Shown here: positions 1 through 37,100 of the stretch, one piece after another
Layout: each line of letters begins with the position of its first letter
Numbering within the stretch: the stretch's first letter is position 1
Source: Sphingomonadales bacterium
Lineage (GTDB): Bacteria > Bacteroidota > Bacteroidia > UBA7662
Assembly (NCBI GenBank): GCA_016872215.1
Contig: VHAX01000022.1
Location: forward strand, 1 to 37,100
Length of the DNA: 37,100 bases
Direction of reading: 5' to 3'
Notes under the pieces: model-generated
The model's database searches: none
The model's input: only the letters and a program-made list of their open reading frames with translations
What the model was told of the DNA's origin: nothing
Made by a program: the position numbers and the translations under genes

Positions 1-164
1 ATACACTTGAACTTAAAAAACGGTTCGAAAATTGCCGAAGATGACGCTGACAACGGCGTGCTTGTCCCGCCGTACAAATGTAAATGGAATGCAAAATATA
101 AAATCACCACTGAGCCGCCACTTGTGGAAATTTGGTGTTATACCCTGTTCTGTTGTCCTTCGTG

Positions 165-2420
165 TTAGTCCGTGATGATTATTTTTTTCGTTGCAGGTTG
201 TTTATTATTCTCTGTCAGCCGAACAAAATATAGACCTGTAGCTAAGCCGTTGCGTTGTATGGTTACCGTATTTCCGCTGATGTTTTTTATTTGATATACC
301 TGTTGCCCGTCTAAGTTGTAAACTGTCAGGGAAGCGGCATTTAAAAACTCATCAGTGTATAAAGTTGTCTGTGCGGAAAAAGGATTCGGATAAATATGTA
401 TGCCTTTATTATATCTGTCTTGTTCAGTATGCCCCGTAACGAGATTCACAGCATTAAAAGTGGGCGACATGAACACAAAAGTGCCTGTGCCGTTCGGGTA
501 TCTTCCATAGGTAATGTCAGTTCTTTGTGCGGGAAAGGTAACGCTGTCAATAATGGTTCCGTTGGCATAAGAAAGAATCATCTGTTCCCCGCTGCCCGAG
601 AGATTGAATCCGCTGTGAAGTTCACCCGCAAAAACATCATTATCCGCCCAAATAACCGAGTAGCCGTTGGGAGGAATTTTTGTACCTGAAGGACATTGCC
701 ACTTGTCGGAATTGGAAAAATCATCTGAGATAAAGAGGTAATCCAGCAGGATCGTATCGTTCGTGGTGTTGTAGAGTTCAACCCAGTCATTAAAATTTCC
801 AAGACCGTTTGTCTGAATGGTGCTGTTCATAGCAGCGATTTCGTTAATAACGACTTCACCGGTGGTGAGTGTGGTATAATCTGTATTTAGGGTGTGCCAT
901 TCGTGCTCAGCACGTTGGGGAGAAAACATCCCCGCATTATTATTTTCAGCATAGATGTAGTAATGAATTTCCGGAGAAGAAACCGCGACGGTAGTTCCAT
1001 AGACGCCGTCACCTGGTGCCCCATCACCGTTCAGTCCATCATCAAACATTTGGATGCGTGAAAATTTATCCATCACAGAACCTCGCAGTCCGCAATAAAC
1101 GGCATTGGTATTTGAAACGCTGGCTGTGATATAAATTGTAGAATTGATGAGTGGAAAAGTATCGGAGGGCTGAACGTTGGAAATGGCCGGTTGTGTTTGC
1201 TGAAATTCGGAGGTGGAGTAAAGGAAAGAAGTTCTTGCGCCCATCAGATTTGTGAGGCCGGGAATAGAGCTGGGGCCGGAGGCGACATTGGTGGTAAGGT
1301 TACTTAAAAACTGGGTGTATGTGAAAAAAGCGTTTGCATCTGATTGGTATGCGGTGTCACAAATACTTTGAAGATACTGTGCGGTAGTGTAATAATAGGA
1401 GTTTGCAAGAATTTCATTTGCCACAGTCCTCATGTGGGCAATATACATCCGCTTGAACATGGGGACAGACATAAGGTTTTTGATCAGGGGCCAAAGCGAA
1501 TCGTTTGCGTGAACAATAACAGGAAGGGTTTGCTTTTGTGTCAGAGTCAGATTCATCCCCTGACCCAAATTACTGAAAGTACCGAAAGCACCATTCAGAT
1601 CCCAGATAATAGGATTGAATTTTCCATTGTGGTCTTTATAAATATAAAAATTGTGCTGAGGACCACCAATATAGCTGTCAAGTATAACCAATGCATGTGT
1701 TATTGCAAGCATCCAGAGCGCGCGGTCTACATCCAGTATATTCTCAATGCCGCTGATATTATTCGCAAGAGAATCGCATAGACGCATCAAATCGGCATAG
1801 CCATAATCAGATTTCTTGGTATAAGGAGAGAAGTAAAGAGTGCTGTCGTTTCCCCTGAAAACCAAATTGCATCCGCCGTTGTCTGCATAAAAGAAAGAAT
1901 GATCATTGGAAAGGAAACGCGCCTGAAGGAAATTCTTGGTTACTGCCTCGGTATTCGTGTATAAACCGATGTATTGTCCATTGACATAAACCTGTGCAAA
2001 ATTGGCGAGGGGAGCATGCATATAGTTTTGCAGAATTTTGTACGTTAAGGCTTCTCGCACAAAAGACGGGTCTCTCCATCCGTTGCTGAGTTTTATGTCT
2101 TTATAACCCATGTAATCCTGTGGTATAAAATGGTCTAATTCAATATGGAAAGGGTTTTTAGTATTATTTACATTGTAAGAACTGTTGCCTTTGTATTTCA
2201 CGCCGGCGCTGTCAAACCGCACCCCGTTTATTTTCACCCATTGCGCCATAGTATATCTGTCGCTGCCTGCTTTTGCGGTGTCAAGGATGTAATCCCAGTT
2301 TGCCATAGAAAACTGAATCTCAATTTTCTGAATTGTGTCAATGGCGAAGAGGTTTTGGCACATTCCTTTTACTCCTGTCAAAAGAAAAAGAATGGACATC
2401 AAGAGTATTTTATTTTTCAT
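165..2420 (-). CDS. CotH-like kinase-fold protein with lamin-tail domain and type IX secretion tail
   Basis: A 751-residue secreted protein. An N-terminal signal peptide (MKNKILLMSILFLLTG) is followed by a CotH-type region at about residues 25-400. Landmarks there are KYKGNSSYN (75-83), HNFYIYKD (256-263) and WDLNGAFG (273-280), which correspond to the CotH blocks around the catalytic/metal-binding Asp. An Ig-like stretch follows. A lamin-tail domain (EVVINEIAAMNS onward) lies at about 518-660. A type IX C-terminal sorting domain starts at IYPNPF (about 672) and ends GLYFVRLTENN…KKIIITD. CotH proteins are protein kinases in spore coats, but in Bacteroidota they are mostly uncharacterised cell-surface or secreted proteins, so the substrate here is unknown. 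The likely location is outside the cell or on its surface via type IX secretion. The gene lies in an AT-rich block with two other type IX cargo genes. Family assignment is good; function is inferred only. Confidence 0.85.
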   Translation of the reverse strand: MKNKILLMSILFLLTGVKGMCQNLFAIDTIQKIEIQFSMANWDYILDTAKAGSDRYTMAQWVKINGVRFDSAGVKYKGNSSYNVNNTKNPFHIELDHFIPQDYMGYKDIKLSNGWRDPSFVREALTYKILQNYMHAPLANFAQVYVNGQYIGLYTNTEAVTKNFLQARFLSNDHSFFYADNGGCNLVFRGNDSTLYFSPYTKKSDYGYADLMRLCDSLANNISGIENILDVDRALWMLAITHALVILDSYIGGPQHNFYIYKDHNGKFNPIIWDLNGAFGTFSNLGQGMNLTLTQKQTLPVIVHANDSLWPLIKNLMSVPMFKRMYIAHMRTVANEILANSYYYTTAQYLQSICDTAYQSDANAFFTYTQFLSNLTTNVASGPSSIPGLTNLMGARTSFLYSTSEFQQTQPAISNVQPSDTFPLINSTIYITASVSNTNAVYCGLRGSVMDKFSRIQMFDDGLNGDGAPGDGVYGTTVAVSSPEIHYYIYAENNNAGMFSPQRAEHEWHTLNTDYTTLTTGEVVINEIAAMNSTIQTNGLGNFNDWVELYNTTNDTILLDYLFISDDFSNSDKWQCPSGTKIPPNGYSVIWADNDVFAGELHSGFNLSGSGEQMILSYANGTIIDSVTFPAQRTDITYGRYPNGTGTFVFMSPTFNAVNLVTGHTEQDRYNKGIHIYPNPFSAQTTLYTDEFLNAASLTVYNLDGQQVYQIKNISGNTVTIQRNGLATGLYFVRLTENNKQPATKKIIITD

Positions 2421-2550
2421 AAACTTTTGTGCTTTTGATTTTCAATTCTTATATTCAAGGCTTTCGTATTGTTAAAAGGATTAAAAAGGGTGATTACCCT
2501 AACACAAATTATTCTGTTAAACGGTTTTTTAGCATTAGGCATAATGGTTT

Positions 2551-2662
2551 GGCGCCTGGCGCAATGGCGGATTTCGGAGCACAAAACTATCCATACAGCA
2601 CAAAAGTTGATACGAGGTAGAATGTTTAATTAACCGATTCACTCACAATTGTGCCAGGCGCC
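2551..2662. repeat. 112-bp segment bounded by 15-bp inverted repeats
   Basis: The arm GGCGCCTGGCGCAAT (2551-2565) is repeated inverted as ATTGTGCCAGGCGCC (2648-2662), with one mismatch. About 82 bp of non-coding sequence lies between them. The GC-rich arms stand out in an AT-rich 257-bp gap between two same-strand genes. No target-site duplication is visible. It could be a small mobile element, an RNA hairpin or a protein-binding dyad; the sequence does not decide. Confidence 0.5.
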
Positions 2663-2677
2663 TGTAGTACGCGTTCG

Positions 2678-3889
2678 TTATTCTTTTAACAATTTAAGCG
2701 TTCTCAAAATATTTCCCTGATGAAATTGTATCATATAAATCCCCTTTACTAAATGCGACAAATCAATTTTTGAATCGTTTAGTTTCCCTGTTTCAATTAA
2801 TTGTCCTTGTGAACTGAAAATTTTAAAGTCTGAATTCGGGCATACAATACCCACAATATATAGGAAAGAAGCAGATGGATTTGGGTAGATTAAAATGTTT
2901 GTTCCCAATATTATCTCATTGCCCGTATTCGAGGTTTCATTGTCCTCAATCATATAGGCCCATACAGGCGCGTAAACCGGCAAATTACCAGTAAAAGGCG
3001 TGTGAGCATCCACCACCACTGCATTGTGAAATTTGTCTGGGTCGTTAGCAGGGGTTAGTAAAGTATATAATTGATGCGAATTGTTGTAAGGTGCTGAAGA
3101 TGCATCAACCAGCACTATATTTCCAAAGCTATTCATCCCATAATTAGCCCAAGTCGTTTGAATTTTATTAAAGTCAACAGCTTCGTCATTCTGGTGTGTG
3201 AAACCATAATATTTATGATCAGGGGTTTGTCCATTCCAGGTTATCCAATCAGCAGGTCTGTTAAGTAGACTAATCCAATCCATGGCGGCAAACATGGCAA
3301 CTCTTTCAACTTGTTTTATTTTTGAGATGATTCCGGCAAATCCACCACCTTGAGAATGCCCACTCACAATAACCTTCCCCCAAAATATTTGATTTCCGCT
3401 AAAAAACTGTCCCCAGTTTTCTGTCGGATAGTTGGTATTCAAATACATTAGAAGCTTCAAAGTCCTTCTTTCTATACAGTTGTTTACATCTACATTTACA
3501 TCTGAATGTCTGTCAGTTCCGTCAAAAACCTCTAATCTGGCTCTGCTGTGGCACGTTGTGTCTGTCGTTGTTAAACAGATTTGATTAATCGCATTGCTGT
3601 TTGGGTAAGTTAAACCTATGGAATGATAACCAATGTTTGCAGCGTGTTTGAGTATTTCTCTATAATTAAATGGAACAGCACCTGTACCCGGAAAGAATAG
3701 AAATAATTTATTTTTCTGTGTAACATTTTGATTAGTATAAATAAAGTGGAAATTATTTGGTGCACCACTCAAAGGGTCGGCAGTATTAGGTTGAACCAAA
3801 TGCTCGGCCTGTCCAAACAATAATGTTGGAAAGGTCAATATTACCATAAAATATTTAATCTTATCCACTGTTCTGACGGCTTTCTTCAT
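2678..3889 (-). CDS. Secreted alpha/beta-hydrolase-like protein with type IX secretion tail
   Basis: A 403-residue protein with a signal peptide (hydrophobic stretch near residues 13-26, ending LFGQA). The middle region looks like an alpha/beta-hydrolase. LFLFFPGTGAVP forms the oxyanion-side strand, GHSQGGG at about 176-182 is the nucleophile elbow with Ser, and VVVDAHTPF near 290 supplies a candidate catalytic His. The C-terminus from IYPNPS to the end is a type A type IX sorting domain. It is probably an extracellular esterase or lipase-like hydrolase; the substrate is unknown. It sits between two other secreted-protein genes on the same strand, with a 31-bp gap to the upstream gene, so co-transcription is likely. 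The catalytic acid could not be assigned. Confidence 0.78.
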   Translation of the reverse strand: MKKAVRTVDKIKYFMVILTFPTLLFGQAEHLVQPNTADPLSGAPNNFHFIYTNQNVTQKNKLFLFFPGTGAVPFNYREILKHAANIGYHSIGLTYPNSNAINQICLTTTDTTCHSRARLEVFDGTDRHSDVNVDVNNCIERRTLKLLMYLNTNYPTENWGQFFSGNQIFWGKVIVSGHSQGGGFAGIISKIKQVERVAMFAAMDWISLLNRPADWITWNGQTPDHKYYGFTHQNDEAVDFNKIQTTWANYGMNSFGNIVLVDASSAPYNNSHQLYTLLTPANDPDKFHNAVVVDAHTPFTGNLPVYAPVWAYMIEDNETSNTGNEIILGTNILIYPNPSASFLYIVGIVCPNSDFKIFSSQGQLIETGKLNDSKIDLSHLVKGIYMIQFHQGNILRTLKLLKE

Positions 3890-3920
3890 AATTACGCAAA
3901 ACTTGTGTTACCCGCTGATG

Positions 3921-5648
3921 TTATGGTCTTTGAATGATTAGTTTTTCAATATATTTTGTGTTTCCGTCTGTTAGTATTAAAACATAAACTCCGTTTGGAA
4001 GGTTGTCAGTTGAAATCACAATGCTTTTATCATCAATATCTTTAAAGGATTTTACGATTTGACCAATTGAAGAATAAATATTTATTTCCGCATCAATAAG
4101 ATCTAAATCAGATGCTAAATTAAGGGTATTATTTGTTGGATTAGGATACAATAAAATTTTGTTGGTTGGATTTTCTGAAACAGAAGTGGTAGTCAATATA
4201 GAATCGGAAACTATATGGCAGGTTGTAGATAGTCCGTTCGCTTCTCCGGGCTGCCAATTAGGATAGTTTTGTTCTACCCATCCGGTCAGATCAAAATAAT
4301 AAAGATTATTAGGCACCGTAAAATCAATAAGCATAATACGTGAAAACGGATTTTGATTTCCGGTTTGGTTATTACACATAACTGTTGCTAAAATGGTTTT
4401 GTCTGTTCCGCAAAATTCAACGTATTTTGTTCGGTAGGCATTACAAACGTCTGTTGATGGATTAAAATATTGAATTGAATTTGGAAGCTGAGATGGAGGT
4501 AAGGGTTGAAACAATGGTAATGTGTCGCTCAAATTACGCATGACATTTTTGTAGCTGTTTCCATTTTTTTCAAAACCAAATACCCTCTCAAAAGTTACTT
4601 TCTTACTGGGATGAGAGCATTGTGTAGGACTTGAAATTTGAAACCCTGGATTGTCGACACACTCCATATAGGGTTGATATTTGTTGGTGTTTTGTTCGTT
4701 GCCAATAACCATGTTTCCGTTTGGGGACCAATGCAGGTGAACTAAAGAATTAATTTTTGCACTATCCAAATCAAATAACCAGTAATGGACACCAGACGCT
4801 AAACTGTCAATTACATTATAAGGGGAAGCGCTTGTCATGTCATAAACAACAGGCTTAGGGTCAGAATCTCCTGAAGGATCGTGAAATATATTGGTCTGAC
4901 CTATGTTGAATGGCGAGAGATTATTACCATTATTGGACGGATAGCCATCAATAGAACTGCTGTGAAATGCAACCAAATTGGGATTTAATGGATTTATGGA
5001 AGCGTCTTCACCTGACGATACCCTGGAATCTAAATTTGTGATATTATTGATGTCTCCCATCACTATGTTGTGTGAGTTGATGTTACCTGTTGTGAAATTA
5101 CCTTTTGCTATTCGTAAATCGCCAAACCTTCTGTTAGCATTTGTTCCGCAACCAGGCAGTGTGTTCATCGTTGGGCAATAATTATTACTTGAATACAAGC
5201 AAGTAGAGTCATTTATCCATTTTATCCAAGAACCCGATTGATTTGCTTTATAAGCCCCATTGGTTACTAATGTATATGTATTTGTGAATGTATTATACAC
5301 ATAAAGTTTACCCGCCGAAAAAGTGTTAAAATTACCGGTGGTCATAAATCCAACTAGCGTTGCATCGGTATTTAAACCCGCTGTTAATGAAGGAACGTTG
5401 TCGGGCAAAACCTGTTTTAACGAATCCCCAATTACATTTATCGATTGAATTCCTGTTTGCTGATTTCTTACAATCTCAAGAGAAATTTTATATAGTCGAC
5501 ACCCGCTTCCATTATTGTAAAAGCATGGCTGTCCGCCCTGATAATTCATTCCAAAGTAAACGTCAGTTTTTATCTGATGGGTTTGAGCGTTACCCCCTGT
5601 TTGTATAAAAACGAATATGGCAAATAAATTTCTGTTGATATTCTTCAT
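3921..5648 (-). CDS. Secreted protein of unknown function with type IX secretion tail
   Basis: A 575-residue protein. It has a short signal peptide ending near GGNAQ and a long region (about 25-490) with no motif I recognise for certain. The C-terminal sorting domain starts at LLYPNPTNN and ends LPNGVYVLILTDGNTKYIEK. The middle contains propeller-like strands (HLHWSPNGNMVIG) and many Cys residues, some in CGT/CNN contexts, suggesting a disulphide-stabilised beta-rich extracellular protein. A beta-propeller similar to those in other Bacteroidota secreted proteins is one possibility, but this is inference. It is the first gene of the AT-rich minus-strand trio, with a candidate promoter just upstream. 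Confidence 0.72.
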   Translation of the reverse strand: MKNINRNLFAIFVFIQTGGNAQTHQIKTDVYFGMNYQGGQPCFYNNGSGCRLYKISLEIVRNQQTGIQSINVIGDSLKQVLPDNVPSLTAGLNTDATLVGFMTTGNFNTFSAGKLYVYNTFTNTYTLVTNGAYKANQSGSWIKWINDSTCLYSSNNYCPTMNTLPGCGTNANRRFGDLRIAKGNFTTGNINSHNIVMGDINNITNLDSRVSSGEDASINPLNPNLVAFHSSSIDGYPSNNGNNLSPFNIGQTNIFHDPSGDSDPKPVVYDMTSASPYNVIDSLASGVHYWLFDLDSAKINSLVHLHWSPNGNMVIGNEQNTNKYQPYMECVDNPGFQISSPTQCSHPSKKVTFERVFGFEKNGNSYKNVMRNLSDTLPLFQPLPPSQLPNSIQYFNPSTDVCNAYRTKYVEFCGTDKTILATVMCNNQTGNQNPFSRIMLIDFTVPNNLYYFDLTGWVEQNYPNWQPGEANGLSTTCHIVSDSILTTTSVSENPTNKILLYPNPTNNTLNLASDLDLIDAEINIYSSIGQIVKSFKDIDDKSIVISTDNLPNGVYVLILTDGNTKYIEKLIIQRP

Positions 5649-5659
5649 GGATTTTCAAA

Positions 5660-5688
5660 ATTTGTAGTCAGACGCGTTTTTAAGTCAA
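5660..5688 (-). promoter_or_regulatory. Candidate Bacteroidota-type promoter for the 575-residue secreted protein gene
   Basis: On the minus strand, TTG (5688-5686) is followed after 19 bases by TACAAAT (5666-5660) and then TTTG. This is close to the TTG-N19-TAnnTTTG pattern but not an exact -7 match. It lies about 15 bp before the start codon, in an AT-rich gap. Confidence 0.3.
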
Positions 5689-5812
5689 TAGTTTAATTTT
5701 TTACAATTCATCATTATACAATTGCCGCGAAAAAGGCGGGAAGAACTTATGGAATGGACTATGGGAGAGACGATGCCGTTTGCTGTTGTTCAGGAGTAAT
5801 AGATTCCACTTC

Positions 5813-6820
5813 TTAGCGATCGAATGCCAGAATACCGACTAGTTGGTTGGCGTTAGCATTTGACTGTGGAGACGTAAAGGGATGGCGCAAGGTATAGGGC
5901 GGCGGTTGGTAAATGTAGCGGGCGTAGGCGCGTAGCAGCAAGCGAAACACGGGATTGCGCACGAAAAACACCAGGCTGTTTTGCACGGGTACGGCTCCGA
6001 GGGCGCTTTTGATTTCGGTGGCTGTTCGACCCATTTGAACGGTTTTTACACCCATTTGAATACCAGTGTCAATCATATCAAGGAGGCAACGTTCGTAGAG
6101 ATGTATACCTTCGGTGCGTTCTGCATCATAGCCAAGGTGCAGGGCGTGCAGGGTGTCGTCGATTTTGAGGCCCGTCACAAACCCAACGGGTTCGTCATTG
6201 AGGGAATAGCGGTACATCAGGAAATCGGGCCCGAATACCGCACTAAAGGACAGGAGCATGGCCGGGATGTTTTCGGTAAGGGCCACGACTCGGGTGGCGA
6301 GGGTCGATGACAGGAGTTGACCGGCCTGATTCAGCCAAGCGGAATCGGTGCTTCCATGACAGATGCATCGTTCGAGAGTGGCCGAAGAGTCGATGACCTT
6401 GCGCACACGCAGCCGATATTTCGATTTCATGGCCTGAGTGTAGTGTTCGAATTTGGTCCATTCGGGTCGGAGCTGCAGGGCCATATATGGTTCCGCTTCG
6501 AATGTTACGGCTTGCGGTATTGGAGGGGTTCCCGTCACGTTCACCGCCAGTGTGGTGAGTCCTCGCGGCCAACCGTTGATTTGTTTATAACCCCGCGATT
6601 GATCCAGATGTGGGAAGAACAAACCAGGTACGCATGGGTGACCGACTCCTCTGAGTCCACCCCTATTCAGCAGCGCATTGGCAAGGCGAAGCCAGAGGCC
6701 GTGGATGTAGTGGCCCTGTGGTTGATGCAGTCGGAGTTGTGAAACGGGATATTGAATTCCGTCCAGACCGATTTCCCCGCTGTAACCAGGGAGGCGGCGG
6801 ACTAACTGAAGAACAGGCAT
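5813..6820 (-). CDS. FemAB/GNAT-like acyltransferase family protein
   Basis: A 335-residue protein resembling the double-GNAT (FemAB/peptidogalycan-biosynthesis-like) family common in Bacteroidota. The clearest landmark is HYTQAMKSKYRLRVRKV near residues 126-142, which fits the 'L.SKYR.R.RKA' helix of that family. It is followed by a GNAT-like core, YRYSLNDEPVGFVTG and LHLGYDAERTEG near 200-240. It has no signal peptide and no membrane segment. The likely activity is transfer of an acyl or aminoacyl group; the donor and acceptor are unknown. The N-terminus reads plausibly from this ATG. A short alternative-frame ORF upstream (to 6893) is not obviously part of the gene, so a lost N-terminal segment cannot be excluded. 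Confidence 0.6.
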   Translation of the reverse strand: MPVLQLVRRLPGYSGEIGLDGIQYPVSQLRLHQPQGHYIHGLWLRLANALLNRGGLRGVGHPCVPGLFFPHLDQSRGYKQINGWPRGLTTLAVNVTGTPPIPQAVTFEAEPYMALQLRPEWTKFEHYTQAMKSKYRLRVRKVIDSSATLERCICHGSTDSAWLNQAGQLLSSTLATRVVALTENIPAMLLSFSAVFGPDFLMYRYSLNDEPVGFVTGLKIDDTLHALHLGYDAERTEGIHLYERCLLDMIDTGIQMGVKTVQMGRTATEIKSALGAVPVQNSLVFFVRNPVFRLLLRAYARYIYQPPPYTLRHPFTSPQSNANANQLVGILAFDR

Positions 6821-6921
6821 AAAGCAGTAACCCGCGCCACAAGAAATTGGTTTCGTTGACGAAGTGTATTTTTGGGATATAAAGGGGAATCATTGCAGTC
6901 GGTTATCATTATTTGTGCGGT

Positions 6922-7119
6922 ATGAACTGGAGTTTATTTGATTTTATTATTGCTTTTATCTTGTTTGCCCTTTTATTTTTGGGCGTGCGCGGTGTTTTGA
7001 GAACCGTAAGGACACCTTGGAAACGCCGAATAGCGCTTTTGGTCGTATTGATATTATTTGCTTTGATATGGGGCGAACTGGCGGTTGGCTTGTTTGGAAC
7101 CCCTTTCGCAGGAAACTGA
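6922..7119 (+). CDS. Small two-helix membrane protein
   Basis: A 65-residue protein starting at the ATG at 6922; an in-frame TTG nine bases earlier is less likely. It has two hydrophobic segments, FDFIIAFILFALLFLGV and IALLVVLILFALIWGELAVG, joined by a short basic loop (RTVRTPWKRR). The layout fits the short 'W..FDF..A..L…W.ELAVG..GTPFAGN' membrane proteins I recall from Bacteroidota. Function is unknown. It is convergent with the downstream minus-strand gene (13-bp gap). An antisense ORF across the same bases reads as low-quality sequence. Confidence 0.6.
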   Translation: MNWSLFDFIIAFILFALLFLGVRGVLRTVRTPWKRRIALLVVLILFALIWGELAVGLFGTPFAGN

Positions 7120-7131
7120 CGATACAGATTT

Positions 7132-7746
7132 TTAGGTCTCAATGTCTGATGAAATCAATCCGGTTTGTTCGAGTGCAAACACCAGGCCCTTAACATCCTT
7201 CTGGTTGTAGCGAAGCAGTTTGGTGCACTTGGATTTGGCCACATTCGTCAACTGACTGTATGTTTGCTGCCGCGCCTCCAGCATATTGCGCACGTGAACA
7301 ATTCTTTGCGTAGCCTGCTTTTCGCCATAATCGGTATGCAGTGGGTATGAAAAATACCTCAGGATGGAATTGAGGGTGAAGGGCTTCGGCCGATTGATGC
7401 GGTCGTGTTGATTAAACCATTGTTTCAGTGACTTGTGGGCGTTCCAATAGTAGTCGGAAACATTCCACCCCTTTGATTGAAACACGAGCTGTTCGCGTTC
7501 GGAAAACGCCACGATGACCTTGTGTTCTGTTCGAACGAGCTTAACGGTCTGTTCCAGAAAATCGGTGATTGACAAAAAAGAGATGGGGATTTCATGGGCG
7601 AGGGGCGATTGCAGGACCCCTTCGAGTCGGGGGTCGAGAATCACCAGGCGGAACTGATCGTCGGAACATACACCGACTAGGGAAGGGTCTTCTTTGATGA
7701 GACCTTCAAAATCGATAAACAAGAGGGAGTTTCGGGAAATTGACAT
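7132..7746 (-). CDS. Hypothetical protein, possible RNase H-fold (DEDD-like) nuclease
   Basis: A 204-residue cytoplasmic protein with no signal peptide. The N-terminus, LLFIDFEGL (residues 8-16), looks like the DxE strand of DEDD-type 3'-5' exonucleases and RecB/YprB-like RNase H folds. The C-terminal YNQKDVKGLVFALEQ (about 179-193) resembles their 'YN..D…L' block, with the last catalytic Asp. The middle Asp could not be placed with confidence. If this reading is right, it acts on nucleic acid; otherwise it is an unassigned protein. The gene stands alone between a convergent membrane protein and a repeat-rich intergenic region. Confidence 0.5.
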   Translation of the reverse strand: MSISRNSLLFIDFEGLIKEDPSLVGVCSDDQFRLVILDPRLEGVLQSPLAHEIPISFLSITDFLEQTVKLVRTEHKVIVAFSEREQLVFQSKGWNVSDYYWNAHKSLKQWFNQHDRINRPKPFTLNSILRYFSYPLHTDYGEKQATQRIVHVRNMLEARQQTYSQLTNVAKSKCTKLLRYNQKDVKGLVFALEQTGLISSDIET

Positions 7747-7905
7747 AGGGGTGGGTTTGTATTTTTAGAAGGGCGGTTTAAAATGGAAAGGCCCCTATAT
7801 CAAGAATGCGCACACATGCACGCTCGCGGGAGCGCGCAACGAGGAGAGCCAGAAAAGGCGATTTGAACGGAAGTAATTGTTGTGCGGGCATGGTGGAAGT
7901 ACGCC

Positions 7906-8150
7906 GGCGAGTCAATGTTTTCTTTTGGTGGACGTAGGTCAACAAGTCAAGGAATACATGTGGCGGAAACAAGTCAGCGAGTCAATGTTTTCTTTTGGTG
8001 GACATAGGTCAACAAGTCAAGGAATACATGTGGCGGAAACAAGTCAGCGAGTCAATGTTTTCTTTTGGTGGACATAGGTCAACAAGTCAAGGAATACATG
8101 TGGCGGAAACAAGTCAGCGAGTCAATGTTTTCTTTTGATAGATGTAGGTG
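7906..8150. repeat. 70-bp tandem repeat array, about 3.5 copies
   Basis: The string GTCAATGTTTTCTTTTG begins at 7911, 7981, 8051 and 8121, a regular 70-bp period. The first three units are nearly identical: unit 1 has GGACGTAGG where units 2 and 3 have GGACATAGG. The fourth is partial and decays after 8137. Each unit contains AACAAGTCA twice. Because 70 is not a multiple of 3, open frames through the array are artefacts. The array lies inside a 622-bp region (7747-8368) with no convincing gene. A GC-rich hairpin, CGCTC-GCGG-GAGCG, lies at 7821-7834 just before it. Confidence 0.9.
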
Positions 8151-8159
8151 GAAAAAACG

Positions 8160-8202
8160 CTGAAATTAACCCCCTTGCGTCGCTGTAAATTGACCCCTAG
8201 TA
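8160..8202. mobile_element. Possible insertion-sequence end (IS21-like), no transposase present
   Basis: Two similar strings, TGAAATTAACCCCC and TGTAAATTGACCCCT, lie 15 bp apart next to the 70-bp array. Short repeated T-AAATT-ACCCC motifs are typical of the multi-repeat ends of IS21-family elements as I recall them. The following 170 bp hold only broken short frames and no transposase. This would be a remnant at most. Confidence 0.25.
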
Positions 8203-8317
8203 AAGTGCTAAAACTGAGGTATTGAACATGTTGATATTGCCTTTTTAATAACAAAATTTATGTTATGGTAAGAGCGTGTTGGTCTCAGATATAATGATGA
8301 AAATAAGGAAAATCGAA

Positions 8318-8330
8318 GGCGTTAAACGCC
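8318..8330 (-). terminator. Weak hairpin downstream of the DUF5686 gene
   Basis: GGCGT-TAA-ACGCC forms a 5-bp stem with a 3-base loop, about 40 bp past the stop codon of the minus-strand gene. Reading that strand, the stem is followed by TTCGATTTT rather than a clean T-run, so terminator function is only possible. Confidence 0.25.
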
Positions 8331-8368
8331 ATGTTATTGGTATAGTGGAGAACTGGAAACGTGTCAGA

Positions 8369-11167
8369 TCACGGGGTCAAGACCAGCTTAACAGCCCAAC
8401 GGCGTGGACTCGACGTGGCATATGAGCCGTCGGCCAACCAAGCGGTGCCTAGTTGACCTATAGGGGCTCGTGAGATACCATAAAACATGCCCACGCCTAT
8501 GTTGTTGCCCAAAATGCGCAAGCACGATAGGCTGATTCCTCCCTCGAAATAACCCCGACGCAGGTCATGAAGGGGCAGATAAGATGTTTCATTCATGACA
8601 AATTGATGCTGTTCGGGCTCCGATAAGTGCGACCACCCTGCATTGTAGTGGAGGGATAATAGAGGGCTTTGTTTTAATCTTGTTAAGCGCAGCATACCGG
8701 TCCTGTGTTGCAGGTGAATGGAGGCGATGCGATTACCAGCGAAACTGACCATATCGAAGGTCTGAAAAACAAGAGGGACGAACAGGCCGCTGCCAGATCC
8801 TGTACCTCGTACAAAAAGCAGTTGTTGGATGGGTAGAGGATTGGGACCCCAAGCTGTGCCCAAGTTAAGTACCGCATCGAGATCGCCGAGGCTTCGCATA
8901 CCAAAGTGGCACTCTGCACGCAGCAGGAGGCGATGGAAATTAACCGACCCCGGTTGAATGGGTAGCCCTCTTTCGTAGGCCAGTGAGAGAACGGGCATTC
9001 TTCCGGGTGCCGCAAGGGTATAGGAGCGACCGGGTAAGCGAACTGTTGTTTCGCCAAGGGCATAGCGGATATGGAAAGACCACTCCGATACGGTGAATGA
9101 GGGGGCCCTTGTGGGCCATAAGGAGGAATCTCCTGGCTCTATGTTGTTGATGAAGCGGTAGTTGCTGGTTGATCCGTTGCGACCAAGGGCAGCTTGTCGG
9201 TGTCCGACCAAAAACCCGGCTTCACCGCTCCACGGACCGAGGTACAACCAGCGAAATTGGAGTCCCGCCACCCTTTCATGGTCGTAGAAGCGGTTGAATA
9301 AGGTCAAAATACGATCGGGTTGTGTGTTAAAGAGGGCAGTTTCTGCATGAAAAAATTGGTATCCGCCGTTCACGCGGAGGTCATCGCGGGCTGTGATGCG
9401 CAGCCGAAAGTTGCAGTGCTTGCCGGGATGATAATCTAAAAATCCTCCAAATTTCGGAGTCCTGTCGCCGAAGCCATAGGCGGAGTATCCACCTATCCGA
9501 ATCCGTCTCGCTAGGGAATCCCCCGTTGATAGTCCCACCCCCAGGCGGAGTCCTTCCCATCGATTTGCGGATAGTACGTCAGGTAAATTGAGGCCCATTC
9601 GCCCCTTGAACATAGCTATTTTGCCGGTCAACAGCGATTCACCCCATTGTATTTTTTGTTCCAGGCGGGTAGCGGTTCCAAATGAGTCTATGAATCGGTA
9701 AGTTTCCTGGTCACGCCCATTCAGTGAATCGGGGCGAAATGGCTCGAAATAGCCGAAGGGTTGTCCCGCCGCGTCCTCGAGCACCGTCATGCCGATTTTT
9801 GGGATGTACCTATGCTGTCGCGAATCCTCTCTTCCCCCTAATCGCCCACCTTCCTCACTTACATCTTTCATTTCCTCCAGTCTTCGGCCATTCACTCCTT
9901 CCTCTACCATATCCTTCGTTTGCACTTTTTTGCCTTCCTTCTTTTGCGCTTGTCCGCTATCCTTCATTTGTTCTTGTCCCAAGGCCCCCACCCCCTCCTG
10001 CCCTACTCTTTGCACGTCTAACGGAACCGGTTGTTCATTGCGCGTGCCGAATTGCACTTCGTGGTATTGGGTAAAAACTTGTCCAATAACCTTAATATCG
10101 TTCACGCGCAGCTGATTCAGCCGCAAATCCGTGTGGGTTTGGAGTGGATACCAGCGGCCGTCGGGGAGTCGGTGGAAAAGTTGACTCAACCGCAATCCAG
10201 ATGCTTGGAAGATGTCGGCAGGTTCAGCAGTCACTTGCTGAACGGCATACGAGCTGCTGTGGATGTAGATTGTTCCGCTTAGTCCTTTGTGCGCCATTCT
10301 TGGTTTGGGGCTGTACTGAATCACATGAAGGGTATCGGGGCCATCGGGGAGACTCTCTTCGAGGTTAAAACGGTAGTGGCTTGGGCTTTCGGGCGACAGC
10401 GGCCCCACGTATTGGAGGTCGTTGAACTGGATGGGGTCGTTGTAGATCGAAAAATTCTGCATTTGAGCAGAAAAAACAGCAAAAAGAGGTGATTGAAGTC
10501 CCGAGGTTCGTGTGGCGAGCATACGATCGCTGGGCTGTGTTGTTCCGGGGTAGTGTCGCAACACGATTGATTCGCTGAGCAGCAAATCACGCCGGCGCAC
10601 GAATTCGGCGAGTTCATACTGACTCGAATCCAGATATAGGCTGTCGCCCCGTATAATTTGGCGAATGGTGTCGGTAAACGCACTGCCTGTTGTATCGATG
10701 GTCAACATAAATCGGTGGTAGAGCATGCACCGGTGTGCCCCCATAGAGGAAGGGTCGTGCTCTTTTTTGCGTCTTATGGCCTCTTGTATGATGCGGTGGG
10801 CGGGGTTTTCCCCTGCTTTCACGCTAATTTCCGGTAATTGGGTGGTGCTGCGCTGCAAGGCGATCACGGGTTGGGGATCATTGACCCGAAGCGTGAAAGT
10901 TTGTCGACCGTATCCAACACATCGTGCTTCAATGCGCGTGGAATCCCCTTCTAGCAGCCAATAGAATCTCCCCTCTACGTCGCTCGTGGTGGCCTGATCT
11001 CTGCCGGAAATGAGCGATTGAAGGGCTACAAACGGCAGGGGTTTGCGCGTATCGGCATCGATTACACGTAGCTCACGCCGGATTTGAGCCCGGACCGCCC
11101 CGTTGAAGGCGGGCAGGTTCATGCAGATCAGCAAAATCAAAAAGACGATTCGATGCATGCGAGGCAT
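8369..11167 (-). CDS. DUF5686/carboxypeptidase-regulatory-like outer-membrane protein
   Basis: A 932-residue protein. A signal peptide (residues 1-28) precedes a CarboxypepD_reg-like beta-sandwich (RRELRVIDADTRKPLPFVAL…, about 30-105). The DUF5686 signature ENPAHRIIQEAIRRK starts near 119. The C-terminal half (about 500-932) has the alternating aromatic pattern of an outer-membrane beta-barrel. Family members are large Bacteroidota outer-membrane proteins of unknown role. Unusually, residues about 380-455 are a Gln/Glu/Gly/Lys-rich, low-complexity stretch (VGQEGVGALGQEQ, then EEGVNGRRLEEMKDVSEEGG) between the family core and the conserved continuation RYIPKIGMTVLED. It looks inserted. An alternative start is Met4. 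The gene is divergent from the GH18 gene with only 43 bp between starts. Confidence 0.8.
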   Translation of the reverse strand: MPRMHRIVFLILLICMNLPAFNGAVRAQIRRELRVIDADTRKPLPFVALQSLISGRDQATTSDVEGRFYWLLEGDSTRIEARCVGYGRQTFTLRVNDPQPVIALQRSTTQLPEISVKAGENPAHRIIQEAIRRKKEHDPSSMGAHRCMLYHRFMLTIDTTGSAFTDTIRQIIRGDSLYLDSSQYELAEFVRRRDLLLSESIVLRHYPGTTQPSDRMLATRTSGLQSPLFAVFSAQMQNFSIYNDPIQFNDLQYVGPLSPESPSHYRFNLEESLPDGPDTLHVIQYSPKPRMAHKGLSGTIYIHSSSYAVQQVTAEPADIFQASGLRLSQLFHRLPDGRWYPLQTHTDLRLNQLRVNDIKVIGQVFTQYHEVQFGTRNEQPVPLDVQRVGQEGVGALGQEQMKDSGQAQKKEGKKVQTKDMVEEGVNGRRLEEMKDVSEEGGRLGGREDSRQHRYIPKIGMTVLEDAAGQPFGYFEPFRPDSLNGRDQETYRFIDSFGTATRLEQKIQWGESLLTGKIAMFKGRMGLNLPDVLSANRWEGLRLGVGLSTGDSLARRIRIGGYSAYGFGDRTPKFGGFLDYHPGKHCNFRLRITARDDLRVNGGYQFFHAETALFNTQPDRILTLFNRFYDHERVAGLQFRWLYLGPWSGEAGFLVGHRQAALGRNGSTSNYRFINNIEPGDSSLWPTRAPSFTVSEWSFHIRYALGETTVRLPGRSYTLAAPGRMPVLSLAYERGLPIQPGSVNFHRLLLRAECHFGMRSLGDLDAVLNLGTAWGPNPLPIQQLLFVRGTGSGSGLFVPLVFQTFDMVSFAGNRIASIHLQHRTGMLRLTRLKQSPLLSLHYNAGWSHLSEPEQHQFVMNETSYLPLHDLRRGYFEGGISLSCLRILGNNIGVGMFYGISRAPIGQLGTAWLADGSYATSSPRRWAVKLVLTP

Positions 11168-11210
11168 ATACTAACTTACACTTTTTTTCCTCACCATATT
11201 AATCGCCTTG

Positions 11211-12590
11211 ATGAATAAGCGCCACCTTAAAAATAATTCAATTTTCGCGTGCCTCAATCGGTTTTGGGCAGTTTGCTTCTTTCTATTGGGATTATCAACA
11301 AATCCATTACAGCTCTATGCTCAACCCACGACCGCTCCTACCCTGTTGGGCTATTTCCACAATTGGAACTTTGCGCCCGCCCCCTATATTGCGTTGAACC
11401 AGATTCCGGTCGATTACAACCTCATCGCGGTGGCTTTTGCGTTGCCCACTGGCGGTACCGACTACCGGATCTCGTTTGTGCCAGAAGGGGTTAGCCCGAC
11501 ACAATTCCGCCAGCATATGCAGATGGTGCAGGGACAAGGACGAAAAGTCATCTTAAGTGTAGGCGGTGCAACAGCTCCCATCACCCTCAACAATTCGATG
11601 GAGCGCGATTCGTTTGTGGCTTCCCTGAACAGGATCCTCGTGGAATACCCATTCGATGGCCTCGATTTGAACCTGGAGGGCGCCTCACTGCAGGTCAGCG
11701 TGGGTAGCAGCATACAGGCTCCCACCGACACACCAATACTGATGATGACTCAGGCGGTTCGGCAGCTGATGGTCGATTTTCGTGGAAGAACCAACCGACG
11801 GATGTTGCTCACCATGGCACCGGAAACTGCCTATGTGCAGGGTGGACAGTCGGCATTCAGCGGGGTTTGGGGGGCGTATCTTCCTTTAATAAACGCACTC
11901 CGCGATTCCATATACCTGTTGAGTGTTCAGCTCTACAACAGCGGCAGCATGTATGGAATAGATGGCGGGATATACCATCAGGGAACGGCCGATTTTATTG
12001 TGGCCATGGTGGAGGCGGTCATCCGTGGTTTTCCCACCGCAGGTGGTTATTTCGCCGGCCTCAGGTCAGATCAGGTGGCAATAGCCCTGCCTGCTTGTCC
12101 ACTCGCTGCCGGTGGCGGTTATACTGACAGTATATCGGTGCGGGCGGCGGCCCGTTACCTGAGGGGAACCGGTCCACAACCGGGATCCTACATGCGTGTT
12201 CAGCCAGGGGGCTACCCAAATCTGGGGGGTATGATGACCTGGAGCATCAACTGGGACGCCTCCACGAACTGTGCCACCCCCTGGGAGTATGTCCGTAATT
12301 TCCGGGATGCATTTGGGGGAATTATCTCTGGCATCAGCGCAATTCCGGAGGCCAGGCTTCGCGCCTATCCAAATCCTATGCAATCCGTATTGTGGATCGA
12401 ACTGCCCGAATATGGGGTCAAGTCCTTATCAGGTTATGACCATGTCCGCATGCAGTTATTTGATTCCTTCGGGAGATGCATTCGGGAAGAACGGGTGCTT
12501 TCGGTCAATACGCGGTGGGACATAGATGATCTAGCGTCGGGGGTTTATTACTTGCGTGTTGGGAATCAAATGATCCGGCTCGTGAAGTGA
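11211..12590 (+). CDS. Secreted GH18 (chitinase-like) protein with type IX secretion tail
   Basis: A 459-residue protein, taken from the ATG at 11211; the preceding TTG codon is a weaker choice. A signal peptide ends near LYAQP (about 37). The TIM-barrel GH18 domain spans about 42-370. It shows the SxGG block LSVGGA (115-120), the catalytic block FDGLDLNLEG (148-157; D149, D152, N154, E156), QLYNS, and MTWSINWD for the conserved Trp. GH18 enzymes usually read DxxDxDxE. Here the Asp next to the catalytic Glu is Asn, while the Glu is kept. The tail from AYPNPMQ to VYYLRVGNQMIRLVK is a type A type IX sorting domain. It is probably an extracellular chitin- or N-glycan-acting enzyme, or a binding protein if the Asn impairs catalysis. 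It converges on apt across a repeat. Confidence 0.83.
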   Translation: MNKRHLKNNSIFACLNRFWAVCFFLLGLSTNPLQLYAQPTTAPTLLGYFHNWNFAPAPYIALNQIPVDYNLIAVAFALPTGGTDYRISFVPEGVSPTQFRQHMQMVQGQGRKVILSVGGATAPITLNNSMERDSFVASLNRILVEYPFDGLDLNLEGASLQVSVGSSIQAPTDTPILMMTQAVRQLMVDFRGRTNRRMLLTMAPETAYVQGGQSAFSGVWGAYLPLINALRDSIYLLSVQLYNSGSMYGIDGGIYHQGTADFIVAMVEAVIRGFPTAGGYFAGLRSDQVAIALPACPLAAGGGYTDSISVRAAARYLRGTGPQPGSYMRVQPGGYPNLGGMMTWSINWDASTNCATPWEYVRNFRDAFGGIISGISAIPEARLRAYPNPMQSVLWIELPEYGVKSLSGYDHVRMQLFDSFGRCIREERVLSVNTRWDIDDLASGVYYLRVGNQMIRLVK

Positions 12591-12640
12591 GGATCCGGAG
12601 CAGGAGGCGAAGAAAAATGAAGATTAGGCAGTTATTCGGT

Positions 12641-12786
12641 CTATTCTTCGAATAGCGTGGCTGGTAGCGGGGTACTCCTCATACAGTGTTGGCGGTAGCG
12701 GGGTAGTCTTCGAACAGTCTGGGCGGTAGCGGGGCACTCCTAATACGGCGTGGCTGGAAGAGGCCTAGTCTTCGATTAGCGTGGCC
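12641..12786. repeat. 31-bp degenerate minisatellite overlapping the 3' end of apt
   Basis: GGTAGCGGGG occurs at 12663, 12694 and 12725, and the diverged GGAAGAGGCC at 12756, an exact 31-bp spacing. A partial unit precedes at about 12641. Units alternate between an ACTCCT…ATAC type (starting 12663 and 12725) and a TCTTCGA type (12694, 12756 and the partial), giving a 62-bp higher-order period. The last unit contains the final codons and stop of apt (stop at 12767-12765), so the array appears to have grown out of the gene's end. It fills most of the convergent gap after the GH18 gene. Confidence 0.85.
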
Positions 12787-13301
12787 AGCACTGGTAGGCC
12801 ACCCTCCTGCAGCCGCACCCGTCCGCCCAGATGGGATAGATCTACCAAAAACCAGGCGGCCACGGCCTCTGCCCCCGCCTTTCTGATCAGGCGTGCGGCG
12901 GCAGCTGCTGTCCCACCCGTTGCCAGCACATCGTCGGTGATCGCCACCCGTATGCCCGGCGTTAGCTCGTCGCGGTGCATTTCGAGAGTGGCCGACCCAT
13001 ATTCCAATTCATAAGACTCCGACAGCGTTTCGAGGGGCAGCTTTCCTTTCTTCCGCAACATCACAAGCGGGATGCCCAATTGAAGAGCAATGGGCACGGC
13101 CATCAGAAAACCGCGACTTTCAACTGCAGCAAGCGCTTGGGGACGAAAGCTGGCGAGTCGACGAACGGCATCGTCGATCACCTCCCGCAACAGGGCAGGT
13201 TGACGGAAAAAGGTGGTGATGTCTTTATACATGACCCCGGGTTGGGGAAAGTCGGGCACCAATCGAATGGCCTGCCGAACCTTATCTTCTAATGTCTCCA
13301 T
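12765..13301 (-). CDS. apt: Adenine phosphoribosyltransferase
   Basis: This cytoplasmic purine-salvage enzyme joins adenine and PRPP to make AMP. The protein is 178 residues from the Met chosen here, METLEDKVRQAI, which fits the usual APT start and length (about 170-180). An in-frame upstream start at 13331 would add ten unlikely residues. Landmarks are DFPQPGVMYKDIT (17-29), ESRGF (61-65), RKKGKLP (83-89) and the PRPP-binding loop VAITDDVLATGGT (119-131). All key residues are present. The C-terminal codons lie inside a 31-bp tandem repeat. The start lies about 50 bp after the stop of the upstream DUF1801 gene, so the two may share a transcript. Confidence 0.95.
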   Translation of the reverse strand: METLEDKVRQAIRLVPDFPQPGVMYKDITTFFRQPALLREVIDDAVRRLASFRPQALAAVESRGFLMAVPIALQLGIPLVMLRKKGKLPLETLSESYELEYGSATLEMHRDELTPGIRVAITDDVLATGGTAAAAARLIRKAGAEAVAAWFLVDLSHLGGRVRLQEGGLPVLATLIED

Positions 13302-13353
13302 CATATACATTTGGGTGGATGCAAAATACAATGCCCCACCGCGTGGATGTTGT

Positions 13354-13812
13354 TCAGTGCCTCAACTTTTCTTCGTAAAGCCGAATCCACTCATCAACCG
13401 ATATTTTCCCAGCCAATTCGGCGATTAAGTCAAAGACGATGTCTTCTGGCTTGGAAAATCGGATGCAGCTTTTGCCCATATCGAGTTTCTTACCCGCACA
13501 ATTTTGCGCCCATTCAGACGTGAACCAATCCATCAAGGGCTGGTGCGCGTAGATGCCCATGTGGTAGAGGACCAGAAACTTCTTTTGTGCGGCCAGGCTG
13601 ATGAACGGCAGGGGTTCGGCGGGCTTACAATGATAGCCGGCCGGGTAAATATGATGCGGCACCACAAACGCTGGCATACCATAACTCAGGCACTCTACAA
13701 AGCCTGCTGGGATGTGTTGGCTTATAGCGACTCTCAATCGATGGAAGCCTGAGCGCCAAGGCTCCTGCAGTTGGTTATAGTAGGCGTCTACCTCGGGCGA
13801 TGCTTCAGTCAT
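13354..13812 (-). CDS. DUF1801 (YdhG-like) domain protein
   Basis: A 152-residue protein from the Met chosen here (MTEASPEVDAYYNQL); an in-frame Met nine codons earlier is also possible. The DUF1801 pattern is clear: VDAYYNQLQEPWRSGFHRLRVAI, then ECLSYGMPAFVV near 45-60, FISLAAQKKFLVLYHMG near 80-95, and a C-terminal KLDMGKSCIRFSKPED block. Members are small alpha/beta cytoplasmic proteins. The family includes a Bacillus protein described as an iron chaperone, but for most the role is unknown. It is followed by apt on the same strand. Confidence 0.85.
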   Translation of the reverse strand: MTEASPEVDAYYNQLQEPWRSGFHRLRVAISQHIPAGFVECLSYGMPAFVVPHHIYPAGYHCKPAEPLPFISLAAQKKFLVLYHMGIYAHQPLMDWFTSEWAQNCAGKKLDMGKSCIRFSKPEDIVFDLIAELAGKISVDEWIRLYEEKLRH

Positions 13813-13905
13813 ATCTCGTGTACACTGTTGTTGGTACAAATAAAAGAACGTATTAAAAATTTCTTGACTTTATGGTTGCAAAAAATGAGGTGTGCCAATA
13901 TATTA

Positions 13906-13928
13906 TGTATATATATGATATATATACA
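13906..13928. promoter_or_regulatory. Perfect AT-rich palindrome in divergent intergenic region
   Basis: TGTATATATA and TATATATACA flank the 3-base spacer TGA: a 10-bp perfect inverted repeat midway between the divergent DUF1801 and vWA genes. It could be an operator, a cruciform or simply a TA tract. The whole gap (13813-14070) is strongly AT-rich. Confidence 0.4.
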
Positions 13929-14006
13929 ATATATGGCAAGACCGTGTTAAATACAAAAATAACAACAAAAAGGTATTAAAAAATAAAAAAACAAGGTTTT
14001 TGGGAC

Positions 14007-14038
14007 TTGACAAGCGGGGTTTCAATGTTGTAGGTTTG
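14007..14038 (+). promoter_or_regulatory. Bacteroidota consensus promoter of the vWA gene
   Basis: TTG at 14007-14009 is followed after 21 bases by TAGGTTTG (14031-14038), an exact TAnnTTTG element. It lies about 32 bp before the vWA start codon. This is the best promoter match in the window and supports the phylum assignment. Confidence 0.75.
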
Positions 14039-14070
14039 CGGCCCTATTTTTAACCTCAACCCCAAAAACC

Positions 14071-14736
14071 ATGGAAAACACCCTTCCCCCCAAAACCCTT
14101 CATTATTATCTGGTGGCTGATCGTAGCGGATCGATGAGCGATCAAATTCAGGAAGTCCGCTACGAGATCAACAAACACCTGCTCGATTTGGCTGGCAAAG
14201 CCAAAGAGTCTAATACCGACATCCGTATGAACCTGTTGGTGTTTAATGATAGTCTCGATTGGATCTACGCTGGGCAGAACCTAAGCGAGGTGATGCCGCT
14301 CACCTGCGAGCAATACCACGCAAGGGGAAATACCGCTCTCTTTGATGCGGCGGGACAAGCCATAGAATGGGCTTCAAATGCCATACAGGGTCCGCTTGAC
14401 CCCGAAAAAGAAGAAGTGGTGGTCATGATCTTTTCTGATGGGATGGAAAACTCGTCGAGACAATACAACCGGGAGCGTTTCAAAGAACTCGTTGAGCGTT
14501 ACCAGAATGAAACGGGGTGGACTATCACCTTTAGTGGATGCGACCTAGCCGGTATTGGGCAACTACAAAGGGCAAAGTGGCGCAATGACCGCATGTTGAG
14601 TTACAAATACCACGAGAAAGCGCGCGCCATGAGCGACATGGCTGAAAATATGTCGTCATGTGTACAGGACCGGGGGCAATTCTTCAAAATGAATTACAAA
14701 AAAAGGCCAATACCTGGCGATGCCGATCAAAAGTAA
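14071..14736 (+). CDS. von Willebrand factor type A domain protein
   Basis: A 221-residue cytoplasmic protein that is almost entirely one vWA domain. The MIDAS metal site is complete: ADRSGSMS (16-23, DxSxS), the Thr in GNTALFDAAG (86-95), and the Asp in MIFSDGMEN (119-127). There is no signal peptide or transmembrane segment. The tail (from about 195) is basic. Stand-alone vWA proteins of this kind mediate metal-dependent protein contacts; the partner is not visible. No AAA (MoxR) gene or other system partner is nearby. The gene has its own promoter. Ten bases separate its stop from the convergent amidohydrolase gene. Confidence 0.85.
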   Translation: MENTLPPKTLHYYLVADRSGSMSDQIQEVRYEINKHLLDLAGKAKESNTDIRMNLLVFNDSLDWIYAGQNLSEVMPLTCEQYHARGNTALFDAAGQAIEWASNAIQGPLDPEKEEVVVMIFSDGMENSSRQYNRERFKELVERYQNETGWTITFSGCDLAGIGQLQRAKWRNDRMLSYKYHEKARAMSDMAENMSSCVQDRGQFFKMNYKKRPIPGDADQK

Positions 14737-14746
14737 ATGGGCAGAA

Positions 14747-16519
14747 TCACTTTCCGGAGTAGGGATGCACGCGCTTGCCCCGCGACCAAGTTCCGAGCAC
14801 TTTGGCTGTCCGAATCTCGGAATATCCAGCACTCATGAGGTCCGTATCAAGCCATACCAAGTCGGCATTCATACCCGGTAAAAGCCGCCCACGTTCATCC
14901 TCTTCGAATGCAGCACGCGCCGCCCAATCCGTCATCCCCCTGAGGGCTTGTCGCCTGGTAAGCGCTTGCTTGGGTAGAAACCCTCCCTTTGGAAATCCCG
15001 AAGAATCCGTACGGAAAACGGCGGAAAGGAAGGTTTTGAGGGGACTAATCTCTTCGACCGGGAAATCGGTGCCCAGGGGCAACCAGCCATTCAATAGCAG
15101 CAGATCGCGATAGGCATAGGCATGCGGCAAGCGTTGAGGTCCGAGGCGTTCGCTGGCCCAATACATATCGCTGGTGGCATGGGTGGGCTGAACCGAGGGC
15201 ACAATTCCTACGGCACGAAAAATTGCGCGGTCGTCGGGATGCACCACCTGGGCATGTTCTATGCGCCAACGGGCAGAGGCAGGTTTAGTACCTGTCGACT
15301 GCGCATGCGCCAACAGGCTGCGTCTGTAGAGCTGAAGGACCGCGCGGTTTGCCGCATCGCCAATGCAATGCGTGTTCATTTGGTAGCCCGCCCGAGCCAG
15401 AAGAGGTGCATAATAGGCGAGGGTATCGGGTGAGGTCACCCACAGTCCCACATGTCCTTCGCGATCGTTATATGGTTCCAAAAGTCGTGCACCTCGCGAA
15501 CCCAGGGCCCCATCTGCTAAAAACTTGAAGCTGCGGATGTGCAATTGCTGGCTTCTGTAGGGGGGGCGCGACAAATACCGCATAAGCTGGTCGGGGGTTG
15601 CGCTCACCATCGCATAGACACCCATGCTCAGTTTGCCCCCCTCTTCGAGCGCCCGCAGTGCTTCCAGTTGCTGCTCGTCGAGCCCAGCGTCCTGCACGCT
15701 GGTTAACCCCACGGCGTGACAGGCACGCTGCGCCGCCAGAATTGCTTTTTTCCAGGCAGAAATGCCCGGGTTCGGAATGCCGGTCTGGATCAAATCCGCT
15801 GCCTTGTCGATCAGCACCCCCGAGAGCGAACCATCGCGTCGCCGTACCGCTTCACCCCCGGCACCCCCGTCACTCCCGCTATCCCCGACTCCCCTGCCAT
15901 CCCTGTCAACTCCGGCACCCCTTGTGGAGGCCCTACCCGTAAAGTGCTTGCTGTTGTCTTCAAACTGGGTGGCGCGCAGAGCCGATTCATTCACCACTAC
16001 TGCGTGTCCGTCGACCCGCGACAGCAGTACGGGACGGCGCGGAAAAAGGCTGTCGAGCAACGCACGATCCGGGAATTCCTGTAAAGCCCAGTCGTTTTGG
16101 TCCCACCCCCGTCCGATCAGCCAACTCGTGTCGTTTGGGTTGCTGAGGTACGGCATAAGTCGTTTCACCACTTCTTCCCACGAACGGGTTCCGCGCAGAT
16201 CCACTTCGCCGAGGCTCTTGCCATAGCCCACAAAATGACAGTGGGCATCAATGAAACCGGGATATAGATAGCCGCCTTTCAGATCCACACTATCCTTAAA
16301 GTGATATCGGATCAGGAGCGTGCGCAGATCGCCCGCATCTACCACCCGTCCCTCCGTAACGGCCAGGGCCTGAGTCCGGGAGAATGCCGAATCCAGAAGG
16401 TAGACAGTTCCGTTGAAATAGAGGCAGTCGACTTCCATTTTATCGCGACAACCGCCCAGATACAGAGCGGCCACCAACAGGAACGCCCGAAGTATGCGTC
16501 TCATCCCTCTTCCACTCAT
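14747..16519 (-). CDS. YtcJ-like amidohydrolase family lipoprotein
   Basis: A 590-residue protein. A lipoprotein signal (LLVAALYLGGC, Cys24) is followed by an amidohydrolase_3/YtcJ-type domain: FNGTVYLLDSAF, YPGFIDAHCHFVGYG (HxH at 93-95), LIGRGWDQNDWA, FKFLADGALGSRGARLLEPY, RWRIEHAQVVHPDD and PLGTDFPVE. Members are metal-dependent hydrolases of amides or related bonds; the substrate is unknown, and the lipobox places it in an envelope membrane. Residues about 190-227 form a Gly/Asp/Arg-rich insert (GVDRDGRGVGDSGSDGGAGG) encoded by a degenerate 9-bp tandem repeat just before the conserved DGSLSGVL. The start overlaps the stop of the upstream GH13 gene (ATGA), so translation is probably coupled. 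Met6 is an alternative start with a tidier signal peptide. Confidence 0.85.
   Translation of the reverse strand: MSGRGMRRILRAFLLVAALYLGGCRDKMEVDCLYFNGTVYLLDSAFSRTQALAVTEGRVVDAGDLRTLLIRYHFKDSVDLKGGYLYPGFIDAHCHFVGYGKSLGEVDLRGTRSWEEVVKRLMPYLSNPNDTSWLIGRGWDQNDWALQEFPDRALLDSLFPRRPVLLSRVDGHAVVVNESALRATQFEDNSKHFTGRASTRGAGVDRDGRGVGDSGSDGGAGGEAVRRRDGSLSGVLIDKAADLIQTGIPNPGISAWKKAILAAQRACHAVGLTSVQDAGLDEQQLEALRALEEGGKLSMGVYAMVSATPDQLMRYLSRPPYRSQQLHIRSFKFLADGALGSRGARLLEPYNDREGHVGLWVTSPDTLAYYAPLLARAGYQMNTHCIGDAANRAVLQLYRRSLLAHAQSTGTKPASARWRIEHAQVVHPDDRAIFRAVGIVPSVQPTHATSDMYWASERLGPQRLPHAYAYRDLLLLNGWLPLGTDFPVEEISPLKTFLSAVFRTDSSGFPKGGFLPKQALTRRQALRGMTDWAARAAFEEDERGRLLPGMNADLVWLDTDLMSAGYSEIRTAKVLGTWSRGKRVHPYSGK
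15845..15935. repeat. In-frame degenerate 9-bp tandem repeat inside the amidohydrolase gene
   Basis: Consecutive 9-mers such as CCCCCGGCA, CCCCCGTCA, CTCCCGCTA, TCCCCGACT, CCCCTGCCA and TCCCTGTCA run in register. They encode a repeating three-residue Gly/Asp/Val/Ser pattern on the minus strand. The frame is kept. Confidence 0.7.
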
Positions 16520-18921
16520 TTGAAGGTGATTATTTCCGTGCTGTAGGGGGCCACAGTCGTTACCAGCGTCTTCTCGTCGGCCATCGCCAGCGGGTTACCC
16601 AGATGGCCCATAATTTCATCGCGGCGAAAATGTGAGGGCACGGGAATCTGAAATGTTTGCTCCTCGGAGCTTCGGTTGATGCACACGACTGCACCTTCCC
16701 CAAAATAATTGCGTACAAACGCGAGGCGATTGTCGTCCGTTTCAATGAGCTCTGTTTCCCCATAGGTAAGGGCCATGCTTTGCCCACGCATGCGGTAGAG
16801 GGTCGAAACATGTAAGCGGGTGCGCATTTCCTGATCGGAGAGGTCTGTGAAGCGCATGGGCCGGCGGTTGTCGGGGTCGCCCGCGCCGGGCATGCCAATG
16901 TCGTCGCCGTAGTAAACCACCGGAACTCCGGGAATGGTGGAAATAAACGACAGCAGCTGCTGCAGTCGCTTGTATCCCAGACTGTCCTTGATCTGTATGT
17001 CGCGCTCCCAGCCGGCGGCCCGCTCATCCTCATCGAAGTGCAAAGCGCCTGAGGCGTAGGCAATGAACCGGGCGAGGTCGTGGTTGCCCGAGATATTGCC
17101 CATTAGATTGTGGTGGCCGTAGTAGCGCATACTCTCATCGAGTGACGACCACAAGTGGCTGAGGGGCTGTTGATCGTTGGCCAGCAGGTTGCGGGCGTCG
17201 AAGTAGAGGTTGAAGTCGAATTGCGCATCGATCATACCGCTGCCGATGTACTGACCGATTAGTTCGCGGCTGCCGAAGGTTTCGCCGATCTGGTAGAGCG
17301 GGCGGCCGCGTGACTTCACCACACGGGTTTTGAGCTTATGCGAAAGCCGGCGCCAGAAATCTTCTGGAATGTGCTTGGTGGCATCGTGGCGGAAGCCATC
17401 GAAATCGTATTGGGTCATCCAAAAGAGAGCGCTGTCGCTCATGGCTTCGGCCACCTCGGGACGTTCCAGGTCGAGGCTGGGCATAAACGTATCGAACCAG
17501 GTGGTTAGGCGGTGTTCGTCCCAGATCCTAATGTTCTTGCGGCCATCCGGAAGTTCGAGCGTCGTTTTCCAATCGGGGTGCTGCTGCATGAGCGGGTGTT
17601 CCTGATGTACGTGGTTGGCCACATAGTCGAGCAGCACCCTGATGCCGTTGCCGTGGGCCACGTCAATCAGTTTTTTGAGTTCGGCCCCGGTGCCCATGCG
17701 GGGGTCGACCTGTGACGACGAAATGGGCCAGTAGCCGTGGTATCCCGAGTAGTACCGGCGGGGTTCGGGCCATTCCCGATAGGGCCCATCGGGGTTGCGC
17801 CCTATGGGTGAAATCCAGATGGAATTCACCCCCATATCGCGGAAGTAGCCACTTTCAATTCGGTTGATGATGCCTGAGATGTCTCCTCCCCAATAATTGG
17901 CCCTGGGATGCACACGGGGGTCGTTCACCGGACGGTCGTTGGTGGTGTCGCCGTTGTAGAAGCGGTCCACAAACACAAAATACATGCGCTGTTGGTGTAG
18001 GTCTAGTTGACCGAGACTATCGGTGTGCAGCACCGCTTTTCCTTTTTGTAGGGGGATGAGCAAGTCGTTCGATTCGCCCGATTCGTTGTGGGCATACACC
18101 CGCAGATGTGAGCGTTCTTGGCTGGCGGCCTCTTTGGGAAGGGTCAGCTGAACCTCACCCGAGTCGCCCTCCTGCCTGTATTCATCGGGGAGCAGGTGGT
18201 TTTCCCAAAACACAAGCAATTTACCCGGTGTGCGGTCGAGACCAATCACCAGCTTTGCCTCAGGACCATTCAGTTGGCGGATTGTGCGCAGCCGCGGAAG
18301 AAGGTTGGGGTCGGTGGCCTTAACCTCCAGCAGTGAATTGAGTCCACCCGCGCCATTGTCGCGCTGCAGGGGGTTGTCGGGGTCGAGCATCCAGTTTCCG
18401 TCGGACACAAACTGATAGGGATAAAACCCGGGATCGAGCCGCAGATCGATGCGAAAGCTACCCGCTACCGGGGTCATGGGACTTTTCGTAGGGTTCCACC
18501 CGTTCATATCCCCTGCGAGGCTCACCGAATTCGGCCGGTCCTTTTTGGGTGTGTAGCTTAGCACGACCGCTTGCTTCCGCGAACGGCGCAGCAGAAGGTC
18601 ATAGCGCGCTGATCCGCATTCCAGTGCCAGCGTCGATAGGGTTTGGGTGATGCTATCAGGGTGGTAGAGCCACATTTGGCTGCTATCGCCCACCAATCGA
18701 GCGTTGAAACCCGTCGGAAGCGTCCAGCCTGTGAGGCTACTTGGCTCGTCAAGGTAATCGGACAGGAACAAGAGGGTGCTGTCGGCGCTCAGTTGAACGG
18801 GCGATGCCAGGCCGGTGATGTGGTCACCCGTTGGAATGGGGGTCATTCCCTTTTTGCAACCCGAAAGAAAGGGGGTGGTGAAGAGCAACACGAGCAGTAA
18901 TCGCGAAAAAATCCCGTTCAT
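16516..18921 (-). CDS. GH13 alpha-amylase-family lipoprotein with CBM48-like domain
   Basis: An 801-residue protein from MNGIFSRLLLVLLF; the longer reading from 18990 would bury the signal peptide. The lipobox is FLSGC, Cys22. A CBM48/AMPK-like module spans about 124-200 (SVSLAGDMNGWNP … YPYQFVSDGNWMLDPDNP). The GH13 barrel begins near 313 (MYFVFVDRFYNGD). It has region I LLDYVANHV, region II DGFRHDATKH (nucleophile D513), region III YQIGETFG (acid/base E547), region IV SGNHDLARF (D615), and a C-terminal beta domain. All three catalytic acids are present. It resembles the SusG/neopullulanase-type surface or periplasmic amylases of Bacteroidota that cleave starch-like alpha-glucans. No SusC/SusD pair is nearby. 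It is the first gene of a two-gene operon. Confidence 0.9.
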   Translation of the reverse strand: MNGIFSRLLLVLLFTTPFLSGCKKGMTPIPTGDHITGLASPVQLSADSTLLFLSDYLDEPSSLTGWTLPTGFNARLVGDSSQMWLYHPDSITQTLSTLALECGSARYDLLLRRSRKQAVVLSYTPKKDRPNSVSLAGDMNGWNPTKSPMTPVAGSFRIDLRLDPGFYPYQFVSDGNWMLDPDNPLQRDNGAGGLNSLLEVKATDPNLLPRLRTIRQLNGPEAKLVIGLDRTPGKLLVFWENHLLPDEYRQEGDSGEVQLTLPKEAASQERSHLRVYAHNESGESNDLLIPLQKGKAVLHTDSLGQLDLHQQRMYFVFVDRFYNGDTTNDRPVNDPRVHPRANYWGGDISGIINRIESGYFRDMGVNSIWISPIGRNPDGPYREWPEPRRYYSGYHGYWPISSSQVDPRMGTGAELKKLIDVAHGNGIRVLLDYVANHVHQEHPLMQQHPDWKTTLELPDGRKNIRIWDEHRLTTWFDTFMPSLDLERPEVAEAMSDSALFWMTQYDFDGFRHDATKHIPEDFWRRLSHKLKTRVVKSRGRPLYQIGETFGSRELIGQYIGSGMIDAQFDFNLYFDARNLLANDQQPLSHLWSSLDESMRYYGHHNLMGNISGNHDLARFIAYASGALHFDEDERAAGWERDIQIKDSLGYKRLQQLLSFISTIPGVPVVYYGDDIGMPGAGDPDNRRPMRFTDLSDQEMRTRLHVSTLYRMRGQSMALTYGETELIETDDNRLAFVRNYFGEGAVVCINRSSEEQTFQIPVPSHFRRDEIMGHLGNPLAMADEKTLVTTVAPYSTEIITFK

Positions 18922-19065
18922 TCCAGCGGATAAAGCGGTAAGAGTCTCCGTATAAAGGGCATTTTTGAGCAGAAAAAGTGCTGTTTTCATAAGTTTTGGG
19001 TAGTAGAAATGGGGTAATCCAGTTGGCCTGTGAAAATACCAAATCTAATCGGGTATTTTTGCGTG

Positions 19066-19490
19066 ATGCGAATTCTACGCCATTTGGTGGCCGTTGTGGT
19101 TGCTTTGCTGTCGGGTATGCTGGTGAATGGTGGACTAGTGTCATTGGGTCATCGGCTTATTCCGCTGCCCGGTGGTTTGTCAGGCGATACGCCTAAAGCG
19201 CTCTCCGCGGCCATTTCTTTGATGGGCGCCGAGCACTTTTTATTTCCCTGGCTGGCCCATGCCGGGGGCAACTTTGTATCGGCCCTCCTCGTAACGCTCA
19301 TCTCCCAAAACCGTAGTTTTTGGCTCCCAACCCTATTTGGAGTGCTGTTTTTAGCGGGCGGTACCTATATATGGCGGTTGTTCTGCCCGCAGCGCTGTGG
19401 TTCGAGGCGCTGGATCTCGGGGCGGCCTATTTTCCCATGGTCTGGCTTGGTTATCGCCTTGCCCTTCGGTGGATGCCCATCACCTCATAA
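19066..19490 (+). pseudogene. Four-helix membrane protein gene broken by a 2-bp frameshift in a TA tract
   Basis: From the ATG at 19066 the frame reads as a small integral membrane protein: MRILRHLVAVVVALLSG, then HFLFPWLAHAGGNFVSALL, then LPTLFGVLFLAGGTY. It then degenerates to a Cys/Arg-rich tail ending at 19518. Removing one TA from TATATA at about 19366-19371 restores YMAVVLPAALWFEALDLG and then AAYFPMVWLGYRLALRW, stopping at 19490. That restored tail matches the 'P.PLWF..vD…YiPMa.LG..L' ending I recall for a ~140-residue Bacteroidota membrane-protein family with a HF.…LAHA.G helix. The restored stop lies 2 bp before the next gene. It could be a true mutation, a phase-variable tract or a sequencing error. 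Function is unknown. Confidence 0.7.
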
Positions 19491-19492
19491 TT

Positions 19493-20029
19493 ATGCCCCT
19501 CGAATCCTATTTTTCTGAAGAAACGCTGCGGTGGGTTGTCATTCCCCTGTTGATTTTCCTGGCCAGGTTAACGGACGTTACCATCGGCACGCTCCGCCTC
19601 ATTTTTACGGCCCGTGGATTCCGACAAATTGCCCCTGTTTTGGGGTTTTTTGAGGTACTGATCTGGATTGTGGCCATGTCGCAGATTATGCGGTATGCCG
19701 ACAATTGGCCGAGCTACCTCGCCTGGGCCGGGGGCTTTGCAGCGGGTAATTATACCGGCCTCAAGATTGAAGAGCGGCTTGCATTGGGCAACCTCTTGCT
19801 TCGGGTCATCACCGCCCTGCCTGCCGTTGATTTGATGGAGGCCCTTCGTTCCCGCGGCTATGGGGTGACACTCCTAGGCGCACGTGGTAGTCAGGGCGAC
19901 GTGAGCGTTTTGTTCACCCTCATCAAAAGAAAAAATCTGCCCGATGCCCTGGCTCTCGTTCATGCGCATAATCCCCAGGCCTTTTACACGGTGGAAGACG
20001 TACGTCACACCTCGGTTCGCTCTCGCTGA
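19493..20029 (+). CDS. UPF0316 family (DUF2179/DUF5698) membrane protein
   Basis: A 178-residue protein from the ATG at 19493, 2 bp past the restored stop of the preceding gene; frame extensions further upstream overlap that gene and are not real. Three N-terminal helices include LLIFLARLTDVTIGTLRLIF and LGFFEVLIWIVAMSQIM. A soluble DUF2179-like domain follows (LRSRGYGVTLLGARGSQGDVSVLFTLIKRKNLPDALALV). This is the UPF0316 architecture: inner-membrane, C-terminal domain in the cytosol, function unknown. DUF2179 domains occur in proteins thought to sense small ligands. It is probably co-transcribed with the broken membrane gene. Confidence 0.9.
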   Translation: MPLESYFSEETLRWVVIPLLIFLARLTDVTIGTLRLIFTARGFRQIAPVLGFFEVLIWIVAMSQIMRYADNWPSYLAWAGGFAAGNYTGLKIEERLALGNLLLRVITALPAVDLMEALRSRGYGVTLLGARGSQGDVSVLFTLIKRKNLPDALALVHAHNPQAFYTVEDVRHTSVRSR

Positions 20030-20057
20030 CCGCGCGGCGCTTTGCCTTACAGGGCGT

Positions 20058-20192
20058 AGATTTTTTATTGATCTAATACCATTGTCTAATGAAGAAAGAC
20101 AGCGAATTAGTGAGTTAATTTCTTACTACAAGAGAACTGGAAAAATATCAATAGCGAAAGTAAAATCAAGTAAAAGAGCAGGCGTATTGTAA
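20058..20192 (+). pseudogene. AT-rich 3' fragment of an unidentified gene
   Basis: About 135 bp with roughly 30% G+C sits inside DNA near 58%. One plus frame reads as natural protein, FFIDLIPLSNEERQRISELI then SYYKRTGKISIAKVKSSKR, and stops at 20192. No upstream part of the gene exists here: the preceding bases belong to the UPF0316 gene in another composition. It looks like the tail of a transferred or deleted gene. I do not recognise the family. Confidence 0.45.
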
Positions 20193-20196
20193 ATGA

Positions 20197-23100
20197 CTAC
20201 CGCAGCAGCCAGAAAAAGCCGCTGCGGCGCAGCACACGACGCAGGCGGTTGTCGTAGAATTGGAGCATAAAGGTGTACTGACCGTCGACGCAAGGGATGC
20301 CCGCGTAGGTGCCGTCCCACCCCTGATCGGGTCGGCTGCTGGAGAAGATGCACGCACCGTAGCGATCATAGACCTGAAAGAGGTAGCGATTGCTGTCGGT
20401 GAAAAGCACGATCGGGCGAAAAACGCGGTTTTCGGGGATGGGGGAAGCGGGACGAAAAACATTGGGGATTTCGTATCGGGTGGCACAGAATTCCTTCACA
20501 TCAAACGTATCCGAACGGGAGCATCCATTGGCGTTGGTGATGCGAACCGAATAGCGTCCGGCCGACTGAACCCTGAAAACAGGATCGGTGGAGCCATTCG
20601 ACCATAGGTAGTCGACCCCCACCCCGGTCATATCGAGCCAGAGATCCTGACCCGGACAAATCGTGGTATCACGCAGCACGTCCCCGATGGCCAGATTATC
20701 GTCACGAATAATGATGGTGTCGGAACCCGTGCATGAACGCAGGAAAACAGAAACCCAATAGATGCCCGGTGTGCGCACACGCAGTTGGCGGCCACGACTC
20801 CCGTCGCTCCACAGATAATTAGAGCCCGGTGCGCCCGCATCGAGCAGAACGCTGTCGCCCGCGCACAAAAGCACATCACTCCCTAAATTCACCGGAATGC
20901 CCACGGGGGTGTAGAAAACGAAAACTGAATCCCGAAAAATGCAGCCATGGCGCGATGCCTGTAGCAAATACCAGCCAGGGAGGGTTACCGGAAGATAAAA
21001 CCCGGAATCGGGGAGCAAGGTCCAGTTGCCCCCTGCCCCCTGCCGGTAGTACCACCTGAAACTACCCGGATTGAGAGTACCGTGCAGATATGCGGTGTCG
21101 CCGAAACAATAAACCAGTGTATCGCGACCGCCAAGGGGTAGGGAAACCACATCTCCAACCTGAAAATTCAGGTTTAGGAAATCCACATACACCGAATCTG
21201 AACCCGCGCAGGCGCCGCCCTGAGCCGTCACCTTATACCATCCCGATTGCCAGACCGCGCGTGGGTATGAACTGCCTGGAATTACCTGCCAGGGGCCGCC
21301 GGGTTGTCCGTAATACCAGGTGTAGCCGCCCGATAATACATTCGTGCGCAAAACAGCCGTGTCACCCCCACAATAAAATAAGGAGTCGCGCCCTCCCAGG
21401 GCCAGCGAAGTGCTGTCGCCCATCTGAAGAACGACGTTCGAAAACTGCAAAAAGAGTGAATCCCAGCCACGGCAACCGTCTTTGTCCGTCAACAGGCGGT
21501 ACCAGCCCGAACTGGTTGTTGCGTAGACCTGTGTATAACCTACGGTTACCCACGGACCACCAGGCTGACCGACCTGCCAGCGGTAGCGCGCTGGCGGCTG
21601 CACATCTGATGTGAGGCGGGCGGTGTCGCCCAGACAATACTCCAGTGTATCAATGATCATCCCCTGTGCAACCGAAAATGCGTCGCCAATCAGAACCGGA
21701 AGAAAGTCGAAGGTTAAAAACACCGAGTCGGTGGCGGTACAGGGGATGCCGGAAACCGACAAGCGATACAAGCCCGCGGTGGTCACCTGAATTTGCGGCG
21801 TGGTGTTGGGCAGGACCTGCCAGGTACCACCGGGTTGGCGAAAAGACCATGAAAAGCTACCTCCCGGGGCGCGACTCACCAATGTAGCCGTATCACCCAG
21901 ACAATAATACAGGGTATCGGCGCCGCCCGTGTTCAGGGTTGCGGCATTGCCCAGTGCCAGATCGAGGGTATCGCTCACCCGAATAATCCGCGTTGCGGTA
22001 TCGCTCCGGCCACAACCAAAGCCCGCCACCAGGCGTACCGTATAATTGCCTGGCATTGGATAGCTGTGCTGCGGGTCACGGAGGGCGCTGCTGTTCAGCG
22101 CACCGCTCGCCGGATCCCCAAAACTCCAGGAGAAGGAGGTAGCATGAAACATGCTCGAATCAAAAAACTGAACCGGGTAGGCGTAACACAAAACATTGCT
22201 TACGAAATTGGCCCGGAACGGAAGGCTGAATGACTCCTCGGTATAATTCGGGAGGCCCTTGCGGGTGGTGCCCCCGATGGGACCCACCAGGCTGTCGGTG
22301 TAGGCAAAGAAGGGCGTGTTGGGCGTCTGCAAGGCGTGGAGGTAGTCGGTGAAGGTCTGCGATAAATAGATCCGGCCGTCAGACCCATTTTGCAGGGCAC
22401 TATAGCCCCGCGACCCGGATAGCCAACCCTGACGAATCACTGTAGCGGGAGGCACGGGCAGGCGCGACATCAAATCGAATGCACGTAGGTGGTTGTAGAA
22501 TCCCGGCACCCCATTTTCTACACTGTCGCGTGCCCCTGCCACAAACAATTTGGCATTGTCGGGCGAAAAGGCCACCCCATGTTCGCCTCCCAGCGCGGGC
22601 AGGGTTATTGGATTGCTCAAAACGCCTGTGGCGGGATCGATGCGGAGGTATTCAATGAGGTTTGAGGCATTCGGCCCCCCCAAAACCAACGCCAGGGCGC
22701 GGCCGTCGGGTGAGCACTTTATGTAGCCCCGTGCGGCGGCTGTGGGTATGCCTGCGGTGAACGAGCTGTTGTGGGGCGACCCGATCGATTGGGTGATCGG
22801 CTGTCCGGGTCCGGCTGCGGTCAGGGGCAGACGCACAAACTCAGCCGTGCCGGCCTTATGCAACCAGATCCAGTAGTCGCGGCCCAAACAAGCCCTGGAG
22901 GCCGTTAGCTTTTCCGTGTAACTCAGCGCGGGACCGAGTGAAGCAATGGGCACATCGCGACTCCCTGCCACCACATCGCCCAATCCGCCCCGGAGGGACA
23001 TATCCACCAATGAAAAGCGCAGAGCGGTGGTATCGCCCCCGGAGGTCAGATAAAACACAAACCACCTCTGGGCTTGGTTAGGGTCGGGATGGGGAAGAGC

Positions 23101-23547
23101 CAGTACCGGCTGTGTGCGTGTTCGATCGCCCATCAATCCCACTCCATTGGGCATGACCTGTGCATTCCGATCCCAGATGCTGTCGCCCGAGGAGAAAAAG
23201 AGCAGGTTGCCTACAGTATCGGCCACCGAAACGGAGGCTTCCTGCACCAGCATCGGGGTGCTGCTGGCCGCCGGCGATGCTGGTCCACCCCCGTTCGGGA
23301 AGGTTACTCGCGCCCCATAACCAAAGCACCACTGACGGGTTTGCTGCCCCGAAGGCTGCGCGCCTAGTACGACGGGATCCATGACTGCCGACAGCAGAAA
23401 AAGGAATCTGATCAATAATAACCAGATCGGGTAGGAACCTTCAAAATGCGGGGATATGACTTGGGTAGTCGCTGGAGTCACTGGAAAAGGCGTAATAACA
23501 TAATACAAATGAGCGCAACGATGATTTAGAAAAGATGCCCCGGTCAT
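20197..23547 (-). CDS. Very large secreted Ig/PKD-repeat protein with gliding-motility-type (CHU_C) C-terminal tail
   Basis: A 1116-residue protein. A hydrophobic signal region at about 40-62 (PIWLLLIRFLFLLSAV) is followed by an N-terminal propeller-like region (GYGARVTFPNGGG…QVMPNGVGLMGDRTRTQP) often seen in such proteins. A PKD domain lies near 470-530 (SFSWSFGDPASG…DPQHSYPMPGNYTVRL). At least four Ig-like repeats of about 85-90 residues follow, each with 'DTLxYCxGDTAxL … W.YxQPGGxW … GWYxLxA…GCxxxDSV'. Two shorter Ig modules come next, then the type B sorting domain (YEIPNVFRP…YDRYGACIFSS…WDGTYAGIPCVDGQYTFML…FFWLL). It is probably a type IX-secreted adhesin-like surface protein. The start overlaps the rfaE2 stop by 4 bp (ATGA). 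A GTG downstream is an alternative start. Confidence 0.85.
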   Translation of the reverse strand: MTGASFLNHRCAHLYYVITPFPVTPATTQVISPHFEGSYPIWLLLIRFLFLLSAVMDPVVLGAQPSGQQTRQWCFGYGARVTFPNGGGPASPAASSTPMLVQEASVSVADTVGNLLFFSSGDSIWDRNAQVMPNGVGLMGDRTRTQPVLALPHPDPNQAQRWFVFYLTSGGDTTALRFSLVDMSLRGGLGDVVAGSRDVPIASLGPALSYTEKLTASRACLGRDYWIWLHKAGTAEFVRLPLTAAGPGQPITQSIGSPHNSSFTAGIPTAAARGYIKCSPDGRALALVLGGPNASNLIEYLRIDPATGVLSNPITLPALGGEHGVAFSPDNAKLFVAGARDSVENGVPGFYNHLRAFDLMSRLPVPPATVIRQGWLSGSRGYSALQNGSDGRIYLSQTFTDYLHALQTPNTPFFAYTDSLVGPIGGTTRKGLPNYTEESFSLPFRANFVSNVLCYAYPVQFFDSSMFHATSFSWSFGDPASGALNSSALRDPQHSYPMPGNYTVRLVAGFGCGRSDTATRIIRVSDTLDLALGNAATLNTGGADTLYYCLGDTATLVSRAPGGSFSWSFRQPGGTWQVLPNTTPQIQVTTAGLYRLSVSGIPCTATDSVFLTFDFLPVLIGDAFSVAQGMIIDTLEYCLGDTARLTSDVQPPARYRWQVGQPGGPWVTVGYTQVYATTSSGWYRLLTDKDGCRGWDSLFLQFSNVVLQMGDSTSLALGGRDSLFYCGGDTAVLRTNVLSGGYTWYYGQPGGPWQVIPGSSYPRAVWQSGWYKVTAQGGACAGSDSVYVDFLNLNFQVGDVVSLPLGGRDTLVYCFGDTAYLHGTLNPGSFRWYYRQGAGGNWTLLPDSGFYLPVTLPGWYLLQASRHGCIFRDSVFVFYTPVGIPVNLGSDVLLCAGDSVLLDAGAPGSNYLWSDGSRGRQLRVRTPGIYWVSVFLRSCTGSDTIIIRDDNLAIGDVLRDTTICPGQDLWLDMTGVGVDYLWSNGSTDPVFRVQSAGRYSVRITNANGCSRSDTFDVKEFCATRYEIPNVFRPASPIPENRVFRPIVLFTDSNRYLFQVYDRYGACIFSSSRPDQGWDGTYAGIPCVDGQYTFMLQFYDNRLRRVLRRSGFFWLLR

Positions 23548-24029
23548 CCCATCCGGTCGATAATAGACGACGTAGAAAAGCCCGGGGTTAGGGGAATGGT
23601 CATCACCCTCCCCCCTGCAGCCTGTACTGCAGAGGCACCGGCGATCTCCCCGGGGCTGTAATCGGTGCCTTTTACGAGTACCTGGGGCAATGCCTCGGAA
23701 ATCAGCGATTCGGGGGTGTCCTCATCGAATAGGGTAACGAGTGCCACCACGCCCAGAGAGGCCATAACCAGAGCTCTGGCATCTTCGTTTTGCAGCGGAC
23801 GGGACGGACCTTTCAGTCCGGTCACCGACCGGTCGGTGTTCAGGGCCACCACCAGCACATCACCCAAATCGGCTGCGCGCGACAAATACTCCACGTGGCC
23901 CCTGTGCACTAAATCGAAGCAGCCATTCGTGAACACCACCAACTTGCCCTCTGCCTTCCACAGATGAATGCGGCGCACAAATTCGGCACGATCCGTCACC
24001 TTCGACTGGAGCAAATCCAACGCACCCAT
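23544..24029 (-). CDS. rfaE2: D-glycero-beta-D-manno-heptose 1-phosphate adenylyltransferase (RfaE2/HldE C-terminal type)
   Basis: A cytoplasmic nucleotidyltransferase that makes ADP-heptose precursor for lipopolysaccharide core. The 161-residue protein starts at MGALDLLQ. The class signature VVFTNGCFDLVHRGHVEYL (31-49) contains the HxGH motif. VVALNTDRSVTGLKGPSRPL follows, then LVKGTDYSPGEIAGASAV and TPGFSTSSIIDRMG at the end. Length fits the stand-alone RfaE domain 2 proteins. An open frame extends to 24548, but that part overlaps the upstream gene and is not coding. The start shares one base with the stop of the upstream membrane-protein gene (TGATG), and its stop overlaps the next gene. 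Confidence 0.93.
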   Translation of the reverse strand: MGALDLLQSKVTDRAEFVRRIHLWKAEGKLVVFTNGCFDLVHRGHVEYLSRAADLGDVLVVALNTDRSVTGLKGPSRPLQNEDARALVMASLGVVALVTLFDEDTPESLISEALPQVLVKGTDYSPGEIAGASAVQAAGGRVMTIPLTPGFSTSSIIDRMG

Positions 24030-25039
24030 CACGAAGCACCCTGTTTTTTGCGGGCTGCGGCAAGAATCAAAAACGAAATAAAGCCGCCCACCACAAACAG
24101 AAGCGTCTGCGCCGCATGGGTAAGGGTGGCATAACTCAGCGCCTCGGAAGGCGAAATGCCGGTGGCGGGCAGCAAAAGCAGTGCCTTGCTCACCGCGGCG
24201 TGGTAGGCTCCAATTCCACCCTGCACGGGCATCAAAAAGCCCAGGCTGCCGGCCACGAGCACCAGAAATGCCTCGGATACACCCAGCGCCTGGGTGCTTT
24301 CGAAGGCAAACAAACAGAAATAGGACATGAAGAAATAGCCCAACCAGATGCCCAATGTGGCAAGCCAAAAACGTTCGGGATGCGATAAGTTTCGGATAGT
24401 CCGGAGGCCTAGCCACAAACCGCGCAGTAAACCCAAGAATTTTTGTCCCTTCTTCCAGCTCCTCATCCGTTCCAGTAACCGATGCCGGTTTCGCCAAAAC
24501 ATGTAAGCCATCAATCCGCCCACGGTTCCGGTTATAACCAAAACCCACAGTGTGGAATCTCTACCCAGACGCAGGAGCAAACGTTGAGCAGGCCCCATAA
24601 GGAGCGAGTTATACAGCACCAGGGTGGCCAGAGTTACCACCAGCAAGACGAGCACATCGACAGCGCGTTCCACGATAACTGTGCCAATCAGGCTATTCAT
24701 GGGCAAGCCGGTTTTGCGTGACAGGGCACCACAACGGACCACTTCACCTACCCGCGGAATGGCCAGATTGGCGAGGTAGCCCACCATAACCGAATGATAG
24801 GAGTCGACCGTGGTCGGTTTGGGCCCCACCGCGCCGGTCAGGAGCGTCCACCGATAGCCCCTGAGGGCATGTGCCAAAAGCCCTGCCAGGCTCGACAAAC
24901 CAATCCACCCAAAGCGGGCTTTTTTTGAGGTATGCATCACCTCCTCCCAATTCTGGTCTTGGAACACCCAATACAGAATCACCGACCCCAGCAGCAGTGA
25001 TACGGCGAATTGCAGCAATTGGCGGGCCGTTACCAACAT
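24029..25039 (-). CDS. UPF0104/lysylphosphatidylglycerol-synthase-type integral membrane protein
   Basis: A 336-residue inner-membrane protein with about eight hydrophobic helices. It carries the family blocks QNWEEVMHTSKKARFGWIGL (TM2 entry), LAHALRGYRW, GYLANLAIPRVGEVVRCGAL (66-90 region), ERAVDVLVLL and a C-terminal MPVQGGIGAYHAAVSKALLL. This is the flippase-like TM domain shared with MprF and YbhN. Stand-alone members without the synthetase domain are proposed lipid flippases or envelope-synthesis partners; the lipid here is unknown. It lies between panD (4-bp gap) and rfaE2 (1-bp overlap), within one operon. Confidence 0.87.
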   Translation of the reverse strand: MLVTARQLLQFAVSLLLGSVILYWVFQDQNWEEVMHTSKKARFGWIGLSSLAGLLAHALRGYRWTLLTGAVGPKPTTVDSYHSVMVGYLANLAIPRVGEVVRCGALSRKTGLPMNSLIGTVIVERAVDVLVLLVVTLATLVLYNSLLMGPAQRLLLRLGRDSTLWVLVITGTVGGLMAYMFWRNRHRLLERMRSWKKGQKFLGLLRGLWLGLRTIRNLSHPERFWLATLGIWLGYFFMSYFCLFAFESTQALGVSEAFLVLVAGSLGFLMPVQGGIGAYHAAVSKALLLLPATGISPSEALSYATLTHAAQTLLFVVGGFISFLILAAARKKQGAS

Positions 25040-25043
25040 ACAC

Positions 25044-25394
25044 TTAGAGGGGCAGCCGATTATCGGAATCCGGGAAGATTAAGGCCGGGACATGGGATTG
25101 CGCTTCCTCGGTCGACATCCATGCGAAGGCGACCACGATCAGCAAATCGCCCACAGCCACCTTACGGGCGGCGGGGCCGTTCAAGCAAATCACACCACTG
25201 GCCCGGGCACCTTTGATGACATAGGTCTCCAGGCGTTCGCCGTTGTTGATGTTCACCACCTGCACCTTTTCATTCTCCATCAAACAGGCGGCATCCATCA
25301 GATCTTCATCGATGGTGATGCTGCCCACATAGTGTAATTCGGCTTGGGTGACCCGCACCCGGTGGATTTTGGATTTAACGAGGTTTACGAGCAT
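25044..25394 (-). CDS. panD: Aspartate 1-decarboxylase proenzyme
   Basis: A pyruvoyl enzyme that converts aspartate to beta-alanine for pantothenate synthesis. The 116-residue protein has the self-cleavage site at Gly24-Ser25 in [14 protein letters not shown]. Further family blocks are [18 protein letters not shown] (44-61) and [22 protein letters not shown] (67-88). Length and motif spacing are normal. It follows panC by 21 bp, so the two substrates' branches (beta-alanine supply and pantoate ligation) are co-expressed. Confidence 0.95.
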
Positions 25395-25415
25395 AATCAG
25401 GAATTCGGCGCAAAA

Positions 25416-26441
25416 TTAGGGAAAGACAACCGTATTGTCTATCAGGCGAACCCCTTCGATCCATACCGCAGCAAAAATACGCACCGACGTGTGGTTTTTC
25501 CAGTCGACCACCTCGGCGAGGGTGTCTGAATCGGCTAGCTGAATGTATTCGACACGGAAGTCGGGCTCCTCTGCGAGCCCGGACCGGATCTTTTGAACCA
25601 GTTGCGCGGGCGTTTCCCGGCACCAGCCAACGCGCGCTTGCCGGAGAGCGGCGTAGATCCGTCGTGCTTTTAGGCGACCTTTGGGCGACAACCGCTGGTT
25701 GCGCGAGCTCAGTGCAAGTCCACCTTTATCGCGGTGGGTCGGCCCCATGATGAGGCTTGGAATCCGATGTGCGGATCGGGTGACGGCACCGGCATTGGAG
25801 CCACCATTATTTGGATCAACTTTATTTTTTCCTTTCTGATCCAGACCTCCCATCCGAGTAGCCCGCTCTTTGGGAACTTCCATGCTTGGCCCTCCCGTGT
25901 TTGGTCTGTTTTCGAGTGAAGGGGGTTCTTTCCTCTCCCGCAGCTGGCGGAGCAGGTCGCGAACCACCATGAATTGCTGGTAGTCCTTTTCCCCCAACAG
26001 TAGGTAGTCGGCCTCCACGAGCTGCAGGAGGCGGGCCACTACTTGTCCGACTCCTGCGAAATGGCCGGGACGCATTGCTCCCTCCATCACTTGTTCGAGT
26101 GCACCGAAGGAGAAGGTCGCCGCAGGTTGTTCGGGGGGATACACCTCCTCCAATTCGGGTTGAAAGAGGGCATCAGTCCGCCCCTGTTCCACTAGTAAGC
26201 GCAGATCACGCACTGAGTCACGGGGGTAGGTCCGCAGATCAGCGGGGTCATTGAATTGGGTGGGGTTCACAAATATGCTGCACACCACGCGGGTGTTTGG
26301 ATAATGGGAGGCTCGTTCCAATAGGCCCATATGTCCCTCATGGAGTGCTCCCATGGTAGGCACAAAGGCGATTTTCATACCCTTTTTGCGCCATAGTTCG
26401 ATGGCCCTGTGGAGTCCGGAAACGTGGCGGAAAATCAGCAT
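25416..26441 (-). CDS. panC: Pantothenate synthetase with a ~55-residue low-complexity insertion
   Basis: This enzyme joins pantoate and beta-alanine using ATP to make pantothenate. The 341-residue protein starts at MLIFRHVSGLH; an ATG 27 bp upstream is less likely. Motifs are VPTMGALHEGHMGLL (27-41, HxGH class I synthetase), FVNPTQFNDPADL, RPGHFAGVGQVVARLL, YLLLGEKDYQQFMVVRDL (146-163), GGLALSSRNQRL (240-251) and the C-terminal RVEYIQLADSDTL. PanC is usually about 280 residues. The excess lies at about 169-225, a Pro/Gly/Asn/Lys-rich stretch (RERKEPPSLENRPNTGG …) between the LRQL helix and RIPSLIMGPTHRDKGG, where the family has a short link. Catalytic motifs are intact, so the enzyme is probably active. 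First gene of the minus-strand operon. Confidence 0.93.
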   Translation of the reverse strand: MLIFRHVSGLHRAIELWRKKGMKIAFVPTMGALHEGHMGLLERASHYPNTRVVCSIFVNPTQFNDPADLRTYPRDSVRDLRLLVEQGRTDALFQPELEEVYPPEQPAATFSFGALEQVMEGAMRPGHFAGVGQVVARLLQLVEADYLLLGEKDYQQFMVVRDLLRQLRERKEPPSLENRPNTGGPSMEVPKERATRMGGLDQKGKNKVDPNNGGSNAGAVTRSAHRIPSLIMGPTHRDKGGLALSSRNQRLSPKGRLKARRIYAALRQARVGWCRETPAQLVQKIRSGLAEEPDFRVEYIQLADSDTLAEVVDWKNHTSVRIFAAVWIEGVRLIDNTVVFP

Positions 26442-26490
26442 ACCGCAAAGTCCACACAATTTCAACAATCTCGCGCATCCTTCCTGGGTT

Positions 26491-26525
26491 TTTGTTCTTT
26501 TTTCGCTTTTTTTTTTATATTTTTG
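26491..26525 (+). promoter_or_regulatory. Likely Bacteroidota-type promoter of the GT5 gene
   Basis: TTTG (26491-26494) is followed by TATATTTTTG (26516-26525), a TA-rich -7 element. Spacing is 21-23 bases depending on alignment. It lies in a very T-rich stretch about 28 bp before the start codon, in the divergent gap shared with panC. Confidence 0.45.
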
Positions 26526-26552
26526 CTCTTTGATTTTTGTAACAGGTCGAGT

Positions 26553-27380
26553 ATGAACAGGAAAACGCGGATTTTATTTGTTTCTCATGAAATGTTGCCT
26601 TATGTGCAGCTGTCAGAAATAGCCAAAACAGCCCTGGAACTTCCGAAATCTATGCAGGATCGCGGTATGGAAATAAGGGTGATGACCCCCCGTTATGGTT
26701 GCATCAGCGAAAGACGCCACCGCCTGCATGAGGTAGTGCGCCTATCGGGCATCAACATTACGGTGGGTGACAACGATTCGCCCCTGTTGATTAAAGTAGC
26801 CTCCCTGCCGAATGTGCGCATGCAGGTCTATTTCCTCGACAATGAAGATTATTTCCACCGCAAGAATGTGTTCCGCGACGATGATGGGTCATTTTTCTGC
26901 GACAACCATGAGCGTATGATCTTCTTCAACAAGGGGGTCATGGAAACAGTCATGAAACTGGGTTGGGCGCCCGATATCGTGCACTGCAGCGGGTGGATGT
27001 GTGGACTAATCCCACTATACATCCGTAAATTCTACAAGCACACGGCAGTTTTCCGCGATTCGCGTGTGGTTTTTTCCGCATACGAATCTCAGTTCCATGA
27101 GAGCCTCCACGAGGACTTTTTCCAAAAGGCGCTCATGGAGGACGTTGTTCAGGAGGATTTTCAACCCTACGGCCAGCTCACAGATTCCGATGTGCAACGG
27201 GGCGCTATCTCTTATGCCGATGCGGTGGTGCTAGCCCACGACAAAGTACACCCCGATGTTATTAACGCTGCCCACGACTCTGGAAAGCCGCTGTTGAATG
27301 GTCACAACCAAGATCATCTAGCCGAGTCCCATTACGAATTCTACCAGCAACTGCTTGCAGAACTACCGGTAAACGCATGA
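26553..27380 (+). CDS. Short glycogen/starch synthase-like protein (GT5 N-terminal domain only)
   Basis: A 275-residue cytoplasmic protein from the ATG at 26553; the open frame further upstream runs into the promoter. It matches the N-terminal Rossmann domain of GT5 starch synthases: KTRILFVSHEMLPYVQLSEI, RDRGMEIRVMTPRYGCISER, HEVVRLSGINITV, QVYFLDNEDYF, FNKGVMETV, and PDIVHCSGWMCGLIPLYI. The GT-B C-terminal domain with the nucleotide-sugar site is absent. Such ~270-residue forms are common in Bacteroidota next to panC and DUF4270 genes, so this is probably the normal form rather than a truncation. Whether it is catalytic is unknown. Its stop overlaps the next start (ATGA). Confidence 0.85.
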   Translation: MNRKTRILFVSHEMLPYVQLSEIAKTALELPKSMQDRGMEIRVMTPRYGCISERRHRLHEVVRLSGINITVGDNDSPLLIKVASLPNVRMQVYFLDNEDYFHRKNVFRDDDGSFFCDNHERMIFFNKGVMETVMKLGWAPDIVHCSGWMCGLIPLYIRKFYKHTAVFRDSRVVFSAYESQFHESLHEDFFQKALMEDVVQEDFQPYGQLTDSDVQRGAISYADAVVLAHDKVHPDVINAAHDSGKPLLNGHNQDHLAESHYEFYQQLLAELPVNA

Positions 27381-28876
27381 CCTCAAAAGGTCGGCAGCAA
27401 GGCCCGATCCTGTCTGAAGTAATCAAGTTGATTTTTCTCGGGAGAGTCTCCCACGCAACAGTTTTGGGCCCCTTAACCGTAGGTACGTCAACCACGAGCA
27501 CCTCAGCAATAGGCTCCTCAGCCTTGAATAGTGGCCCTGAAATTCTGTGTAAGCGCCCACAAGCACGGTGGATGCTGGTTATCGCCTGCGCCCTACTTAT
27601 GTTTTCAGGGGGATGTCGACAAGATGAAGGGCCGCTAGGCCTCAACCTGCTTCCCGCCGTTGACGGTGTGAATGTGTTTCTTTCAGACACCTTCCCCATC
27701 AATATGCAGACCCTTAGGGAAGGGAAGCTGGAGTCGCAACAACCGCCGCGACTGGCGGCAGGTGAAATGCAGGATGAGGAAACCGGCAATGCACGGGTGG
27801 GCTTTGTAGCCCAACTGCGCCTCAATGCGGAGAACATCGACCTTGGCGATTCCCTCACTGGCGATTCCCTCGTGTTAATCCTGAATTTGTCGGGCTTCTA
27901 TGGCGATTCCAGTAGCCTCATGCGCATCCGGGTATGGGAGGTCACCGAACCGCAATTTTCCGACAGCATCTATTACCAGTGGCAGGTTCCGACCACGCGA
28001 CCCGAACCCTTGGGTGAGGCTCTCTACGCCTTTTCCAGCAACGCCATCGTGGAGATCAGTGAGCCACAGCCGGATGGCAGCGATTCGGTTTTTCGGTATG
28101 GTAACCAGATCCGGATACCACTGCGCACTGAATTGATGAATCGTATTCTGGCCGTTAGTGATAGTCCCGCCCTCGCCAACAACACCAGCTTCCTCAATTT
28201 TTTCAGAGGCATATACGTTACGGCTGAGCGGGTTGATGCCGCCTCGAGGGGATGCGTGCTCTACTTTTTAGGTAGCTCATTGCGCACGGGCCTGAACCTC
28301 TACTACCAAACGGCAGGCAAGCGATCCCGATTCGATATCACCATGAACAGCCAGTCTGCACGGCGCAACGCTTTTTTCAGTGATCCCCGCGGCAGCCGGG
28401 CGGGAACGGCCTTAAATCCCGATTCACTCCAATTGCCCTTTACGCTCGTGCAGGCGGGAGGCTACCTCAAGACTCGGGTCAGTTTTCCTGGCATACGATC
28501 ACTCGGTGGCGGCCGGATCGTGGTGGTGAACAAAGCCCAGCTGGTGTTTCCAGCCGCAGAAGGCAGCTATTCGTACCCCTACACCGCGCCGGACCGCTTG
28601 TTTCTAGTGGTGGCCGACTCGTTGGGCGGCAACTCCACCAGCCTGATGCCCGACCTGCTGGAGCCTTATTATGGGGGCGAATGGCGTGATAGTTCCTACA
28701 CCTTTATCATCAACCGCTATTTGCAATTGCTATTGCAGGGAACTACGCCCGATCAGGGACTCGTACTGTTGCCCGGCAATTCCATTCACTCCCTCAATCG
28801 GGTGGTGCTGAATACGCAGACTGCGGCTACCCGTCAACCCAGGCTCATTTTACACTATACCCTTCTGCCGCGGTAA
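27377..28876 (+). CDS. DUF4270 lipoprotein
   Basis: A 499-residue protein from the ATG that overlaps the previous stop. A lipoprotein signal, MLVIACALLMFSGGC, lies at 66-80, so the real start may be nearer (Met66 at 27572 or a non-ATG start). The first 65 residues are Ser/Thr/Gly-rich and unlike a normal n-region. Downstream, GLNLLPAVDGVNVFLSDTF and a beta-rich body fit DUF4270, a Bacteroidota-specific family of outer-membrane lipoproteins of unknown role. It is the middle gene of GT5-DUF4270-glmS, an order I recall from related genomes. Confidence 0.82.
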   Translation: MTSKGRQQGPILSEVIKLIFLGRVSHATVLGPLTVGTSTTSTSAIGSSALNSGPEILCKRPQARWMLVIACALLMFSGGCRQDEGPLGLNLLPAVDGVNVFLSDTFPINMQTLREGKLESQQPPRLAAGEMQDEETGNARVGFVAQLRLNAENIDLGDSLTGDSLVLILNLSGFYGDSSSLMRIRVWEVTEPQFSDSIYYQWQVPTTRPEPLGEALYAFSSNAIVEISEPQPDGSDSVFRYGNQIRIPLRTELMNRILAVSDSPALANNTSFLNFFRGIYVTAERVDAASRGCVLYFLGSSLRTGLNLYYQTAGKRSRFDITMNSQSARRNAFFSDPRGSRAGTALNPDSLQLPFTLVQAGGYLKTRVSFPGIRSLGGGRIVVVNKAQLVFPAAEGSYSYPYTAPDRLFLVVADSLGGNSTSLMPDLLEPYYGGEWRDSSYTFIINRYLQLLLQGTTPDQGLVLLPGNSIHSLNRVVLNTQTAATRQPRLILHYTLLPR

Positions 28877-29039
28877 ACGCAACGCGTGTTCCTCAGTCTT
28901 AGCACTTTTTCGCAACATTTACCCATATTTTTGTAGTACTTGGAGAGCGGTATTCTCATACGGTTGTCTTACATTTGTCCCTACAGTATCAAAATCGCAA
29001 TAAAATTTATGTATTGTCCGGCAACCAATCCTAATTCAT

Positions 29040-30881
29040 ATGTGTGGAATTGTAGCATATGTAGGGGATAAGCAGGCCGCACCCATCCTCATCAAAGGGT
29101 TGAAGCGCTTGGAGTATCGGGGCTACGATAGTGCCGGTATTGCGTTGTTGGATAGTAAAATGAATATCAAGGCCTATAAAAAAGCCGGTAAGGTGGCCGA
29201 ATTGGAACAGGTGCTCTCGGAATCCGATACTACCGGCAACATCGGCATAGGTCACACCCGCTGGGCAACCCACGGGGAGCCAAACGACATCAACGCCCAC
29301 CCCCATTTCGGACACAACCGAACACTTGCTCTGGTGCACAACGGCATTATCGAGAACTACACCTCGCTGAAGGTTCAGTTGACCAAGCAGGGACATACCT
29401 TCAACAGCGAAACCGACACTGAGGTACTAACCCATCTGATTGAATCGATCTATGAAACGGAAAAGGTGAGTTTTGAAGAGGCCGTTCGTCTGGCACTCAA
29501 TCAGGTTGTGGGTGCCTATGCGATTGTGGTAATCTCCAAAGAGGATCCCGAAACCATCGTTGCGGCTCGCAAAGGTTCACCGCTGGTAATCGGAATAGGC
29601 GTCAATGAATATTACCTGGGTTCGGACGCATCGCCCATCATCGAATACACCAAAAGCGTGGTGTACCTCAACGACAGCGAGGTGGCGGTCATCAAAAACC
29701 GGTCTTTGTCGATCAAGACCATCGCCAACGAAAAAAAGAATACCCATGTTCAAGAGTTGAGTCTCCAACTGGAGGCTATCGAAAAGGGGGGATTCGAGCA
29801 TTTCATGCTCAAGGAAATCTACGAGCAACCCCGTTCAATCCACGATTCCATGAGAGGTAGGATAAAGGCGAATGGCGGACACCTGCATCTGGGGGGGTTG
29901 GCCGACCACCAGTTCCGACTCATGAATGCCCGGCGCATTATTATTGTAGCCTGTGGCACCAGCTGGCACGCAGGATTGGTGGGCGAATATCTTTTTGAGG
30001 AATTCATGCGCATACCCACCGAGGTGGAATACGCATCGGAATTCCGCTACCGAAACCCGATCATTTTTCCAGGCGATGTGGTGATTGCCATTTCGCAATC
30101 GGGTGAAACCGCCGACACGCTCGCTGCAATCGAGCTGGCGCAACAGCAGGGGGCCACCGTTTTGGGCGTGTGCAACGTTGTCGGGTCGTCGATTCCGCGC
30201 GCTACTCATGGGGGTTCCTACACCCATGCCGGTCCTGAAATCGGGGTTGCGTCGACAAAAGCCTTCACCGCCCAGGTCACCGTTCTCACAATAATGGCCC
30301 TGTGGATCGGGCACAAAAAGGGTAATTTGTCGCAATCCGAGCTCCAAAGCTTCCTGATCGAATTCGAGCAGATTCCCCGCAAAGTGGAGAAGACGCTGGA
30401 ATCTGAGTCCTTGATCAGAGATATCGCCATGCAGTTTAAATATGCACGCAACTTCCTCTACCTGGGGCGCGGTTACAACTTCCCGGTGGCTCTGGAGGGA
30501 GCCCTCAAGCTCAAGGAAATCTCCTACATCCATGCTGAGGGCTATCCTGCGGCCGAAATGAAACACGGGCCGATTGCACTGATCGATGAAGAGATGCCAG
30601 TGGTATTTATCGCCACGCACGGCCCGCAATATGAAAAGGTGGTGAGTAACATACAAGAGGTGAAGGCGCGCAAGGGCAAGATTATTTCAATCGTTACAGA
30701 GGGCGACACCGAGGTGCGCCGCATTTCAGACTACACCATAGAAGTGCCCGACACTCTGGAGGCTCTAAACCCACTTGTTTGCTCGATACCGCTCCAGCTG
30801 CTTGCCTATCACATCGCTATCCTGCGCGGCTGCAATGTCGACCAGCCCCGGAATCTGGCGAAAAGCGTTACGGTGGAGTAA
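29040..30881 (+). CDS. glmS: Glutamine-fructose-6-phosphate aminotransferase (isomerizing)
   Basis: Makes glucosamine-6-phosphate from fructose-6-phosphate and glutamine, the entry step to peptidoglycan and lipopolysaccharide amino sugars. The 613-residue protein starts MCGIVAYVG, so Cys2 becomes the N-terminal nucleophile after Met removal. The class II amidotransferase domain has YRGYDSAGIA, GHTRWATHG and LVHNGIIENY. GGFEHFMLKEIYEQP links to two SIS domains, with ACGTSWHAGL, SQSGETADTLAA, GVASTKAFT, LGRGYNFPVALEGALKLKEISY and AEGYPAAEMKHGP. The tail, PRNLAKSVTVE, is conserved. Length is normal. The 163-bp leader (28877-29039) shows no clear riboswitch or ribozyme fold by eye. Confidence 0.97.
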   Translation: MCGIVAYVGDKQAAPILIKGLKRLEYRGYDSAGIALLDSKMNIKAYKKAGKVAELEQVLSESDTTGNIGIGHTRWATHGEPNDINAHPHFGHNRTLALVHNGIIENYTSLKVQLTKQGHTFNSETDTEVLTHLIESIYETEKVSFEEAVRLALNQVVGAYAIVVISKEDPETIVAARKGSPLVIGIGVNEYYLGSDASPIIEYTKSVVYLNDSEVAVIKNRSLSIKTIANEKKNTHVQELSLQLEAIEKGGFEHFMLKEIYEQPRSIHDSMRGRIKANGGHLHLGGLADHQFRLMNARRIIIVACGTSWHAGLVGEYLFEEFMRIPTEVEYASEFRYRNPIIFPGDVVIAISQSGETADTLAAIELAQQQGATVLGVCNVVGSSIPRATHGGSYTHAGPEIGVASTKAFTAQVTVLTIMALWIGHKKGNLSQSELQSFLIEFEQIPRKVEKTLESESLIRDIAMQFKYARNFLYLGRGYNFPVALEGALKLKEISYIHAEGYPAAEMKHGPIALIDEEMPVVFIATHGPQYEKVVSNIQEVKARKGKIISIVTEGDTEVRRISDYTIEVPDTLEALNPLVCSIPLQLLAYHIAILRGCNVDQPRNLAKSVTVE

Positions 30882-30946
30882 TCCCCTCGCTGGTTTTTTG
30901 GTTTGACCAGTGAACCCAATTTAACATTTACACCATCGCGCCTGCA

Positions 30947-32380
30947 TCAACCAAGGGCGCGCACCAGAATCAACACCAAACTGGCTAGCAAGGCCGAAAT
31001 GGGAATGGTCAAAACCCAGGCCCAAAGCAACTGAATTGTCACCCCCCAACGGACCGCCGACAAACGCCTGGTAGCTCCTACTCCTATAATCGAACCCGTA
31101 ATAGTATGTGTGGTGCTTACCGGGATACCCATTTGTTCGGTCATAAAGAGGGTCAGCGCCCCGGAGGTTTCGGCACAAACCCCTTCCAGCGGGGTCACCT
31201 TGGTAATCCGGGTCCCCATGGTTTTGATGATTTTCCAACCACCGCTCAGGGTTCCCAAACCAATCGCCGTGTAACAAGCCAAAGGCACCCAATCCGGCAT
31301 GTTCTTGATGTCCTCGATGTCGCCGTTTGCAATCATCGCTGCCGCAATGATCCCCATTACCTTTTGGGCGTCGTTTCCCCCGTGACCCACACTAAAAGCC
31401 GCCGAAGAAAGAAGCTGCAAATTTTTGAACATATCCCCGACCCGGTAAGCTGTTGGGGTGGTGAACTTCTCCACATACCAAAAGGTCAACACAAACAAAA
31501 AGGCCACCGCCATAATGCCCCAAACCATCACCGAATTGTCAGCTTTGGCGTAACCCTTGGTCAACTTCTCAAGATCGGGACCTTTGGATTCCGGGAAAAG
31601 ACTAATTACCCTAGTGGTCAGGGCTTTTGCGCCAATTTCATCGTAGCTACGTACGGCTTCTTTGACTTGGGGTTTAAGTTCTTTCCATAGAGCCAGGCGT
31701 TGCTCCGCATCCCGGATGGCCGAAGGGTCATCCTTTTGATCCGAACCCTGGGAAAGTGTCCCTTTTATTTTTTCCATCCCATAAGCTTTCTCAGTAGCCT
31801 CAACCATTTTGGCCTGTTCAAAATAATCAAATGCCACCCAGGTCATGATGCAGGAAGCTACAATTATTCCGGTTCTAAAAACCAGATTTTGTTGGATGGT
31901 CACCAGGGTGATAAAGGCCGAAATCAGCATACCGATTAAGGGAGCCAAAAAAATAAAAGAGATTGTTTTGTAAATTTTGTCCATAGACACAATTGCCTCA
32001 AATTCCAAACCAGGTTGATTCCAATAGGCATTGGCCAATGCTGCCCCCGCAAAACCCCCTATCAAAGTGTGCGATGAGGAGGACGGTATCCCGTACCACC
32101 AGGTCAAAAGGTTCCATACAATGGCAGCAATCAGTCCGGAAAAAATGACTTCAAGGGTTATAAAATGAGCCTGAACCGTTTTGCCAATGGTATTGGCTAC
32201 GGCATGGTCCTTGAAAATAAAAAAGGCAATAAAATTGAAAAAAGAAGCCCAAATCACAGCTTGCAGGGGCGATAAAACTTTGGTTGATACCACAGTAGCT
32301 ATGGAATTAGCGGCATCGTGGAACCCGTTGATATAATCAAATACCAAGGCCAAAACAATAATTACCAGAAGAAAAGTCAT
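30947..32380 (-). CDS. PiT-family inorganic phosphate permease
   Basis: A 477-residue inner-membrane protein. It carries both halves of the PiT signature: YINGFHDAANSIATVVSTKVL (17-37) and SVGHGGNDAQKVMGIIAAAM (about 336-355). PSSSSHTLIGGFAGAA and PVSTTHTITGSIIGVG are the repeated 'SxTH' blocks. About ten helices surround a central soluble loop (about 190-270) rich in charged residues. It imports phosphate, and possibly metal-phosphate, driven by the ion gradient. It is the last gene of a three-gene operon after the DUF47 regulator (38-bp gap), converging with glmS. Confidence 0.94.
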   Translation of the reverse strand: MTFLLVIIVLALVFDYINGFHDAANSIATVVSTKVLSPLQAVIWASFFNFIAFFIFKDHAVANTIGKTVQAHFITLEVIFSGLIAAIVWNLLTWWYGIPSSSSHTLIGGFAGAALANAYWNQPGLEFEAIVSMDKIYKTISFIFLAPLIGMLISAFITLVTIQQNLVFRTGIIVASCIMTWVAFDYFEQAKMVEATEKAYGMEKIKGTLSQGSDQKDDPSAIRDAEQRLALWKELKPQVKEAVRSYDEIGAKALTTRVISLFPESKGPDLEKLTKGYAKADNSVMVWGIMAVAFLFVLTFWYVEKFTTPTAYRVGDMFKNLQLLSSAAFSVGHGGNDAQKVMGIIAAAMIANGDIEDIKNMPDWVPLACYTAIGLGTLSGGWKIIKTMGTRITKVTPLEGVCAETSGALTLFMTEQMGIPVSTTHTITGSIIGVGATRRLSAVRWGVTIQLLWAWVLTIPISALLASLVLILVRALG

Positions 32381-32418
32381 GCGGCTAAGGCTTTACCATG
32401 GGACTGTTGAACAAGGAA

Positions 32419-33066
32419 CTAAGCGTACTTCACCAATATAGAATCCATGATATGGGCTGCGTCCTCGAATTTATCCGTAACAATTTCCATAATCTGGTAA
32501 ATCTCGCGCTTTTTGATTAGCATCTTGACATCGTTTTCCATATCAAAAAGACGCTCAATACACATATCAAAAACATCATCGGCCTGGTTTTCAAAGGAAT
32601 TTATTTTGATAATGGAATCCGAAATCCGCTTTACATTTTTCATGTTGCGCAATTCGTAAACCGCGGCCTTCACTTCATGGCTTCCCTGACGAATAATTTC
32701 GGCCATTTTGCGGATTCCGTTGTCATCGGGGTTGACCTTATAAAAGTTGATTTTTTTCCCTGAAGCGTAGATATAATCGCAGATATCGTCCAAGGCAATG
32801 GCTAGATAATGGATGTCTTCCCGGTCAAAGGGGGTAATAAAATTCTTGCCTAATTCCTGAAAAATCTGGTGCGTGTATTCATCGTTCCGATGCTCCAGTT
32901 GTTCCAACTTGGTAATTAGTGAAGCCCGTTGGTTATAGTCATTTTCATTCACAATTTGGGTAATAAGATCCCCCATTTCACCAACGGTGGTGGCTATTTT
33001 TTCGAACAAGCTAAAAAAAACCTTGTCCTTGGGCAAAAAAAATGAAAGCATACTATTTAGGCTCAT
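32419..33066 (-). CDS. DUF47 (PhoU-like) Pit accessory protein
   Basis: A 215-residue all-helical cytoplasmic protein. The reading FFSLFEKIATTVGEMGDLITQ, EHRNDEYTHQIFQELGKNFITPFDREDIHYLAIALDDICDYIY and IIKINSFENQADDVFDMCI matches the DUF47/PhoU-like family, with its acidic metal-binding helix positions. Such proteins are encoded next to PiT permeases and are thought to control their activity. It lies between the porin (27-bp gap) and PiT genes. Confidence 0.93.
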   Translation of the reverse strand: MSLNSMLSFFLPKDKVFFSLFEKIATTVGEMGDLITQIVNENDYNQRASLITKLEQLEHRNDEYTHQIFQELGKNFITPFDREDIHYLAIALDDICDYIYASGKKINFYKVNPDDNGIRKMAEIIRQGSHEVKAAVYELRNMKNVKRISDSIIKINSFENQADDVFDMCIERLFDMENDVKMLIKKREIYQIMEIVTDKFEDAAHIMDSILVKYA

Positions 33067-33093
33067 AGCGGTGGTGTTTTTAGTGAGTGAATT

Positions 33094-34338
33094 TTAGATG
33101 CCGGCTTCTATCTGGAATCGCCAAATCCACGAAGTTGTGGTTGATGAGGTACCAGGACTCAGGAGGGTTTGACCCAATTCGGTTTGCCATTTTAGCCGAT
33201 GGCCCTTTAGGTAACGACTCCAACCCAAGCCCCAGTAGCTGGTGGGTTTTAGGTAATCCTGTATAGCAGACGATGGTTCAATGTGTGAGTAGCGTAATAC
33301 AATGCTATTTTTGTTAAGGAAAACATAACTTCCGTCCAAATTATAGCCGTAGCCCTGGTAGACAAGAGAAGGCATAATTTTGGCCGTATCCTGGGGTGAA
33401 AAAGTAACCGGAGAAGTACCGGCAAGGGTATTTCTTAAAGCGAATTCGCCTGCCAACGCCCAGCCCCTGTGTTTGAACAAAGCGTCAATAAAAAGACTAC
33501 GGATATCCCGTCCCTCGTAAAGGTCCTTTCCAATACTCCCCCCTGTTCGGATAGCATTTATGTTATAGGAAAACGCCGTGGCTACCGAAACCTTGGGCCT
33601 GGCCTCCCTTTCCAGGTCCCCCTCAAAATAATCCCCGCCGTTGGTGAAGGCTCCCAACGGATACCATTCCACTCTGGTGGAATAAGATAAAGCATCGGTT
33701 ATTTCAATATTACGGCCGTTACCACTTGAAATACAAAGCCGGATTGAAATGGGCTGATTCAAAACTTTATTGTTGTAATAAACATTCAATCCAAAATCCC
33801 GGTCGATTTGAAACACCGAATTAAAGAGGGAGCGGTCGGGCATCTGCATATCGCCCGAGGAAACAATTCTCTGACGATTGCCCGGCAATTTACCTTGGCC
33901 CAAACCAAACTGAAGGCGTTTGGTCGGCCTGTAAAAAAACATCGCGTCCCGAATGACATTAGGATACCGGGTGTTTTCCCAATCCATGTCTGAACGTGAA
34001 AACGACAACTGGACTATATAGTTGAAACGCGGATCCAGGATAAAGCCATCCAGGCGCAAACGTAAACGCCGTACATAGGCTTCGTATCTGGCTTCGTCCA
34101 AAGCATCGGCCGTCCAAGCATCCGTCTGTAAGCCTACCCTGTTTTGCATTCGAAACCTAAAGTTCAGGCAGAAGGCCGAATCCGGGGCGGTGATGGACAG
34201 CCCCTTGCTGAACGCAAAATAGGGCACCGGATGATCAATGTGCTGACCACGAACCAAACCCGGACAAAAAAGAATGGCTAAGGTTGCCATAAGCCTTAAA
34301 ATATCTTTTTGATAAAGTTTCTTTGAAATAAACGACAT
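33094..34338 (-). CDS. OprO/OprP-type outer-membrane porin, probably for phosphate
   Basis: A 414-residue protein with a signal peptide (basic start KKLYQK, hydrophobic stretch to about 32). The porin-O/P pattern follows: FRFRMQNRVGLQTD, RRLRLRLDGFILDPRFNYIVQLSFSR, DAMFFYRPTKRLQFGLGQGKLPGNRQRIVSSGDMQMPDRS and FQIDRDFGLNVYY. The rest is alternating beta-strands ending in an aromatic-rich strand. As first gene of porin-DUF47-PiT, it probably carries phosphate across the outer membrane to the PiT permease. Phosphate selectivity is inferred from context. Confidence 0.88.
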   Translation of the reverse strand: MSFISKKLYQKDILRLMATLAILFCPGLVRGQHIDHPVPYFAFSKGLSITAPDSAFCLNFRFRMQNRVGLQTDAWTADALDEARYEAYVRRLRLRLDGFILDPRFNYIVQLSFSRSDMDWENTRYPNVIRDAMFFYRPTKRLQFGLGQGKLPGNRQRIVSSGDMQMPDRSLFNSVFQIDRDFGLNVYYNNKVLNQPISIRLCISSGNGRNIEITDALSYSTRVEWYPLGAFTNGGDYFEGDLEREARPKVSVATAFSYNINAIRTGGSIGKDLYEGRDIRSLFIDALFKHRGWALAGEFALRNTLAGTSPVTFSPQDTAKIMPSLVYQGYGYNLDGSYVFLNKNSIVLRYSHIEPSSAIQDYLKPTSYWGLGWSRYLKGHRLKWQTELGQTLLSPGTSSTTTSWIWRFQIEAGI

Positions 34339-34389
34339 AAAGGTGGTCGGTCAGGATTAAGCCAATGTTCAAAACGGACACAAGGATAT

Positions 34390-34425
34390 CAAAGGTATAT
34401 TAAGAAACTGTTAACAACCCAAAAA
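34390..34425 (-). promoter_or_regulatory. Likely promoter of the phosphate-uptake operon
   Basis: On the minus strand, TTTTTG (34425-34420) precedes TACCTTTG (34397-34390), an exact TAnnTTTG element. Spacing is 22 bases. It lies about 52 bp before the porin start. No Pho-box was recognised. Confidence 0.5.
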
Positions 34426-34602
34426 TCCTTCAACGCCTCTTAAGGAGGGGGCTGCGTCTGGCGTTGAAGGCCACGACCTCTTCCTTATGGTCCACGGCAG
34501 ATATAACAACGCAAACATGGAAAGGACCGTTGCCAGGCCCAGCGGAACAATCAACCCAAGGCTCAGGGACAAACTTTTGGTGATCCGGAGCAGCATACTC
34601 AA
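34411..34602 (-). CDS. Doubtful small single-helix membrane protein
   Basis: A 63-codon frame with one hydrophobic stretch, LSLGLIVPLGLATVLSMFALL, and a basic tail. It lies in a region without recognisable genes and overlaps the -33 region of the operon promoter. No family is recognised. Another frame of similar length overlaps it, so this may be chance. Listed because nothing better explains the segment. Confidence 0.2.
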   Translation of the reverse strand: MSMLLRITKSLSLSLGLIVPLGLATVLSMFALLYLPWTIRKRSWPSTPDAAPSLRGVEGFLGC

Positions 34603-34805
34603 ACATAAGATTTACACTGCGTAGGGACCTCTGCGCTGCATTCTGGACCTGCCAGGAAGAAACCAGACCGGTACTTTTCATTCAGGCCAAAGATGCAAGG
34701 GGTGGGGAGACCGTGACCAGCCCTGCAATCTGGCCAGACCCGTGAAAGTGGTGCAGTGCCCAACGTACACTCTCTGGTGCCCCAGTCTTTTCAATAGTTT
34801 GAGAG

Positions 34806-34958
34806 TCATTGGGTGAAGTAGATTCCCGCTTCAAAATTATACTTTTGGCTCGAATAATTTCCTATGCTTTTCGCGTAGCACAGGGAGACGGAAATTAACT
34901 CGTACATGATGCAGTTTTTCGCCTGGTCGTAATTCACCAGAATGCCTTTTACAACCAC
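34806..34958 (-). other. Unassigned 50-codon frame, possible gene fragment
   Basis: Starting at GTG (34958), the frame reads VVVKGILVNYDQAKNCIMYE and then LISVSLCYAKSIGNYSSQKY before stopping at 34806. The residue mix looks protein-like. It begins exactly where the formate-tetrahydrofolate ligase-like fragment ends. It may be the tail of another deleted gene; no family is recognised. Confidence 0.25.
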
Positions 34959-34959
34959 T

Positions 34960-35118
34960 CAATTTTCCTTTGGGATCATCGGCGCGGGTGTATTTGAGGT
35001 GGATTTTCGCTTTATAGCACATGAACAGGTCGAGCGAATCGGGGGCGATGTTGAGGCGGCCGGTGATTTCTGTTATGGAACGAATGGGGGCGACGCTGGC
35101 GATTTCCCGGTCGGTTAT
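34960..35118 (-). pseudogene. N-terminal fragment of a formate-tetrahydrofolate ligase gene
   Basis: The minus frame reads TDREIASVAPIRSITEITGR, then LNIAPDSLDLF, then YKAKIHLKYTRADDPKGKL. This follows the family N-terminus as I know it: 'TDIEIAQ.AK..PI.EIA.KLGI..DDLELYGKYKAK..L…DGKL'. The position of the expected start codon is ATA (35118-35116), not ATG. After GKL the frame leaves the family, and the P-loop region GEGKTT is missing, so about 90% of the gene is gone. A 12-bp direct repeat, ACCGCCATAA-GA/CC, precedes it. By-eye homology; an alignment would settle it. Confidence 0.55.
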
Positions 35119-35358
35119 GGCGGTTCTTATGGCGGTGGGTTAAAAGTCGTATTGGGTTGTAGTATTGCGGAGAGGTGCATTCCAAAAATACAATAAACGG
35201 AGGCGGCTAGCCATATAATTTTACAGATTGGTGAAATGTTGCGAATGACATTAAACCTTGCGACACTATGAAGTCTATGGGGGTGCTTTCCATATATTGT
35301 ATTAAGTTGACTAACCAATCCAGACATCATGAAATCAATCCCGTTAAATCCAAACATT

Positions 35359-36183
35359 ATGAAATCAAGTTTATTAAACTTGGTTGTAGCAGGGGTGTTG
35401 TTAACCAGCCTTTTGACCTCCTGCGGAAGGGGCGAGCGCAATGAAGATACATTGTTTGACCAATTCCTCGAGGCTGATGCGGGCAACGAGCAGCTCACCC
35501 AGTTCGAGGATGACGGCGCCGAAGCCGCGCTCGACAGCCGGGTGGCCGATTCCGAGGTGGCCGGCCTGCTCAGCTCTGGTGGTTGCGCCACCGTGACGCG
35601 CGACACCCTGTCGAATCCGCGCCGAATTACGATCGATTTTGGTTTGGTGAACTGCCTGTGCCGCGATGGCCGCTACAGGCGGGGGATGGTGTATATCGAT
35701 TATACCGGACAAAGAGGTGTGCCCGGCAGCACCGCTACCCTCAGCTTCAACGGCTATTTCGTGAACGACCGCGGAATATCAGGCAGCCGCACTATCAGTT
35801 TCGATAGTTCCCCAGGCGGGAATCCGCAGCGCACAACCACCTACAACATTACGGTGACCCCACCCAATCAGTCGGGCTCCTACAACCGGCAGGGCCAACG
35901 CGTGCGCGAGAAAATCGCCGGCGACGGCACCAGCAGTTTGCTCGACGATGTGTACCTGATGACCGGAAGCGGCAGTGGCAGCCGAACGGGTGGACTCATC
36001 TACAGCCATAGCATTGTGACGCCCCTGCGCCGCGAGGGTAGCTGCGCGTGGATCGTTTCGGGTAGCATACAGTTTAGCCGCAACAACCGGCTCACCCGCA
36101 CGCTCGACTTCGGGAACGGCACGTGCGACGACCAGGCGATCGTGAGCAACGGATCCCGCACCCGCAACATTACGCTGCCTTGA
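35359..36183 (+). CDS. Predicted lipoprotein of unknown function
   Basis: A 274-residue protein from MKSSLLNLVVAGVLL; a Met ten codons earlier gives a poorer signal peptide. The lipobox is LLTSC, followed by an acidic linker (GERNEDTLFDQFLEAD). The body is beta-rich with evenly spaced Cys residues (GGCATVTRDTL, NCLCRDGRYRRGMVYIDYTG, EGSCAWIVSGSIQF, NGTCDDQAIVSNG). RRITIDFGLVNC and TLSFNGYFVNDRGISG give it the look of repeats seen in uncharacterised Bacteroidota lipoproteins. It is probably anchored in the outer or inner membrane. No partner gene is adjacent. Confidence 0.7.
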   Translation: MKSSLLNLVVAGVLLTSLLTSCGRGERNEDTLFDQFLEADAGNEQLTQFEDDGAEAALDSRVADSEVAGLLSSGGCATVTRDTLSNPRRITIDFGLVNCLCRDGRYRRGMVYIDYTGQRGVPGSTATLSFNGYFVNDRGISGSRTISFDSSPGGNPQRTTTYNITVTPPNQSGSYNRQGQRVREKIAGDGTSSLLDDVYLMTGSGSGSRTGGLIYSHSIVTPLRREGSCAWIVSGSIQFSRNNRLTRTLDFGNGTCDDQAIVSNGSRTRNITLP

Positions 36184-36261
36184 GTGGGTCATGGAAAAGG
36201 ATTTATTGATTGTCGAAGGCCGAATATGGGATTAGTACCGCAAAGAGATTGATCCATCGAT

Positions 36262-36279
36262 AAAAAGGCATGATGCCTT
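36262..36279 (-). terminator. Rho-independent terminator of the phosphodiester glycosidase-like gene
   Basis: Read on the minus strand, AAGGCA-TCA-TGCCTT forms a perfect 6-bp stem with a 3-base loop. It is followed by TTTAT, about 30 bp past the stop codon at 36309. Confidence 0.65.
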
Positions 36280-36308
36280 GGAAGACAGCGAATTAAGCAT
36301 CGACCGTT

Positions 36309-37091
36309 CTACTCCATGACCGCCAACAAGGGGCCGAGCTTGCTGCCTGTGCTCAGGCGGCCTAAGCTTGGGCAATACAGGGTAGAAACGCCGCCATCGA
36401 GGTAAAGCGCATTATAGCAGCCTTTCTGAAGCATGTATTCGGCAAATTGATGGAAGTTTACCGATCGGTTGGATAGGGCAAAAACGACATGCCCGTCTTT
36501 GCGGATACCTACCCCATTGCGGATGTACAGGCTGTTAGAAGTAGGAGAAAAAGCACGGCCGCGGTTGATTTGGCCGTTGATGAGCAGCATGGGCCCCGAT
36601 TGTGTCGCAAATTGGACGGCAGATCGTTTTAGGAAATCGTGCGATGTACAAATCCCAGCCTTGCCATCCTTGGTCACATAGAAAACGCCGTTGGGTTGAA
36701 GGTAGAAATTGGAACTATTCCCGCTGCTGCTGTTCAGGAGCAATGTACCATGCTTGGCAGACGTGCAGCAGCCGGGTTTACCATGAACAACCAGCAAACC
36801 CATCGGATGCCCCTGAGGAGTGGCAAGAAACATCCCGGCATTCATCCCCAGGATCAGCTTTCGTTTACCGAGTTTGCTCTGGGGATCTTCAATGTGCGCT
36901 TTCAGTCGACCCAGGTCGCCCAGAATTTTTCCGTCCCGACCCTTCAAGTGCACCTCGATGCGCTGACAACTGGGGTCAACGGTCAAAGAAGAGATGGGGT
37001 TGATGAATACCCAAATCACGCCAAGCAAAAGTGCGGCGCCCGGGATGGCCGCCAGCTTCCACAAAACCGTTTTCAAGGCTAAAGGAGACAT
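36309..37091 (-). CDS. Phosphodiester glycosidase (NAGPA/DUF2233) family protein
   Basis: A 260-residue protein with an N-terminal membrane anchor or signal (LAAIPGAALLLGVIWVFINP, about 13-32). The DUF2233/NAGPA blocks are clear: LILGMNAGMFLATPQGHPMGLLV (about 79-101), FATQSGPMLLINGQIN (about 161-176), SLYIRNGVGI and CYNALYLDGGVSTLYCPS near the end. The family includes the mammalian uncovering enzyme, which removes GlcNAc from phosphodiesters, and bacterial exopolysaccharide-linked hydrolases. It probably acts on a sugar phosphodiester in the periplasm. Upstream context is cut by the window edge. Confidence 0.88.
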   Translation of the reverse strand: MSPLALKTVLWKLAAIPGAALLLGVIWVFINPISSLTVDPSCQRIEVHLKGRDGKILGDLGRLKAHIEDPQSKLGKRKLILGMNAGMFLATPQGHPMGLLVVHGKPGCCTSAKHGTLLLNSSSGNSSNFYLQPNGVFYVTKDGKAGICTSHDFLKRSAVQFATQSGPMLLINGQINRGRAFSPTSNSLYIRNGVGIRKDGHVVFALSNRSVNFHQFAEYMLQKGCYNALYLDGGVSTLYCPSLGRLSTGSKLGPLLAVME

Positions 37092-37100
37092 GCGGTCGTT

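Follow-up and report, generated by a model that had tools for sequence, protein, structure and literature searches.

A frame break at a short TA tract in a small membrane-protein gene next to UPF0316, probably a recent null allele

One known system with a TA tract is found in Haemophilus influenzae, where, according to an extract of a survey of that species, the number of units in a (TA)9-11 tract sets the output of hifA and hifB (PMC2651432). The same extract gives five dinucleotide units as the threshold for such tracts, while extracts of two further surveys give six dinucleotide units in Campylobacter (PMC6321876) and eight units in Neisseria, where the authors also found dinucleotide tracts to be without change (PMC5953494). 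The recent frameshift pseudogene is the other kind of locus with which a coding-region tract can be compared.

The DNA analysed here, called the window, is a stretch of 37,100 nucleotides that makes up the whole of contig 22 in a genome of 2.09 Mb and 53 contigs. The frame opened by the ATG at 19066 changes at the sequence TATATAT, 19366-19372 (Table 1). Read from that start, the frame stays open to 19518 and encodes a product of 150 amino acids with a foreign tail of 49 residues. A family-like ending, LWFEALDLGAAYFPMVWLG, is found in another frame and closes with TAA at 19488-19490, which leaves two bases before the ATG of the UPF0316 gene at 19493. A profile built from 16 intact proteins (A3) gives two matches on the contig (G000:C22), one at 19069-19377 (profile positions 2-105, E 3.1e-31) and one at 19365-19475 (profile positions 101-137, E 2.1e-9). 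The two matches are adjacent, lie in different frames and together cover positions 2 to 137 of the family profile. The match to the membrane-protein family is thus full-length and split over two frames, and the single open frame with the conserved last helices is absent, which makes the window copy a broken member of the family.

Table 1. Positions of the features at the frame break and in its surroundings
Feature	Position	Strand	Basis
Upstream leader	19026..19063	+	38/38 identical in G001 (blastn); there runs straight into UPF0316
First 100 codons, intact; protein with four transmembrane helices from a widespread, uncharacterised family	19066..19365	+	69-70% identity to congeners over 101 aa; profile positions 2-105
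TATATAT tract, 3.5 TA units, site of the frame break; two bases longer than in G002 and G003	19366..19372	+	alignment; tract list
Foreign tail read from the 19066 start	19366..19518	+	stop TGA 19516-19518, 26 bases inside UPF0316
Last part of the original gene, no longer in the frame of the 19066 start; 7/8 post-break invariant residues and old stop TAA (19488-19490)	19373..19490	+	sequence, profile, codon-position bias
UPF0316 gene, intact, next in the same orientation	19493..20029	+	Pfam DUF5698 and DUF2179; NCBIfam NF003191, 219 bits against a cut-off of 179

The gene was searched for in 60 related genomes and found in 17, the window's included. It is unbroken, in one frame and with a common ending, in all 16 other genomes. 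Two of these belong to the same genus and carry it intact in the corresponding position (G002, 70% identity; G003, 69%). In a DNA alignment with these two, lengths within the gene differ only by the two bases 19366-19367, which both congeners lack. A wider profile (A4) matches in 64 of 198 sampled Bacteroidia genomes, and only the window copy is split into adjacent pieces; among the 63 other positive genomes 61 match near full length in one piece, and the remaining two have weak partial matches (E 6e-4 and 7e-4). One-piece matches were also found in 80/80 kept loci of genome_contigs, which are the best 80 of at least 584 relatives, a selection biased towards intact copies, and which include G003 again as L037. 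With none of the 63 other family-bearing genomes in the sample of 198 split in this way, the split of the window copy is far beyond chance. An earlier note, made from the window alone, had proposed a frameshift at the TA tract of a conserved membrane-protein gene, with a family-like ending in another frame, an old stop two bases before the UPF0316 ATG and an intact family form with one TA fewer, and on all these points the sequence, the profile matches and the intact relatives agree with it.

The family consists of four-helix membrane proteins with the consensus ...PFLAHALGTLVGA...MLPAPxWFxxxDLxxAYxPMAWLG..., and the 16 other members from the related genomes have in one frame what the window copy has split between two. 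Judged by record titles, the at least 584 matches in genome_contigs come from Bacteroidota, Pseudomonadota, Verrucomicrobiota (Opitutae), Acidobacteriota and others. The first 101 residues used as a single-protein query rendered no relative in viral_contigs or genome_contigs, unlike profile A3, which did find the relatives in genome_contigs. No Pfam or NCBIfam model scored above its cut-off for the membrane family. Solved structures gave only one chance match (E = 1) and the fold search had no match at E <= 0.001, and therefore no function can be named. For annotators, a widespread family that no Pfam or NCBIfam model reports at its cut-off may be of more use than the broken copy itself. The neighbouring UPF0316 protein is 93-95% identical to the copies of the congeners.

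The sequence of the 16 relatives has 17 invariant columns, eight of which lie after the break (P107, P109, W111, F112, D116, A120, Y121 and P123). Seven of these eight are still encoded in the window's old frame, with A in place of P109, whereas all eight are missing in the frame read from 19066. In an AlphaFold2 model of an intact congener protein, with a mean pLDDT of 96.0 and a pTM of 0.88, helices lie at 2-31, 43-52, 55-80, 86-105, 110-119 and 122-135, four of which are probably membrane-spanning, judging by their length and sequence. On this model the break falls inside helix 86-105, and helices 110-119 and 122-135 are lost. The shifted product is most likely non-functional because the last amphipathic helix, the fourth transmembrane helix and the eight invariant residues are gone. 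It is improbable that the shifted protein of 150 amino acids still functions, or has taken up a new role, with its foreign tail. The frame does stay open as far as 19518 and most of the first three model helices is retained, but every invariant residue after the break is missing from the product. Homologues with an ending like the foreign tail, which in the earlier note would have counted against its reading, were not seen among the 16 relatives, the 80 kept loci and the 198 sampled genomes.

The old frame carries the mark of selection on both sides of the break. Counted by codon position, the window differs from G002 at 22/13/43 sites (100 each) before the break and at 7/3/13 (40 each) after it, read in the old frame; the corresponding numbers for G003 are 21/17/48 (100 each) and 7/4/18 (40 each). 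The dN/dS is similar on the two sides, at 0.24 (G002) and 0.21 (G003) before the break and 0.26 and 0.13 after it. The pair G002-G003 has 0.20 and 0.19, so the window pairs (0.13-0.26) show no excess. No second lesion was seen in the gene and the old frame is otherwise undecayed. The pattern suggests purifying selection on the old frame almost to the present, and from the codon positions and dN/dS it follows that the break would be recent, or not real.

The reading that we consider probable is a recent null allele, made by a two-base insertion in a dispensable gene for a small membrane protein. One TA unit would have been gained, most simply by strand slippage in the short tract, and the frame would have shifted about 100 codons into a gene of 140 codons. 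The resulting product with its foreign tail is probably degraded or inactive. Ribosomes would end translation 26 bases into UPF0316, where the old stop lay 2 bases ahead of that gene, and the coupling between the two genes might change slightly. Against a null allele, the lack of further decay is equally compatible with an assembly error, the old frame keeps seven of the eight invariant residues, and the unbroken upstream ORF could in principle still yield a protein that works in part despite its foreign tail.

That the real gene is intact, and the two extra bases an artefact of sequencing or of strain merging, is a less likely alternative. It agrees with the purifying selection on the old frame up to the present sequence and with the lack of a second lesion. 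However, the gene is the only split one among the 17 window genes with an orthologue in the fetched congener contigs. This survey comprised 26 window genes, nine of them without such an orthologue, chosen from 33 ORFs after eight overlapping, antisense or over-extended frames had been removed and UPF0316 had been put back with its own ATG as the start. In addition, completeness of the genome is 99.29% and contamination 0.01%, and a further congener (G001) has lost the gene. The earlier note had named a plain mutation or a read error as equally possible; this was the right pair of alternatives, and a real mutation is favoured here.

Three other frames in the window were considered as frameshift candidates and rejected. 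The frame at 16379-17088 (+) is antisense to two long intact genes, and those at 25041-25522 (+) and, matching it, 24794-25370 (+) are antisense to 25040-25415 and its neighbours. The open minus-strand frame at 25040-25415 is presumably panD. A minus-strand ORF at 18824-19144 was also rejected, as a shadow ORF that overlaps the leader.

The membrane-protein gene is patchily distributed in the taxonomic family of the window. According to the profile search it is present in 3 of 17 genomes, all three in the window's genus, and in the four genomes of the family's other genera that have UPF0316, UPF0316 stands without it. A fourth genome in the genus, G001, lacks the gene, with the two flanks joined to each other. 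A tree of two neighbouring genes places G001 as sister to G003 with support 100, and the two are 92-94% identical in these genes and 94.9% in UPF0316. Trees of UPF0316 with outgroups resolved the genus weakly (support 35-64), and their root was not relied on. The simplest history would be that the gene was lost in G001, because its sister G003 and both of the more distant congeners have it. Lesions in two of the four species agree with a gene that is being shed, and with a genus that can do without it.

At L021:1441-1520 (G001:C36) the common upstream leader joins the start of UPF0316 directly, a clean loss compared with the sister G003. In the window the leader holds TATTTTTG at 19054-19061, four bases before the ATG at 19066, and the transcript might be nearly leaderless. 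We take TATTTTTG to resemble the -7 promoter box of Bacteroidota. In G001 this leader serves UPF0316. A scan for promoters and terminators gave nothing decisive.

The earlier note had seen in the dinucleotide tract a classic place for reversible on/off switching, and this is not supported. Slipped-strand mispairing at the TA tract would turn the membrane protein on and off, since one TA unit more or less decides whether a full or a broken product is read, and the other frame still carries the family ending. At 3.5 units, however, the tract is shorter than any of the thresholds (5, 6 and 8 dinucleotide units) given in extracts of the published surveys (PMC2651432, PMC6321876, PMC5953494). Nor is the tract kept in relatives: the congeners have TATAT (2.5 units), and of the three order-level relatives shown in the alignment two (L011 and L017) carry TTACATGG and one (L015) carries TTATATGG. 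Twelve further TA/AT tracts with 3 or more units occur in the window, seven of them in open genes. Patchy occurrence and deletion in a congener, furthermore, set the gene apart from a contingency gene that is kept for switching. Nothing marks the tract out as a contingency locus. A switch is accordingly very improbable, and the same very low probability is given to its fuller version, in which a low-rate reversible switch of the membrane protein would also alter the translation of UPF0316 through the changed overlap. If the switch were real, an unusually short repeat would drive phase variation in a member of the Bacteroidota with a small genome.

As a sequence the tract is nothing out of the ordinary here: TATATA occurs nine times in the window against 3.98 expected, and four of the nine lie in one intergenic patch. 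This patch, at 13898-13934, contains several TA/AT tracts of 3 to 4.5 units, the longest in the window. The sequence TATATATATA has only two sites in the whole genome, G000:C13:26463-26472 and G000:C19:23657-23666. In viral_contigs, a DNA pattern made of the sequence on either side of the tract, with the gap between them left free, gave 0 matches, although such collections may lack records of the species, and no allele of the species with a different number of units came to light.

Programmed recoding, in which slippage of ribosomes or RNA polymerase on TATATAT would let a full protein be made from the shifted DNA, is hardly credible. A tyrosine codon could conceivably re-pair two bases further on within TATATAT, but a two-base forward slip is rare and such a shift is needed in none of the 16 relatives.

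As found, the locus matters little, being one broken copy in a patchy family, and its value lies in correcting the switch hypothesis. The likeness to hifA/hifB is a TA tract; in the extract of the Haemophilus influenzae survey that tract has 9-11 units and lies in a promoter (PMC2651432), whereas the tract in the window has 3.5 units, lies in a coding region, is not conserved and has no alleles seen. From ordinary recent frameshift pseudogenes the window gene differs in nothing evident, and it shares with them a single small indel, intact neighbours, intact relatives and a sequence free of other decay.
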